From Neotabrizicola shimadae (GTDB lineage: Bacteria > Pseudomonadota > Alphaproteobacteria > Rhodobacterales > Rhodobacteraceae): a stretch of 64,000 nt of DNA. Location of the stretch: NCBI RefSeq assembly GCF_019623905.1, contig NZ_CP069370.1, positions 3,354,001 to 3,418,000 of the forward strand. The letters run 5' to 3'. Position 1 is the first letter of the stretch. Every line of letters begins with the position of its first letter. Shown piece by piece: positions 1 to 64,000 of this stretch. A model generated the notes under the pieces. The model saw only the letters and a program-made list of their open reading frames with translations, was not told the origin of the DNA and ran no database searches. A program made the position numbers and the translations under genes.

Positions 1-477
1 CGCACCGTTGCGGCGCAGCCAGTCCTGGCGGAACACAGTGCCATCGCGCACCAGATCGGGCGTCACGCGGGACGTTGCATCGGCGTTGAGGCGGATGAGC
101 GAGCCGGTGAGGTACTGGCCCGGCCGGGCGAGGGTGAGGTGGCGTTCCAGGAATCCGGGGTGCATCAGGATGTCGCCGTCGATCAGCACGAGGTAGTCGG
201 CGGCCGAACTGGCGATGGCCTTGTTCAGGATTTCGCATTTGCGGAAGCCGTCGTCGGGGTGCCAGACATGGCGGACCGTGACGCCGGTCAGGCGGAAGCC
301 GTCGATCACCGCCGCCGTTTCCAGCCCAGACCCGTCATCGGCGAAGGCCACAGACTGCGGCAGCTTCCTTTGCTGCCGCAGCGAGTCGAGGCACAGGGCG
401 AGCGACCGGGGGTTGTTGTAGGTCGAGATCACAAGCTCGAAGCCCGGCATGGACCGTTCCCCCGGTGCGCCGGCCAT
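1..477 (-). CDS. Glycosyltransferase family 2, 3' end missing at window edge
   Basis: Read on the minus strand from an ATG at 475-477 and running off the left edge, so only the N-terminal 159 codons are present. The N-terminal GT-A fold shows the ISTYNN nucleotide-sugar binding start and the LIDGD metal-binding motif followed by hydrophobic and aromatic residues, as in family-2 transferases that build surface polysaccharides. The start lies 1 nt after the stop of the peroxiredoxin gene, so the two are probably co-transcribed. A second ATG at 448-450 would give a shorter protein beginning MPGFEL and is equally possible. Acceptor and sugar cannot be told from the sequence. Confidence 0.8.
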   Translation of the reverse strand, partial: MAGAPGERSMPGFELVISTYNNPRSLALCLDSLRQQRKLPQSVAFADDGSGLETAAVIDGFRLTGVTVRHVWHPDDGFRKCEILNKAIASSAADYLVLIDGDILMHPGFLERHLTLARPGQYLTGSLIRLNADATSRVTPDLVRDGTVFRQDWLRRNGA

Positions 478-478
478 G

Positions 479-1132
479 TCAGTCCTTGAGCTTGGTGTAG
501 CGCAGGTAGGGCAGGACCTTTTCGAAGCTGCCGAACTTTTCCTTCGCCGCCTCGTCGTTCACCGCGACCGGGATGATGACGTCGCCGCCGGGCACCCAGT
601 TGGCCGGGGTGGCCACGCCGCGCCCGGTCGAGGTTTGCAGCGCGTCCAGCGCGCGTACGACTTCGGCGAAGTTGCGGCCCACGGTCATCGGGTAGGTCAT
701 GCTGAGCTTCAGCTTCTTGTCCGGCCCGATGATGAAGACGGCGCGGACGGTGGCGGTGTCGTTCGGGGTGCGGCCATCGGGCAGGTAGGCATCGGCCGGC
801 AACATGTCGAAGGCCTTGGCGATTTCCAGGCCGGTGTCAGCCAGGATCGGGAAGGTGGGCGCGGCGCCGCCGGCCTTTTCGATGTCGGCCTTCCACTTCT
901 GGTGTTCGGCCACGCCATCGACCGAGATGCCGATGACCTTGGTGTTGCGCTTCTTCCATTCATCCGCCAGCCGCGCCACGGCGCCGAATTCGGTGGTGCA
1001 GACCGGGGTGAAATCCTTGGGGTGCGAGAAGAGGATCGCCCAGCTGTCGCCGATCCAGTCGTGGAAATGGATGGTGCCCTGATCGGTTTCGGCGGTGAAA
1101 TCGGGAACGGTGTCGTTGATGCGAAGGGCCAT
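479..1132 (-). CDS. 1-Cys peroxiredoxin (Prx6/AhpC-TSA family)
   Basis: A 217-residue thioredoxin-fold peroxidase that reduces hydrogen peroxide or organic peroxides in the cytoplasm. The catalytic motif FTPVCTTEF places the peroxidatic cysteine at residue 45, and no other cysteine exists in the protein, so it is a true 1-Cys enzyme that needs an external reductant. The C-terminal peroxiredoxin extension (WVPGGDVIIP) is typical of the Prx6 branch. I chose the ATG at 1130-1132 because MALRIND matches the usual start of the family; an upstream in-frame ATG at 1180 would add 16 atypical residues. It sits between two glycosyltransferase genes. Confidence 0.93.
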   Translation of the reverse strand: MALRINDTVPDFTAETDQGTIHFHDWIGDSWAILFSHPKDFTPVCTTEFGAVARLADEWKKRNTKVIGISVDGVAEHQKWKADIEKAGGAAPTFPILADTGLEIAKAFDMLPADAYLPDGRTPNDTATVRAVFIIGPDKKLKLSMTYPMTVGRNFAEVVRALDALQTSTGRGVATPANWVPGGDVIIPVAVNDEAAKEKFGSFEKVLPYLRYTKLKD

Positions 1133-1180
1133 GATGGTCTCCTGATCCATGCGCGGGATTGGGCGCAATTTGTCCCGCAT

Positions 1181-2092
1181 TCAGGGCAGGCCCGCAAGGC
1201 CCCGCGCGCCGATGCGTTCAAGGAAGGAAATTGCACTCCGATCCTCGACCTCGCCCGCTTCTATGTTCTCGACCTTGCGCATCACGCGACGAAGATGTTC
1301 CGCATCGGGCGTGGTGAGGTTCGGCCCGCGCGCGATCTTGGCGCGCAGTTCGGCATCTGACCGGGTGTAGTAATGGTTCAGCTGGATGGCCTCGGCCGAA
1401 TAGAAGGCGCGGCTGTCGCGGGCCGACATCGGGAACCGCTGGCCGCGGTCGTTGCAGGTGCCGCCTTCGCCCAGGGTCTCGATGGTATGGACCTTCATCG
1501 ACACCACGCGGCAGGGGTCCACGATCATCTTGAAGTTCCGCAGGCCCTTGGCATCGCTCATCGGGTCGGGGTTGCGGCGAGTGTAGTTTTCCAGCACGCC
1601 GCCGGCCGGGGCTTCGGTGTGGCCCGACCGGCCGAACATGTGCCAGGGCAGGCTGATGCAGGCGCAGTTCGACAGCGGCTCCAGCGCCTCTGGCAGGCTG
1701 GCGGCACGCTTCGGGACAAGGAACTCGTCCACGTCGATGAAGGTCATCCAGCGGCAGGATGGGCCGAAGTTGCGCACCGCATGGGCATAGGCCAGCACCT
1801 GGTTGTGGATCTCGCGCGAGCCGTCGCGCAGCTTCTGGTCCCAAGGGATGACGGACAGGGCGTCCGGGGGCACGGTGCGGCGCAGTTCGGCAATCGTGCC
1901 GTCGGTGCAACCGTTGTCATAGACGTGAAACCGGCTGACCCCGGCCAGAAGGTGGAAGCGCGCCCATTCGGCGATGTGGCGTTCCTCGTTCTTGACGATC
2001 AGCACCACGTCCAGACCGGCCCGATCCGGGCGTGGTTTGGGCGGGTCCAGCGACAGGCGGGTGATCTGGCGACGCGAGAGAAAGCGGAACAT
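1181..2092 (-). CDS. Glycosyltransferase, GT92/GT2-like
   Basis: A 303-residue protein with the features of the GT92 (former DUF23) and GT2-like families: VVLIVKNEERHIAEW near residue 30, a YDNGCTDGT loop, the metal-binding DVDEF motif near the middle and NHYYTRS towards the C terminus. It has no obvious signal peptide or membrane span, so it probably acts at the cytoplasmic face on a surface glycan. It precedes the peroxiredoxin gene and the partial family-2 transferase on the same strand. The substrate is unknown. Confidence 0.8.
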   Translation of the reverse strand: MFRFLSRRQITRLSLDPPKPRPDRAGLDVVLIVKNEERHIAEWARFHLLAGVSRFHVYDNGCTDGTIAELRRTVPPDALSVIPWDQKLRDGSREIHNQVLAYAHAVRNFGPSCRWMTFIDVDEFLVPKRAASLPEALEPLSNCACISLPWHMFGRSGHTEAPAGGVLENYTRRNPDPMSDAKGLRNFKMIVDPCRVVSMKVHTIETLGEGGTCNDRGQRFPMSARDSRAFYSAEAIQLNHYYTRSDAELRAKIARGPNLTTPDAEHLRRVMRKVENIEAGEVEDRSAISFLERIGARGLAGLP

Positions 2093-2311
2093 GTTCCTTC
2101 CCTAGCCCCGTCAGTCCCGGTTTTGAACCGGATTCTCCCATCATTTTCGGCCCTGAAGCATCCCACGGGGGATGCGGGGTGTCTGAACCCGCCGCTGCGA
2201 CCGCGCCGTGGGCAGTTCGGCGGTTATTTGATCAAATCTTGCCAACACCCTCTTGCCGCGTCGCGGCGGCTCTGAGACGATGCGCGCAACCCGGAAACCG
2301 GAGGGATTCCC

Positions 2312-3781
2312 ATGCTCGACAAACGCCTGTTCTACATCAACGGCGCCTGGGTGGCGCCAGCCAAGGCCCGCGACTGCGCGGTGATCAACCCCTCGACCGA
2401 GGAGCCCTGTGCTGTGATCTCGCTGGGCGACCAGGCCGATACCGATGCCGCGGTGGCCGCCGCCAAGGCCGCTTTCCCGGCCTGGGCTGCGACGCCCCCC
2501 GCCGAACGGGCGCGGCTGGTGGCGAAGATCCTCGACCAGTACAACGCCCGGCTTCAGGAATTTGCCGAGGCGATCAGCATGGAGATGGGCGCGCCCATCG
2601 ACTTCGCGCTGTCGGACCAGGCGCCCTGCCTGCCCTGGCACACAGTGAATTTCCTGAAGGCCTTCGAACGGATCGAATGGATCCGTCCGCTGGACCCCAG
2701 CATCCCGCGCGACCGTGCGCAGCCCGCCGTGGCGATGGAGCCGATCGGCGTCGTCGGCCTGATCACGCCCTGGAACTGGCCGGTGAACCAGATCGCCCTG
2801 AAGGCTATTCCGGCGATGCTGGCGGGCTGCACCTGCGTGCTGAAGCCGTCGGAGGAAAGCCCGCTGAACGCGATGCTGTTTGCCGAGTTCTGCCACGACG
2901 CCGGCATCCCCCCGGGCGTGTTCAACCTGGTGAACGGCGACGGCATGGGCGTGGGCTCGCAGCTTTCGACCCACCCCGATGTCGAGATGATTTCCTTCAC
3001 CGGCTCGACCCGCGCGGGCCGCGCCATCAGCAAGGCCGCGGCCGAAACGCTGAAGCGCGTGACGCTGGAACTGGGTGGCAAGGGCGCGAACGTGCTGTTT
3101 GCCGATGCCGATGCCAAGGCGGTGGAACGGTCTGTGCGCCGGATGATGGAGAACACCGGGCAGTCCTGCAACGCACCCTCGCGCCTTCTGGTGGAACGGT
3201 CGGTCTATGACCAGACCATCGAAAAGGCGGTGGCGGTGGCGGAGAGCATCAAGGTCGGCCCGGCGCACGAGCATGGGGCGCATATCGGCCCGGTGGTGAA
3301 CAAGCGTCAGTGGGACCAGATCCAGGGCTATATCCAGAAGGGCATCGACGAAGGCGCGCGGCTGGTGACGGGCGGGCCGGGCCTGCCGGACGGGTTCAAC
3401 CGGGGCTTCTATGTGAAGCCCACGATCTTTGCGGATGTAAAGCCCGGCATGACCATCGAGAAGGAAGAGATCTTCGGCCCGGTGCTGTGCATGATCCCCT
3501 TCGAGACCGAGGAAGAGGCGATCCGCATCGCGAATGACACGCCCTATGGCCTGACGAACTATGTGCAGTCGGGCGATCCGGCGCGGTCCAACCGCATGGC
3601 ACGGGCGCTGCGGGCCGGCATGATCGAGATGAACGGCAAGTCGCGCGGGGCCGGCAGCTTCTTTGGCGGGGTCAAACAGTCCGGCCGCGCCCGCGAGGGC
3701 GGGATCTGGGGGATCGAGGAGTTCCTGGAGCCCAAGGGGATTTCCGGCTACGACTTCACCCTGGATGTCGCGGCGGAGTAA
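2312..3781 (+). CDS. NAD(P)-dependent aldehyde dehydrogenase
   Basis: A 489-residue member of the aldehyde dehydrogenase superfamily, oxidising an aldehyde to the carboxylic acid. The Rossmann region carries ITPWNWP and the FTGST cofactor-binding turn; the general base is Glu253 in LELGGKGAN and the catalytic nucleophile is Cys286 in NTGQSCNAPSR. The C-terminal EEIFGPVL segment is intact. The ATG at 2312 follows the purine-rich sequence ggagggattccc. It stands alone, divergent from the GT92 gene, so its substrate cannot be inferred from context. Confidence 0.95.
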   Translation: MLDKRLFYINGAWVAPAKARDCAVINPSTEEPCAVISLGDQADTDAAVAAAKAAFPAWAATPPAERARLVAKILDQYNARLQEFAEAISMEMGAPIDFALSDQAPCLPWHTVNFLKAFERIEWIRPLDPSIPRDRAQPAVAMEPIGVVGLITPWNWPVNQIALKAIPAMLAGCTCVLKPSEESPLNAMLFAEFCHDAGIPPGVFNLVNGDGMGVGSQLSTHPDVEMISFTGSTRAGRAISKAAAETLKRVTLELGGKGANVLFADADAKAVERSVRRMMENTGQSCNAPSRLLVERSVYDQTIEKAVAVAESIKVGPAHEHGAHIGPVVNKRQWDQIQGYIQKGIDEGARLVTGGPGLPDGFNRGFYVKPTIFADVKPGMTIEKEEIFGPVLCMIPFETEEEAIRIANDTPYGLTNYVQSGDPARSNRMARALRAGMIEMNGKSRGAGSFFGGVKQSGRAREGGIWGIEEFLEPKGISGYDFTLDVAAE

Positions 3782-4189
3782 GCCCCCGGTGACGCGACCC
3801 GCGCGGCCTTGATGTGCCGCGCGGGCAATGCGCCCGGACGCTGCGGCACAGATGAGGCGGCGGGCAACTTTTTGCGGTCGCGGTCTGGAACTGGGCGCCG
3901 ATCCTGACTAGGTGGGGCCGATGATTGCGTTGCCCCTGCCCCGCCCCGCCCCTTGCGTGGATGCGTGCGCGCCGCACGGTAGGGTTTGCGGCGGCACGAA
4001 ACCGCTTGGAAGTGCGAATAACTCTTCTTCCGGACGGTTTTGGACGTATACGGGCAGCGGTGCTGAAGTCCCGATGGCAGGTTTGCTGTGGCCGAACCTG
4101 GATCGACGGCGCGCCAGCCGGGAGGGCCGCGTCCGGAGTTTCGCCAAGTCCGCAGGCGGCGCGATTGTGCGAAGGAACGAGGCGAGTTG
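3782..4189. other. 408-bp intergenic region between aldehyde dehydrogenase and ABC exporter
   Basis: No convincing gene. Open frames here have no family resemblance. It holds a perfect 10-bp hairpin (arms 3798-3807 and 3816-3825) just after the aldehyde dehydrogenase stop, which may protect the mRNA 3' end but has no T-tract. The promoter of the ABC exporter should lie in the right half, but I see no clear consensus hexamers. Confidence 0.5.
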
Positions 4190-5998
4190 ATGGCCGAAGA
4201 GAAAACGGAACAGACGCTGCTGACGGCGGCCGTGCGCGTCCTGAAGGAAAACTTCCCGGCACAGCGCAAGCAGTACATCATCGCCCTGGTTGCGATGGTT
4301 GTGGTGGCGGCCATGGCCTCGGCCTCGGCCTGGATCATGAAGGCAATCTTCGACGTCCTGTCGAACGTGCCGACCGCCTATCCGGCGCCCGTGGTGGCGG
4401 GCATGGTGCTGGGGATCTTCATCCTGAAGGGTGCCGCCGGCTATACGCAAAGCGTGTACCTGAGCCGGGCAGGCAACCGCGTGGTGGCGCGCATCCAGCG
4501 CGATATCTATCGCAAGCTCTTGCAGCAGGAAGCCGCCTGGTTCGACCGGACGGAATCGTCCGACATCCTGATCCGGGTGACGCAAAGCGCGCAGTCGGCG
4601 CGGATGATGCTGGACACGATCGTGACCGGCTTTGTCCGTGATGCGCTGACCCTGATCGGTCTGGTGGCCGTTATGGTCACGCAGCAGGCGCTGCTGTCGA
4701 TTGTCTTCCTGGTCATCGGGCCTCTGGCGCTGCTTGGCGTGCGGGCGCTTCTGGCGCGGGTGCGCAAGATCATGACGGCGGAACTGGCCTCGCTGACCGA
4801 GATATTGAAGGTCATCCAGGAAACCTCAGCCGGGCTGCGTGTCGTGCGGGCCTTCGGACTTGAGCCGATCCTGGAACGCCGCATGGACAAGGCGGTGCGC
4901 GACGTCGAGAAGCGGTCCAATTCGATCGTGCGGCTGGAAAGCGTGACCGCGCCGATGATGGACATCCTGGCGGGCGGTGCCATTGCAACGATCGTGCTGA
5001 TCAGTGGCGTCAGCGCGGGCTTCGGGGGCACGACGACGGCAGGCGAGTTGATGGCCTTCATCACCGCGCTGCTGATGGCCTATGAGCCGGCCAAGCGGCT
5101 GTCGCGGATGCGCGTGTCGCTGGAATCGGCTTTTGTCGGCGTGCAGATGATGTTCGAGATCCTGGACCGGCCGGATTCGATGGCCGATCCGGCCGATGCG
5201 GTTGCCTTGCCCCACGGCCAGGGCGAGGTCGCCCTGCGCAATGTGGGCTTCACCTATGATGGCAAGCGACCCATCCTATCGGACTTGACTCTGGTCTTCG
5301 CGCCGGGCCGCACCACAGCGCTGGTGGGGCCTTCGGGTGGCGGAAAGTCCACCATCATGAGCCTGCTGCTGCGGCTGTATGACCCGACCGAGGGGCATGT
5401 GGAGATTGACGGCACCGACCTGCGCCGCATCACGCGGCGGTCGTTGCAGCAGATGACGGCCTTTGTCGGGCAGAACACCTTCCTGTTCTCGTCCACCGTG
5501 CGCGAGAACATCCGCATGGGGCGGCTGGATGCCAGCGATGCGGATGTGGAGCGGGCGGCCCGGTCGGCGCAGGCGCATGATTTCATCATGGCACTTCCAA
5601 GCGGCTATGACACGCCTGTCGGTGAGAACGGCATCTTCCTTTCGGGCGGGCAGCGCCAGCGCCTTTCGCTGGCCCGCGCCATCCTGAAGGACGCGCCGAT
5701 CCTTCTATTGGACGAAGCGACAAGCGCGCTGGACAATGATTCCGAGGCGCTGGTGCGCGATGCCATCGCGGAGGCGACGCGCGGCCGGACGACGATCATC
5801 ATCGCCCACCGCCTTTCCACGGTGATGGGGGCAGATGACATTGCTTTCATCGAGGGCGGGCGGCTGATCGAACAGGGTCCGCTGCGTGAGTTGCTGGAAC
5901 GGCCCGGAAAGTTCGCCGCGCTGTTCAACAAGGAGGTCTCCGGCAAGGCCCCGGCGGGCGCCGAGGCGGAGGCCGTTGTCGAGGAAGCGCTGTTCTGA
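4190..5998 (+). CDS. ABC exporter, fused permease and ATPase (MsbA-like)
   Basis: A 602-residue half-transporter: six membrane segments in the first 320 residues, then a nucleotide-binding domain. It has Walker A GPSGGGKST, a Q-loop, the signature LSGGQRQRLSLARA, Walker B ILLLDEATSALD and the switch histidine in IIAHRLS. Such homodimeric exporters move lipids, lipid A or drugs outward. The start at 4190 was chosen over an in-frame ATG at 4088 because it follows a purine-rich stretch (gaacgaggcgag) and gives the normal N terminus. Substrate unknown. It converges with cycA across a strong terminator hairpin. Confidence 0.93.
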   Translation: MAEEKTEQTLLTAAVRVLKENFPAQRKQYIIALVAMVVVAAMASASAWIMKAIFDVLSNVPTAYPAPVVAGMVLGIFILKGAAGYTQSVYLSRAGNRVVARIQRDIYRKLLQQEAAWFDRTESSDILIRVTQSAQSARMMLDTIVTGFVRDALTLIGLVAVMVTQQALLSIVFLVIGPLALLGVRALLARVRKIMTAELASLTEILKVIQETSAGLRVVRAFGLEPILERRMDKAVRDVEKRSNSIVRLESVTAPMMDILAGGAIATIVLISGVSAGFGGTTTAGELMAFITALLMAYEPAKRLSRMRVSLESAFVGVQMMFEILDRPDSMADPADAVALPHGQGEVALRNVGFTYDGKRPILSDLTLVFAPGRTTALVGPSGGGKSTIMSLLLRLYDPTEGHVEIDGTDLRRITRRSLQQMTAFVGQNTFLFSSTVRENIRMGRLDASDADVERAARSAQAHDFIMALPSGYDTPVGENGIFLSGGQRQRLSLARAILKDAPILLLDEATSALDNDSEALVRDAIAEATRGRTTIIIAHRLSTVMGADDIAFIEGGRLIEQGPLRELLERPGKFAALFNKEVSGKAPAGAEAEAVVEEALF

Positions 5999-6090
5999 AC
6001 GCACAGGAACGGCGCCCCTGACGCTAAGGAATAGGGACCGCAGGGTTCCATCCGTGCGACCCGCGCCGCGGGTGCCTTCGCAAAAAGGCT

Positions 6091-6122
6091 GGGGCGCCCG
6101 GTTCTGGATGACCGGGCGCCCC
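6091..6122 (-). terminator. Terminator hairpin between ABC exporter and cycA
   Basis: A perfect 12-bp stem (arms 6091-6102 and 6111-6122) with an 8-nt loop lies between two converging genes. Read on the minus strand it is followed after four bases by TTTTT, so it should end the long bchF-to-cycA transcript. Read on the plus strand there is no T-tract, but the stem may still block read-through from the exporter. Confidence 0.8.
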
Positions 6123-6154
6123 GCTGACAACATTGCCGATGAAGGGGCCGTGCC

Positions 6155-6607
6155 TCAGTTCGAGGCGGGAGCTGCGGCCGGGGCCAGCGAGACCAGATAG
6201 GCCCAGACGTTCTGGGCGTCTTCTTCCTTCGGCAGCTTGAAGGACATGTTGCCCTTCGCCTTGGGGTCGTTGAGCTTCGCCTTCAGGAACTTCGACGGGT
6301 CGTTCACATATTCCACGAAGCTCGCCTCGTCCCAGACGAAGCCGCTTTCGCCCAGGGCGACGAGCGACGCGCCATACTTGAACTCGGGGTAGCTGCCCGC
6401 CTTGCGGCCGGCGATGCCATAGAGGTTGGGGCCGGTCTTGGCGCCCTTGCCGGCCAGGACTTCACCGGCCTCATTGGCGACGGTGTGGCAGGTCTGGCAC
6501 TTGGCGAAGACCTTGGCGCCGGCCTCGGCATTGCCGATGACCTCTTGCGCGAAAGCTGGCGCGGCCAGCAGGGCGCCCGTGAGGGCGAAGGTGGCGAGTT
6601 TCAGCAA
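6155..6607 (-). CDS. cycA: Cytochrome c2
   Basis: Periplasmic class I c-type cytochrome that carries electrons from the cytochrome bc1 complex to the photo-oxidised reaction centre and to oxidases. From the chosen start the protein is 150 residues: signal peptide 1-20 ending APAFA, heme motif CQTCH (Cys37, Cys40, His41) and the axial Met in KGNMSF. I chose a TTG at 6605-6607 because it stands seven bases after a perfect GGAGGAG and gives a normal short signal peptide; ATG at 6629-6631 would add eight residues (MLNRRRAI). It is the last gene of the minus-strand photosynthesis operon, 70 nt after hemA. Confidence 0.93.
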   Translation of the reverse strand: MLKLATFALTGALLAAPAFAQEVIGNAEAGAKVFAKCQTCHTVANEAGEVLAGKGAKTGPNLYGIAGRKAGSYPEFKYGASLVALGESGFVWDEASFVEYVNDPSKFLKAKLNDPKAKGNMSFKLPKEEDAQNVWAYLVSLAPAAAPASN

Positions 6608-6677
6608 GATTGCTCTCCTCCGGTTGAGCATATTCGGGTGGCAACTGGTGCGCGGAAGCATTTCGTCAAGGGCGGCT

Positions 6678-7889
6678 TCACGCGACAGCATGAGCAATGG
6701 CGCAGCGCCGCCATAGCGAGGCAAGGGCAGTGATCAGGTGGTCGATCTCCTGGGCGCCGTGCAGCGGGCCGGGGGTGATGCGCAGCCGTTCGGTGCCTTT
6801 CGGCACGGTGGGGTAGTTGATGGGCTGCACGTAGATGCCCCATTCTTCCATCAGGATGTCCGAGATCATCCGGCACTTGACCGGATCGCCGATCATCACC
6901 GGAATGATGTGGCTTTCGTTCGCCAGGTGCGGGATGCCCTCGCGGTCCAGGCGGGCGCGCACGGCCGCGACATTGGCCTTCTGGCGGTCGCGTTCGATTG
7001 ACGACGCCTTGAGATGCCGGATCGAGGCGGTGGCAGCTGCGGCCACTGCCGGCGGGAGCGCGGTTGTGAAGATGAAGCCCGAGGAAAATGAGCGGATGAA
7101 ATCCACCAGCGGTGCAGAGCCGGTGATGTAGCCGCCGACGACGCCGTAGGCCTTGCCGAGCGTGCCTTCGATGAGGTCGATGCGGTGGGCGAGGCCACGT
7201 TCCTCGGTGACGCCGCCACCGCGGGGGCCGTACATGCCCACGGCATGGACCTCGTCGATATAGGACAGCGCGCCATGCGCTTCGCAGACTTCGACGATCT
7301 CGCGGATGGGGGCGATGTCACCGTCCATGGAATAGACGCTTTCGAAGGCCACGATCTTCGGACGATCGCCCACGGCATGAAGCTTGCGGTCGAGGTCGCG
7401 CCAGTCGTTGTGCTTCCACAACACCTTGTCAGCCCGCGAATGACGGATCCCCTCGATCATGCTGGCGTGGTTCTTCTCATCCGAAAGGATCACGGCATTG
7501 GGGATCTTCGCCCCAAGGGTCGAGAGTGCGGCCCAGTTGGACACATAGCCGGAGGTGAAGAGAAGCGCGCGCTCCTTGCCGTGCAGGTCGGCAAGTTCGG
7601 CTTCCAGGATGCGGTGGTGGATCGTGTTGCCGCCGATGTTGCGCGTACCGCCGGCGCCGGTGCCGCAGGACTGCACCGTTTCCACCATGGCAGCGACCAC
7701 GTCGGGGTGCTGGCCCATGCCGAGATAGTCGTTCGAACACCAGACGGTGACATCCTGCATTGCGGTGCCGTCATGGCGGCCAGCCTGGGGGAAGGCGCCG
7801 CAGCGGCGCTCCAGATCGGCGAAGATGCGGTAATTGCCTTCGGACTTGAGGGTGTCGAGGCTGGACTGGAAGAACCCGTCGAAATCCAT
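6678..7889 (-). CDS. hemA: 5-Aminolevulinate synthase
   Basis: Pyridoxal-phosphate enzyme that condenses glycine with succinyl-CoA to 5-aminolevulinate, the first step of heme, cobalamin and bacteriochlorophyll synthesis in alphaproteobacteria. It is 403 residues, the usual length. The PLP-binding lysine is Lys246 in GTLGKAYG, preceded by the IDEVHAVG cofactor motif; the glycine-rich [12 protein letters not shown] loop is present. The start MDFDGFF at 7889 is the family norm. It follows puhE by five bases, so precursor supply is transcribed together with the late photosynthetic genes, an arrangement seen in roseobacters. Confidence 0.97.
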
Positions 7890-7894
7890 GGGCG

Positions 7895-8698
7895 TCACTT
7901 TCTGGCTGGCAGGGTAGGGTCTGACTGGCGGTCGTCTTGCGGAAGCATCCAGCGCCACAGGCGCTGGTCGGGAAGCGGGATCACCATGAGCCAGTGTTCG
8001 AGCAATGCGAGCAGGGTCAGCACGGTGAGAAGCAGGTGGCCCACGAAGGAGGCCTCGGTCGTGGCGGAGATCGCGCGTTCCATCCAGCAGCCGGCGGCGA
8101 AGGTCAGGAGCGTGATGGAGATCGGGAAAACCCAGTTCATCGGCGCGCGGCGGAAATGGCTGGCTAGGTGCGACAGCGGGCGGGGCAGAAATTCCGTGTG
8201 GATGCGTGGCACGCCGAAGAACAGGTTCAGCTTGGCCGAGATACGCGCGACGAAGAGCAGCGCGAAGGTCCAGAAGCCGAAGGGATTGGCAGCATCGCCG
8301 GTGATGACGAAGATGACCGCCAGCGCCACGACCAGCAGCAGCTCATGCCACAGCACGGTGCCGGTGGCGCGCAGGAAGCGTTCACCGAGGGGAACGAAGG
8401 GGGGGCAAGGCTCGCGGTTCGGGCCGGTGATGATGCCCGACAGGAAGGCAAGCTCTATCCAGCCCCAGACGGCCAGGGCGGACAGGAAGGCATAGTAGCC
8501 GCCCGAGACGCTGACATCGTTCGAGGTGTTGTGCAGACCAAGGAATCCCGCAAGCAAGAGCGGCAGGCCAAGCAGGACCGACCAGAGATGGTCGTCCTGC
8601 CCGCCCAGATCGGCGCGGCGCACGCGCCACAGGATGATGCCGGTGGAGAACCACCAGAGGAAGATCGCCAGAAGCGTGATCGTCCAGGCATTGGTCAT
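7895..8698 (-). CDS. puhE: Photosynthetic complex assembly protein PuhE
   Basis: A 267-residue polytopic membrane protein with about seven hydrophobic spans, starting [16 protein letters not shown] and matching the PuhE family by length, composition and position. PuhE is needed for efficient reaction centre and LH1 assembly; its biochemical activity is unknown. It lies between acsF and hemA. Its start codon is two bases after a strong hairpin that contains the only likely ribosome binding site (see hairpin at 8701-8728). Confidence 0.92.
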
Positions 8699-8700
8699 AC

Positions 8701-8728
8701 GCGGCACCCCCGGTGAAGGGGGTGCCGC
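8701..8728 (-). promoter_or_regulatory. Hairpin directly before puhE start
   Basis: A perfect 11-bp stem (arms 8701-8711 and 8718-8728, six-base loop) ends two bases before the puhE ATG. On the mRNA the downstream arm contains the GGGGG run, so the ribosome binding region of puhE would be hidden in the stem. There is no T-tract, so it is not a normal terminator. It could stabilise acsF mRNA or restrain puhE translation. Confidence 0.6.
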
Positions 8729-8798
8729 GCCGGACCGGGGGACGCGCCCATCGCCCCGGCCCAAGCCACCGCTTGCGCGGCGGTATGGGGGATCGCGG

Positions 8799-9899
8799 TC
8801 AATATGAAGGCTCCAGCCGCACGCTTGCCGGCGGGCGGTTGTCCTTGACCGGGATCAGGTAGAGGCCCGCGAAGGCTGCCATCGCGCGGGCCGAAGCCGC
8901 CTTGTGCGCGATCCAGCCGCCAAGGCCGCCCTTCTTCTGCGCCTTTTCCATGTCGCGCATGGCGGCATCCATCCGCCGCAGGCCGGGCAGCCAACGCGGA
9001 TGGTCGATGTCGATTTCCACCGGGAAGACCTGGCGTGCGATGGTCGAGGTCTTGCGGTACACCTCCTGATCGTACCAGTCGATGTCGACGCCGAGGGCCT
9101 TGTGGAACTCGGGCCGGGCATGGTCGCGCACCCACATGGTGGAATAGACGGCCACCAGGAAGAAGCGGATCCAGAGCCGCGCCTGCCAGCTTTCGGTGAT
9201 CTTCGGATCGGTGCGCATCAGGAGCGCGAAGGCCTCGCCGTGGCTGAACTCGTCGTTGCACCACTGGCGGAACCACTTGAAGATCGGGTGGAACCGCTGC
9301 TCCGGATGCGCCTCGAGATGGCGGAAGATGGTGATGTAACGGGCGTAGCCGATCTTTTCCGACAGGTACGTGGCATAGTAGATGAAGCGGGGCCGGAAGT
9401 AGGTGTACTTCTTCGCCTTGGTCAGGAAGCCCAGGTTCACCGCCACTCCGGCCTCGCGCAGGGCATCGTTGATGAAGCCGGCGTGGCGCGCCTCGTCGCG
9501 CGACATGTAGCTGAACAGTTCGCAGATGTCGGGGTTGTTGCCGCGGCGCTTCATCTCCTTGTAGAGAACGCAGCCCGAGAACTCGGCGGTGCAGGACGAC
9601 ACGAGAAAATCGATGAACTCGGCGCGGAGTGCCGGGTCCATGCCCTGCCAGTCGATCTGGTCCCAGTCCTCGTTCTTCTTGAAGTGGCCCCTGTTCGGGT
9701 CGCTCTTCATCTGGGCGAGGAGCTTGTCCCAGTCGCCGCGCACCGGGCTGACGTCGATGCGGTCCATCTCGTCGAAATCGGTGGTGTAGAAGCGTGGGTT
9801 GAGAAGTGTGGTCTCGGTCGCCATCGCGGTGGTGTCGAACTGGTCCGAGATTTCGGCGTGCAGTTCGGCGTGGCTTGTGTCGTGGCTGGTGTCCTTCAT
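8799..9899 (-). CDS. acsF: Aerobic Mg-protoporphyrin IX monomethyl ester cyclase
   Basis: Oxygen-dependent di-iron enzyme that forms the fifth (isocyclic) ring of bacteriochlorophyll. The 366-residue protein has the carboxylate/histidine metal motifs of the AcsF family, including FSYMSRDEARH with its glutamate and histidine ligands, and the conserved TLLNPRFYTTDFDEMDRI N terminus. Its ATG overlaps the stop of the preceding small gene (ATGA). The window also contains the oxygen-independent cyclase bchE, so this organism can close the ring with or without oxygen. Confidence 0.97.
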   Translation of the reverse strand: MKDTSHDTSHAELHAEISDQFDTTAMATETTLLNPRFYTTDFDEMDRIDVSPVRGDWDKLLAQMKSDPNRGHFKKNEDWDQIDWQGMDPALRAEFIDFLVSSCTAEFSGCVLYKEMKRRGNNPDICELFSYMSRDEARHAGFINDALREAGVAVNLGFLTKAKKYTYFRPRFIYYATYLSEKIGYARYITIFRHLEAHPEQRFHPIFKWFRQWCNDEFSHGEAFALLMRTDPKITESWQARLWIRFFLVAVYSTMWVRDHARPEFHKALGVDIDWYDQEVYRKTSTIARQVFPVEIDIDHPRWLPGLRRMDAAMRDMEKAQKKGGLGGWIAHKAASARAMAAFAGLYLIPVKDNRPPASVRLEPSY

Positions 9900-10192
9900 G
9901 CTGCCAACTCCTCGCTGAAGGAGAATTCGCAGAGCTCCATGAACTCAAGGTCTCCGGTCAGACGGGTCCACCAGCGTTCCAGTGCGGTGGCGCGGGTGAT
10001 GGTCGCGGTGCGATCCTCGGTGATGACCTCGCCGAAGGCGGCAACGACCGGGGCGCCGTGGACCAGAACCTCGTCGCCGGGATGGACAACGGCGCCGTTG
10101 TTGAAGCGGACGTGAGCGTGCAGGCTTTCGAAGCGGTGCGAGACTTCGATGGTGACAGGCACCTCTTCCTTGGTTCGGGCAAAGATTGCCAT
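9896..10192 (-). CDS. Conserved small protein of the puh operon, function unknown
   Basis: A 98-residue soluble protein with no signal peptide or membrane span, beginning MAIFARTKEEVPV. The central part (HVRFNNGAVVHPGDEVLVHG) reads like a small beta-barrel, and the C terminus is acidic and hydrophobic (LEFMELCEFSFSEELAA). A short gene annotated only as hypothetical occupies this place between puhC and acsF in related clusters. Its stop overlaps the acsF start, so the two are translationally coupled; a role with AcsF is an inference from position. A good AGGGAA ribosome binding site precedes the ATG. Confidence 0.85.
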   Translation of the reverse strand: MAIFARTKEEVPVTIEVSHRFESLHAHVRFNNGAVVHPGDEVLVHGAPVVAAFGEVITEDRTATITRATALERWWTRLTGDLEFMELCEFSFSEELAA

Positions 10193-10204
10193 GATTGCGG
10201 TTCC

Positions 10205-10681
10205 CTATTCTTGTGCTTGGTCGGAGAGCAGCCGTTCGAACGCGGCCTTGTTGTCGTCACCAAAGGCGTAGAGCTCGGCGCTCCAGCCCGTGGCGGGGTC
10301 TTCGGCCACAAGTCGGCCGTTGTCGTAGCGGATGATCCGCACCGGCGGGTTGCCCTCGGTGCGCGCCACCACGCGCGCACGGGCAACCGCCGACTGGATG
10401 ACGGTGATGAACCCGCCGTGGGGCAGATCCATCAGCACCGTGCCGTCGAGGTCCTTGACCACGACGGCCTGGGCGTCCTTGCCTTCTAGGATGAGCGACC
10501 GTTCGGCAACCGGTGTCCCGGCCGCCGGCACGCCTTCGTGCGGGCGTTTCGTGACCACGGCGTAAGTCACGATGATGAGCGAGGCGAGGGCAAGTCCGAA
10601 CATGGCGCGCAGGAGCGCGGCCGGGATCATCTCGCGTTCGCGGTTTGCTGACGGTGTGGGGAGGCTGGGATGGCGTGGCAT
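10205..10681 (-). CDS. puhC: Photosynthetic complex assembly protein PuhC
   Basis: A 158-residue membrane-anchored protein: short cytoplasmic N terminus, one hydrophobic span at about residues 24-44 (RAMFGLALASLIIVTYAVV) and a periplasmic domain. This layout and its place after puhB match PuhC, which supports reaction centre and LH1 assembly. The start follows a strong GAGGAGG ribosome binding site. It is 12 bases downstream of puhB. Confidence 0.9.
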   Translation of the reverse strand: MPRHPSLPTPSANREREMIPAALLRAMFGLALASLIIVTYAVVTKRPHEGVPAAGTPVAERSLILEGKDAQAVVVKDLDGTVLMDLPHGGFITVIQSAVARARVVARTEGNPPVRIIRYDNGRLVAEDPATGWSAELYAFGDDNKAAFERLLSDQAQE

Positions 10682-10693
10682 GTCCTGTCCTCC

Positions 10694-11332
10694 TCACTCT
10701 GCCGCGACAAGCGTACCGGCCGGGCTGGCCAGGTTGATGCGCGGTTCGTTCAACTTGGCTTGGGCGGCATCGGCGAAGATGCGGCCGACGCGCGCCGCAT
10801 CGGGAATGGCGCGGAAGGCCGGCTGGGGCACGCGGAAGTGCCAGGGCCGGACATGCGGCCAGAGCACGGCCCAGGACAGGCGGATGTTGCCATTGGTCGC
10901 GAAGGCCAGCGTGCCGGTCCCGCCGGCCGTGGACGAGGACAGGGCGGCGGCTTCGATGCAGGAGAAGGGGATCGTGTAGGTGATCGGCAGCGCCGCCCCG
11001 ATACGCAGGATGATGCGCGCCGAGGAGATGGAATAGATCGCCGCCCTTGCCTGTGCCCAGGCCAGGACGCGGATCACGCCGTAGGCGGCGAGCGCCAGAA
11101 CAAGATAGGGGATCAGCGTGGCGATCGCGCCGCGCGGGCCGCCATCGGCCCAGGCGGCACCGCTGCGCCAGAGGGCAAGCAGCACCATGTAGCCGGTGAT
11201 CCACCGGATCTTGTAGGCGTCACGCGCCAGGATGGCGGCATCGGGGCTACCCTGCCAGAGAAGCTCTTCGCCGGCGGGAAGCGGGGCCGGAAGTCCCGGC
11301 TGGGCTTCGAAGTCAAAGTCGCGGTCTGACAT
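10694..11332 (-). CDS. puhB: Reaction centre assembly factor PuhB
   Basis: A 212-residue inner-membrane protein with a PH-like domain (DUF2244/PH_2-like layout). The N terminus is charged (MSDRDFDFEAQPG), followed by LLWQGSPDA and about three hydrophobic spans. PuhB is a dimeric assembly factor for the reaction centre. I chose the ATG at 11330-11332 rather than an upstream in-frame ATG, since the upstream 37 residues are low complexity and lie in the hairpin downstream of puhA. Confidence 0.9.
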   Translation of the reverse strand: MSDRDFDFEAQPGLPAPLPAGEELLWQGSPDAAILARDAYKIRWITGYMVLLALWRSGAAWADGGPRGAIATLIPYLVLALAAYGVIRVLAWAQARAAIYSISSARIILRIGAALPITYTIPFSCIEAAALSSSTAGGTGTLAFATNGNIRLSWAVLWPHVRPWHFRVPQPAFRAIPDAARVGRIFADAAQAKLNEPRINLASPAGTLVAAE

Positions 11333-11361
11333 GTCAGACCCTCCGTCCAGAGGTTGGCCGG

Positions 11362-11387
11362 GGCGGCGCGGGCGCGCGCCGCCCCCC
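11362..11387 (-). promoter_or_regulatory. Hairpin between puhA and puhB
   Basis: A very GC-rich perfect 11-bp stem (arms 11362-11372 and 11377-11387, four-base loop) lies just after the puhA stop. No T-tract follows. It probably protects the 3' end of puhA mRNA or attenuates puhB, giving more H subunit than assembly factor. Confidence 0.6.
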
Positions 11388-11393
11388 CTTGGT

Positions 11394-12161
11394 TCAGAAT
11401 CCGCGCTTGCGGCCTTCGGCATAGAGCCAGCCGCCGGCGACATAGGCCGAGATCTTGTCTTCCTCGAGCTTGGTCACCTGGGTCTGGGACCGGGTGGCGG
11501 GGATATTCTCGAACAGGGGCGAGGTGATCGCATTGATCCGCACACGGTCGGCCCAGATTGTGCTCATCGTCATCGGCACAAGCCGGCGCGAGCCCGAGTT
11601 CAGCTCGATTTCCAGGTAACGGACCAGCTGTTCGGGAACGTCCACCCACATGTCCGAAATGCGGCCGACAACCTCCAGATCACCGGCCTGCACTGGCAGA
11701 CCGCGCGGGTCGCGTCCGGCCGAGACCTGCACTTCATGGAGTTGCGACATCGGCTGGATCTTGGGGTTGCCGAAGCCATCAAGTTCCGGTTCATCCCGAC
11801 GCGGCACCCAGGAGGCGGGGCCGACGCCATCCAGCATCGGGTTGCCGGTGGGTACATGAGGGAAGCCCTCGGATGCGGCGGTGCGCGCAAGGGCGAGGTT
11901 GGTGCGGCGGTGCGCGGCCTCGTTCTCGACCGAAGGCGCCGTCACCGTTCCCTTGCCGAAGGGCAGAAGGAAGGTCTTGGGTTTCGGCACCGGGAACGGA
12001 CCCTGGTTCGGCGCCGGAAGACCGTCCTCGGTCTCAAGAGGATAGCCCTCGCGCATGTTTTCGGTCTGCAGGTAATAGATGAGCAGCGCAAAGAAGAGCC
12101 AGAAGCTCCAGATCGCGAGGCTGGCGAGGTCGAAATCGCCGAAGAAGGTTACGCCGACCAT
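11394..12161 (-). CDS. puhA: Photosynthetic reaction centre H subunit
   Basis: The H subunit caps the cytoplasmic side of the L-M reaction centre and helps deliver protons to quinone QB. The 255-residue protein has the single N-terminal span (about residues 12-32, [20 protein letters not shown]) and a cytoplasmic PRC-barrel domain containing the conserved segments [13 protein letters not shown] and [12 protein letters not shown]-like residues (here [12 protein letters not shown]). Start, length and position after lhaA match Rhodobacter PuhA. Confidence 0.98.
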
Positions 12162-12176
12162 GATGGTCCTCCGCTG

Positions 12177-13606
12177 TCAGGTCGGGAATTCGGCAAGGCC
12201 GATCTGGGCCTTGCCGGACCCCGGTTGGGATGGAAGCAGGTGGCCGAGCCGGACCAGCGGTCCGAGCACGGCGAGAGTCACGAAAAGAAGTCCGATTTCG
12301 AGGTGGTAGACGACCGAGTAGCCGAGGGCCGGATTGGCGATGGCACCAAGCCAGCCTTCGGCCGCGGCATGAGAGACGCCATCGCGCAGTGCACCGCCGA
12401 GAAAGATCGACAGGCCCGCCGCTGTGGCCTGGGCTGCGCCCCAGGCGCCAAGGGCAAGGCCGGCTGCGGTGCGCGACGGCAAGGTCATCGCCGAGGTGAG
12501 TGTGGCGATGCCGAAGGTGCCGCCGCCAAGGCCGATGGCCGCAGCACCTGCATAGAACAAGGCGGTGCTGCCGAGCGGGGCCGCGAAGATGACGGCGGTA
12601 AATGCCCCGATGCCGAACAGCAGCCCGCGCGCAGCAAGCCGGGCCGGATCGGCGCCGCGCGCCAGCTGCCGGGCCGACCAGAGGAAGCCGACCAGGGCGC
12701 CAAGGCTCCAGGTTGCGGTGAGAAGCGTTGTTGCGCCCACCGACAGGCCAAGTACCTGGCCACCGTAGGGCTCCAGCAGCACGTCCTGCATGTTGAAGGC
12801 AAGCGTGCCGATCACGACCACGACCAGCAGGCGCATGGCCCCGTCTTCCGCCATCAGCCCGGCCCATGCGTCACGGAAGGCGGGCCGGGGTTCGGCGCGC
12901 TCGGCCGCGGTCATCGGGCGGACCTTTTCCTGCTTCCAAAGTGCAATGACGTTAAGGATCAGGGTGGCAGCGCCGCAGCCCTGCACCACGCGGACCAGAA
13001 GGATCGGGTCGTAGTCGCGCAGGAGCCAGCCGACGATGACGGCCGACACGCCCATGCCAAGCAGATACATGATGTAGAGAAGCGCGACGACACGGGGGCG
13101 CGTCTCTTCCGTCGCCCGGTCGGCGGCGAGGGCAAGGCCCGCGGTTTGCGTCATGTGCATCCCGAGGCCGGCCATGAGGAACGCCAGCGCCGCAAGTACC
13201 TCGCCCGCCCAGGCCGGACCCTTGGTCTGGTCGCCTGAAAGCACGATCAGCGCGAAGGGCATGACGGCAAGGCCGCCCATCTGCCAGAGGCTGCCGAACC
13301 AGAGATAGGGCACACGCTTCCAACCGATGGCCGAGCGGTGTGTGTCGGAGCGGTGGCCAAGAAGCGCGCGGAAGGGCGCAACGAGAACCGGGATCGAGAT
13401 CATCAGCGCCACGACCAGCGCGGGCACCGAAAGCTCGACGATCATCACACGGTTCAGGGTGCCAAGCAGAAGCACCTGCGCCATGCCGACCGAGACCTGG
13501 AACAGCGACAGCCGCAGAAGCTGGCCAAGCGGCAGGGAATCCGAAGCGGCATCGGCGAAGGGCATCCAGCTTGCGCCCAGTTGCTGGATGTGACGACGGC
13601 GCAGAA

Positions 13607-13610
<4 letters not shown>
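12177..13610 (-). CDS. lhaA: LH1 assembly protein LhaA (PucC-family transporter fold)
   Basis: A 477-residue, 12-span protein of the PucC branch of the major facilitator fold, needed for LH1 assembly. The start ILRRRHIQQLG, the YLWFGSLWQMGGLAVMPFAL segment and the exact length equal the R. capsulatus orf477 product. The ATG at 13608-13610 overlaps the bchM stop (ATGA). A second PucC-family gene sits at 27952-29235. Confidence 0.95.
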
Positions 13611-22080
<8,470 letters not shown>

Positions 22081-22135
22081 CCGGTGCGCCTTCCCCCCTG
22101 GTGCCCGAGGCAAAGGTGGTCTGCGGGGGCGGAAG

Positions 22136-22153
22136 TGTCAATCAAAACTTACA
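22136..22153. promoter_or_regulatory. PpsR/CrtJ operator upstream of bchF
   Basis: Perfect TGT-N12-ACA palindrome (TGTCAATCAAAACTTACA). It lies 56 bp upstream of the bchF start. Together with the copy at 22277-22294 it fits cooperative repression of bchF and of the divergent ppaA under oxygen. Confidence 0.85.
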
Positions 22154-22276
22154 GTACTTTGGCCATCCATCTTTCATCGCGTCGCGCGCTTGGTACAAGT
22201 CAATCGTGCATCGTACGGATTTTATGCCATATGTATCAGAGTCTTGACTGCAAGTGACAGTCGAGCAACGGCAGGA

Positions 22277-22294
22277 TGTCAATTATTGTAGACA
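22277..22294. promoter_or_regulatory. PpsR/CrtJ operator upstream of ppaA
   Basis: Second perfect TGT-N12-ACA element (TGTCAATTATTGTAGACA), 21 bp before the first ppaA start and 141 bp from the bchF-proximal copy. Distant paired sites allow DNA looping by tetrameric PpsR. Confidence 0.85.
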
Positions 22295-22315
22295 TAGAGG
22301 GTGCGATAGTGTGTC

Positions 22316-23185
22316 ATGGAGCCATGGGGACTCACCCCTTCCATGCGGGGAACTGACGTGATAGGCGTCGGTGGTCCGCGGACCTTGGGTTCGAGGGCGC
22401 ACATGCGTGACATCGGCGGCAACCACGAGCACGACATTGGTCATGTGGGCTATCTTGGTCTCGCCCTTGAGGTCATGGATCGTCTGGCGCGCCGCATGGG
22501 CGGGAGTGACGAACTGCGGAAGGATGTCCTTGACCGGTTGACCGCGCTTGCGATCAAACCTGGCTCCGGTGTGAGCGGCGAAATCGTGGATGCCCTCAGT
22601 GCAGCGCGAGTTTCGGCTTCTCAGGCTGTGGCCACGTACATTCCGGAAGTTGCCCGAGTCCTGGGCCGGGGCTGGGAAGAGGACCGTTACACTTTTGCCG
22701 AAGTTACCATCGGTGCGGCGCGCCTTCAGGAACTTCTGCATCGGTTCCAAGGCGATCTGACTGCCGATTCCGTCGACGGCCGAACCCTTTCCACTGCGCT
22801 GGTCGTCGTGCCGCCGGGCGAGCAGCATACTCTGGGCGCCATGGTGGTCGCGATGATGCTGCGGGAAAAGGGTGTTTCGGTAAACATCCAGTTCGGACCG
22901 GCACTGAGCGATCTGGCCCGCCTCATGGCATCACGGCGGTTTGATGCGGCGCTGGTGTCGGTTGCCAACTCGGACAAGGCTGAAACGGCGGCAAAGGTCG
23001 TGAAGACGATCAAGAACTTGAGCAAAGGCAGAATGCTCGTGGCGGTTGGCGGCCCCGGATGTGCGCAGATGCACGATGCTCTTGTGTCTAGCGGTGTCGA
23101 CCTTATTACAAATGATCTGGAGGCGGTCGTCTCCGGGTTTGGTCTGCAAAAGCAGGAGCCCGACGTGAGTCAGGCGTGGGGCTAG
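22316..23185 (+). CDS. ppaA: Cobalamin-binding photoreceptor antirepressor PpaA/AerR
   Basis: Regulator that binds vitamin B12 and modulates PpsR/CrtJ. The 289-residue frame has a W-EEDRY-FAEVTIG helical part near 120-133, then a B12-binding domain with the ExHxxG signature EQHTLG (His171) and VGGPGC towards the end. Two starts are possible: ATG at 22316, with only a weak distant GAGGG, and ATG at 22403 (MRDIGGNHEH) with GAGGG five to six bases upstream. R. capsulatus AerR is made in long and short forms of opposite effect, and this layout could do the same. It precedes ppsR by 31 bases. Confidence 0.93.
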   Translation: MEPWGLTPSMRGTDVIGVGGPRTLGSRAHMRDIGGNHEHDIGHVGYLGLALEVMDRLARRMGGSDELRKDVLDRLTALAIKPGSGVSGEIVDALSAARVSASQAVATYIPEVARVLGRGWEEDRYTFAEVTIGAARLQELLHRFQGDLTADSVDGRTLSTALVVVPPGEQHTLGAMVVAMMLREKGVSVNIQFGPALSDLARLMASRRFDAALVSVANSDKAETAAKVVKTIKNLSKGRMLVAVGGPGCAQMHDALVSSGVDLITNDLEAVVSGFGLQKQEPDVSQAWG

Positions 23186-23216
23186 AGAGCCCACCCTTTC
23201 TGGAAGGACTGGTGCG

Positions 23217-24632
23217 GTGACATCGGATGGACGGTTCCTGATGAAGCAGGGTAGCCTGCCGGAGGTGCCACCGGAACTCCTTGCCGACGTGGTGACTTCG
23301 GCGAGCGACCTTGCACTGGTTGTCTCGTCCGATCATGTCGTTCTTTCGGCGCTGGCGAACCCGCATGCCGGGTTCTGGGCAAAGGTTTCCCAGTGGAATG
23401 GCGCCTCGCTTGAAAGCCTTCTTACACCGGAAAGCTGGCGTAAGTTCCGTTTCAGACTGGAAAGCGCGGACCTTGAAACGCACCGGGTTCTGGTCATCGA
23501 ACTGACCCATTCCGACGCTGTCAACTTCGAGTTTCCGGTTCGATATGCTGTATCTCGACTGGGCAACGGTGCGGGATGGCTGCTCGTAGGGCGCGACATG
23601 AAGCCGATTGCCGAGTTGCAGCAGCAACTTGTGCAGGCGCAACTGGCTCTGGAGCGGGATTACGAAGCGCAGCGTGAGCTGGAGACCCGCTATCGTGTGC
23701 TTATGGAGGCCTCGCCTTCGCCGCAATTGATCGTGTCGGTCGCGTCTGGAAAGATTGTCGATCTGAATGCCTTGGCCGCAGACCTCGTGGGCGCGCCACG
23801 CAGTGAGCTTCTGGATGCGCCACTGGCGCAGGAGTTCGAGGGCCGCAAGCGCGGCGAGCTGATGGAGAACCTGGCTCGGCTGGCAGCGGACGATCCGGCA
23901 GGCACTCCTGACCTTATGGTCCGGCGCAACCGAAAGAGAGTCACCGTTTCGGCGACGGCCTTCCGGGCCGCCGGTGACAAATTGCTGCTGTGCCGTCTGG
24001 ATCTGACCGAGAGCAGCCGCGAGCAGCGGAGCAATCTGGCCGACATGGCCGAGAGGCTGTTCCAGAAGGGAATCGACGCCAAGGTGTTTCTGGACCTTGA
24101 TGGCGTGGTCGTCGTGGCGAATGAATCTTTCCTGAACCTGACAGACAGCGGCAGCCTTGCCATGGTCCAGGGCCGGTCCTTCGCCGACTTCCTGTCTCGC
24201 GGCGCCATCGACCTGCGTGTGCTTCTGGACAACGTGCGCCGAGTCGGCCACTTGCGGCACTATCCGACGCGCCTGAACACGGATTTCTCCGGGCAGGTCT
24301 CTGTCGAAATTTCCGCCACGATGTTTCAGGACCGGACGAACCCCTGCATCGCATTGGTCATCCGTGACTCGAACCTGGCGGATGCAACACGAATCATCCC
24401 CGGCCCGGCAGGCAACGAAGGTTTGCGCAATGTGATGCAGATGGTGGGCTATTCCACGCTGCGGGACATTGTGAATGAAACAACGGAAATCATCGAGAAG
24501 ATGTGCATCGAGACGGCTCTTGAGCTTACCGGGAACAACCGGGTGGCAGCCGCCGAACTGCTGAGCCTGTCTCGTCAGTCCCTTTATGTGAAGCTGCGCA
24601 AGTTCGGTCTTCTGAACAAGGCGGGGGATTGA
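23217..24632 (+). CDS. ppsR: Redox-responsive photosynthesis repressor PpsR/CrtJ
   Basis: DNA-binding repressor of bch, crt and puf genes under oxygen, recognising TGT-N12-ACA. The 471-residue protein has an N-terminal PAS-like domain, a coiled Q-linker (about 130-160, LQQQLVQAQLALERD), two PAS domains and a C-terminal Fis-type helix-turn-helix (GNNRVAAAELLSLSRQSLYV). Cys259 and Cys430 appear equivalent to the redox cysteines C251 and C424 of R. sphaeroides PpsR. Start is a GTG at 23217, or an ATG at 23241 (MKQGSLPEV). Its operators are seen at seven promoter regions in this window. Confidence 0.97.
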   Translation: MTSDGRFLMKQGSLPEVPPELLADVVTSASDLALVVSSDHVVLSALANPHAGFWAKVSQWNGASLESLLTPESWRKFRFRLESADLETHRVLVIELTHSDAVNFEFPVRYAVSRLGNGAGWLLVGRDMKPIAELQQQLVQAQLALERDYEAQRELETRYRVLMEASPSPQLIVSVASGKIVDLNALAADLVGAPRSELLDAPLAQEFEGRKRGELMENLARLAADDPAGTPDLMVRRNRKRVTVSATAFRAAGDKLLLCRLDLTESSREQRSNLADMAERLFQKGIDAKVFLDLDGVVVVANESFLNLTDSGSLAMVQGRSFADFLSRGAIDLRVLLDNVRRVGHLRHYPTRLNTDFSGQVSVEISATMFQDRTNPCIALVIRDSNLADATRIIPGPAGNEGLRNVMQMVGYSTLRDIVNETTEIIEKMCIETALELTGNNRVAAAELLSLSRQSLYVKLRKFGLLNKAGD

Positions 24633-24654
24633 TCCGCCTGTTTCCGGGTCGCGC

Positions 24655-24668
24655 TTGATCTGCATCAA
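24655..24668. promoter_or_regulatory. FNR (FnrL) box upstream of bchE
   Basis: Perfect TTGAT-CTGC-ATCAA, centred 60 bp before the bchE ATG. It is centred about 41 bp upstream of a predicted start near 24703, the normal position for class II FNR activation. It explains oxygen-off induction of the oxygen-sensitive cyclase. Confidence 0.9.
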
Positions 24669-24687
24669 GTCGTGTCGGCGCCTGAGG

Positions 24688-24705
24688 TGTAAACTTAAGT
24701 TTACA
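24688..24705. promoter_or_regulatory. PpsR/CrtJ operator upstream of bchE
   Basis: Fully palindromic TGTAAACTTAAGTTTACA, the most symmetric PpsR site in the window. It contains the likely -10 element TAAACT (24690-24695), so bound PpsR would block polymerase that FnrL recruits. Confidence 0.9.
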
Positions 24706-24721
24706 CAATGGGAGCGCGGCC

Positions 24722-26386
24722 ATGCGGATCGTCTTCGTCCATCCGAACTATCACTCCGGCGGGGCAGAGATCGCGGGTAACTGGCCGCCGGCTTGGGTGG
24801 CCTATCTAGCGGGAAGTCTGAAGAGCGCAGGCTTTGACGATATCCACTTCATCGATGCGATGACTCACCACGTGGGGCACGATGCGCTACGCGCGCGTTT
24901 GGCGGAGTTGAAGCCCGACATCATCGGTTGCACCGCCATCACACCTTCGATCTACGAAGCCGAAGAGGTGCTGAAGATTGCGTCAGAGGTGGCACCACGT
25001 GCCTTGCGAGTTCTGGGCGGCATCCATGCGACCTTCATGTTCCGTCAGGTCCTGTCGGAAGCGCCGTGGATTGACGTCATCGTGCGGGGCGAGGGCGAGG
25101 AGATCATGGTCAACCTCGCAGAAGCCGTGCGTGAGGGGCGTTTCGACGAGGACCGCCGCAAGATTCGGGGGCTCGCCTTCCGCGATGGTGAGGAGATTGT
25201 TTCAACCCAGGCCGCGAGCACCGTGAAGAACCTGGACGGCATAAAGCCCGACTGGTCGATCCTGGAATGGGACGCCTACATCTACATTCCTCTGGGCGTG
25301 CGGGTGGCCATCCCGAACATGGCGCGGGGATGCCCCTTCACTTGTTCCTTCTGCAGCCAGTGGAAGTTCTGGCGCGACTATCGCGTGCGTGACCCGAAGA
25401 AGGTCGCAGACGAGATCGAGGATCTGGTAGCGAACCACGGCGTCGGCTTCTTCATCCTGGCCGACGAGGAACCCACCATCAACAAGAAGAAGTTCGTCGA
25501 GTTCTGCCAGGAGCTGATCGACCGCGGGCTGAACAAGCGGGTGAAATGGGGCATCAACACCCGGGTCACCGACATCTACCGCGACCGTGACATGCTGAAG
25601 TTCTACCGCGAGGCGGGGCTGGTGCATGTGAGCCTTGGCACCGAGGCCGCGGCGCAACTGAAGTTGGACCTGTTCAACAAGGAAACCACCGTCGCGCAGA
25701 ACAAGGAGGCGATCCGGCTTCTGCGCGAGGCCGACATCTTCACCGAGGCGCAGTTCATCGTCGGGCTGGACAACGAGACAGCCGAGACGCTGGAGGAGAC
25801 CTATCGCATGGCGTGGGACTGGCAGCCCGACCTCGCCAACTGGTCGATGTATACACCCTGGCCGTTCACACCGCTGTTCCAGGAAATCCGCGATCAGGTC
25901 GAGGTGTTCGATTACTCAAAGTACAACTTCGTGACACCGATCATGAAGCCCGCAGCGATGACACGCGGGGCGCTTCTGGAGGGGGTGCTGAAGAACTATC
26001 GCCGGTTCTACATGAAGAAGGCGCTATTCCATTACCCTTGGCGCGGAACCGGCTTCCGTCGGCGCTATCTGCTGGGATGCCTGAAGGCCTTCCTCAAGGC
26101 CGGTGTTCAGCGCAGCTTCTATGACCTTGGCAAGCACGGCTACTTCAAACCGGTCAAGCGCGACAATCTGGATTTCGGCTTTGACGAGACGCGGGGGATT
26201 GCCGAGGCACAGATGGCGGATTGGGAAGCCTCAGCTGACAAGGCACGCAAGCATCGCGAGCGGCAGGAGGCCGTGCGAGCGCAGATGAAGGAGCGGGCCG
26301 AGGAACGGAAAGGGTTCAGCATGCCCGACGAGAAGGTCATGGCCTGCGGCGGTGGTGCGCAGCAGATGGTCGAACCGGCCGAGTAA
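24722..26386 (+). CDS. bchE: Anaerobic Mg-protoporphyrin IX monomethyl ester cyclase
   Basis: Oxygen-independent cyclase using radical SAM and cobalamin, with water as the oxygen source for the C13-1 oxo group. The 554-residue protein has an N-terminal B12-binding-like domain ([19 protein letters not shown]) and the radical SAM motif GCPFTCSFC, with cysteines at 204, 208 and 211. The C terminus is a BchE-specific basic helical tail. Preceded by an FNR box and a perfect PpsR palindrome; first gene of bchE-bchJ-bchG-orf-bchP-idi. Confidence 0.98.
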
Positions 26387-26390
26387 CGGC

Positions 26391-27017
26391 ATGTCCTGCC
26401 ACGAAATCGAGGCGAACCTCGCCCGGATCGGGCCGAATGCGATCTTGCAGGCCGTCGCCGTGATCGACCGCGAGATGGGCCCAGAGGCGCGCAGCCGGTT
26501 GATGGCCATGGCCAAGGTGAATTTGCCGCCCCCGGACTCGGGCATGATTCCGGAGTGTGAAGCGCGCGCCGTGCATGACGCGATCCGCGAATTGCCAGAG
26601 GCTCGGAAGATGCTGCGCCTATCCGGGCTGTCGACCGCGGATTACATTCTGGCCAATCGCATCCCGGCCCCGGCACGACTTGCCATCCGTTCCCTGCCTG
26701 CCGGGTTGGGAGCACGGCTTCTGTCCGCAGCCATACAGCGCCATGCCTGGACCTTCGTGGGCTCGGGGCGCTTCCGCATCGCGGGCACGGGGCCCCTGAC
26801 CTTCGAAATTGCCGACAATCCTTTGCGGGCTGCCCGATCCGATACCCCCGCCTGCCACTGGCACGCGGCGGTCTTCGAGAGGCTGTTCGCCACGCTGGTC
26901 TGGCCCGGTGTGCGCGTCGAAGAGGTCACATGTGCTTCGGCAGGCGATGAGTGCTGCCGGTTCGTCCTGCATGCGGCGCGGGGCCGCGCGGACCATGTCC
27001 AGTCCAATTTACACTAG
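26391..27017 (+). CDS. bchJ: Bacteriochlorophyll synthesis protein BchJ (V4R domain)
   Basis: A 208-residue protein with a C-terminal V4R/4VR small-ligand domain (VEEVTCASAGDECCRFVLH). BchJ was once assigned as 8-vinyl reductase but is now thought to be an accessory, perhaps substrate-carrying, protein. Start MSCHEIEANL lies four bases after the bchE stop. Its last codons overlap a PpsR operator for bchG (26996-27013), so this 3' end is both coding and regulatory. Confidence 0.92.
   Translation: MSCHEIEANLARIGPNAILQAVAVIDREMGPEARSRLMAMAKVNLPPPDSGMIPECEARAVHDAIRELPEARKMLRLSGLSTADYILANRIPAPARLAIRSLPAGLGARLLSAAIQRHAWTFVGSGRFRIAGTGPLTFEIADNPLRAARSDTPACHWHAAVFERLFATLVWPGVRVEEVTCASAGDECCRFVLHAARGRADHVQSNLH
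26996..27013. promoter_or_regulatory. PpsR/CrtJ operator inside the end of bchJ
   Basis: Perfect TGT-N12-ACA (TGTCCAGTCCAATTTACA) whose last base is 2 nt before the bchJ stop codon. It pairs with the site at 27037-27054 (41 bp, about four helical turns, between starts). Confidence 0.75.
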
Positions 27018-27036
27018 CGCTTGCCCGACTCCCAGT

Positions 27037-27054
27037 TGTCATGTTTACTTGACA
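27037..27054. promoter_or_regulatory. PpsR/CrtJ operator immediately before bchG
   Basis: Perfect TGT-N12-ACA (TGTCATGTTTACTTGACA) ending one base before the bchG ATG. A possible promoter TTGCCC (27021-27026), 17 bp, TTTACT (27044-27049) would have its -10 inside this site. Confidence 0.8.
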
Positions 27055-27055
27055 C

Positions 27056-27955
27056 ATGAGCGCCCTTGAAAGTCTGACACCCCGCAGTCTCCCCGAGCCG
27101 CGCGCGATGCTGCGGCTGATCAAGCCGGTTACCTGGTTCCCACCCATCTGGGCCTATCTTTGCGGATCGGTCAGCGCCGGCGTGCCGCTGGCGGCGCATT
27201 GGCCATTGGTCCTCTTGGGCATGGTTCTCGCCGGCCCCATCGTCTGCGGCATGAGCCAGGCGGCAAACGATTGGTGCGACCGTCATGTCGATGCGGTGAA
27301 CGAACCCGACCGACCGATCCCGTCCGGCCGCATCCCTGGCCGATGGGGCTTGTGGATCGCCCTTGCGATGACAGTGTTGTCACTGGCGGTCGGTTGGTTG
27401 CTTGGTCCGTGGGGCTTTGGCGCCACGATTGTTGGCGTCCTGGCCGCCTGGGCCTATTCGGCGGAACCGATCCGGCTGAAGCGGTCGGGCTGGTGGGGGC
27501 CCGGCTTGGTGGGCCTGTCCTACGAGGGCCTGCCCTGGTTCACCGGCGCTGCCGTGCTGTTGCAGGGCGCGCCCTCCTTTCAGACAGTGATGATCGCCCT
27601 GCTGTATGCCCTCGGCGCGCATGGGATCATGACGCTGAACGATTTCAAGGCTTTGGAAGGTGACCGCCTGCATGGGGTCCGATCCTTGCCCGTGGTCCTT
27701 GGCCCGGAAGTCGCCGCGAAGATCGCCTGCACCGTCATGGGCCTGGCCCAATTGCTTGTGGTTTCGCTCCTTGCGATCTGGGGCAAGCCTTGGCACGCAT
27801 TGGCGGTGCTGGCGCTGCTCGGCGGTCAGGTCTTGGCTATGCGTGTGCTGTTTCGTGACCCGAGGGGCAAGGCGCCCTGGTACAACGGGACGGGTGTCGT
27901 GATGTACGTCACAGGCATGATGATCGCGGCCTTTGCGCTCAGGGGGTTGGCATGA
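27056..27955 (+). CDS. bchG: Bacteriochlorophyll synthase (geranylgeranyl/phytyl transferase)
   Basis: UbiA-family membrane prenyltransferase that esterifies bacteriochlorophyllide a. The 299-residue protein has about eight spans and the Mg-binding motif NDWCDRHVDAVNE (Asp72, Asp75, Asp79), followed by PDRPIPSGRIPG. The ATG is only one base from a PpsR palindrome and no ribosome binding site is visible (upstream is cttgac), so initiation may be leaderless from the local promoter. Stop overlaps the next gene. Confidence 0.97.
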   Translation: MSALESLTPRSLPEPRAMLRLIKPVTWFPPIWAYLCGSVSAGVPLAAHWPLVLLGMVLAGPIVCGMSQAANDWCDRHVDAVNEPDRPIPSGRIPGRWGLWIALAMTVLSLAVGWLLGPWGFGATIVGVLAAWAYSAEPIRLKRSGWWGPGLVGLSYEGLPWFTGAAVLLQGAPSFQTVMIALLYALGAHGIMTLNDFKALEGDRLHGVRSLPVVLGPEVAAKIACTVMGLAQLLVVSLLAIWGKPWHALAVLALLGGQVLAMRVLFRDPRGKAPWYNGTGVVMYVTGMMIAAFALRGLA

Positions 27956-29235
27956 AACTCAGCTGGCTTCAGATCATTCGCCTTGGCCTCGTTCAGCTTT
28001 GCCTGGGCGCCGTCGTGGTCCTGACGACCTCGACGCTGAACCGGCTGATGACGGTGGAACTGGCGCTGCCTGCGGTGCTGCCCGGTCTTCTGGTGGCCCT
28101 TCACTACGGCATCCAGATCAGCCGACCCGCCTGGGGGCTGCGCTCGGACACGCGGGGCAACCGGACGCTCTACATCGTGGGTGGCATGGCGGTCCTGTCG
28201 CTTGGCGCCTTCCTCGCCGCCTTGGCGATTACCGTGATGGGTGCGCACTTCTGGGCGGGTATGGCGCTTTCCGTCGTCGCATACGTTTTGATCGGCCTCG
28301 GCGTCGGATCCTCGGGCACATCGCTTCTCGCACTCCTGGCCACAGCAACGGAACCCCGCCGCCGCGCGGCGGCCGCCACCATCACCTGGTTGATGATGAT
28401 CTTCGGCATCGCCGCGACGGCTGGCACGGTCGGCGCGCTACTCGACCCCTATGGCCCGGCACGCCTGCTGTGGATCGTTGGCACTGTTACACTCGGCGCC
28501 GTGGTACTGACGGCGGTGGCAGTGGCGGGGATCGAGAAGCGCGTTCAGGCGGTCAGCGGAAGCGAGGAACGAGTGGCCCTACGGCAGGGTCTTGCCGAGA
28601 TCTGGCGCGAGCCTAAGGCGCGGTCCTTCACGCTTTTCATATTCCTTTCCATGACCGCTTACTTTCTGCAGGAACTCATCCTCGAGCCCTATGCCGGCCT
28701 TGTCTTCGGATTCACGCCCGGGCAATCCACGCAACTTTCCGGAATGCAGAATGGCGGTGTATTCTTGGGAATGCTGACCGTAGGCATTGCGCTTACCGGT
28801 TTGCGGCTCGGCTCCTTGCGCGCCTGGGTGATCGGAGGCTGCCTTGGGTCTGCTGCGGCATTGGCAATCCTGGCCGGGGCCGCCGGGGCGGGACCAGAGG
28901 TACTGCGCGCAGCGACCATGGCACTTGGCTTCTTCAACGGGGTCTTCGCCGTGGCGGCCATCGGCGCAATGATGGCGCTGGCAGGCGAGGGCCGAGAGGC
29001 GCGTGAGGGTGCGCGCATGGGAATGTGGGGGGCAGCGCAGGCCCTGGCGGCCGGATTCGGCGGGCTTCTCGGGGCCGGTGCGGCGGACGCGCTACGGCTG
29101 GTCCTGCCCGATGCTACGGCATTCGGCGCAGTATTCCTGGCCGAGGCGGCGTTGTTCGTCATCGCCGCGCTGATGGCCGCCGGGGTCGTCTCGGCTGCCC
29201 GCCAATCGCCGAAAGCTGTCATTGCGGGGGAATGA
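27952..29235 (+). CDS. PucC-family light-harvesting assembly protein (orf428-like)
   Basis: A 427-residue, 12-span protein of the PucC/LhaA branch of the MFS fold (LGLVQLCLGAVVVLTTSTLNR at the N terminus, ILEPYAGLVFGF in the middle). Position between bchG and bchP and its length equal R. capsulatus orf428 (also called bch2). It may hand pigment to light-harvesting apoproteins or act in their membrane insertion. ATGA overlap with bchG. Confidence 0.93.
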   Translation: MKLSWLQIIRLGLVQLCLGAVVVLTTSTLNRLMTVELALPAVLPGLLVALHYGIQISRPAWGLRSDTRGNRTLYIVGGMAVLSLGAFLAALAITVMGAHFWAGMALSVVAYVLIGLGVGSSGTSLLALLATATEPRRRAAAATITWLMMIFGIAATAGTVGALLDPYGPARLLWIVGTVTLGAVVLTAVAVAGIEKRVQAVSGSEERVALRQGLAEIWREPKARSFTLFIFLSMTAYFLQELILEPYAGLVFGFTPGQSTQLSGMQNGGVFLGMLTVGIALTGLRLGSLRAWVIGGCLGSAAALAILAGAAGAGPEVLRAATMALGFFNGVFAVAAIGAMMALAGEGREAREGARMGMWGAAQALAAGFGGLLGAGAADALRLVLPDATAFGAVFLAEAALFVIAALMAAGVVSAARQSPKAVIAGE

Positions 29236-29236
29236 G

Positions 29237-30418
29237 ATGCGCTACGATGCCTTTGTCGTCGGCGGGGGGCCGTCAGGCGCCACAGCTGCCGAGGATCTGG
29301 CCCGCGCCGGTCGTCGCGTCGCGCTTCTGGACCGGGCGGGGCGGATCAAGCCTTGCGGGGGCGCCATTCCTCCACGCCTGATCGCGGATTTCGACATCCC
29401 CGACCATCTGATCGTGGCGCGCATCCGCTGCGCCCGCATGATCTCGCCAACCGGCCGTGCCGTGGACATCCATATCGAAGGCGGCTTCGTCGGCATGGTG
29501 GACCGCGAGGATTTCGACGAGTTCCTGCGCGACCGCGCCGCGATGCGGGGCGCCGACCGGTTGACCGGTACCTTCCTTCGCATCGAGCGCGAGGCTGATG
29601 GCCCGGTCGTAGTCTGGCGGGAAAAGGCCACGGGCGAAGAACGCCGGACACCCACCCGTGTGGTGATCGGCGCCGATGGCGCGCGGTCCTCGGTGGCACG
29701 GGCAGAAGTGCCGGGCGGCGACAGCATCCCCTACGTGATCGCCTATCACGAGATCATTGCCGATCCATCGGGCCTGGAAGGCTATGACCCGGATCGCTGC
29801 GATGTGGTCTACGACGGGCGGATTTCTCCTGACTTCTACGGCTGGATCTTCCCACATGGGCCACGCGCTTCTGTCGGAATGGGAACCGAAAAGCCCGATG
29901 TGGACTTGAAGCGGGCGACCGCGGACCTGCGCGCCATGTCCGGGCTGGGCGGCTGCGAGACCCTGCGCCGCGAGGGAGCGCCCATCCCGCTGAAGCCGCT
30001 GGATCGGTGGGACAACGGCCGGGACGTGGTGTTGGCGGGTGATGCGGCGGGGGTGGTGGCGCCGTCCTCGGGCGAGGGCATCTTCTATGCCATGGCTGGC
30101 GGGCGCGCGGCAGCAACGGCTGCTCAGGCATTCCTTGCCTCGGGCCGCGCGGCAGACCTGAAGCTCGCCCGCAAGATGTTCATCAAGGAGCACGGCACCG
30201 TGTTCAAGGTGCTGCGCTCCATGCAGGACGCCTACTACCGGGATGATACAAGGCGCGAGCGCTTCGTCAGCCTATGCCATGACATCGACGTGCAGCGCCT
30301 GACCTTCGAGGCCTATATGAACAAGCGTCTTGTCGCGGCGCGGCCCATGGCGCATGTGAAGATCGGGCTGAAGAACCTGGCACATTTGATGGGCCTTGTG
30401 CGGCCCGAATGGTCATGA
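29237..30418 (+). CDS. bchP: Geranylgeranyl reductase
   Basis: FAD-dependent reductase that converts the geranylgeranyl tail of bacteriochlorophyll a to phytyl. The 393-residue protein begins with the dinucleotide fold YDAFVVGGGPSGATAAEDL, has PCGGAIPPRL shortly after and GDAAGVVAPSSGEGI at the FAD ribityl site. Start MRYDAFV at 29237 follows the previous stop by one base and gives the family N terminus. Confidence 0.97.
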   Translation: MRYDAFVVGGGPSGATAAEDLARAGRRVALLDRAGRIKPCGGAIPPRLIADFDIPDHLIVARIRCARMISPTGRAVDIHIEGGFVGMVDREDFDEFLRDRAAMRGADRLTGTFLRIEREADGPVVVWREKATGEERRTPTRVVIGADGARSSVARAEVPGGDSIPYVIAYHEIIADPSGLEGYDPDRCDVVYDGRISPDFYGWIFPHGPRASVGMGTEKPDVDLKRATADLRAMSGLGGCETLRREGAPIPLKPLDRWDNGRDVVLAGDAAGVVAPSSGEGIFYAMAGGRAAATAAQAFLASGRAADLKLARKMFIKEHGTVFKVLRSMQDAYYRDDTRRERFVSLCHDIDVQRLTFEAYMNKRLVAARPMAHVKIGLKNLAHLMGLVRPEWS

Positions 30419-30438
30419 AGCCGGAGGCGCGCCCCGCC

Positions 30439-30966
30439 ATGCAGATGATCCCCGCCTTCGTCGATGGCCGGCTCGAGCCGGTCGAAAAGCTGGAGGTTCA
30501 CCGTCGCGGGTTGCGGCATCCGGCGATTTCGGTCTTCGTGACACGCGACGGGGCGATCCTTTTGCAGCAGCGGGCGCTGACCAAGTACCACACGCCCGGT
30601 CTTTGGGCGAACACCTGTTGCACGCATCCGCATTGGGGTGAAACCGCAGCTGACTGCGCCGCCCGTCGGCTTGACGAGGAGTTGGGCTTGGGTGGGCTCG
30701 CGCTGCGACCTGCCGGTGTCGTGGAGTACCGAGCCGATGTGGCGGGCGGGTTGACCGAGCACGAAGTGGTCGACATCTTCACGGCCGAAGCGCCGGCAGG
30801 GGTTGAGCCGCTTGCGAACCCCGATGAAGTGTCAGCGACGGCATGGATGACGCTGCCAGAACTGCGCCGCCAGATCGCGATTCGACCTGAACGCTTTACG
30901 CCGTGGCTGCGCATCTATGTTGCCGAGCACTCTCAGTTGATTTTCGGCGAATCGCTGCTGAACTGA
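30439..30966 (+). CDS. idi: Isopentenyl-diphosphate delta-isomerase, type I
   Basis: Interconverts IPP and DMAPP for carotenoid and phytyl synthesis. Type I Nudix-fold enzyme, 175 residues, with the active-site cysteine block NTCCTHPHWGE and the Nudix-like RRLDEELGL. I chose ATG 30439 (MQMIPAFVDG), 11 bases after GGAGG; an ATG at 30415 overlapping the bchP stop would add eight residues. The last 34 bases overlap the end of bchO on the other strand. It is the counterpart of R. capsulatus orf176. Confidence 0.95.
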   Translation: MQMIPAFVDGRLEPVEKLEVHRRGLRHPAISVFVTRDGAILLQQRALTKYHTPGLWANTCCTHPHWGETAADCAARRLDEELGLGGLALRPAGVVEYRADVAGGLTEHEVVDIFTAEAPAGVEPLANPDEVSATAWMTLPELRRQIAIRPERFTPWLRIYVAEHSQLIFGESLLN

Positions 30967-31811
30967 AGCGCCTCGAGCAACAATCCTGCCAGGCCGTCAG
31001 CACGTTCCTCGTGAACGATGTGGCCGCCCTCGACATCAATCACCCGTCCACGAACAAGGCGCGTTGCGACCGCATGCGATACGCGTGGCGGGACCGTGCG
31101 ATCATCCCGCGCGGCGATCAGCACCACGTCCGATGACAGGCCCGGCAGCCGCGCCAGCAACGGATCAAGGTTCCAGCGCGCCATCATGCCGAGCGCACCC
31201 GCCACGTGGTCTGGGTCGCGCACCAGCCGAACGTAAAGGGCGACAGTCTCATCATCGACCTTGGAGCCGGTTCCGTCCAGAAGATCGCGCACACGTGCCT
31301 CGCTGCCCATCAGTGTGGAGACCGTTCTGGGCACAAAGGGCAGCGCCGCCAACCCGCGGGCGAGTACAGGGAAAAGCAACCCGGCGGGCCCTTCGAAGGC
31401 ACCCACTGCGGCGTTCAACCCAACCACCCGCGGCACTGGGCGCAAGAGCGCCATCTGCAATGCGATCGCCGCGCCGGCAGAGTGGCCGAGAATCGCCCGA
31501 GGCGCAGCGCCGAGGCTTTCGCACAGCATCCAGAGATCCTCGGCGATCCGGTTCAGCGAAAGTCGGTCGACAGCGCCGCACCGGGTACAGCCCTGGCCCG
31601 GCAGATCGGGGATGATCAGGCGAAAATGCTGCGCAAGTCCGGGCGCCGTGCGGCGGAAGCTGTGTCCTGATGCACCGAGGCCATGCAGCATCAGCACTGC
31701 CGGAGCGTCAGGCGACCCAAGTTCTGCCACCCACCAGTCATGCGGACCAGCGCGCAATCGGCGCGCCTGCAGCCGGAACGGCCAGGTCGCGGGAAGCTCG
31801 CGCGGGTCCAT
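30933..31811 (-). CDS. bchO: Bacteriochlorophyll gene-cluster alpha/beta hydrolase BchO
   Basis: A 292-residue alpha/beta hydrolase always found next to Mg-chelatase genes; thought to assist Mg-chelatase, activity unproven. Catalytic serine lies in ILGHSAGAA, the oxyanion turn in MLHGLGASGH, and the histidine in GGHIVHE. ATG at 31809-31811 is two bases after the bchD stop. Its 3' end runs 34 bases into idi on the opposite strand. Confidence 0.95.
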   Translation of the reverse strand: MDPRELPATWPFRLQARRLRAGPHDWWVAELGSPDAPAVLMLHGLGASGHSFRRTAPGLAQHFRLIIPDLPGQGCTRCGAVDRLSLNRIAEDLWMLCESLGAAPRAILGHSAGAAIALQMALLRPVPRVVGLNAAVGAFEGPAGLLFPVLARGLAALPFVPRTVSTLMGSEARVRDLLDGTGSKVDDETVALYVRLVRDPDHVAGALGMMARWNLDPLLARLPGLSSDVVLIAARDDRTVPPRVSHAVATRLVRGRVIDVEGGHIVHEERADGLAGLLLEALQFSSDSPKIN

Positions 31812-31813
31812 AT

Positions 31814-33475
31814 CTAGCGCTCCAGGGCCGACTCCAGGACGCCAGCCAGCCGCCCTGCCGTCGCGCGGGGCAAGGCGATGTAGCGCGCACCCATGCCCAT
31901 CGCAATCTGGGCAAGCCGCGGGTTGGGACGCTGGCCGACGTCGATCACCAAAGCCGATGTGCCCGCCTTTCGGATGGCGAGCGCCATCTGCAACGACTGC
32001 GCATCGGCCAGTTCCCGGTTCGGTCGCCCATCCAGCGCGACGTTGCATTTGCCGTCCGTCAGCACGGCAATGGTCGGCGTCATGCCGCGTCCGCGCGCCC
32101 GTGTCGCTGTATCCAACGCAAGCTCCAGCCCGCTTGCCAGCGGCGTTCCCCCGCCGCCAGGCAGGCCCCGCAGGCGTTGCCGGGCCTGAACCAGGCTTCG
32201 ACTGGGAGGCAGCAAGAGATCGGCGCCCGTTCCGCGAAAGGTCAACAGTGCCACATGATCGCGCCGACTGTAGGCTTGGGCCAGCAGCATCTCCACCGCG
32301 CCCTTTGCTTCGGCCAGGCGGGCAACAGCTGCGGATCCCGATGCGTCGACAGCGAAGATCAGCAGGCGGTCCGAATGGTCTTTGCAGCGCCGGATGTGAA
32401 AGTCTGTTGGCGCCACCAGAAGGGCCTGGTTCGCACGATTCGGCCAAGCACTCCGTCGCACTGCCTGCCACGGCGCTGCGCTGCGAAGCGTGGCAACCAG
32501 ATCAAGACGGGCCTGCATTGACGGGCGTGCACGGCGTGGCGACAAAGGGCGCCCCCTGCGGTTGCCGGCTCGGGCCGCGCCGGAACCGGTAGCCCCCCGG
32601 CCTGACCTCGACAATCGTCCGGCATCAAGCTGGCGCAGAACCTCCTCTGGAAGCGCAGCGCGCGCTGCGGCGACCAGGATGTCGGCCGCGGCGCTGTCTT
32701 GCCCTTCTCGTTGCGTGCTGTCGCTTCCTGGTTCGGGCGGAGGCTGCAAGGGCGGGGGCTCGGCGTCCGGCGCGGGCGGGACCGAAGCGGCGCGGTGCGC
32801 CAACGCGAACTCGGCAGCTTGCGCGAGGTCGGGAGGCTCGACAACGTCGCGCCCGGCAAGCGCCGCAAGGATTCGTGCGGTGGTCAGGGCAAGCGTGGGC
32901 GCACGCAGCGAGTCGATCCCCAAGGCATCGCAGGCCGCGACCAGATCGCGCACTGCGGTGTGGGGCACCTTGACCATGGGCAGGCGCCGACGCGCTGCTG
33001 CAATCAACTCGGGATCCGGCAGAATTGGTGCCTCGTCCGGCCCATCCGGGCACAAGAACAAGGCCAAACGATCCGCCAAAGCGAGCGGGAGCCCTTCCGA
33101 TTCGTCGGCGGCCTCGTCCAGCGCAATCACCGCGTGATGGTGACGGTCCAACGCTTGAGCAAGCCGCGCGGCGAGCGCCGCGTCACATCGTTCTGCCATC
33201 GGGAGGATCATGACAGCGGGACGGTCCAACAGTCCGGGTCGCGAAACAGGCGAACCGGAGCCGAGAGTCGAGGCGATGTCCAGTCCACCGAACAACGCTT
33301 CGTCCCCCGCATTGGGCGGCAACCGCAGCAAGGGCAAGGGCAGGGAAAGCCGCCGCAGCGCCTCGATCAGCCTCAGCCGGGCAGGGCCGGCCCGGCTGCG
33401 CAACCACAGGCCGCCAAGAGCAACCGGATCAACGGCCAAAACGGCCAGAACGGTGGTTGTCGCATCGCCTCCCAT
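31814..33475 (-). CDS. bchD: Magnesium chelatase subunit D
   Basis: AAA+ platform subunit that links the BchI motor ring to BchH. The 553-residue protein has a degenerate AAA+ N-terminal half, a proline and acid-rich linker around 270-300, and a C-terminal integrin-I domain with the MIDAS motif VDASGSAA and later TDGKCN. Start MGGDATTT is one base after the bchI stop. Confidence 0.97.
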   Translation of the reverse strand: MGGDATTTVLAVLAVDPVALGGLWLRSRAGPARLRLIEALRRLSLPLPLLRLPPNAGDEALFGGLDIASTLGSGSPVSRPGLLDRPAVMILPMAERCDAALAARLAQALDRHHHAVIALDEAADESEGLPLALADRLALFLCPDGPDEAPILPDPELIAAARRRLPMVKVPHTAVRDLVAACDALGIDSLRAPTLALTTARILAALAGRDVVEPPDLAQAAEFALAHRAASVPPAPDAEPPPLQPPPEPGSDSTQREGQDSAAADILVAAARAALPEEVLRQLDAGRLSRSGRGATGSGAARAGNRRGRPLSPRRARPSMQARLDLVATLRSAAPWQAVRRSAWPNRANQALLVAPTDFHIRRCKDHSDRLLIFAVDASGSAAVARLAEAKGAVEMLLAQAYSRRDHVALLTFRGTGADLLLPPSRSLVQARQRLRGLPGGGGTPLASGLELALDTATRARGRGMTPTIAVLTDGKCNVALDGRPNRELADAQSLQMALAIRKAGTSALVIDVGQRPNPRLAQIAMGMGARYIALPRATAGRLAGVLESALER

Positions 33476-33476
33476 C

Positions 33477-34529
33477 TCAAGGCAGCGTTTCAGAAAGGGC
33501 GCGGGCCACTCGGGCAGTCGACCCGGCCTCGTCCAACGGGTCACGGCGCAGACGGTGGGCCAGCGCCATCGGCGCTACACGGCGCAGATGGGCGCGCGTG
33601 ACCGCAGGTGCCGCCTCAAGTGCCGCAAGGGCACGCCCGGCTCGCAGAAGCGTCAACTCGCCGCGCACGCCATCGGACCCAAGAGCGATGCACAACGCCG
33701 CGCAGTCATGCAGCGCCGTGTTGGGCGCCTGGATCTGCGAAAGGCGCGGCCGGGCAGCAAGGATGTCCTCCCGCAGACCCATATCCTGTGGACGCCAGTT
33801 CGCAAGGAACGCATCCGGGTCCATGTCGAAAGCGTCGCGCCGTCGGATCACCTCGACCCGGGTCTCGATGTCGCGCGGGCTGGTCACTTCTACGGACAGA
33901 CCGAAACGGTCCAGAAGCTGCGGGCGCAGATCTCCTTCCTCCGGGTTCCCGGATCCGACCAACACAAACCTGGCCGGGTGCCGGATGGACAGCCCGTCAC
34001 GCTCCACAACGTTCTCGCCGGATTGGGCGACGTCCAGCAGAAGATCGACCAGATGATCCTCCAGCAGGTTCACCTCGTCGATGTAGAGATACCCCCGGTT
34101 CGCCCGCGCCAGAAGACCGGGCTCAAAGGCCTTCTCTCCGCGTGCGATGGCACGTTCTATATCCAGCGCGCCGACGACCCTGTCTTCCGAGGCGCCCAGT
34201 GGCAGGTCCACGACAGGCGTCGGCCGCCGGACGATGGTCGAAGAAGTCAGCGTCACCCATTCCGGCACCTGTTCCGGGCGCGGCGAGTTGACAGGGCATC
34301 CCTCGACTGCTTCGATCTCGGGCAGCAGGGCAGCCAGCGCACGGACAGCCGTGGACTTGCCAGTTCCCCGGTCACCGAAGACGAGAACGCCCCCGATGGC
34401 CGGATCGACCGCCGTCAGCAGCAGGGCCAGCTTCATGTCGTCCTGCCCGACGATGGCCGAAAACGGGTATGCCGGTCGAGCTCGAACCCCATCAGAACGC
34501 GGGTGAATCCGGGCGATGGCCTGTGTCAT
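33477..34529 (-). CDS. bchI: Magnesium chelatase ATPase subunit I
   Basis: AAA+ ATPase that drives Mg2+ insertion into protoporphyrin IX. The 350-residue protein has Walker A FGDRGTGKST near residue 48, Walker B LYIDEVNLL, sensor VLVGSGNPEEGDLRPQLLDR and the arginine finger region. Start MTQAIARIH overlaps the crtA stop by four bases. Confidence 0.98.
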   Translation of the reverse strand: MTQAIARIHPRSDGVRARPAYPFSAIVGQDDMKLALLLTAVDPAIGGVLVFGDRGTGKSTAVRALAALLPEIEAVEGCPVNSPRPEQVPEWVTLTSSTIVRRPTPVVDLPLGASEDRVVGALDIERAIARGEKAFEPGLLARANRGYLYIDEVNLLEDHLVDLLLDVAQSGENVVERDGLSIRHPARFVLVGSGNPEEGDLRPQLLDRFGLSVEVTSPRDIETRVEVIRRRDAFDMDPDAFLANWRPQDMGLREDILAARPRLSQIQAPNTALHDCAALCIALGSDGVRGELTLLRAGRALAALEAAPAVTRAHLRRVAPMALAHRLRRDPLDEAGSTARVARALSETLP

Positions 34530-35251
34530 GCGGCTTCCCTTTCTGCAAGTTTGTCCGCAAGCGGATCGGTCCCGCCCCAAAGGCCTTCGGACCCCAGGAT
34601 GCGAAAGCGGGCGTAAAGTTCCTCGGCGAACCAGTTACCTTCTCGGACAGCCCTGATCGCTTCGGCATGGGGGCCTTTCGCGCGGGCGAAAGCAGCCATG
34701 GTGGTGCTGTCAGGCCAGATCGAGAAGGTGACCTGATGCAGAAGCGGCATCTCACCGACTCCGATCTTGAACAGCACATCGGGGTTCTTGCCGATGGCGG
34801 ACGAGATATCGGGAACCCTCTGCCAGAACCGCAGTGCACGGCTGGGGCGAAGCGTCGCCCGGGTCAGCGCCGCGACGGGACCGCTGACGGCTTCGCTTCT
34901 GCCGCTTTCACCAAGGAACGGGCTGACGCCAGACCAGCTTCCCCTGACCGATAAGGGATCAAGGAACACGGTCCAGACCTCGCGTGCACGCGCACGCCAC
35001 CTTTGCCAGACGGGCGAGTCGGAAACCGCATCCCGGGCTGCCTTTTCCGAGGCCCAGACAGCAACGATGGCCCAAACCTGCCAGTTCGGCCGAGGGGTAA
35101 AGCCTTCTCCGGTACCAGACCCGCAAAGCTTGAAGAATCGAAGCCGGGAGTCCTGTCGCAGCGCCCGACGGGCCAGCGCCATCTGACCGATCACCCAGAG
35201 CCGCGACATCGGGGCGGTAAAGCGGAACAGGCTGAGGGTGGCAACCGGAAT
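34526..35251 (-). CDS. crtA: Spheroidene monooxygenase, probable ATT start
   Basis: Converts spheroidene to the ketocarotenoid spheroidenone in oxygen. With an ATT start at 35249-35251 the protein is 241 residues and begins PVATLSLFRF after the initiator, the expected N terminus of CrtA. A perfect GGAGGA stands seven bases before the ATT. The first ATG in frame (35207-35209) would remove these conserved residues, and no ATG, GTG or TTG lies between. Conserved LCGSGTGEGFTPRPNW and LLHQVTFSIWPD are present. First gene of crtA-bchI-bchD-bchO; a PpsR operator is 21 bp upstream. Confidence 0.93.
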   Translation of the reverse strand: MPVATLSLFRFTAPMSRLWVIGQMALARRALRQDSRLRFFKLCGSGTGEGFTPRPNWQVWAIVAVWASEKAARDAVSDSPVWQRWRARAREVWTVFLDPLSVRGSWSGVSPFLGESGRSEAVSGPVAALTRATLRPSRALRFWQRVPDISSAIGKNPDVLFKIGVGEMPLLHQVTFSIWPDSTTMAAFARAKGPHAEAIRAVREGNWFAEELYARFRILGSEGLWGGTDPLADKLAEREAA

Positions 35252-35271
35252 GGCCGGATCCTCCGAGAAAG

Positions 35272-35289
35272 TGTAAATCCAGTGTTACA
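35272..35289. promoter_or_regulatory. PpsR/CrtJ operator between crtA and crtI
   Basis: Perfect TGT-N12-ACA (TGTAAATCCAGTGTTACA) in the divergent crtA-crtI promoter region. It is paired with a one-mismatch site at 35347-35364. Confidence 0.85.
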
Positions 35290-35346
35290 CCCGGCTGGAA
35301 AAAAGGAAAGATGTAACTCCCTATCACGATGAGGAGTCCTGACAGT

Positions 35347-35364
35347 TGTAAATCAAACTGGACG
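35347..35364. promoter_or_regulatory. Degenerate PpsR operator before crtI
   Basis: TGT-N12-ACG (TGTAAATCAAACTGGACG), one mismatch from consensus, 75 bp from the perfect site. Its left half TGTAAATC is identical to that of the perfect site. Likely the weaker partner of a cooperative pair. Confidence 0.55.
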
Positions 35365-35368
35365 CCTT

Positions 35369-36934
35369 ATGATCCAGGACATGACAAAGCCCTCATCAAC
35401 TCCTGATGCTGCCGGCCGCGCCGTGGTCGTGGGGGCGGGGCTCGGTGGCTTGGCCTCGGCCATGCGGCTTGGCGCAAAGGGCTGGCAGGTAACCGTCGTC
35501 GATCGTCTTGACCGGCCGGGTGGCCGCGGCTCATCCATCTCACAGGGCGGCCATCGCTTTGACCTGGGCCCCACCATCGTGACGGTGCCTCAAACGCTGC
35601 GAGATCTCTGGTCCGCCTGTGGGCGAGACTTTGACAGGGACGTTCAGCTTGTGCCGATGGACCCCTTTTATCGGATTCTCTTTGCCGACGGCGAAACCTT
35701 CACGGCACGCAAGGATCCGGCGGCCATGCAGGCCGAGGTTGCACGCATCAGCCCGGCCGACCTTGCTGGATACATTAGGTTCCTGAAGGACAGCGAGACA
35801 CGCTACCGCTTCGGCTACGAAGACCTCGGGCGGCGCCCCATGCACAACTTCATTGAGACGTTGAAGGTCATTCCGCGCTTTGCCATGCTGCGGGCCGACA
35901 GATCTGTCCATGCCCACGCGGCAACACGGGTCCGCGACCCGCACCTGCGCTTTGCCCTATCGTTCCATCCCCTGTTCATCGGTGGCGATCCTTTCAACGT
36001 CACGTCCATGTACGTGCTTGTCAGCCACCTGGAGGCCGCATTTGGAGTGCACTACGCCATGGGCGGCGTCCAGGCGATTGCCGACGCCATGACCAAAGTG
36101 GTGACCGATCAAGGCGGCAACGTGATTTCCGGGGGCGAGGTTGACGAAATCCTGGTGCAAGGGGGCCGCGCTTCCGGTGTGAAGCTCACGGACGGACGCC
36201 ACTTTCCGGCCGAGGTCGTCGTTTCGAACGCCGATGCCGGGCATACCTATGACCGGCTGCTGCGAAACCAGCGCCGCCGTCGCTGGACGCCGGCCCGCCT
36301 CAAGCGGTCGCGCTGGTCCATGGGGCTTTTCGTCTGGTACTTCGGCACCAAGGGCACCCGACACCGATGGCCAGAGGTCGGGCACCATTCCATCGTGGTC
36401 GGCCCGCGCTACCGCGACCACATCCGCGATATCTTCATCTGCGGTCGGTTGGCGGATGACATGAGCCTTTATGTCCACAGGCCCAGTGTCACCGATCCTT
36501 CCTGCGCCCCCGACGGCGACGATACGTTCTATGCCCTGTCTCCTGTACCTCATCTTGGCCATGACAATGGAGTGGACTGGCAGGTCGAGGCCGAACCCTA
36601 CAGGAAGAAGGTCCAGGCCGTGCTGGAAGAGCGTCTCTTGCCTGGTCTTTCTCTCCACCTGACAGAGAGCCTGGTCTTCACTCCCGAAACCTTCCGCGAC
36701 CGCTATCTTTCTCCGCTTGGCGCCGGCTTCTCGATCGAGCCGCGCATCCTGCAATCGGCGTGGTTCCGCCCGCACAACCTGTCAGAGGAATTGCCGGGCC
36801 TATACCTGGCCGGGGCCGGCACCCACCCCGGCGCAGGTGTTCCGGGCGTGATCGGCACGTCGGAAATCCTCGCTCAGCTTGTGCCTGATGCGCCGCACCG
36901 CGCCGCAAACCCTGTCGCCTTGGCAGCCGAATGA
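35369..36934 (+). CDS. crtI: Phytoene desaturase (neurosporene-forming)
   Basis: FAD-dependent desaturase that takes phytoene to neurosporene in the spheroidene pathway. The 521-residue protein has the N-terminal FAD fold VVVGAGLGGLASAMRLGAKG and the C-terminal carotenoid desaturase signature YLAGAGTHPGAGVPGVIGTSE. Start ATG at 35369 or, four codons later, at 35381 (MTKPSST). Stop overlaps crtB (ATGA). Confidence 0.97.
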   Translation: MIQDMTKPSSTPDAAGRAVVVGAGLGGLASAMRLGAKGWQVTVVDRLDRPGGRGSSISQGGHRFDLGPTIVTVPQTLRDLWSACGRDFDRDVQLVPMDPFYRILFADGETFTARKDPAAMQAEVARISPADLAGYIRFLKDSETRYRFGYEDLGRRPMHNFIETLKVIPRFAMLRADRSVHAHAATRVRDPHLRFALSFHPLFIGGDPFNVTSMYVLVSHLEAAFGVHYAMGGVQAIADAMTKVVTDQGGNVISGGEVDEILVQGGRASGVKLTDGRHFPAEVVVSNADAGHTYDRLLRNQRRRRWTPARLKRSRWSMGLFVWYFGTKGTRHRWPEVGHHSIVVGPRYRDHIRDIFICGRLADDMSLYVHRPSVTDPSCAPDGDDTFYALSPVPHLGHDNGVDWQVEAEPYRKKVQAVLEERLLPGLSLHLTESLVFTPETFRDRYLSPLGAGFSIEPRILQSAWFRPHNLSEELPGLYLAGAGTHPGAGVPGVIGTSEILAQLVPDAPHRAANPVALAAE

Positions 36935-37935
36935 TCGCGTCGTCTGACATGGAGGCCTGCCGGGCCATGATCCGCACCGGGAGCCTGTCCTTCCACGCGG
37001 CCTCCCGTGTGCTGCCTTCGCGGGTGCGCGATCCGGCGTTGGCACTTTATGCCTTCTGTCGCGTTGCTGACGATGAGGTTGATGAGGGTCATGACAAAGC
37101 CGCCGCCGTGCTGCGGCTTCGCGACCGACTGGACCTGATTTATGCCGGTCGCCCGCGCAACGCACCATCCGACCGCGCCTTCGCGGCCGTTGTGGCCGAT
37201 TTCGAGATGCCCCGCCTCCTGCCCGAGGCTCTGCTGGAGGGCCTCGCCTGGGACTCGCTGGGCCGCCGTTACGAAAGCCTGTCACAGCTGAAGGATTACT
37301 CTGCGCGTGTTGCATCCTCTGTCGGCGCGATGATGTGCGTCCTGATGGGGGCGCGCGATGCCGACATCCTTGCGCGCGCCTGCGATCTTGGCTTGGCCAT
37401 GCAACTGACCAACATCGCCAGGGACGTGGGCGAGGATGCCCGGGCCGGCCGGCTGTTTCTCCCGCTTGACTGGCTGACAGAGGATGGCCTGGATCCGCAG
37501 GTGTTCCTGAACGCACCCGCTCCTGCACCGGCCATCCGGCGGGCGACCGAGCGCCTGCTGGACCATGCCGACCGCCTTTACTGGCGTGCGGCTACGGGCG
37601 TTCGCTGCCTGCCCCTGGACTGTCGGGCCGGTATCCTGTCCGCAGGCCATGTCTACCGTGCAATTGGCGCCGAGATCGCCCGCGCCGGGCACGACAGCGT
37701 CACCCGCCGCGCACGGACGACACGCGGCCGCAAGGCAGCGCTCATGCTCTTGTCGGCGACCCAGGCCGGACTTGGCGCCCTGCTTCCGATTTCCGCCCGG
37801 CTTCACGCCGCGCCGGAACCTGAGGTGGCCTTTCTTGTGGATGCCGCGGCACGTCGGCATCCCGTTGCTGCACGGTCAGAGTCCTTGCTGGCGGTCCTCG
37901 CCCAACTGGAAGCACGGGATCGTGGACTTGCGTGA
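36931..37935 (+). CDS. crtB: Phytoene synthase
   Basis: Condenses two geranylgeranyl diphosphates to phytoene. The 334-residue protein has both aspartate-rich motifs of the squalene/phytoene synthase family: DDEVDEGHD near residue 48 and TNIARDVGEDARAGRLFLP near 160. Translationally coupled to crtI. Confidence 0.97.
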   Translation: MIASSDMEACRAMIRTGSLSFHAASRVLPSRVRDPALALYAFCRVADDEVDEGHDKAAAVLRLRDRLDLIYAGRPRNAPSDRAFAAVVADFEMPRLLPEALLEGLAWDSLGRRYESLSQLKDYSARVASSVGAMMCVLMGARDADILARACDLGLAMQLTNIARDVGEDARAGRLFLPLDWLTEDGLDPQVFLNAPAPAPAIRRATERLLDHADRLYWRAATGVRCLPLDCRAGILSAGHVYRAIGAEIARAGHDSVTRRARTTRGRKAALMLLSATQAGLGALLPISARLHAAPEPEVAFLVDAAARRHPVAARSESLLAVLAQLEARDRGLA

Positions 37936-38006
37936 CCTGCGTCGCGCTTGGCGCCGCGGTGCAGCATGGCTATAAGGGTGGCAACGAAGCCGAAAGAGAA
38001 ACTTCA

Positions 38007-38471
38007 ATGACCCTGCCGCTTTTCCTGACCTTTCTTGCGGCCTGTCTTTCGGCCGGCGCAACCGGCGCGCTATTCAACCCTGGCGACTGGTACAACAGCT
38101 TGAAGAAGCCTTCCTGGACTCCGCCGAACTGGCTGTTTCCTGTGGCATGGACGACGCTCTACCTCTGCATGTCCGTCGCGGCAGCCCGCGTGGCCGGTCT
38201 CGCTGGTAGTGCGGCCGAGGTCGGGCAGGCACTTGCTTTCTGGGCCTTGCAGATTGCGCTGAACACCCTTTGGACGCCAGTCTTTTTCGGCCTGCGCCGC
38301 ATGGGGGCGGGCCTCGTGATCCTGATCCTTCTGTGGCTGGCGGTTGCTGCAACCCTGGTTTCATTCTGGCGCATTGACCTGATCGCCGGCCTGCTGTTCC
38401 TGCCCTACATCACATGGGTCAGCGTGGCTGGAGCCCTGAACTTCTCGGTTTGGAGGCTGAACCGCGCCTAG
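38007..38471 (+). CDS. tspO: TspO tryptophan-rich sensory protein (CrtK)
   Basis: Five-span membrane protein (154 residues) that binds porphyrins and modulates photosynthesis gene expression in R. sphaeroides. The hallmark PSWTPPNWLFPVAWTTLY and LNTLWTPVFFGLRR segments are present. ATG at 38007 was chosen since the protein starts straight into the first span. Its TAG stop shares the sequence CTAG with the stop of the converging crtC. Confidence 0.95.
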   Translation: MTLPLFLTFLAACLSAGATGALFNPGDWYNSLKKPSWTPPNWLFPVAWTTLYLCMSVAAARVAGLAGSAAEVGQALAFWALQIALNTLWTPVFFGLRRMGAGLVILILLWLAVAATLVSFWRIDLIAGLLFLPYITWVSVAGALNFSVWRLNRA

Positions 38472-39304
38472 GGCCAGTCGGCCCGCCTCGGCACGCGAAG
38501 CGCCAGCATCGGCTTCAGGAGTGGTTGGCGGAACCGGACCAGGTCCAGCGCCTCGTGCATTCCCAGCGACGGCTCTCCTCCGATCTCGGTCTGAACCAAA
38601 GCCCGGCTGTAGAAGGGCGCGTCGAGCAGGGACAGTCGCGCCTTTGGAACATGGCCCGCATCGGCACGCGTTTCCCGTCGGACAAGCCAACCGCTGCGCC
38701 GCAGGGGGGCAACTGGCGGAAGGTCGATCTCGCTCACACGACCCTTGATGTCAGCCTCCACCGCCAGCGCGAGTCGCGTGCCATCGCGCCGGATCGCATC
38801 ATAGAAGCAGACAGTGCGATCCTTCAGCGGATAGCGTCCCCAGGTCCAGAACCGGAAGTCCTGCTCAAGCGCACGAGTGCCGAAGTTCGCATCGAAGTAT
38901 CCATGGCCGTCCCACCTGTGCCCCGGCTCCAGCCGAACCGAAACGTCGCCGATTGGGGAGAAGGGACGCCAGAGATGGCGGCCATCCGGAGTAAGGGCGA
39001 CTTCCGCGCCGGTAACTGCTTTGGGCGTCAAGACGATGCGGCCACGCACTGGCGTCACCATCGGCGGCGCGCCCCATTCGTTGATGTCGATCACCAGTTC
39101 GGTGCCGGTCCAATGCATCCGGCTCGGCCCGACCTCCAGCGTGTCTCGCGACTGGCGCAGCGCCGATGCTCCGCGATCCGTCATGGTGAACCGTCCGTGC
39201 CGCAAGCCGGACGTCACGACATTCAGGCAGCAATGGTTCTGCGGATTGCGCCGCCCCGACCAGCGATACCAGGGAGAAAACACGGAGCCGATGAAGCCGA
39301 TCAC
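38468..39304 (-). CDS. crtC: Hydroxyneurosporene synthase (carotenoid 1,2-hydratase)
   Basis: Adds water to the C1,2 double bond of neurosporene. From the GTG at 39302-39304, which overlaps the crtD stop (GTGA), the protein is 278 residues beginning IGFIGSVFSPWYRW. Yet the same frame continues upstream for about 30 codons with GYAWWYVDAISEDG, which resembles the normal N terminus of the CrtC family, with no ATG, GTG or TTG to start it. The true protein may therefore begin inside crtD at an unusual codon. C-terminal blocks such as GHGYFDANFGTRALE are intact. Confidence 0.93.
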   Translation of the reverse strand: MIGFIGSVFSPWYRWSGRRNPQNHCCLNVVTSGLRHGRFTMTDRGASALRQSRDTLEVGPSRMHWTGTELVIDINEWGAPPMVTPVRGRIVLTPKAVTGAEVALTPDGRHLWRPFSPIGDVSVRLEPGHRWDGHGYFDANFGTRALEQDFRFWTWGRYPLKDRTVCFYDAIRRDGTRLALAVEADIKGRVSEIDLPPVAPLRRSGWLVRRETRADAGHVPKARLSLLDAPFYSRALVQTEIGGEPSLGMHEALDLVRFRQPLLKPMLALRVPRRADWP

Positions 39305-40851
39305 CGAGACGGCGCGTTGTCCGTCTTCCGAGATCGCATCGACATACCACCAGGCATAGCCGTCTGGGCCGACCTCGACCGAGAAGTCCGGTCCGCCAGA
39401 ACGGCCGCCGCCGCGTGCCTGCCGGAGGACAGCGCCATCGGAACTCCCGCCCCCGGATGGGCCCCGCCTCCCGCAAGATACAGGCCCGGCAAGCCCGTGC
39501 GCGCCACCGGGCGGCGAAACGTCGCCATCGCCCCCTCGGGCGAGCCCCCGTAGATCGCGCCCCCCGACCCCGGATACAGTCTGGACAGCTGAGCCGGCGT
39601 GGTCAGCGACCGAGCTTCCGGTGCGGGATCGAAGCTCAGGCCTTGCACGGCCAGCGGCGGAAAGGTGCGTGTCCGGCATTGCGCTTCCTCGGCTGCAAAG
39701 GGCGAATGGCCCGCGGGGCCGTTCATGATGATCTCGAACCGCTCGGGCCCGCTCGGTGCGGGTCCGATCTCCCGGTCCTGCGCGCAGACATAGAGCGTGG
39801 GCGCGGCGGGCATCTGGCCAATGCCGATCGGCCCGAACTCCCGGGAGGAATCGGCCGTGAAGAAAACATTGTGATGAGCAAGCTCCACGCCAGCCGGTCG
39901 CGCGGCAAAAGCCCAGACCCAAGCCGACAGGCTGGGCCGTTGCCGGGCACCGTTGCCCATGGCCGCGCGTGCTGCATCGCCAAGCAGACCGTCCCTCAGC
40001 GCACCGGGATCACCCGCAAAGACGCAGGCCGCGCAGGGCAGGTTCGTCCCACCCTCGATCTCCACCCCCGTCACCCGCCCCCCTTGCCGCACGATGCGCC
40101 GCGCGCGCGTCGCAAAGCGCAGGCGTACGCCCAGTCCCTCGGCAACTTGGGCCAGCGCCGCGGCGGCGCCGTTCAGCCCTTGCCGCACCGCCCAGACACC
40201 CTTCGCCTCGGCGTGCCAGATCAGGGCAAGAACTGCGGGACTGGACGCGGGCCGGCCGCCAACATAGGTGGCATAACGCCCGAATAACTGGATCAGGCGG
40301 GGGTCCCGAAAGAACCGTCGCAGGAGACCATCCATCGACCGGCCGGGTAGCAGCGCGGGCCAGATCGTCGGCCGCCGCAGCGCGGCTGTCATTGCCCCCA
40401 TCAGCTCAGGGCGCGCAGCTGCCATGACCGGCCCTTCGAAAGCGGCATAAAGCTGCGATGCCAGCCGGTCGAACCGCAAGAACGCGGCCGCTTCCCCGGG
40501 GCCGCAAAGCTCTTCAATCGCAGCGGCGCTTGCCTCCCGGTCGGCGAACAGGTCAAGCCGAGTGCCGTCGGGCCAGAAATGCCGCGCCAGCCTGGGCAGG
40601 GCGATCAGGTCGAGATGGTCCTCGGTGCGCGATCCGGCCAGCGCGAACAGGTCATCCAGTTCGCGGCGCAGCGTCAGGACTGTCGGCCCCGTATCGACGG
40701 GGCCCGCAACCGAGGGCAGGGCACGTGCCTTGCCGCCCGGGCCTGATGCCATTTCCACCAAAGTGACCGACACCCCTGCCGCGGCAAGGCGGATCGCGGC
40801 CGACAGGCCACCCATCCCGGCGCCGATCACCACAACGGGGTCCTGCGTCAT
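39301..40851 (-). CDS. crtD: Hydroxyneurosporene desaturase (methoxyneurosporene dehydrogenase)
   Basis: CrtI-like FAD desaturase that introduces the C3,4 double bond into the 1-hydroxy or 1-methoxy intermediate. The 516-residue protein begins VVVIGAGMGGLSAAIRL and has YLAGGGAHPGAGVPMALSSG near the C terminus. The final ~30 residues are an Arg/Ser-rich tail that is the out-of-frame reading of the crtC-like N terminus. First gene of crtDC, divergent from crtE over two PpsR operators. Confidence 0.96.
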   Translation of the reverse strand: MTQDPVVVIGAGMGGLSAAIRLAAAGVSVTLVEMASGPGGKARALPSVAGPVDTGPTVLTLRRELDDLFALAGSRTEDHLDLIALPRLARHFWPDGTRLDLFADREASAAAIEELCGPGEAAAFLRFDRLASQLYAAFEGPVMAAARPELMGAMTAALRRPTIWPALLPGRSMDGLLRRFFRDPRLIQLFGRYATYVGGRPASSPAVLALIWHAEAKGVWAVRQGLNGAAAALAQVAEGLGVRLRFATRARRIVRQGGRVTGVEIEGGTNLPCAACVFAGDPGALRDGLLGDAARAAMGNGARQRPSLSAWVWAFAARPAGVELAHHNVFFTADSSREFGPIGIGQMPAAPTLYVCAQDREIGPAPSGPERFEIIMNGPAGHSPFAAEEAQCRTRTFPPLAVQGLSFDPAPEARSLTTPAQLSRLYPGSGGAIYGGSPEGAMATFRRPVARTGLPGLYLAGGGAHPGAGVPMALSSGRHAAAAVLADRTSRSRSAQTAMPGGMSMRSRKTDNAPSR

Positions 40852-40866
40852 CTAGTCCGGGCCTTG

Positions 40867-40884
40867 TGTAACGTCGTGCTTACA
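40867..40884. promoter_or_regulatory. PpsR/CrtJ operator, crtD side
   Basis: Perfect TGT-N12-ACA (TGTAACGTCGTGCTTACA), 15 bp from the crtD ATG. Tandem with the next site, 24 bp away start to start. Confidence 0.88.
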
Positions 40885-40890
40885 GCACAG

Positions 40891-40908
40891 TGTAAATCTC
40901 AGTTTACA
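40891..40908. promoter_or_regulatory. PpsR/CrtJ operator, crtE side
   Basis: Perfect TGT-N12-ACA (TGTAAATCTCAGTTTACA), six bases from the previous operator. The tandem pair controls the divergent crtD-crtC and crtE-crtF operons. Confidence 0.88.
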
Positions 40909-40962
40909 CACAGGCCGGCTGATGCCAAGGTGAAATCCCGATTGGGAGGTGAGGCAAACCCC

Positions 40963-41829
40963 ATGCAACTCGAGTCCCGCATCGAATCGGCCCTGACCCG
41001 CGCTCTTGCCCCGCCAACCAACGCGGTCACGCCCCCTCTTCTGCGCTCCGCCCTGACCCATGCTGTCTTTCCTGGCGGCGCGCGCATCCGCCCGACCATC
41101 CTGCTTTCCGTGGCGTTGGCCTGCGGCGACGACCGCCCCGAAGTCTCGGACGCCGCAGCCGCCGCGCTGGAGCTGATCCATTGCGCCAGCCTCGCACATG
41201 ACGATTTACCTGCCTTTGACAATGCCGACCTTCGGCGCGGCAAGCCCAGCCTGCACCGCGCGCATGGCGAACCCCTGGCGATCCTGGCCGGAGACAGCCT
41301 GATCGTGCTGGCTTTCGAAACCCTCGCTGCCGCAGGCGAACTTGCCCCCGACCGCGCGGTCAAACTAATTACTGCGCTTGGGCGTCGCACCGGTGCCGTG
41401 CAGGGCATCTGCGCGGGCCAAGCTTGGGAAAGCGAGCCAGCCGTTGACCTGCAAGCATATCACCTCGCCAAGACCGGCGCCCTGTTCATCGCTGCCACCC
41501 AGATGGGCGCCCTGTCGACCGGCGCCGACCCCGACCCTTGGGAGGACTTGGGCCGCCTGATCGGTGAGGCCTTCCAGGTGGCGGATGACCTGAAGGACGC
41601 GCTTCTGTCCTCGGAAGCAACGGGCAAGACATCCGGCCGAGACGCCGTCCTGCATCGGCCCTCGGCGGTTCAATCCATGGGTGTTGTCGGGGCAACGAAG
41701 CACCTGCAGGATATCCTTTCCGGTGCCATCGCCTCCATCCCCTCCTGCCCCGGCGAGGCCAAACTTGCCCAGATGGTGCAGGCCCACGCCCGCCGGATCA
41801 TGGACATTCCGGCCGCCGCACGGGGCTGA
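40963..41829 (+). CDS. crtE: Geranylgeranyl diphosphate synthase
   Basis: Makes the C20 precursor for carotenoids and the bacteriochlorophyll tail. The 288-residue protein has the first aspartate motif [17 protein letters not shown] (bacterial two-residue insertion form) and the second motif [12 protein letters not shown] at 40963 follows gggaggtgagg. The gene crtF follows after two bases. Confidence 0.97.
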
Positions 41830-41831
41830 AC

Positions 41832-42947
41832 GTGGCTGACCTGCCCTTGCCCGGCGCATCGCGCCCCGAACGCCGATCGCCGCCGGGCTTTTTCGCACGC
41901 CTCGCCCTCTCTCCCCGCCTGCACGCGCTGGCCGAGCGCATTCCCGGCCTGCGTGGCCATGCCCGCTCAGAGGGTCGCGCACTGTTCGAGATGATCGCGG
42001 GCTTCGTCCGGTCCCAAGCGCTGCTCGCCGTGGTCGAACTCCGCCTTCTGCCGATCCTCGCCGAATCCTCCGCCAGCACGGCGCAACTGTCCACCCGGAC
42101 ATCGGTGCCAGAGGACCGCCTCGCCATCCTGCTTCAGGCTGCCGCTGCGTTGAAACTCGTCGAAAGACGGCGCGGCCTGTGGCGGCTGGCGCCCCGTGGT
42201 GCCGCCTTCCTGACCGTACCGGGGCTCGAGGCGATGGTGCGTCACCACCCCGTGCTGTATCGCGACCTCAACGATCCCGTGGCCTTTTTCCGAGGCGAAA
42301 CCCAGCCCGAACTGGCCGGGTTCTGGCCCTATGTTTTCGGGCCACTCGCAGAAACCGATGCCGGCCTGGCGCAGCGCTACTCCAGCCTGATGGCGGACAG
42401 CCAGGCGCTGGTTGCCGAGGATACGCTGCGACTCGTCTCCCTTTCCGACGCCCGCAGGCTGATGGACGTTGGCGGCGGCACGGGCACCTTCCTCAGGGCC
42501 GTTGCGCGCAAGTGCCCAGAACTCGATCTTGCGCTCTTCGACCTGCCGCACGTCGTCGCAGCGGCGCCACGGTTCAGCCCGCGCCTTGCAGTGCAACCCG
42601 GCGACTTCCGGCAGGACCCGATTCCGGCAGGCGCCGACATCATCACGCTGGTCCGGATTCTGTACGATCATCCTGACACAACGGTGCTTTCGCTTCTGTC
42701 CGCGATCCATGACGCGCTGCCGCAGGGGGGAAGGCTGGTGATTTCCGAACCCATGTCTGGAGGCGCCAGGCCAGACGCGGACACCGATATCTACTTCGCA
42801 ATCTACACGCTTGCGATGTGCTCCGGCCGAACCAGGTCCCCCGCGGAACTAAGGGATATGCTTGTAAAGTCAGGGTTTTCCACAATCTCGGCGCCGCGCA
42901 CGCGCCGCCCCTTCGTGACCTCGGTAATCGAGGTATCCAAGGCCTGA
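41832..42947 (+). CDS. crtF: Hydroxyneurosporene O-methyltransferase
   Basis: SAM-dependent methylation of the C1 hydroxyl of demethylspheroidene-type intermediates. The 371-residue protein has an N-terminal dimerisation domain and the SAM site [24 protein letters not shown] start at 41832, two bases after the crtE stop. Confidence 0.96.
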
Positions 42948-43004
42948 CGGGTCGGCCTCGGAACGTGGTCGCCTTGCTCAACCGCTCACTATCCTAAAGT
43001 TGAC

Positions 43005-43022
43005 TGTCTAATAAATTTGACA
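43005..43022. promoter_or_regulatory. PpsR/CrtJ operator, distal, upstream of bchC
   Basis: Perfect TGT-N12-ACA (TGTCTAATAAATTTGACA). It ends in TTGACA (43017-43022), a consensus -35 hexamer, so repressor and sigma factor compete for the same bases. Confidence 0.9.
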
Positions 43023-43030
43023 GTGACAGC

Positions 43031-43048
43031 TGTAAGGTTAAAGTTACA
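43031..43048. promoter_or_regulatory. PpsR/CrtJ operator, proximal, upstream of bchC
   Basis: Perfect TGT-N12-ACA (TGTAAGGTTAAAGTTACA), eight bases after the distal site. A possible -10 TAAAGT (43039-43044), 16 bp from TTGACA, falls inside it. This controls the bchCXYZ-puf superoperon. Confidence 0.9.
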
Positions 43049-43109
43049 CAAAGCCAGAACGCGTTCGTACCGACTCCTCGGCCGAAGCGAACCGGCAAGG
43101 GGGAGCGGC

Positions 43110-44054
43110 GTGCAAACGCAAGTGGTTATGATGTCCGGCCCGAGGGCGGTTTCCCTGGAAACTGCCGGACTTGCCGCACCTGGTCACGGAGACCTGGTGG
43201 TTGACGTTGCTCACTCAGGTATCTCCACCGGGACGGAACGCCTGTTCTGGCTTGGCACGATGCCGGCATTCCCTGGCATGGGCTATCCGCTCGTCCCCGG
43301 ATACGAAGCCTTCGGCGAAGTCGTCGAAGCCGCGCCAGATACCGGATTCCGTCCGGGCGACCATGTCTTCGTTCCCGGCGCAAACTGCTACACCGGCAAC
43401 CTGCGCGGCCTGTTCGGTGGCGCCACGCGGCGCCTGGTCACGCCACATGGCCGAGTTTGCCGGCTGGACGCAGGAATAGGCGCCGAGGGCGCGCTGCTGG
43501 CGCTTGCCGCAACCGCCCGCCATGCCATCGCAGGCTTCAACTGCGCTCTGCCCGATCTCATCATCGGCCACGGCACCCTGGGCCGGCTTCTTGCCCGGCT
43601 GACCATCGCCGCAGGCGGCCGACCGCCAACCGTTTGGGAGGTCAATCCGACCCGCCGCGATGGCGCCGACGGCTACGAAGTGCTTGATCCCGAAGCCGAC
43701 CCGCGCCGCGACTATGCCTCGATCTATGATGCCTCCGGCGCGCCCGGCCTTCTGGACAGGCTGGTGCCGCGGCTCGCCAGGGGTGGTGAGGTCGTTCTCT
43801 GTGGCTTCTACACCGAACCCGTCAGCTTCGCCTTCCCGCCCGCCTTCATGAAGGAGATGCGTCTGCGCATCGCCGCCGAGTGGCAGCCCGCCGACCTGGT
43901 CGCCACGCGCGCCCTGATCGAGAGTGGGGCCCTTTCGCTGCACGGGCTCATCACCCATCGCCAGCCAGGATCGCAGGCGCCTGACGCGTACGTCACCGCC
44001 TTCGACGACCCGACCTGCCTGAAAATGATCCTCGACTGGAGGGAAGCCGCATGA
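43110..44054 (+). CDS. bchC: Bacteriochlorophyllide a dehydrogenase
   Basis: NAD-dependent oxidation of the 3-hydroxyethyl group to 3-acetyl. The 314-residue medium-chain dehydrogenase-like protein starts at a GTG (43110) after ggggga, giving [13 protein letters not shown]. It has [33 protein letters not shown] and a nucleotide-binding region [15 protein letters not shown]. First gene of the superoperon; stop overlaps bchX. Confidence 0.96.
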
Positions 44055-45055
44055 CGCTCGACATTCCGAACCTGAAGGACTTCGACGACCGTCTGCGGGC
44101 CGAGGCAGCCGAGGCTCCGTCGCTGGAAATTCCGGACCAGCCGCCCACCAAGAAGACGCAGATCATCGCGATCTACGGCAAGGGCGGCATCGGCAAGTCC
44201 TTCACGCTGGCCAACCTCAGCCACATGATGGCCGAAATGGGCAAGCGCGTGCTTCTGATCGGTTGCGATCCGAAGTCCGACACAACCTCGCTTCTCTTTG
44301 GCGGCAAGGCGTGCCCGACAATCATCGAAACATCGACCCGCAAGCGGCTGGCCGGCGAAGAGGTGAAGATCGGCGATGTCTGCTTCAAGCGCGGCGGCGT
44401 CTTCGCGATGGAACTGGGCGGGCCGGAAGTGGGCCGCGGCTGCGGCGGGCGCGGCATCATCCATGGCTTCGAGCTTCTGGAAAAGCTCGGCTTCCACGAC
44501 TGGGATTTCGACTACGTCCTGCTCGACTTCCTGGGCGACGTGGTTTGCGGCGGGTTCGGCCTGCCCATCGCGCGCGACATGGCGCAGAAGGTCATCATCG
44601 TCGGCTCGAACGACCTGCAATCGCTTTATGTTGCCAACAACGTCTGCTCGGCGGTGGAGTATTTCCGCAAACTTGGCGGCAACGTCGGCGTCGCCGGCAT
44701 CGTCATCAACAAGGATGACGGCACCGGCGAGGCGGCCGCCTTTGCCGAAGCCGTGGGAATCCCGGTTCTGGCGGCCATCCCGGCCGACGAGGACCTGCGC
44801 CGAAAGTCCGCCAGCTACCAGATCGTGGGCACCCACGCCACGCAATGGGGGGCGCTGTTCGAAGAACTCGCCGGCAATGTCGCCATCGCTCCGCCGGTCC
44901 GCCCGCGCCCCCTGTCGCAGGACGGCCTCCTTGGTCTCTTCGACGCCGAGACCACCGGCTCCGCCTTCGTCCTCGATCCGGCAACCGATGCCGACATGAT
45001 GGGCGCCAAGGCGCTGGTGAAGCCCTCGCTGGAAGTGGTCTACGACAATGTTTGA
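44051..45055 (+). CDS. bchX: Chlorophyllide reductase iron protein
   Basis: NifH-like ATPase that feeds electrons to BchY-BchZ for reduction of ring B. The 334-residue protein has the P-loop [11 protein letters not shown] at about 41-51, [10 protein letters not shown], and cluster cysteines in GRGCGGRG and VVCGGFG. Starts within the bchC stop (ATGA). A 24-codon frame begins inside its last codons (45048). Confidence 0.98.
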
Positions 45056-45122
45056 CCTGCAAGCACTGCAACGGCTGGAAGAGGAACTGAAGCGGCTGCA
45101 AGGCCAGGGAGGGCGCGGATGA
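45048..45122 (+). CDS. Possible 24-residue peptide coupling bchX to bchY
   Basis: ATG at 45048 lies inside the last codons of bchX, in another frame, and the TGA at 45120-45122 overlaps the bchY ATG (ATGA). The encoded peptide is [20 protein letters not shown] plus GGRG: a clean amphipathic, probably coiled-coil, helix with a glycine tail. The bchX-bchY spacer is otherwise unusual for this tightly overlapped operon. It may be a small protein or a translated relay that couples the two genes. Not recognised as a known family. Confidence 0.5.
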   Translation: MFDLQALQRLEEELKRLQGQGGRG

Positions 45123-46609
45123 CCGCCTCCAACGAAGCTCTCGGTTGCCATGCCGGTGCCGCGACGCTGGAGGACGCCGCCCGCCAGGCCGGCAACGCCG
45201 GACTGCTGGACAGCTTCGCCGAGCTTTACCCCAAGGGGCCGCATGACAAGCCGCAAAGCATGTGCCCTGCCTTCGGCTCGCTCCGCGTGGGTCTCAGGAT
45301 GCGCCGTGTCGGCACCATCCTGTCGGGCAGCGCCTGCTGCGTCTACGGCCTGACCTTCGTGTCGCACTTCTACGGCGCGCGGCGCTCTGTCGGCTACGTA
45401 CCGTTCAACTCGGAAAGCCTCGTCACCGGCAAGCTCTTCGAAGACATTCGCGACGCCGTGCACGAGATGGCCGATCCCGCGCGATATGATGCGGTCGTGG
45501 TGACGAACCTCTGCGTCCCCACGGCGTCGGGTGTGCCTCTGCGACTGCTTCCGTCCGAGATCAACGGCGTCCGCATCATTGGCATCGACGTGCCGGGCTT
45601 CGGCGTACCGACCCATGCCGAGGCGAAGGACGTCCTGGCCGGCGCGATGCTGAAATATGCACGCGAGGAAATCATGGCGGGCCCGGTCGCCGCCCCCGCC
45701 GCGGGCCGCAGTGACCGCCCGACGGTCACCCTTCTGGGTGAGATGTTTCCAGCCGACCCAATGATGATCGGCGCTCTTCTAGCGCCGATGGGCCTGGCTG
45801 CCGGCCCGACCGTGCCCTGCCGCGAATGGCGCGAGCTCTACGCCGCGCTTGATTCCCAGGTCATAGCTGCCATCCACCCCTTCTACTCCGCCGCCGTGCG
45901 CGAGTTCGTTGCGGCAGGTCGCATGATCGTCGGCTCCGCACCCGTCGGTCATGACGGCACGATGGACTGGCTCGCCGCCATCGGCGCCGCCCATGGCGTG
46001 GCTCCCGAACGGATCGCCGCCGCTCAGAACGCCTTCGGCCCGGCCATCAAGGGCGCGCTGGCCGCGAACCCGGTCAAGGGCCGCATCACGCTCTCGGGCT
46101 ACGAAGGCAGCGAGTTGCTGGTCGCCCGCCTGCTGATCGAAAGCGGCGCGGAAATACCTTATGTCGGCACCGCCTGCGCCCGCACCGAGTGGAGCGAGGC
46201 CGACCGTGCATGGCTCGAATCGCGCGGCACCGTGGTCAAATACCGCGCGAGCCTTGAAGACGACCTCACCGCGATGGAAGCCTTCGCCCCTGATCTCGCC
46301 ATCGGCACGACGCCAGTGGTGCAGAAGGCCAAGCAGAAGGGCACCCCCGCGCTCTACTTCACCAACCTGATCTCGGCCCGTCCGCTGATGGGGCCGGCCG
46401 GGGCGGGCAGCTTGGCGCAGGTGGTCAACGCCGCCATCGCCGGCAAATCCCGCATGGACGAGATGCGCGCCTTCTTCGAAGGCGTGGGCGAAGGCGACAC
46501 GGCCGGCATCTGGGAGGGCGCACCGAACCTTCGCCCCGACTTCCGCGCCATTCATCAGAAAAAGCTCGACAAGGCCGCCAAGGCGGCCAAGGCCGAGGAG
46601 ATGATCTGA
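45119..46609 (+). CDS. bchY: Chlorophyllide reductase subunit Y
   Basis: NifD-like subunit of chlorophyllide a reductase. The 496-residue protein has the N-terminal [14 protein letters not shown] and the cysteine blocks [13 protein letters not shown] and [15 protein letters not shown] that ligate the [4Fe-4S] cluster with BchZ. Its stop overlaps the bchZ ATG (TGATG). Confidence 0.97.
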
Positions 46610-48087
46610 TGCTGGTACAGGATCATGATCGGGCGGGCGGCTATTGGGGGGCAGTCTATGCCTTCTGCGCCGTGAAGGGCCTGCAAGTGGTGATCGACGG
46701 CCCGGTCGGCTGCGAAAACCTGCCCGTCACCTCTGTCCTGCACTACACCGATGCCCTTCCTCCGCACGAACTGCCCATCGTTGTCACGGGCCTAGGCGAG
46801 GAAGAGCTGGGCCGCGAAGGCACCGAAGGTGCAATGAAGCGCGCCTGGAAGACACTCGACCCGGCGCTGCCCGCCGTGGTCGTCACCGGCTCCATCGCCG
46901 AGATGATCGGCGGCGGCGTCACGCCCATGGGCACCAATATCCAGCGGTTCCTGCCCCGAACGATCGACGAAGACCAATGGCAGGCCGCCGACCGCGCCAT
47001 CACGTGGCTCTTCACCGAATTCGGCCAGACCAAGGGCCGCATGCCGCCGGAAGCCCAGCGCCCCGACGGCGCGAAGCCACGGGTCAACATCATCGGTCCG
47101 ATCTACGGCACCTTCAACATGGCCTCGGACCTGCACGAAATCCGCCGCCTGGTCGAAGGCATCGGGGCCGAGGTCAACATGGTCTTCCCCATGGGCGCGC
47201 ACCTTGCCGAGATGCGCAACCTCGTGAATGCCGACGCCAACGTCGTCATGTACCGCGAGTTTGGCCGTGGCCTGGCGGAAGTCCTGGGCAAACCCTACCT
47301 GCAAGCCCCCATCGGCCTCGACAGCACCACACGCTTCCTGCGCTCCCTGGGCGAGATTCTGGGGCTCGACCCCGAGCCCTTCATCGCGCGCGAAAAGCAC
47401 TCCACGTTGAAGCCGCTCTGGGATCTCTGGCGCTCGGTCACGCAGGATTTCTTCGCCACCGCCTCCTTCGCCATCGTGGCCTCCGAAACCTACACCCGCG
47501 GCATCAGCCGTTTCCTGGAATCCGATCTCGGCCTGCCCTGCGCCTTTGCCGTGGCGCGCAAGCCGGGCGCCAAGACCAACAACGAAGAGGTCCGCGCCCT
47601 GCTGCGCCGGCACCGTCCGCTGGTGGTCATGGGCTCGATCAATGAGAAGATGTACCTGGCCGAGATGAAGGGCGGACATGGCCCCGCGCCCAGCTTCATT
47701 CCCGCGGGCTTTCCCGGAGCCGCGATACGCCGCGCTACCGGGACCCCGTTCATGGGCTATGGCGGGGCCGTCTATCTGCTGCAGGAAATCTGCAACAGCC
47801 TGTTCGATGCGTTGTTCCACATCCTGCCGCTCGGATCCGAGATGGACAGCGCCGCTGCCACGCCCACCACGCTGCGCCGAGACATGCCCTGGGATGCCGA
47901 TGCCCAGGCCGCTCTGGACCGCATCGTCGGCGAACATCCCGTCCTGACACGAATTTCCGCGGCGCGCGCCCTGCGCGACGCGGCCGAGAAGGCGGCGCTC
48001 GATCAAGGCGCCGAACGCGTAATCCTGGAAATGGTCGAAGCGCTGCACGACAGCGACCGACCGGCAAGAGTGGAGGCCAAGCAATGA
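46609..48087 (+). CDS. bchZ: Chlorophyllide reductase subunit Z
   Basis: NifK-like partner of BchY in chlorophyllide reduction. The 492-residue protein begins [16 protein letters not shown], has the cluster cysteine in [20 protein letters not shown] and a C-terminal PCP_red-like helical domain ([18 protein letters not shown]). Its stop overlaps pufQ (ATGA), joining pigment and reaction centre genes into one transcript. Confidence 0.97.
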
Positions 48088-48317
48088 GCGACCACACCGA
48101 TCCCGGCCCTGGCTTTGGGCGCCTGTCCCATGGCCCCCGGTCGTCCAAGGCCGAGTACCACCTCTATTTCACGGCGATCTTCCTGGTGGCCCTGCCGTTC
48201 GCGGTGTTGGCCTGGGTGGTTCGCCTGGTGATCGACCGGCATCTGCCGCCGCAGGGCCCGCTGGCCCGCGCGCTGGCCGAGGCCCACGCGATCACGCCCG
48301 AGATCTTCCGGCACTGA
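48084..48317 (+). CDS. pufQ: PufQ, pigment synthesis/assembly regulator
   Basis: A 77-residue protein with one membrane span (about 29-50, [21 protein letters not shown]), matching PufQ in size and place. PufQ stimulates early tetrapyrrole flow, probably acting on ferrochelatase or as a pigment carrier. Coupled to bchZ by a four-base overlap. Confidence 0.93.
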
Positions 48318-48367
48318 CCGGAAGAGAAGACCCCGACGCGGTGCGCCCGCCCGTCACGGTCAAAGAA

Positions 48368-48403
48368 TTCGGCAGGGGCCGGGGAAACCCCGTGCCTGCC
48401 GAA
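48368..48403 (+). promoter_or_regulatory. Hairpin in the pufQ-pufB leader
   Basis: Nine-bp outer stem (48368-48376 with 48395-48403), an interior loop and a five-bp inner GC stem with an AAA loop. It lies 82 bp before pufB, where puf mRNA of related species is processed. It probably shields the 5' end of the stable pufBA message. Confidence 0.7.
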
Positions 48404-48485
48404 ATAGTGCGGGAAGCCTGAAAGGGCGACCCGGCCGACCTGGCCGCAGGGTATGCGGCGTCAGTCTGCCCATCCGGAGGATAGT

Positions 48486-48638
48486 ATGGCTGATAAATCC
48501 GACCTGAGCTTCACAGGTCTGACCGACGAGCAGGCGCAGGAACTGCACTCGGTGTATATGAGCGGGCTCTGGCTCTTCGTGGCCATCGCCGTCGTCGCTC
48601 ATATCGCCACGTACATCTGGCGCCCGTGGTTCGGCTGA
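48486..48638 (+). CDS. pufB: Light-harvesting 1 beta polypeptide
   Basis: A 50-residue antenna peptide: polar N terminus, one span and WRPWFG at the C terminus. The pigment-binding histidine is in [13 protein letters not shown], and [18 protein letters not shown] is typical. A strong GGAGG precedes the ATG. Confidence 0.97.
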
Positions 48639-48651
48639 GGAGAAAAAGAAA

Positions 48652-48825
48652 ATGTCCAAGTTCTACAAGATATGGATGATCTTCGATCCTCGTCGCGTCT
48701 TCGTGGCGCAGGGGGTCTTTCTGTTCCTCCTGGCCGCGATGATCCACCTCGTGGTGCTGTCGAACGGCGTGAACTGGTTCCAGATCGCGGCGTCGCACAA
48801 CCCTGCCCCGGCTGCTTCCGAGTAA
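48652..48825 (+). CDS. pufA: Light-harvesting 1 alpha polypeptide
   Basis: A 57-residue antenna peptide beginning [20 protein letters not shown], nearly the same as Rhodobacter LH1 alpha. One span follows, with the bacteriochlorophyll ligand His32 (AAMIHLVVL). Starts 13 bases after pufB, with GAGGAGA as ribosome binding site. Confidence 0.97.
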
Positions 48826-48845
48826 CCGTCAGGTAACAGCACGGA

Positions 48846-48871
48846 CACGGGCGGGTAGCAACCCGCCCGTG
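48846..48871 (+). promoter_or_regulatory. Stable hairpin between pufA and pufL
   Basis: Perfect 11-bp GC stem (arms 48846-48856 and 48861-48871) with a four-base loop. In Rhodobacter such a hairpin blocks 3' exonucleases and makes pufBA mRNA outlast pufLMX, giving excess LH1 over reaction centre. No T-tract. Confidence 0.88.
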
Positions 48872-48954
48872 CCCGGACCCAATGCGCAACATAACGGCAC
48901 GCTCCCGCGCCACGCGCCCGGCAGGGAACGTCCCGCAACAGCGGAGACGCGGGC

Positions 48955-49803
48955 ATGGCCTTGCTCAGCTTCGAACGAAAATATCGCGTGCCTGGAGGCA
49001 CGCTGGTGGGCGGGAACCTGTTCGACTTCTGGGTCGGACCCTTCTTCGTCGGCTTCTTCGGTGTCACCACAATCTTCTTTGCCGCACTGGGAACGATCCT
49101 CATCCTCTGGGGGGCGGTGCTGCAAGGCACCTGGAATCCCTGGCTGATCTCGATCAACCCACCACCCATCGAAATGGGCTTGGCTGCGGCCCCGCTGAAC
49201 GAAGGCGGGCTGTGGCAGATCATCACCATCTGCGCCATCGGCGCCTTTGTCAGCTGGGCCATGCGCGAGGTGGAGATCTGCCGCAAGCTTGGGATCGGCT
49301 ACCACGTTCCCGTCGCCTTTGCCGTCGCGATCTTCGCCTATGTCACGCTGGTCGTGATCCGGCCGATCCTGATGGGGGCCTGGGGCTATGCCTTCCCCTA
49401 CGGCATCTTCTCGCACCTCGATTGGGTGTCGAACACCGGCTACACCTACGGCAACTTCCACTACAATCCGGCGCACATGATCGCGGTGAGCTTCTTCTTC
49501 ACCAACGCGCTCGCGCTTTCCCTGCACGGCGGCCTGATCCTTTCGGCGGCCAACCCGGAAAAAGGCAAGGAAATGCGCACCCCGGATCACGAGGACACCT
49601 ATTTCCGTGACCTCATCGGCTATTCGGTCGGCACGCTCGGCATCCACCGCCTGGGCCTGTTCCTCGCGCTGAGTGCCGGCTTCTGGTCGGCCATCTGCAT
49701 CGTGATTTCCGGGACGATCTGGTTCGATCAATGGGTCGACTGGTGGAACTGGTGGCTGAACCTGCCCTGGTGGGCCGGTACCGCAGGAGGCATCAATGGC
49801 TGA
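48955..49803 (+). CDS. pufL: Reaction centre L subunit
   Basis: Core pigment and quinone-binding subunit with five spans, 282 residues. Conserved [20 protein letters not shown] terminus; special-pair and iron histidines are in [22 protein letters not shown] and [12 protein letters not shown]. Overlaps pufM by eight bases. Confidence 0.99.
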
Positions 49804-50719
49804 GTATCAGAACATCTTCACCCAGGTTCAGGTGCGCGGCCACGCCGAAGCGGGCCTTGTCGAGGACGTGGAGGTTCGCAACCGCACCGGCGCCGGCGGG
49901 TTCTCGAACCTGCTTGGCTGGTTCGGCAACGCCCAGATTGGCCCGATCTATCTTGGCACCATGGGCGTTATCTCGCTGGCCACCGGCGCCATCTGGTTCA
50001 TGCTGGTCGGCGCCTGGTTCTGGTACCAGGCGGGCTTCAACCCGGCCGTCTTCATGCGGGACCTGTTCTGGTTCAGCCTGGAACCCCCGGCCGAAGAGTA
50101 CGGCCTAGGCTTCGCGCCTATCGCCGAAGGCGGTCTCTGGATCATCGCCAGCTTCTTCCTGCTGATCTCGGTACTGACCTGGTGGGTCCGCACCTGGCTG
50201 CGGGCCCAGGCGCTTGGCATGGGCAAGCACATCTCCTGGGCCTTCGCCTCGGCGATCTGGCTCTTCCTGGTGCTTGGCCTGATCCGTCCGATCCTGATGG
50301 GTTCCTGGAGCCATGCCGTGCCCTACGGCATCTTCACCCACCTCGACTGGACCAACCTGTTCTCGCTGACCTACGGCAACCTGTTCTACAACCCGTTCCA
50401 CGCGCTCTCGATCGCCTTCCTCTATGGGTCGGCGCTGCTGTTCGCGATGCACGGGGCGACGATCCTCGCCGTCTCCCGCTTCGGCGGCGACCGCGAGCTG
50501 GAACAGATCGCCGACCGTGGCACCGCCTCGGAACGCGCCGCCCTCTTCTGGCGCTGGACGATGGGCTTCAACGCCACGATGGAGGGCATCCACCGGTGGG
50601 CCTGGTGGTTCGCCGTTCTGGTGACGCTGACCGGCGGCATCGGCATCCTCCTGACCGGTACCGTCGTCGACAACTGGTTCGTCTGGGCGCAGCAGCACGG
50701 CTACGCGCCGTTGGATTGA
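49796..50719 (+). CDS. pufM: Reaction centre M subunit
   Basis: Five-span partner of PufL, 307 residues, binding bacteriochlorophyll, quinone QA and the carotenoid. Starts [14 protein letters not shown]; iron/special-pair histidines are in [22 protein letters not shown] and [10 protein letters not shown]. No pufC follows, so cytochrome c2 is the likely electron donor. Confidence 0.99.
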
Positions 50720-50729
50720 GGAGACCGTG

Positions 50730-50957
50730 ATGTCTGACAAACCCTACTTCCACGAACCGAACCATACCATCCATCTCCGGGTCTGGGCCCTGGGCCAGAT
50801 GGTGTGGGGGGCATTCCTCGGCGGTCTCTTCCTCGCCGTTATCGCGGCCGTCCTGATCGGCATCTGGATCGTCGGCCAGCTCTTGCCCGAACAAAGCAAG
50901 CAGGCCCCTTCGCCCTACTCGGCAATCGTCATCGAAAGTCCCGAGCGGTCGGCCTGA
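50730..50957 (+). CDS. pufX: PufX, LH1 ring-opening protein
   Basis: A 75-residue protein with one span and a GxxxG-type helix contact (GAFLGG). In Rhodobacter PufX opens the LH1 ring so quinone can leave, and organises dimeric core complexes. The sequence is divergent but length, place after pufM and layout (SDKPYFHEPNHTIHLRVWALGQM then span, LLPEQ) fit. ATG follows GAGGAGA. Its presence ties the organism to the Rhodobacter clade. Confidence 0.9.
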   Translation: MSDKPYFHEPNHTIHLRVWALGQMVWGAFLGGLFLAVIAAVLIGIWIVGQLLPEQSKQAPSPYSAIVIESPERSA

Positions 50958-50962
50958 CCCAT

Positions 50963-50996
50963 CCCCGGACGTGCATCCCGTGCGTCCGGGGGTTTT
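50963..50996 (+). terminator. Rho-independent terminator after pufX
   Basis: Nine-bp GC stem (arms 50963-50971 and 50983-50991) followed by GTTTT, five bases after the pufX stop. Ends the bchC-pufX superoperon before dxs. Confidence 0.85.
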
Positions 50997-51131
50997 GCGT
51001 CCGGGTCACAGCCGACCCGGATCCTGGGCCCACCACGGCCCGGTTCCCTTCCTGTTGGCGACAGGCACCTGGTGCCGCATGGCTTGCCAAGCGGCACCCT
51101 TTTCAGCCCGGCTCATCGGAGGACGCAACCC

Positions 51132-53057
51132 ATGAGCGACCAACCCACTTCGACCTCGATCCTCGACAGGGTCTCGGGCCCCGCAGACCTCAAGGCTCTG
51201 TCCGACGGCGAGCTTTCACAACTGGCCGCGGAACTCCGGCGCGAAACCATCGACACCGTCAGCCGCACCGGCGGCCACCTCGGCTCGTCGCTTGGCGTGG
51301 TCGAACTGACCGTTGCACTTCATGCCGTGTTCAACACGCCGCTGGACAAGCTGATCTGGGACGTCGGCCACCAGTGCTATCCGCACAAGATCCTCACCGG
51401 CCGCCGCGACCGCATGGGAACGCTGCGCCAGGCGGGCGGGCTCTCCGGCTTTACCAAGCGGTCCGAAAGCCCCTATGATCCCTTCGGCGCCGCCCATTCC
51501 TCCACTTCGATTTCAGCGGCGCTCGGTTTTGCCGTGGGGCGCGAGATGGGGATGCCGGTCGGCGACACCATCGCCGTCATTGGCGACGGCGCCATCACCG
51601 CAGGCATGGCCTACGAGGCACTGAACCATGCCGGCCACCTGAAATCCCGCCTCTTCGTCGTGCTGAACGACAACGACATGTCGATCGCGCCCCCGGTTGG
51701 GGCGTTGCAGCGGTATCTGAACCAGATTGCCGCCAAGGGTCCTCTCGCCGCGCTGAAGGCCGCAGCCGAAGGGTTCGAATCCCAGCTTCCCGGCCCGGTC
51801 CGCGAAGGTGCGCGCCGCGCGCGCCAGATGGTCACCGGCCTGCCGGGCGGCGCCACGCTGTTCGAGGAGTTCGGTTTCGAATACATCGGCCCCATCGACG
51901 GGCATGACATGGACCAGCTCCTCACCACGTTGCGCGCCGCCCGCGCGCGGGCGTCCGGCCCCGTGCTGATCCACTGCGTCACTGTCAAGGGAAAGGGCTA
52001 CGCCCCGGCCGAACGTGCCGACGACAAGTACCACGGTGTCGCAAAATTCGATGTCGCCACCGGCCAACAGGCCAAGTCGGCGTCAAACGCACCAAGCTAC
52101 ACCGCCGTCTTCGGCCAGCGCCTGACGGAAGAAGCCGCCCGCGACCCCGCCATCGTGGCGATCACCGCGGCCATGCCGGGTGGCACGGGCCTCGACGTCA
52201 TGGCGCGCCGCTTCCCCGCCCGCGTTTTCGACGTGGGTATCGCCGAACAGCACGGCGTGACCTTCGCCGCCGGCCTTGCCGCAGCCGGGATGAAGCCGTT
52301 CTGCGCCATCTACTCCAGCTTCCTTCAGCGCGGATACGATCAGATCGTGCACGACGTCGCCCTGCAGAATCTGCCTGTCCGCTTTGCCATCGACCGCGCC
52401 GGTCTCGTGGGCCAGGACGGCGCCACCCATGCGGGCGCCTTCGACATCTGCTTTCTCGCCAACCTGCCCAACATGACCGTCATGGCCGCAGGCGATGAAG
52501 CCGACCTCTGCCACATGATCGCCACTGCTGTCGCGCATGATCAGGGCCCCATTGCCTTCCGCTACCCGCGGGGCGAAGGAATGGGCGTCGACATGCCCGA
52601 CCGCGGCATCCCACTGCCTCTTGGCAAGGGCCGCATCCTGCGCGAGGGCCGCGACGTCGCCCTCCTGTCATTCGGCGCCCATCTGGGCGAGGTTCTCGCT
52701 GCCGCGGACCTTCTGGAACAGGACGGTATCTCGGTCACCGTTGCCGATGCGCGCTTCGCCAAGCCGCTCGACACCGACCTGATCGACCGACTGCTCAACC
52801 ACCATCCCGCGCTCATCACGGTGGAACAGGGCTCTACAGGGGGGTTCGGAGCACTGGTGCTGCATTATCTGGCCGCCAGCGGTCTTCTCGAACAAGGCCG
52901 CGCAATCCGCACCATGACACTGCCCGACCGCTTCATCGACCAGGCCAGCCCAACTCAAATGTACGATTGGGCCGGCATGTCGCGAATCCATATCCGAGAT
53001 CTTGCAGTTGGACTTTCCCGCCCGACCCGAGGCACGAAAGTTGTCAGGCTGTGTTGA
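51132..53057 (+). CDS. dxs: 1-Deoxy-D-xylulose-5-phosphate synthase
   Basis: Thiamine-diphosphate enzyme of the MEP pathway, joining pyruvate and glyceraldehyde 3-phosphate. The 641-residue protein has [18 protein letters not shown], the TPP motif GDGAITAG through NDND, and the C-terminal transketolase domain. It supplies IPP to idi, crtE and bchP in this cluster. ATG at 51132 follows ggaggacg. Its last codons carry a PpsR operator. Confidence 0.97.
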
Positions 53058-53059
53058 CA
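53042..53059. promoter_or_regulatory. PpsR/CrtJ operator overlapping the dxs stop
   Basis: Perfect TGT-N12-ACA (TGTCAGGCTGTGTTGACA) spanning the dxs TGA. It ends in TTGACA (53054-53059), a consensus -35; a possible -10 GATACT lies 19 bp later. This matches the bchC layout and points to PpsR control of the next gene. Confidence 0.78.
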
Positions 53060-53094
53060 CAATGATGTAGAGCGTCGCGATACTCTTGCAATTC

Positions 53095-53112
53095 TGTAAA
53101 CCTCCGTGAAAA
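53095..53112. promoter_or_regulatory. Degenerate PpsR operator before the PAS-zinc gene
   Basis: TGT-N12-AAA (TGTAAACCTCCGTGAAAA), one mismatch from consensus, 53 bp from the perfect copy (five helical turns). Possible weaker partner site. Confidence 0.45.
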
Positions 53113-53167
53113 ACTCGGGCAGCTTCCGGAAGGAAGGGTCGAGGAATCATACCGAACGGGTCGGCGC

Positions 53168-53743
53168 GTGAGGTTTCAGCAGCTCTATTATGTGCTGGAC
53201 ACACAGTACCGCATCCTCTGGGTGGGCGGTGACTGGGACGAGTTTGCGCTCGCCAATGCCGGCGAGGCTGCCCGCTCGAACGAGGTGCTTTCCACCTCTC
53301 TCTTTACCCACATTGTCGACCAGCCCACAGCCGATGCCGTTGTCCGCCTTGTCGATGTGGTCCGCGCTTCGCAGGCTCCGTTGCGGATAGACTACCGATG
53401 TGACAGCCCCACGATGCTGCGCCGATATCAGATGACCATCCAGCCGATGCGGGACGACCGCGTGCTTCTGGTGCATGACCTTCGGGATGCCCGCACATTC
53501 CATCAGCCGCTCACCCACTGGAAGTACCGCAAGGATGCCCACCACCTGAAATGTTCGTTCTGCTGCTCCGTTGGCACCGGACCGGGCGAGTGGACCCTTC
53601 CCGAAAACCTCACCGGACCGCATCCGGAAGAAGTCGCCTATACGATGTGCCCGTCCTGCAGCGGGCGGGTGGATGAAGCGATCTCGTCACTTGTTGCGAA
53701 CCGCAGCCCCAAGAACCCTGTAACTGGCGGCTTCGGTCCCTGA
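53168..53743 (+). CDS. Unrecognised protein: PAS-like domain plus four-cysteine zinc-ribbon-like tail
   Basis: A 191-residue soluble protein starting at GTG 53168. Residues 1-110 look like a PAS fold (YVLDTQYRILWVGGDWDEFALANAG, then MTIQPMRDDRVLLVHDLRDA at the end). Residues 125-170 hold CxxC pairs at Cys129/Cys132 and Cys161/Cys164, plus Cys133, fitting one Zn2+ or Fe-S site. I do not recognise the family. A perfect PpsR operator over a TTGACA element precedes it, so it should be made with the photosystem. It may be a redox or light-linked regulator or assembly factor; that is inference. Confidence 0.88.
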   Translation: MRFQQLYYVLDTQYRILWVGGDWDEFALANAGEAARSNEVLSTSLFTHIVDQPTADAVVRLVDVVRASQAPLRIDYRCDSPTMLRRYQMTIQPMRDDRVLLVHDLRDARTFHQPLTHWKYRKDAHHLKCSFCCSVGTGPGEWTLPENLTGPHPEEVAYTMCPSCSGRVDEAISSLVANRSPKNPVTGGFGP

Positions 53744-53787
53744 AGACACCAATCTGGGAAAGTCCGCGTCAAGTCTCGCGGCTGAAA

Positions 53788-53823
53788 CAATGTCCGACAA
53801 TCTTGCCACAATGTCTGACATTG
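53788..53823. promoter_or_regulatory. Twin operators upstream of the GntR regulator
   Basis: Perfect palindrome CAATGTCTGACATTG at 53809-53823 and an imperfect copy CAATGTCCGACAATC at 53788-53802, exactly 21 bp (two helical turns) apart. This suits autoregulation by the FadR-type protein encoded next. Confidence 0.75.
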
Positions 53824-53871
53824 CGTAGCGTGGCTGGATTGGCCGGCACTTGGCGGCCACCGGAGATTCGC

Positions 53872-54588
53872 TTGACCGACCGTCCCGCAGAACCTGCGAA
53901 GGAAACGAAGCGCCCGCGCGATGTCGCGCAGCTTCTCGCGGCCTTGGTCGAGGAAGAAGGTCTGGGAATCGGCGACCGTCTCCCGCCCGAAGTCGAACTT
54001 GCCCGCCGCCTGGGCATCGGACGCTCCACCGTGCGCGAGGCGCTGCGCCAGTGGGAAAGCCTGGGCATCATCACCCGCAACAAGGGCGGCGGCACCCGGA
54101 TCGTGGCTGAAGTCTCGACCCGTTCGCTGCACCTGCCGCTGACCGTGCAGATCGAGGCCGACAGCCTCAGCCGGATGCTGGCCGTCCGCCGCCCACTGGA
54201 GATCGAGGCCGTCCGCATCGCCACCCGCGTCGCGGACGAGGCCGCGCGCCGCAAGATCATGCTGCGGATGCTGGAGCTGATGGAGGTCTATGAGGCAGGC
54301 GAGGATTGGCGCCCCGCCGACCGTCTGTTCCACGCCGCAATTCACGATGCAACGGGCAATCCCCTGTTCGCCAAGGTGATTCACCAGATCCACCGCGCCT
54401 TCCACGACCTTTACGACGCCCCCTTCGACCAGCCGCAACTCGGCGCCTCGACCATCCCCGCGCACCGCCCGCTCGCAGAGGCCATCGCGGCAGGTGACGA
54501 GGACCGCGCCGTCGCCATCATCTCCGGCATCCTGTCCGACGTGGACGAAGCCGCCATCCAGATCGCCCGAGGACTTCATGCCGGATAA
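53872..54588 (+). CDS. FadR-subfamily GntR transcriptional regulator
   Basis: A 238-residue regulator: winged helix-turn-helix at about 15-78 (DRLPPEVELARRLGIGRSTV) and an all-helical FCD ligand domain with metal-type residues (D-x-x-FH and H). I chose a TTG at 53872, six bases after GGAG; TTG at 53803 is in frame but lies inside the operators. It likely controls the following PLP enzyme and ABC importer. Ligand unknown. Confidence 0.9.
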   Translation: MTDRPAEPAKETKRPRDVAQLLAALVEEEGLGIGDRLPPEVELARRLGIGRSTVREALRQWESLGIITRNKGGGTRIVAEVSTRSLHLPLTVQIEADSLSRMLAVRRPLEIEAVRIATRVADEAARRKIMLRMLELMEVYEAGEDWRPADRLFHAAIHDATGNPLFAKVIHQIHRAFHDLYDAPFDQPQLGASTIPAHRPLAEAIAAGDEDRAVAIISGILSDVDEAAIQIARGLHAG

Positions 54589-55735
54589 GACGACCGACGA
54601 CCTTGCCACCCGGCTGACCGCCATCGCGGAAGGCGCGGGCGGCTCGATCACGCCCCCCATCGTCCAGACCTCGCTCTTTGCCTTCGACAGCTTCGACGAC
54701 TTCAAGGCGCGGATGGACGGCTCGAGCGATGCGCCGATGTACACCCGCGTGCAGAACCCCACGGTCGCCGCCTTCGAGGCGATGATGGCCGATGCCGAGG
54801 GCGGCGAGGCCGCCGTGGGCTTCGCCTCGGGCATGGGGGCCATCTCGGCCGCACTGATGGCCTTCCTGCGCCCCGGCGACCGTGTCGCCTGCGTCGAACA
54901 CGTCTATCCCGACAGCTATCGCTTCATGGAACGCATCCTGCGCCCCTTCGGGATCGAGACGACCTATCACCCGCTTCGCGCCTTCGAGGATGACCCCGAT
55001 CTGCTGAAGGGCGTGAAGATCGCCTATCTGGAAAGCCCGACCTCGGTGGTCTTCCAGGCGATGAACCTGCCCAAGGTCGCCGCCCAGGCCAAACGCCACG
55101 GCGCGGTGACGATGATCGACAATTCCTGGGCCACCCCGGTGTTCCAGCGCCCGATCGAGCTTGGCATCGACATCGTGATCCACTCGGCATCGAAGTACAT
55201 CTCCGGCCATTCCGACACGGTGGCCGGCGTGGTCATCGGCTCGAAAGACCACATCGGCCGCCTGCGCGACCTGTCGCTGCCGCTCTTCGGCGCAAAACTC
55301 GCCCCGTTCGAAGCCTGGCTCCTCATCCGCGGCCTGCGCACGCTTGTCCCCCGGATGCGCCAGCACCGCGCCACCGCCGACCTCTTCGCCGACCGCTTCG
55401 CCGCCCTGCCCTTCGTGCGCCGCGTGAACTCGCCCACGGCCAACACCGTGCCGGGCCTCACCGGCCGCTCGGGCCTGATGTCGGTGGAATTCGACGAATC
55501 GGTGAACATCCCCAAACTCGCCGACGCCCTGCGCTTCTTCCGCCTCGGCGTCAGCTGGGGCGGCTTCGAAAGCCTGATCCTGCCCGCCCAGGTTGGCCTC
55601 GCCCAGGCCGGCGAGTTCAACTCGATGCGCAAATTCGGTGTCCCCTCCACGCTCGTCCGGCTCAGCCTCGGGCTGGAAGATGCAGAAGACCTCTGGGCCG
55701 ACATGTCAGCGGCCCTGGCAACAAGCAGAACCTGA
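54578..55735 (+). CDS. Cys/Met-metabolism PLP-dependent enzyme
   Basis: A 385-residue fold-type I PLP enzyme of the cystathionine beta-/gamma-lyase and gamma-synthase group. The PLP lysine is Lys206 in HSASKYISGHSD, and YTRVQNPT and GFASGMGAIS bind phosphate. The exact reaction (lyase or gamma-replacement) cannot be set. ATG overlaps the regulator by 11 bases. Unusually, it heads a sugar-type ABC operon. Confidence 0.9.
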   Translation: MPDKTTDDLATRLTAIAEGAGGSITPPIVQTSLFAFDSFDDFKARMDGSSDAPMYTRVQNPTVAAFEAMMADAEGGEAAVGFASGMGAISAALMAFLRPGDRVACVEHVYPDSYRFMERILRPFGIETTYHPLRAFEDDPDLLKGVKIAYLESPTSVVFQAMNLPKVAAQAKRHGAVTMIDNSWATPVFQRPIELGIDIVIHSASKYISGHSDTVAGVVIGSKDHIGRLRDLSLPLFGAKLAPFEAWLLIRGLRTLVPRMRQHRATADLFADRFAALPFVRRVNSPTANTVPGLTGRSGLMSVEFDESVNIPKLADALRFFRLGVSWGGFESLILPAQVGLAQAGEFNSMRKFGVPSTLVRLSLGLEDAEDLWADMSAALATSRT

Positions 55736-55756
55736 CAACCAACGGGAGTAAGAGCG

Positions 55757-57010
55757 ATGAAAAGACTTCTGGCCAGCGCCGGGTTAATGGCGGTGCTTCT
55801 GGGCTCGGCAGCCTCGGCGGAAACGCTGAAGCTGGTCGAGGTGATCACCAGCCCCGAACGCACCGAGGTGCTGAAGGGCATGGTCGATGGCTTCAAGGCC
55901 GCCAATCCGGGCGTCGACGTGGAAATCGTCTCGGTCCCCTGGGGCCAGGCCTTCGAAACCGTCGCCACGATGATCGCCGGCGGCGACATCCCCGATGTGA
56001 TCGAGATGCCGGACACCTGGCAGGCACTGTATGCCGATCAGCTGATGGCCCTGGACGAGCGCGTTGCCGGCTGGGAACACGGCGCCACGCTGACGCAAAA
56101 GACCGTGGACATGGGCAAGCTTGCCAACGGCAAGATCACCATGATCCCCTACGGCTTCTACCTGCGCGCCATGTTCTACAACAAGAAGCTCCTGGCCGAG
56201 GCTGGCGTGGCCGAACCGCCCAAGACCATGGACGAGTTCATGGCCGCCTCCGAAGCCGTGTCCAAACTTGACGGCAAATACGGCTACTGCCTGCGCGGCG
56301 GCCCGGGCGGCACCAACGGCTGGATCATGATGGCGGCCGTGATGAACGGCACCAACGAGTTCTTCACCGAGGACGGCAAGAGCCGCATCAACGAGCCGGG
56401 TTCCATCGCCGGCCTGCAGTTCCTGATGGACCTGTACCAGAAGGGCTATGCGCCGAAGGACAGCGTGAACTGGGGCTTCAACGAAATCGTGGCGGGCTTC
56501 TACTCCGGCACCTGCGCCTTCCTCGACCAGGACCCCGACGCGCTCATCGCCATCGCCGAACGGATGCCGGCCGAAGACTTCGCCGTGATCCCCATGCCGG
56601 TCGGCCCCGCCGGCAAGGCCTTCCCGACCATCGGCTTCGCGGGCTGGTCGGTGTTCAACTCGACCGAGCATGCCGACGATGCCTGGAACCTGGTGGCTTA
56701 CCTGTCCTCGCCCGACTCCAACGCCACCTGGGCCAAGCGCGTCGGCGTGATCCCGATCCACCAGGGCGCCGACCAGGACCCCTTCTTCAAGACCGACCAG
56801 TTCAAGGGCTGGTTCGAGGAACTCAACAGCCCGAACTACATCCCCACCATCATGCCGACCTATCTGGAACAGTGGGGCTACTTCACCTCGACCATCCTGA
56901 AGGATTCTGCACAGGAAGCCCTGCTCGGCCAGAAGACCGCGCAGGAACTGGGGGATGAATGGGCCGCCTTCCTGACGGAAGAATACGGCAAGTGGAAAGC
57001 CAAGCAGTGA
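55757..57010 (+). CDS. ABC importer periplasmic binding protein (sugar type)
   Basis: A 417-residue extracellular solute-binding protein, family 1. Signal peptide 1-21 (MKRLLASAGLMAVLLGSAAS-A), then a two-lobed binding fold with PWGQAFETVATMIAGGDIPDV and SSPDSNATWAKRVGVIPIH typical of CUT1 sugar receptors. Delivers substrate to the two permeases that follow. Confidence 0.93.
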   Translation: MKRLLASAGLMAVLLGSAASAETLKLVEVITSPERTEVLKGMVDGFKAANPGVDVEIVSVPWGQAFETVATMIAGGDIPDVIEMPDTWQALYADQLMALDERVAGWEHGATLTQKTVDMGKLANGKITMIPYGFYLRAMFYNKKLLAEAGVAEPPKTMDEFMAASEAVSKLDGKYGYCLRGGPGGTNGWIMMAAVMNGTNEFFTEDGKSRINEPGSIAGLQFLMDLYQKGYAPKDSVNWGFNEIVAGFYSGTCAFLDQDPDALIAIAERMPAEDFAVIPMPVGPAGKAFPTIGFAGWSVFNSTEHADDAWNLVAYLSSPDSNATWAKRVGVIPIHQGADQDPFFKTDQFKGWFEELNSPNYIPTIMPTYLEQWGYFTSTILKDSAQEALLGQKTAQELGDEWAAFLTEEYGKWKAKQ

Positions 57011-57933
57011 CGCAAGGCACCAACGCGCCCGGGGCAACCCGGGCGCACCAGCGTTTCGTCTGGTCCCACCTGATCGAGCCGTATCTCTACCTCACCCCGG
57101 CGCTTGTGCTGATCTCGCTGGTCATGCTCATCCCGCTGGTGGTGGGCGTCAGCTATTCGTTCCAGTCGATGATGCTCCTGAAGCCGGGGCAGGCGGAATG
57201 GGTGGGGCTGGAAAACTACGTCGCCCTCTGGTCCGACAAGAAGTTCTGGATCTCGCTGGAAAACACGCTGGTCTGGACCTTCGGCTCGCTGTTCTTCCAG
57301 TTCACGCTCGGGCTCGGCCTGGCGCTCCTCCTGAACACCCGCTTCCCGCTGAAGCGGCTGTTCCAGGCGATCGTCTTCCTGCCCTGGGCGGTGCCCACTT
57401 TCCTCACCGCGCTCACCTGGGCCTGGCTCTTCAACCCGGTGATCGGCCCCCTGCCGCACTGGCTGGCCGCCATCGGCCTCCTGTCCGAGCCCTTCAACAT
57501 TCTCGGCGATCCCACGCTCGCCATCTGGGGCCCCATCGCCGCGAACATCTGGTTCGGCGTGCCCTTCTTCGCCATCACGCTGCTGGCCGCGCTGCAATCC
57601 ATCCCGTCCGAACTCTATGAAGCGGCCGAGATTGACGGCGCCACAGCCTGGCAAAGCTTCACCAAGATCACCCTGCCCTTCCTCGCGCCGATGATCGCCA
57701 TCACCGTCATGCTGCGCACGATCTGGATCGCCAATTTCGCCGACCTGATCTTCATCATGACCGGGGGCGGACCCGCCAATTCCACGCAGATCCTGTCCAC
57801 CTACATCTTCACGACCGCCTTCAAGAAGCTGGATTTCGGCTATGCCTCCACGCTCGCCGTCGCGCTGCTGTTCCTGCTTTTCGTCTATGCCGTGATGCTT
57901 CTTGCACTGCGCCGTCGCTTCGTGAGGCTGTGA
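57007..57933 (+). CDS. ABC importer permease (MalF/UgpA type)
   Basis: A 308-residue permease with six spans and the EAA loop EAAEIDGATAWQSFTKITLP. GTG start at 57007 overlaps the binding-protein stop (GTGA). Confidence 0.93.
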   Translation: MTQGTNAPGATRAHQRFVWSHLIEPYLYLTPALVLISLVMLIPLVVGVSYSFQSMMLLKPGQAEWVGLENYVALWSDKKFWISLENTLVWTFGSLFFQFTLGLGLALLLNTRFPLKRLFQAIVFLPWAVPTFLTALTWAWLFNPVIGPLPHWLAAIGLLSEPFNILGDPTLAIWGPIAANIWFGVPFFAITLLAALQSIPSELYEAAEIDGATAWQSFTKITLPFLAPMIAITVMLRTIWIANFADLIFIMTGGGPANSTQILSTYIFTTAFKKLDFGYASTLAVALLFLLFVYAVMLLALRRRFVRL

Positions 57934-58775
57934 TGTCAGTCGCCGCCCGCCGCAACCCGCTCCTCACCCTCGGCAAATACGCCGCGATCCTGTTCTACCT
58001 GAGCTTCGCGCTCTTCCCGCTGTACTGGCTCCTGAAGATCGCGGTCACGCCAGACCAGCTGATCTTCACCGAAGGCACGGCCCTCTGGCCCTCGACCGCA
58101 ACGCTCGACAACTTCACCAAGGTCATCTGGCAGACCGATTTCCTGCGGTTCTTCCAGAACAGCCTGCTGGTCTCGCTCGCCTCGGCTGCCATCACCACCG
58201 TCATCGCCGCTGCCTCGGGCTATGCCTTCTCGCGATTCCGCTTCCGCGGGCAGAAGCTCGTCATCGCGCTCATGCTGCTGACGCAGATGTTCCCGCTCCT
58301 GATGATCATCGCGCCGATCTACAAGATCGTCGCCGGCCTCGGCCTGCTGAACTCGCTCACCAGCCTGATCCTCGTCTACACCGCCTTCAACATCCCCTTC
58401 GCCACCTTCCTGATGCAGTCGTTCTTCGACGGAATCCCGAAGGACCTGGAAGATGCGGCGATGATGGACGGCTGCACCCGGTTCCAGGCCCTGCGCAAGG
58501 TGATCCTGCCGCTCACCCTGCCCGGCCTCGGCGCGACTCTCGGCTTCATCTTCACCGCCGCCTGGTCCGAGGTGCTCTTCGCCCTCATGCTCATCCGGTC
58601 CGAGGGCAGCATGACCTTCCCGGTGGGGATGCTGACCTTCGTGTCGAAATTCTCGGTGGACTGGGGGCAGATGATGGCGGCCGGCGTTCTGGCGCTCATC
58701 CCCTCCTGCCTGTTCTTCATCTTCATCCAGCGATACCTCGTCCAGGGCCTGACCTCTGGCGCGGTGAAAGGCTGA
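57933..58775 (+). CDS. ABC importer permease (MalG/UgpE type)
   Basis: A 280-residue permease with six spans and the EAA loop EDAAMMDGCTRFQALRKVILP. ATG at 57933 overlaps the previous stop (TGATG). Confidence 0.93.
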   Translation: MSVAARRNPLLTLGKYAAILFYLSFALFPLYWLLKIAVTPDQLIFTEGTALWPSTATLDNFTKVIWQTDFLRFFQNSLLVSLASAAITTVIAAASGYAFSRFRFRGQKLVIALMLLTQMFPLLMIIAPIYKIVAGLGLLNSLTSLILVYTAFNIPFATFLMQSFFDGIPKDLEDAAMMDGCTRFQALRKVILPLTLPGLGATLGFIFTAAWSEVLFALMLIRSEGSMTFPVGMLTFVSKFSVDWGQMMAAGVLALIPSCLFFIFIQRYLVQGLTSGAVKG

Positions 58776-58778
58776 TCC

Positions 58779-59834
58779 ATGGCCCGCCTCGACCTTCACG
58801 GCATCGAAAAGCGTTTCGGCACCATCGACGTGCTCCGCGACGTGAACCTCTCCATCGCCGATGGCGAATTCATCGTGCTCGTCGGCCCCTCGGGCTGCGG
58901 CAAGTCCACGCTGCTGCGCATGATCGCGGGGCTGGAAGACATCACTGCCGGCGATTTCCTCATCGACGGCCAGCGCATGAACGATGTCGCCCCCCGCCAC
59001 CGCGACATCGCGATGGTCTTCCAGTCCTATGCGCTTTACCCGCACATGGACGTGGCGCGGAACATGGGCTTCTCGATGGAAATCCGCGGCGCCGAGAAAT
59101 CCGCCCGCGCCGCGCGCGTGGCCGCCGCCGCCCGTACCCTGGGGCTGGACAAGCTGACCGAACGCCTGCCGCGCGCCCTGTCGGGCGGCCAGCGCCAGCG
59201 CGTCGCCATGGGCCGCGCCATCGTGCGCGAACCGCGCGCCTTCCTGTTCGACGAACCGCTCTCCAACCTCGATGCCGCCCTCCGAGTCGAGATGCGGCTG
59301 GAAATCGCCCGCCTGCACCAGCGCCTCAAGGCCACCATGGTCTATGTCACCCATGACCAGGTCGAGGCACTGACGCTGGCAGACCGCATCGTCGTGCTGA
59401 ACGGCGGCATCGTGCAGCAGGTCGGCACGCCGCTGGACCTGTACCAGGCCCCCGCCAACCGCTTCGTCGCGCAGTTCATCGGCTCCCCCACCATGAACAT
59501 CCTGCCCGTCGGCCGTACCGAAGGCGGCGTGCGTCTCGCCAACGGCACCGAGATCGCGCTCCCCGGCATCACCGGCCCCGTCGCCGAACTGGGCATCCGC
59601 CCCGAGCATCTCGACATCGCCGATCCGGCCACGGCGCCCCTGACCGGCACCGCCGATGTGGTCGAACACCTGGGGTCGGATACCAATGTCTATGTCCTGG
59701 CCGATGGGATCGGGCCGCTCATGGTGCGCCAGCACGGCCATGTGCCTCTGCACGCCGGCGACCGTGTGGGCCTGACCATTCAGCCCGGCCAGACCCACGC
59801 CTTCGCCGCCGACGGCCGCGCCCTGCGCGGCTAG
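58779..59834 (+). CDS. ABC importer ATPase (MalK/UgpC type)
   Basis: A 351-residue ATPase: Walker A GPSGCGKST, signature ALSGGQRQRVAMGRA, Walker B FLFDEPLSNLDAAL, and a C-terminal TOBE regulatory domain. Drives the importer encoded by the three preceding genes. Confidence 0.95.
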   Translation: MARLDLHGIEKRFGTIDVLRDVNLSIADGEFIVLVGPSGCGKSTLLRMIAGLEDITAGDFLIDGQRMNDVAPRHRDIAMVFQSYALYPHMDVARNMGFSMEIRGAEKSARAARVAAAARTLGLDKLTERLPRALSGGQRQRVAMGRAIVREPRAFLFDEPLSNLDAALRVEMRLEIARLHQRLKATMVYVTHDQVEALTLADRIVVLNGGIVQQVGTPLDLYQAPANRFVAQFIGSPTMNILPVGRTEGGVRLANGTEIALPGITGPVAELGIRPEHLDIADPATAPLTGTADVVEHLGSDTNVYVLADGIGPLMVRQHGHVPLHAGDRVGLTIQPGQTHAFAADGRALRG

Positions 59835-59849
59835 CTCCGCGCCACGGCT

Positions 59850-59864
59850 CGGGCCGAAGGCCCG
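59850..59864. terminator. Short hairpin between ABC ATPase and dabA
   Basis: Six-bp CGGGCC/GGCCCG stem with a GAA loop between two converging genes. No T-tract; weak terminator at best. Confidence 0.4.
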
Positions 59865-59887
59865 CTTGCGCCGCGGGCCATCCCCGC

Positions 59888-62269
59888 TCAGGCCGCCAGG
59901 CCCAGGGCAGTGCCGGCCCCCTCCCATGTCAGGCCGGGGCGATACCGCGCCACGACCCTGCCCCCCTCCAGCGCGAAGAGGTGCAGCCAGCCGTTGTCGA
60001 ACAGCGCTCGCACGCCTTCATGGCGGCGCAGGATCGCCCCCATCGCCTCCATCGGCGCCTCGACCATGACCGACAGCCGCAGCGCCTCATGCGCCGGGCG
60101 CGCCCCGTCATGCAGGCTTTGCGCCGGCAGGCCCGGCCGCAGCAGGCCGCCATTGCCCTCGACCACGCCGATGCCACCCACGACGTTATGGATCAGCTTG
60201 TTGCCGCCGCCAAACAGCCCAGGCGCCACGGTCGACCCATAGTACTGCAGGCTGATCCAGCTCGCCACGACCACGGGCGCCGTCAGGATCAGTTCCAGCG
60301 TGTCAAAGCCCGCATCGGACCTCCAGTCATAGCTGTGCAGGAAAGCCCGCCCCTTCAGGTCGCGCCCGGCCGTCACGGCGCGCGGCGCGGCGATGAAGGC
60401 ACTGCACCCGGCCAGCCCCCATTCGGGACGCACCTCGGCCCAGTCCACCGCGCGCCGCGCCAGTGTCTCGGCCGTGGCGCCCGGCAGACGCATCGCCCGT
60501 TCAGCCCGCGCCACGCGCCCCGCGGCCGCCAGCCAGGCCTCGGCCTGGGCAAGATCCGCCGCGTGCCCGGCATCCGGCGCATCCCGGTACAGCGTCACCC
60601 GGTCGGTCACCGTGTCATGCAGCCCCGCCACGAACAGTGTGTCCTCCGGCAGATCCAGCCCCAGGGCCGGAAGCCCCGCCCGCGTCTCCGGGTGGTTCAG
60701 CAGCGCCGCCAGTAGCCGCGCTGAAACCTCTCCGGTCCGGCCGCCGCAAGCCCCGCAGTGATAGGCGCTTTCATGCGGGTTGTTCGTGACCTCGGCTCCA
60801 TGCCCCACCAGCAGCACCAGCCGGGCATGACCGCCCGTCAGGCTCATTGCGCGCAGCACAGACGCCGCCATCTTCGCCTTCTGCTCTGGCGCAAGAGCAT
60901 CCTCCAGCCGAGGCGCCGGGCCGGGCTTCGGCCCGTCATGCCCCAGGCCCAGCGCATCGCGCACCAGCTTTCCGCCATAGGCCGGACCCGCCGCCTCGAC
61001 GAAGGCAAAGGACGACACGGCCGCCTGCCGGAACCGGCCCCAGGCGCGCCGCGCCCGCTCGCCGATCCGAACCGCAATTTCAACCTCATCGCCCTGATGG
61101 CCCGTCGACACCAGTGAAGGCGCCAGCAGTACCGGCAGATGCGCCTCCAGTTCGTCCGTCCCGGCAGGGCGATGCGCCACGGGCAGGCCGAAAAACCCGG
61201 CAAAGCCCAGGGTCTCGATCCCCGCATCCTGCCCCTCCAGCGCCCGGCGCAGCACCTCGGACCTCACGTCGATGCAGAAGGCCGCCTGCATCGCAGGCCG
61301 CCCCACGCGCGGCGCGGGGCCGGACAGCGCCGCCGCCAGCCGGCGCTGATGGGCCCGCTCGGCCGCCTCCTGCAACACGCTGTCCAGCGCCTGATCCGGC
61401 GTCGGCAGCAGGGGCGTCGCATGGGCCGCCACCGTGGCCTCCCAATCCGGCCCCACCTCAGGCACATGGGCCAGCAGCGCCTCTTCCCAGACCAGCCGGA
61501 TCGCCAGCAGGTCGGTCAGCGTCGCATCCGTGCCGCCCGAAAGCTCGGCTTGCCACAAAAGCCACCGGGCATGCATCGGCCAGCCGCCCAGATCGACCAG
61601 CAGCCGGTGAAAGGCCGTCCCCGCCGCCTCCAGCGTCAGCTTCAGCCGCTCGGCCGCCCGCAGCACGGCGCGCTCGGCCGTATCCGGCGCCGCCGCCACA
61701 TGGGCGCAGAACCCGGCCAGCCCGGCGATCTCGGGGGTCAGGTCGTGCGTCGCCCATTCCCGCCAGGCGGCAAAGGCGCCATGGCCGGGCCGCGGCGTCC
61801 ACAACGCCTGCCCGCGGTCGAAGTAGCCGCCCGCCCACAGGCCAAAGCTGCGGGCAATCACCGCGGGCCAATCCGTCCCGGTCGCCCCCGCCGCCAGTTC
61901 CGCCACGGTGGGCAGCGCCCGCGGTTCCGGCGCGGGCGCCTGCATCCGCGCCTTCAGCCAGGCCAGATCCACCGGCTTCACCGGCGAGCGCGAGGCGATC
62001 AGCGCCGCCGCCAGATCGTCGTCGCTGATCTCGCCCGCCGCCACCTTGGCCGCCAGATCGGCACGCGGCTGCGTCAATCCCACGCCCGCCACCCGGGCCA
62101 GCCGCGCCGCGGCCTGCGAAAGGTCCTCCTCCACCTGCCCAAGAAAGGGATTGACCGCCACGGTCGCATCCAGCGGGAAGGCCGGTGGGATGGCGCGGGC
62201 CGCTTCCTCCGCCGCCAGCAGCAGCCGGGAGGCAAGCGAAGGGGCAATCTGCGAATGTTTCAGAAACAT
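59888..62269 (-). CDS. dabA: Inorganic carbon pump subunit DabA
   Basis: Carbonic-anhydrase-like subunit (UPF0753/DUF2309) that, with DabB, accumulates bicarbonate in the cytoplasm. The 793-residue protein has the expected zinc ligands: Cys332 and Asp334 (FCIDVRSE), His490 (LLVGHG) and Cys505 (YHCGACGG); the 15-residue His-Cys gap equals that of characterised DabA. It follows dabB by 14 bases. Confidence 0.96.
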
Positions 62270-62283
62270 CGGAACTCTCCCTG

Positions 62284-63837
62284 TCAGGATTTCACGGACG
62301 CAGGATCGGGCGCGCGAAAGCCGCCGATCATGCGATCAAGCAAGGCGTTAAGGTACAGCCCGTTGGCCAGGTGCACCCGCAGCCCGGCGGTCGAGGGGTG
62401 GTGCGCCCACAGCGGGAACAGTGCCTGGGCAAAGGCGACCAGGCCGAAGGACAGGACCGCCAGCACGATCAGCGCCCATTCCAGCGCCCCGGCCACCGGG
62501 GCCGCGGGCAGGGCCGGCCCCCAGATGGCCTGAGCAATCACCTGGAAGGTGAAGTAGGCCAGCGCCGCGGCAAGCGAGGCGGTGACGGTCCGCCGCGTCA
62601 GCGCGCCCGGCGCTGCATCGGCCAGCCCCTGCGCGATCAGGTAAGAGACACCAAAGATCAGCATGGTGCCCAAGGCCAGCGCCTGGGGCGACTTGTCCCC
62701 CAACAGCGCGGTGAAGACGAAGGCCACGCCGACATACAGCACGATCGCCAGACCGAAGGACCGCGCCACTGCGGAAAGTCCCGGCACGGCCACCGGGCCG
62801 GGCTTGCGGATCGCGTTGACCGCGCGCACCGCACCGCCCGAAGACAGGAAGGCATGCGCCTTGTACAGCGAATGCGCCACGATGTGCAGAAGGGCCAGCG
62901 CCCAAAGCCCCAGGCCGCATTGCAGCAGCATGAAGCCTATCTGCGCCACGGTGGACCAGGCCAGCGCCGTCTTGACCGCGCTTTGCGTCAGCATGACCAA
63001 CGCCCCGAACAGCGCCGTGAACCCGCCCAGCACCGCCAACGCCGCCATGGCGCCGGGGCTGTGCTGCACCAGTCCCGCCAGCGTGATCAGCAGCACGCCG
63101 CCCGAGTTTATGATGCCTGCATGAAGCAGGGCCGAAACCGGGGTCGGGGCCTCCATCACTTCGGTCAGCCAGCCATGCAGCGGGAAGGCCGCGGTCTTCA
63201 TCGCCGCCGCAACCACCAGAAGGCCCACTGCCGCCTGCGCCATGCCCGGCAGGGCCGTTACCCCGGTCAGGTCGGCGATGTTCACGCTTCCCAGGCTCTG
63301 CCACAGCAGCACCGAAGCCAGGATCAGCGCCACGTCGCCCGCACCCCAGACCCGGATGAACTTCGCCGCCGCGCGCTGCGCCTCGGGACGGTCGGGGTAG
63401 AACAGCAGAAGCTGCCGCATGGTCAGGCCCAGGCCCACGAAGGCCAACACCAGAACCGGCAGGCTCGCTGACTGGACAAGCAGAAGGACCAGGCCGATCG
63501 CCGTCAGGGCCAGGCCGTGAAACCGTCCCTCCCGCGCCTCTCCGTCAAGGTACCGGCGCGCATAGCGCACCACGACCCAGCCCACGAAGGCCACCAGCAG
63601 AACCAGAGTTGCGCTGATCGCGTCCAGCCGCAGCAGTGCAAGCCCGGATGCCTGAAGCGTCAGCGCGCCGCCAAGCCACAGCTGCATCAACCCGGCCACC
63701 CCAAGCGCCAGCGCGGCAAGCGTTGCGCCCTCGGCAAGCGCGGGCAGGCGGCCGGGACGCCTGCCGGGCGAAAGGGCAAAGGGTAAGGCCACCAGGAAAA
63801 GCAGCGCAGGCGCCAGGGAAATCAGAGGAAGGTACAT
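62284..63837 (-). CDS. dabB: Inorganic carbon pump membrane subunit DabB (NuoL-like)
   Basis: A 517-residue, 14-span proton-conducting protein of the complex I antiporter family, with the [29 protein letters not shown] signature. It is thought to power DabA by cation flow. Start [10 protein letters not shown] follows gaggaa. Divergent from a LysR regulator. Confidence 0.94.
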
Positions 63838-63898
63838 GATCTCGGTCTCCGGATCGGGCTCTCGAACCGGCATTTAGGGCTTGTCCGCCATTCAGAAA

Positions 63899-63919
63899 AT
63901 TACATATATTGTGAGTAAT
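63899..63919. promoter_or_regulatory. LysR-type binding site between dabB and the LysR gene
   Basis: ATTAC-N11-GTAAT inverted repeat, containing the T-N11-A core of LysR-type operators, 20 bp before the regulator start. Likely controls dabBA and the regulator itself. Confidence 0.65.
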
Positions 63920-63938
63920 CGTTCTGTCTGATGGAACA

Positions 63939-64000
63939 ATGGCCCAGCTCAACCTGCACCACCTCCGCCTGTTCCGTGCCGTCGCAAGCGATGGCACCCT
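63939..64000 (+). CDS. LysR-family regulator, N-terminal fragment
   Basis: ATG at 63939 opens MAQLNLHHLRLFRAVASDGT, the start of a LysR-type helix-turn-helix. It runs off the right edge after 20 codons. Probably the regulator of dabBA. Confidence 0.8.
   Translation, partial: MAQLNLHHLRLFRAVASDGT

Follow-up and report, generated by a model that had tools for sequence, protein, structure and literature searches.

A conserved gene for a PAS-domain protein with a four-cysteine tail follows puf-dxs in Neotabrizicola shimadae and bears a PpsR/CrtJ-type operator

The gene that directly follows pufL, pufM, pufX and dxs in the window (the whole stretch of 64,000 nucleotides of Neotabrizicola shimadae DNA analysed here; NZ_CP069370.1, positions 3,354,001 to 3,418,000) encodes a protein that joins a PAS fold to a conserved four-cysteine, probably zinc-holding tail. 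This PAS-zinc gene is real and conserved, and it is undescribed in the literature and libraries searched. A PpsR/CrtJ-type operator goes with the gene at most loci where it follows dxs, and close relatives, wherever tested, are accompanied by pufM. The observation made in the first-pass annotation of this DNA is thus confirmed, and its interpretation, a regulator or assembly factor expressed with the photosystem, is partly supported.

A gene behind dxs and the protein it encodes

The features of the puf-dxs region are as follows.

48955-49803, forward strand: pufL, named from sequence reading and place
49796-50719, forward strand: pufM, named from sequence reading and place
50730-50957, forward strand: pufX, named from sequence reading and place; without NCBIfam match
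51132-53057, forward strand: dxs (TIGR00204, E 7.3e-232); the open reading frame list gives 51072-53057 from a GTG, and the ATG at 51132 is our reading
53168-53743, forward strand: PAS plus four-cysteine-tail gene, 191 aa, GTG start; homologues start at the aligned codon
53168-53491, forward strand: PAS domain, residues 1-108, from the AlphaFold model and PDB structure matches
53543-53695, forward strand: four-cysteine tail, residues 126-176 (Cys129, 132, 161, 164), from AlphaFold and conservation

The reading frame is the next one after the dxs stop codon (53055-53057), as the first-pass annotation had placed it, and the GTG at 53168 is its earliest possible start. With the starts of the close homologues (loci L071-L104) set by homology, the aligned start codon is non-ATG in all 35 close members (20 TTG, 13 GTG and 2 GTC preceded by ATC). 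These codons may point to expression held low on purpose, as would befit a protein that the cell keeps at a low level. Comparison of close-clade copies in 11 pairs gave dN values (0.04-0.29) below dS (0.31-0.91), and the protein is therefore under constraint.

The AlphaFold model of the window protein, computed with 37 aligned sequences as input, has a mean pLDDT of 92.9 and a pTM of 0.88. Residues 1-108 form the five-stranded sheet with helices that is typical of PAS domains. Their Foldseek matches are PAS domains, the best being YtvA (E 6.7e-4), and VIA-align superimposes them on 3mxq_C with a Z of 11.1 and an rmsd of 2.3 over 97 residues, which bears out the PAS-like domain of the first-pass annotation. 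The likeness to YtvA and other solved PAS/LOV domains lies in the fold; identity is only 4-16% among the matches listed, the LOV cysteine position is lacking and the C-terminal parts are different. No PAS profile in Pfam matched the window protein at E values up to 10. Among the 25 of 37 families listed for the aligned members, PAS_4 was weakly matched in 8 of the 37 members (best E 7.5e-4) and zf-Di19 in 10 of 37 (best E 0.013), alongside rubredoxin-like and other weak Pfam matches.

The modelled tail consists of two hairpins followed by a helix; C129-x2-C132 belongs to its first part, and C161-x2-C164 sits where the helix begins. Trp23 and the four cysteines are invariant in 37 of 37 aligned homologue rows; zinc is probably held by the four-cysteine site. 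The CxxC...CxxC motif described earlier as zinc-ribbon-like thus stands as a conserved site, whereas by the order of its modelled elements we read the tail as treble-clef-like rather than as a plain ribbon. The protein has cysteines at positions 78, 129, 132, 133, 161 and 164, including all five named in the first-pass annotation. Among the 35 close members Cys78 is kept in 34, and His103 and His152 in all 35, but Cys133 in only 6, so that Cys133 can bear no weight in the argument. The tail model alone gave 0 Foldseek matches at E up to 0.001 and a best VIA-align Z of 2.1 among 51 chains; this lack of a structural match is no proof of a new fold. The highest 19-residue hydropathy is 1.45, and hence no membrane segment is apparent.

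Searches of Pfam, NCBIfam and PDB sequences assigned the window protein to no family, in agreement with the first-pass annotation. Neither a DNA-binding or kinase domain nor a cobalamin-binding domain was recognised with Pfam and NCBIfam, and the BLUF domain PF04940 was unmatched in Pfam. PF07310 (PAS_5/MopJ) gave no match at E up to 10, a range in which HMMER filters drop most weak matches. The photoactive cysteine of LOV photoreceptors sits among the helices of their PAS domain. Residues 1-77 of the window protein hold no cysteine, Cys78 being the first, and light sensing by the LOV route is therefore unlikely. By cysteine position and profile searches, membership of the LOV, PAS_5, AppA and AerR classes was rejected. 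No paper on the PAS-zinc gene was found in a search of titles and abstract starts (most subscription journals and all supplementary tables lay outside it), and the main text of R. capsulatus regulon studies has no occurrence of PAS or dxs.

The operator and a second upstream element

Two elements precede the gene, and the window also encodes PpsR, which presumably binds the operator.

53042-53059, forward strand: PpsR/CrtJ-type operator TGTCAGGCTGTGTTGACA, a perfect TGT-N12-ACA overlapping the final codons of dxs and lying 126 bp upstream of the GTG start
53095-53112, forward strand: second element TGTAAACCTCCGTGAAAA, one mismatch to TGT-N12-ACA, starting 53 bp beyond the first site
23217-24632, forward strand: PpsR/CrtJ gene, whose product would bind the operator (TIGR02040, E 7.5e-132, above the cut-off)
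22316-23185, forward strand: probable PpaA/AerR (cobalamin-type) gene adjoining ppsR, with a weak CarH match below its cut-off; named mainly from its place

Both elements had been noted in the first-pass annotation and lie where it put them. The window contains 22 perfect TGT-N12-ACA sites compared with a mean of 5.1 (sd 2.3) in shuffles. Of the 21 dxs-linked copies, 16 (the window and 15 of 20 relatives) have a perfect site 120-132 bp upstream of the start codon, where shuffling, with kinship ignored, leads one to expect 2.7% per sequence. As a control, the stretch reaching from 60 bp upstream to 250 bp downstream of the end of dxs was scanned in 20 puf-dxs regions where the gene does not follow dxs; 19 of them could be judged. 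None of the 19 bears a perfect site (Fisher P 3e-7), and TGTAAACTT, the form of the second element in relatives, is likewise absent from this stretch in all 19. The operator therefore goes with the gene, and vicinity to dxs alone was rejected as its explanation. The conserved site has the TGT-N12-ACA form of operators of the PpsR/CrtJ regulon, and PpsR binding to it is predicted. The link between operator and dxs-linked gene has exceptions: L082 has one mismatch, and in L072, Rhodobacter capsulatus (L073, L075) and R. viridis (L076) the gene follows dxs but has no site, R. capsulatus having only a one-mismatch sequence at -127. Among the copies located between tgt and lon, 1 of 14 has a perfect site (L102, at -211).

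The second element reads TGTAAACCT in the window. Of all PpsR-type palindromes in the window, the most symmetric is TGTAAACTTAAGTTTACA at 24688, and TGTAAACTT is identical to one of its arms. The 602 kb of the 34 loci L071-L104 contain 24 occurrences of TGTAAACTT, each no more than 220 bp upstream of the PAS-zinc gene: 21 occurrences lie at -71 to -78, one at -94, one at -126 and one, reversed, at -202 inside the L102 site. Among the gene copies, 12 of the 21 linked to dxs and 10 of the 14 located at tgt-lon have TGTAAACTT, and R. capsulatus and R. viridis (L073, L075, L076) lack it together with the perfect operator. Judged from its sequence and position, TGTAAACTT may be a PpsR half-site or a core promoter element, both being candidates. 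Targets of CrtJ/PpsR are described as lying in tandem in PMC10890935, which would suit two elements before the gene.

The TTGACA element named in the first-pass annotation is the right arm of the palindrome. As a -35 element it was rejected, since inspection by eye of the upstream sequences of homologues revealed no conserved -10 box, and a sigma-70 scan of 52950-53900 found no site. The conserved block that begins with TGTAAACTT and ends with GCTA was also compared by eye with sigma-54 and sigma-70 promoters, and neither fitted.

Relatives, phototrophy and the wider family

One pattern-based scan of genome contigs, by a method that can miss relatives, yielded 34 close relatives with 39-63% identity, labelled Rhodobacterales, among them two strains of R. 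capsulatus and R. viridis. Puf-dxs immediately precedes 20 of them, and the other 14 (for example L094:8680-13250), which are all the copies not next to dxs, sit between tgt and lon. A tree of 40 rows has two changes between these places; a single clade of tgt-lon copies was not rejected (p-AU 0.19, 35 rows). Searches of a plasmid collection and of viral contigs (alignment A2) gave no match that would point to plasmid or virus carriage.

The close clade keeps company with pufM: all 20 dxs-linked loci share a contig with it, and all 13 tgt-lon holders whose genomes could be searched (L102 left out) encode it. The family sample comprised 295 genomes; pufM is present in 121 of them, including all four close holders. 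Within one genus of 32 genomes (g191) the gene is present in 10 of 21 pufM-positive and 0 of 11 pufM-negative genomes (Fisher P 0.006, kinship ignored), and in 9 of the 10 holders the gene and pufM share a contig, about 2.5 kb apart; the remaining 11 pufM-positive genomes lack the gene. The window's genus mate G034 (83% complete) has neither the gene nor pufM. Distant holders in the family sample are split into 6 of 12 with and 6 of 12 without pufM (P 0.55, kinship ignored), which shows no phototrophy link for these relatives, and all 16 holders taken together give a P of 0.11 (kinship ignored). The link to phototrophy hence belongs to the close clade. The tie to the photosystem drawn in the first-pass annotation is supported for that clade and not for the wider family, which has 10 holders outside the class.

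These 10 were found with profile A3, which matched 11 of 299 genomes of the phylum and located the outside holders in two families. Profile A1 matched 8 of 289 genomes of the class, its own included; of the other seven matches, four span into the tail and three cover the PAS part only. Those relatives with both parts that were read are standalone proteins of about 170-245 aa. The family profile also matches PAS parts of longer proteins, in our reading kinases and one GGDEF protein. The wider family has no name, consists of standalone proteins and shows no tie to phototrophy; its distant members have varied neighbours, such as murA and hisD (L030) or ftsA and ftsZ (L028). At L028:8315-12296 the homologue lies on the opposite strand between ftsA and ftsZ. 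Another distant homologue, near murA (L010 / L026, G279), has an in-frame stop codon and is perhaps a decayed copy. In L142 (2619-8112), a tight run comprises photolyase, thiouracil desulfurase/DUF1722, the PAS-zinc gene, lipocalin, BLUF/PsiE and ferrochelatase, as named with Pfam in this locus; the same run occurs in L143, of the same genus, outside the class. It looks like a light-stress operon and gives an independent hint at light or photo-oxidative stress.

BLUF proteins were sought in the same genomes. None was found in the genome of the window, in R. capsulatus or in R. viridis. Ten of 18 holders have some BLUF protein, none with a frame longer than 323 aa. Full-length AppA has about 450 aa and was thus not seen in these 18 holders. 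In g191, BLUF frames of 155-280 aa are scattered over 7 of 32 genomes, including L149 (G596), L148 (G602) and L150 (G626). A complementary distribution of BLUF proteins and the PAS-zinc gene in that genus was rejected because two genomes that carry the gene, G602 and G626, also encode a short BLUF protein.

Proposed role and its alternatives

We tentatively propose a PpsR-timed PAS-zinc sensor or adaptor that acts by contact on photosystem gene expression, a reading that we consider quite possible although somewhat short of an even chance. The product would be a soluble 21.6-kDa protein with PAS domain and tail and no recognised output domain. For most dxs-linked copies, including that of the window, PpsR, bound to the operator at about -126, would probably set transcription, so that synthesis of the protein should coincide with that of the photosystem. 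Most likely the PAS domain would respond to a small ligand or to redox state, and the tail could offer a surface for a partner. The likeliest partner would be PpsR itself, in a feedback as known for AppA, AerR/PpaA and LdaP.

The high-confidence PAS model with its structure matches, the invariant Trp23 and four cysteines, the operator that goes with the gene and the company with pufM in the close clade speak for this adaptor, as do the presence of the PpsR gene in the same window and the absence of full-length AppA from the 18 holders scanned. Short PAS/LOV proteins acting by contact also have precedents, as excerpts of the respective papers describe them. LdaP (Dshi_1135), the LOV-type PpsR antirepressor of Dinoroseobacter shibae (PMC10890935), is likewise a short PAS-fold protein without output domain, with a role like the one proposed here; it is, however, a LOV photoreceptor, whereas the PAS-zinc protein has no cysteine before residue 78 and bears the four-cysteine tail, and its role is predicted. 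PmSB-LOV, a short LOV protein that inactivates the LitR-type regulator PmlR2 (PMC9758184), would share the logic of a short PAS-fold protein contacting a transcription factor, but uses LOV chemistry and a LitR-type partner, and the excerpt reports no zinc tail. MopJ, a single-domain PAS_5 protein of Caulobacter (PMC4432633), is also a standalone alphaproteobacterial PAS protein working through partners; it differs in belonging to the PAS_5 family, and its excerpt describes no cysteine tail. AppA and AerR/PpaA, antirepressors of PpsR/CrtJ (PMC10890935), act in the photosynthesis control circuit in a role like that predicted here, but have BLUF/heme or cobalamin domains, which are unmatched in the PAS-zinc protein. 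Against the adaptor weigh the operator-less copies of R. capsulatus, R. viridis and L072, the life of the wider family without phototrophy, the absence of the gene from 11 of 21 pufM-positive g191 genomes, the non-complementary distribution of BLUF proteins and the gene there, the occurrence of some BLUF protein in 10 of 18 holders and, for a light-sensing version, the missing LOV cysteine.

The wider family also suggests a general stress, redox or light adaptor, of which only the timing would be photosystem-linked here and whose partner would be a general signalling or stress protein rather than PpsR. Relatives outside phototrophs beside genes as varied as murA and hisD or ftsA and ftsZ, and the L142 run from photolyase to ferrochelatase, argue for it, whereas the close clade, found only with pufM where tested and bearing a PpsR-type operator, does not fit well; we regard it as possible but rather unlikely. 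The place after pufLMX-dxs and the operator would suit structural or assembly genes as much as regulators. A photosystem assembly, cofactor-delivery or stability factor, PpsR-timed and acting on reaction-centre or pigment proteins instead of transcription, would also agree with the lack of a recognised DNA-binding or kinase domain, but PAS folds are mostly sensory, distant relatives live without any photosystem and 11 of 21 pufM-positive g191 genomes do without the gene. Such a factor appears unlikely.

That the protein is itself a transcription factor, with a zinc tail that binds nucleic acid and a PAS domain that switches it, is improbable. The tail weakly resembles DNA-binding fingers (CTCF, E 0.073; zf-Di19, E 0.098, the best Pfam row for the protein) and has a pI of 7.9 compared with 5.2 for the PAS part; neither match is significant, however, the whole protein is acidic (median pI 5.8 over 35 copies) and known DNA-binding folds are unmatched. 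Finally, the overlap of the operator with the last dxs codons in the window could mean that the site belongs to dxs or puf and that the gene follows dxs by chance. The 19 judged puf-dxs loci that lack both gene and site, and the tgt-lon copies that likewise accompany pufM, make a bystander very improbable.

Returning to the PpsR-timed adaptor, its most specific form would be a missed partner of the PpsR/CrtJ circuit, PpsR-controlled and with a structural zinc tail, that feeds back as antirepressor or co-repressor in Rhodobacter-type lineages in which full-length AppA was not seen, the R. capsulatus form having lost, or never had, the operator. This version is conceivable but rather doubtful.

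The control of the purple bacterial photosystem by oxygen and light is a textbook circuit. If the proposed role is true, that circuit would have a gap, namely a sensor-type protein that lies beside puf-dxs in 20 of 34 relatives, including R. capsulatus, and mostly bears the circuit's own operator; it would also provide a first function for a standalone PAS-zinc family reaching well beyond phototrophs. The PAS-zinc protein may thus be an overlooked part of the control or building of the light-harvesting machinery.
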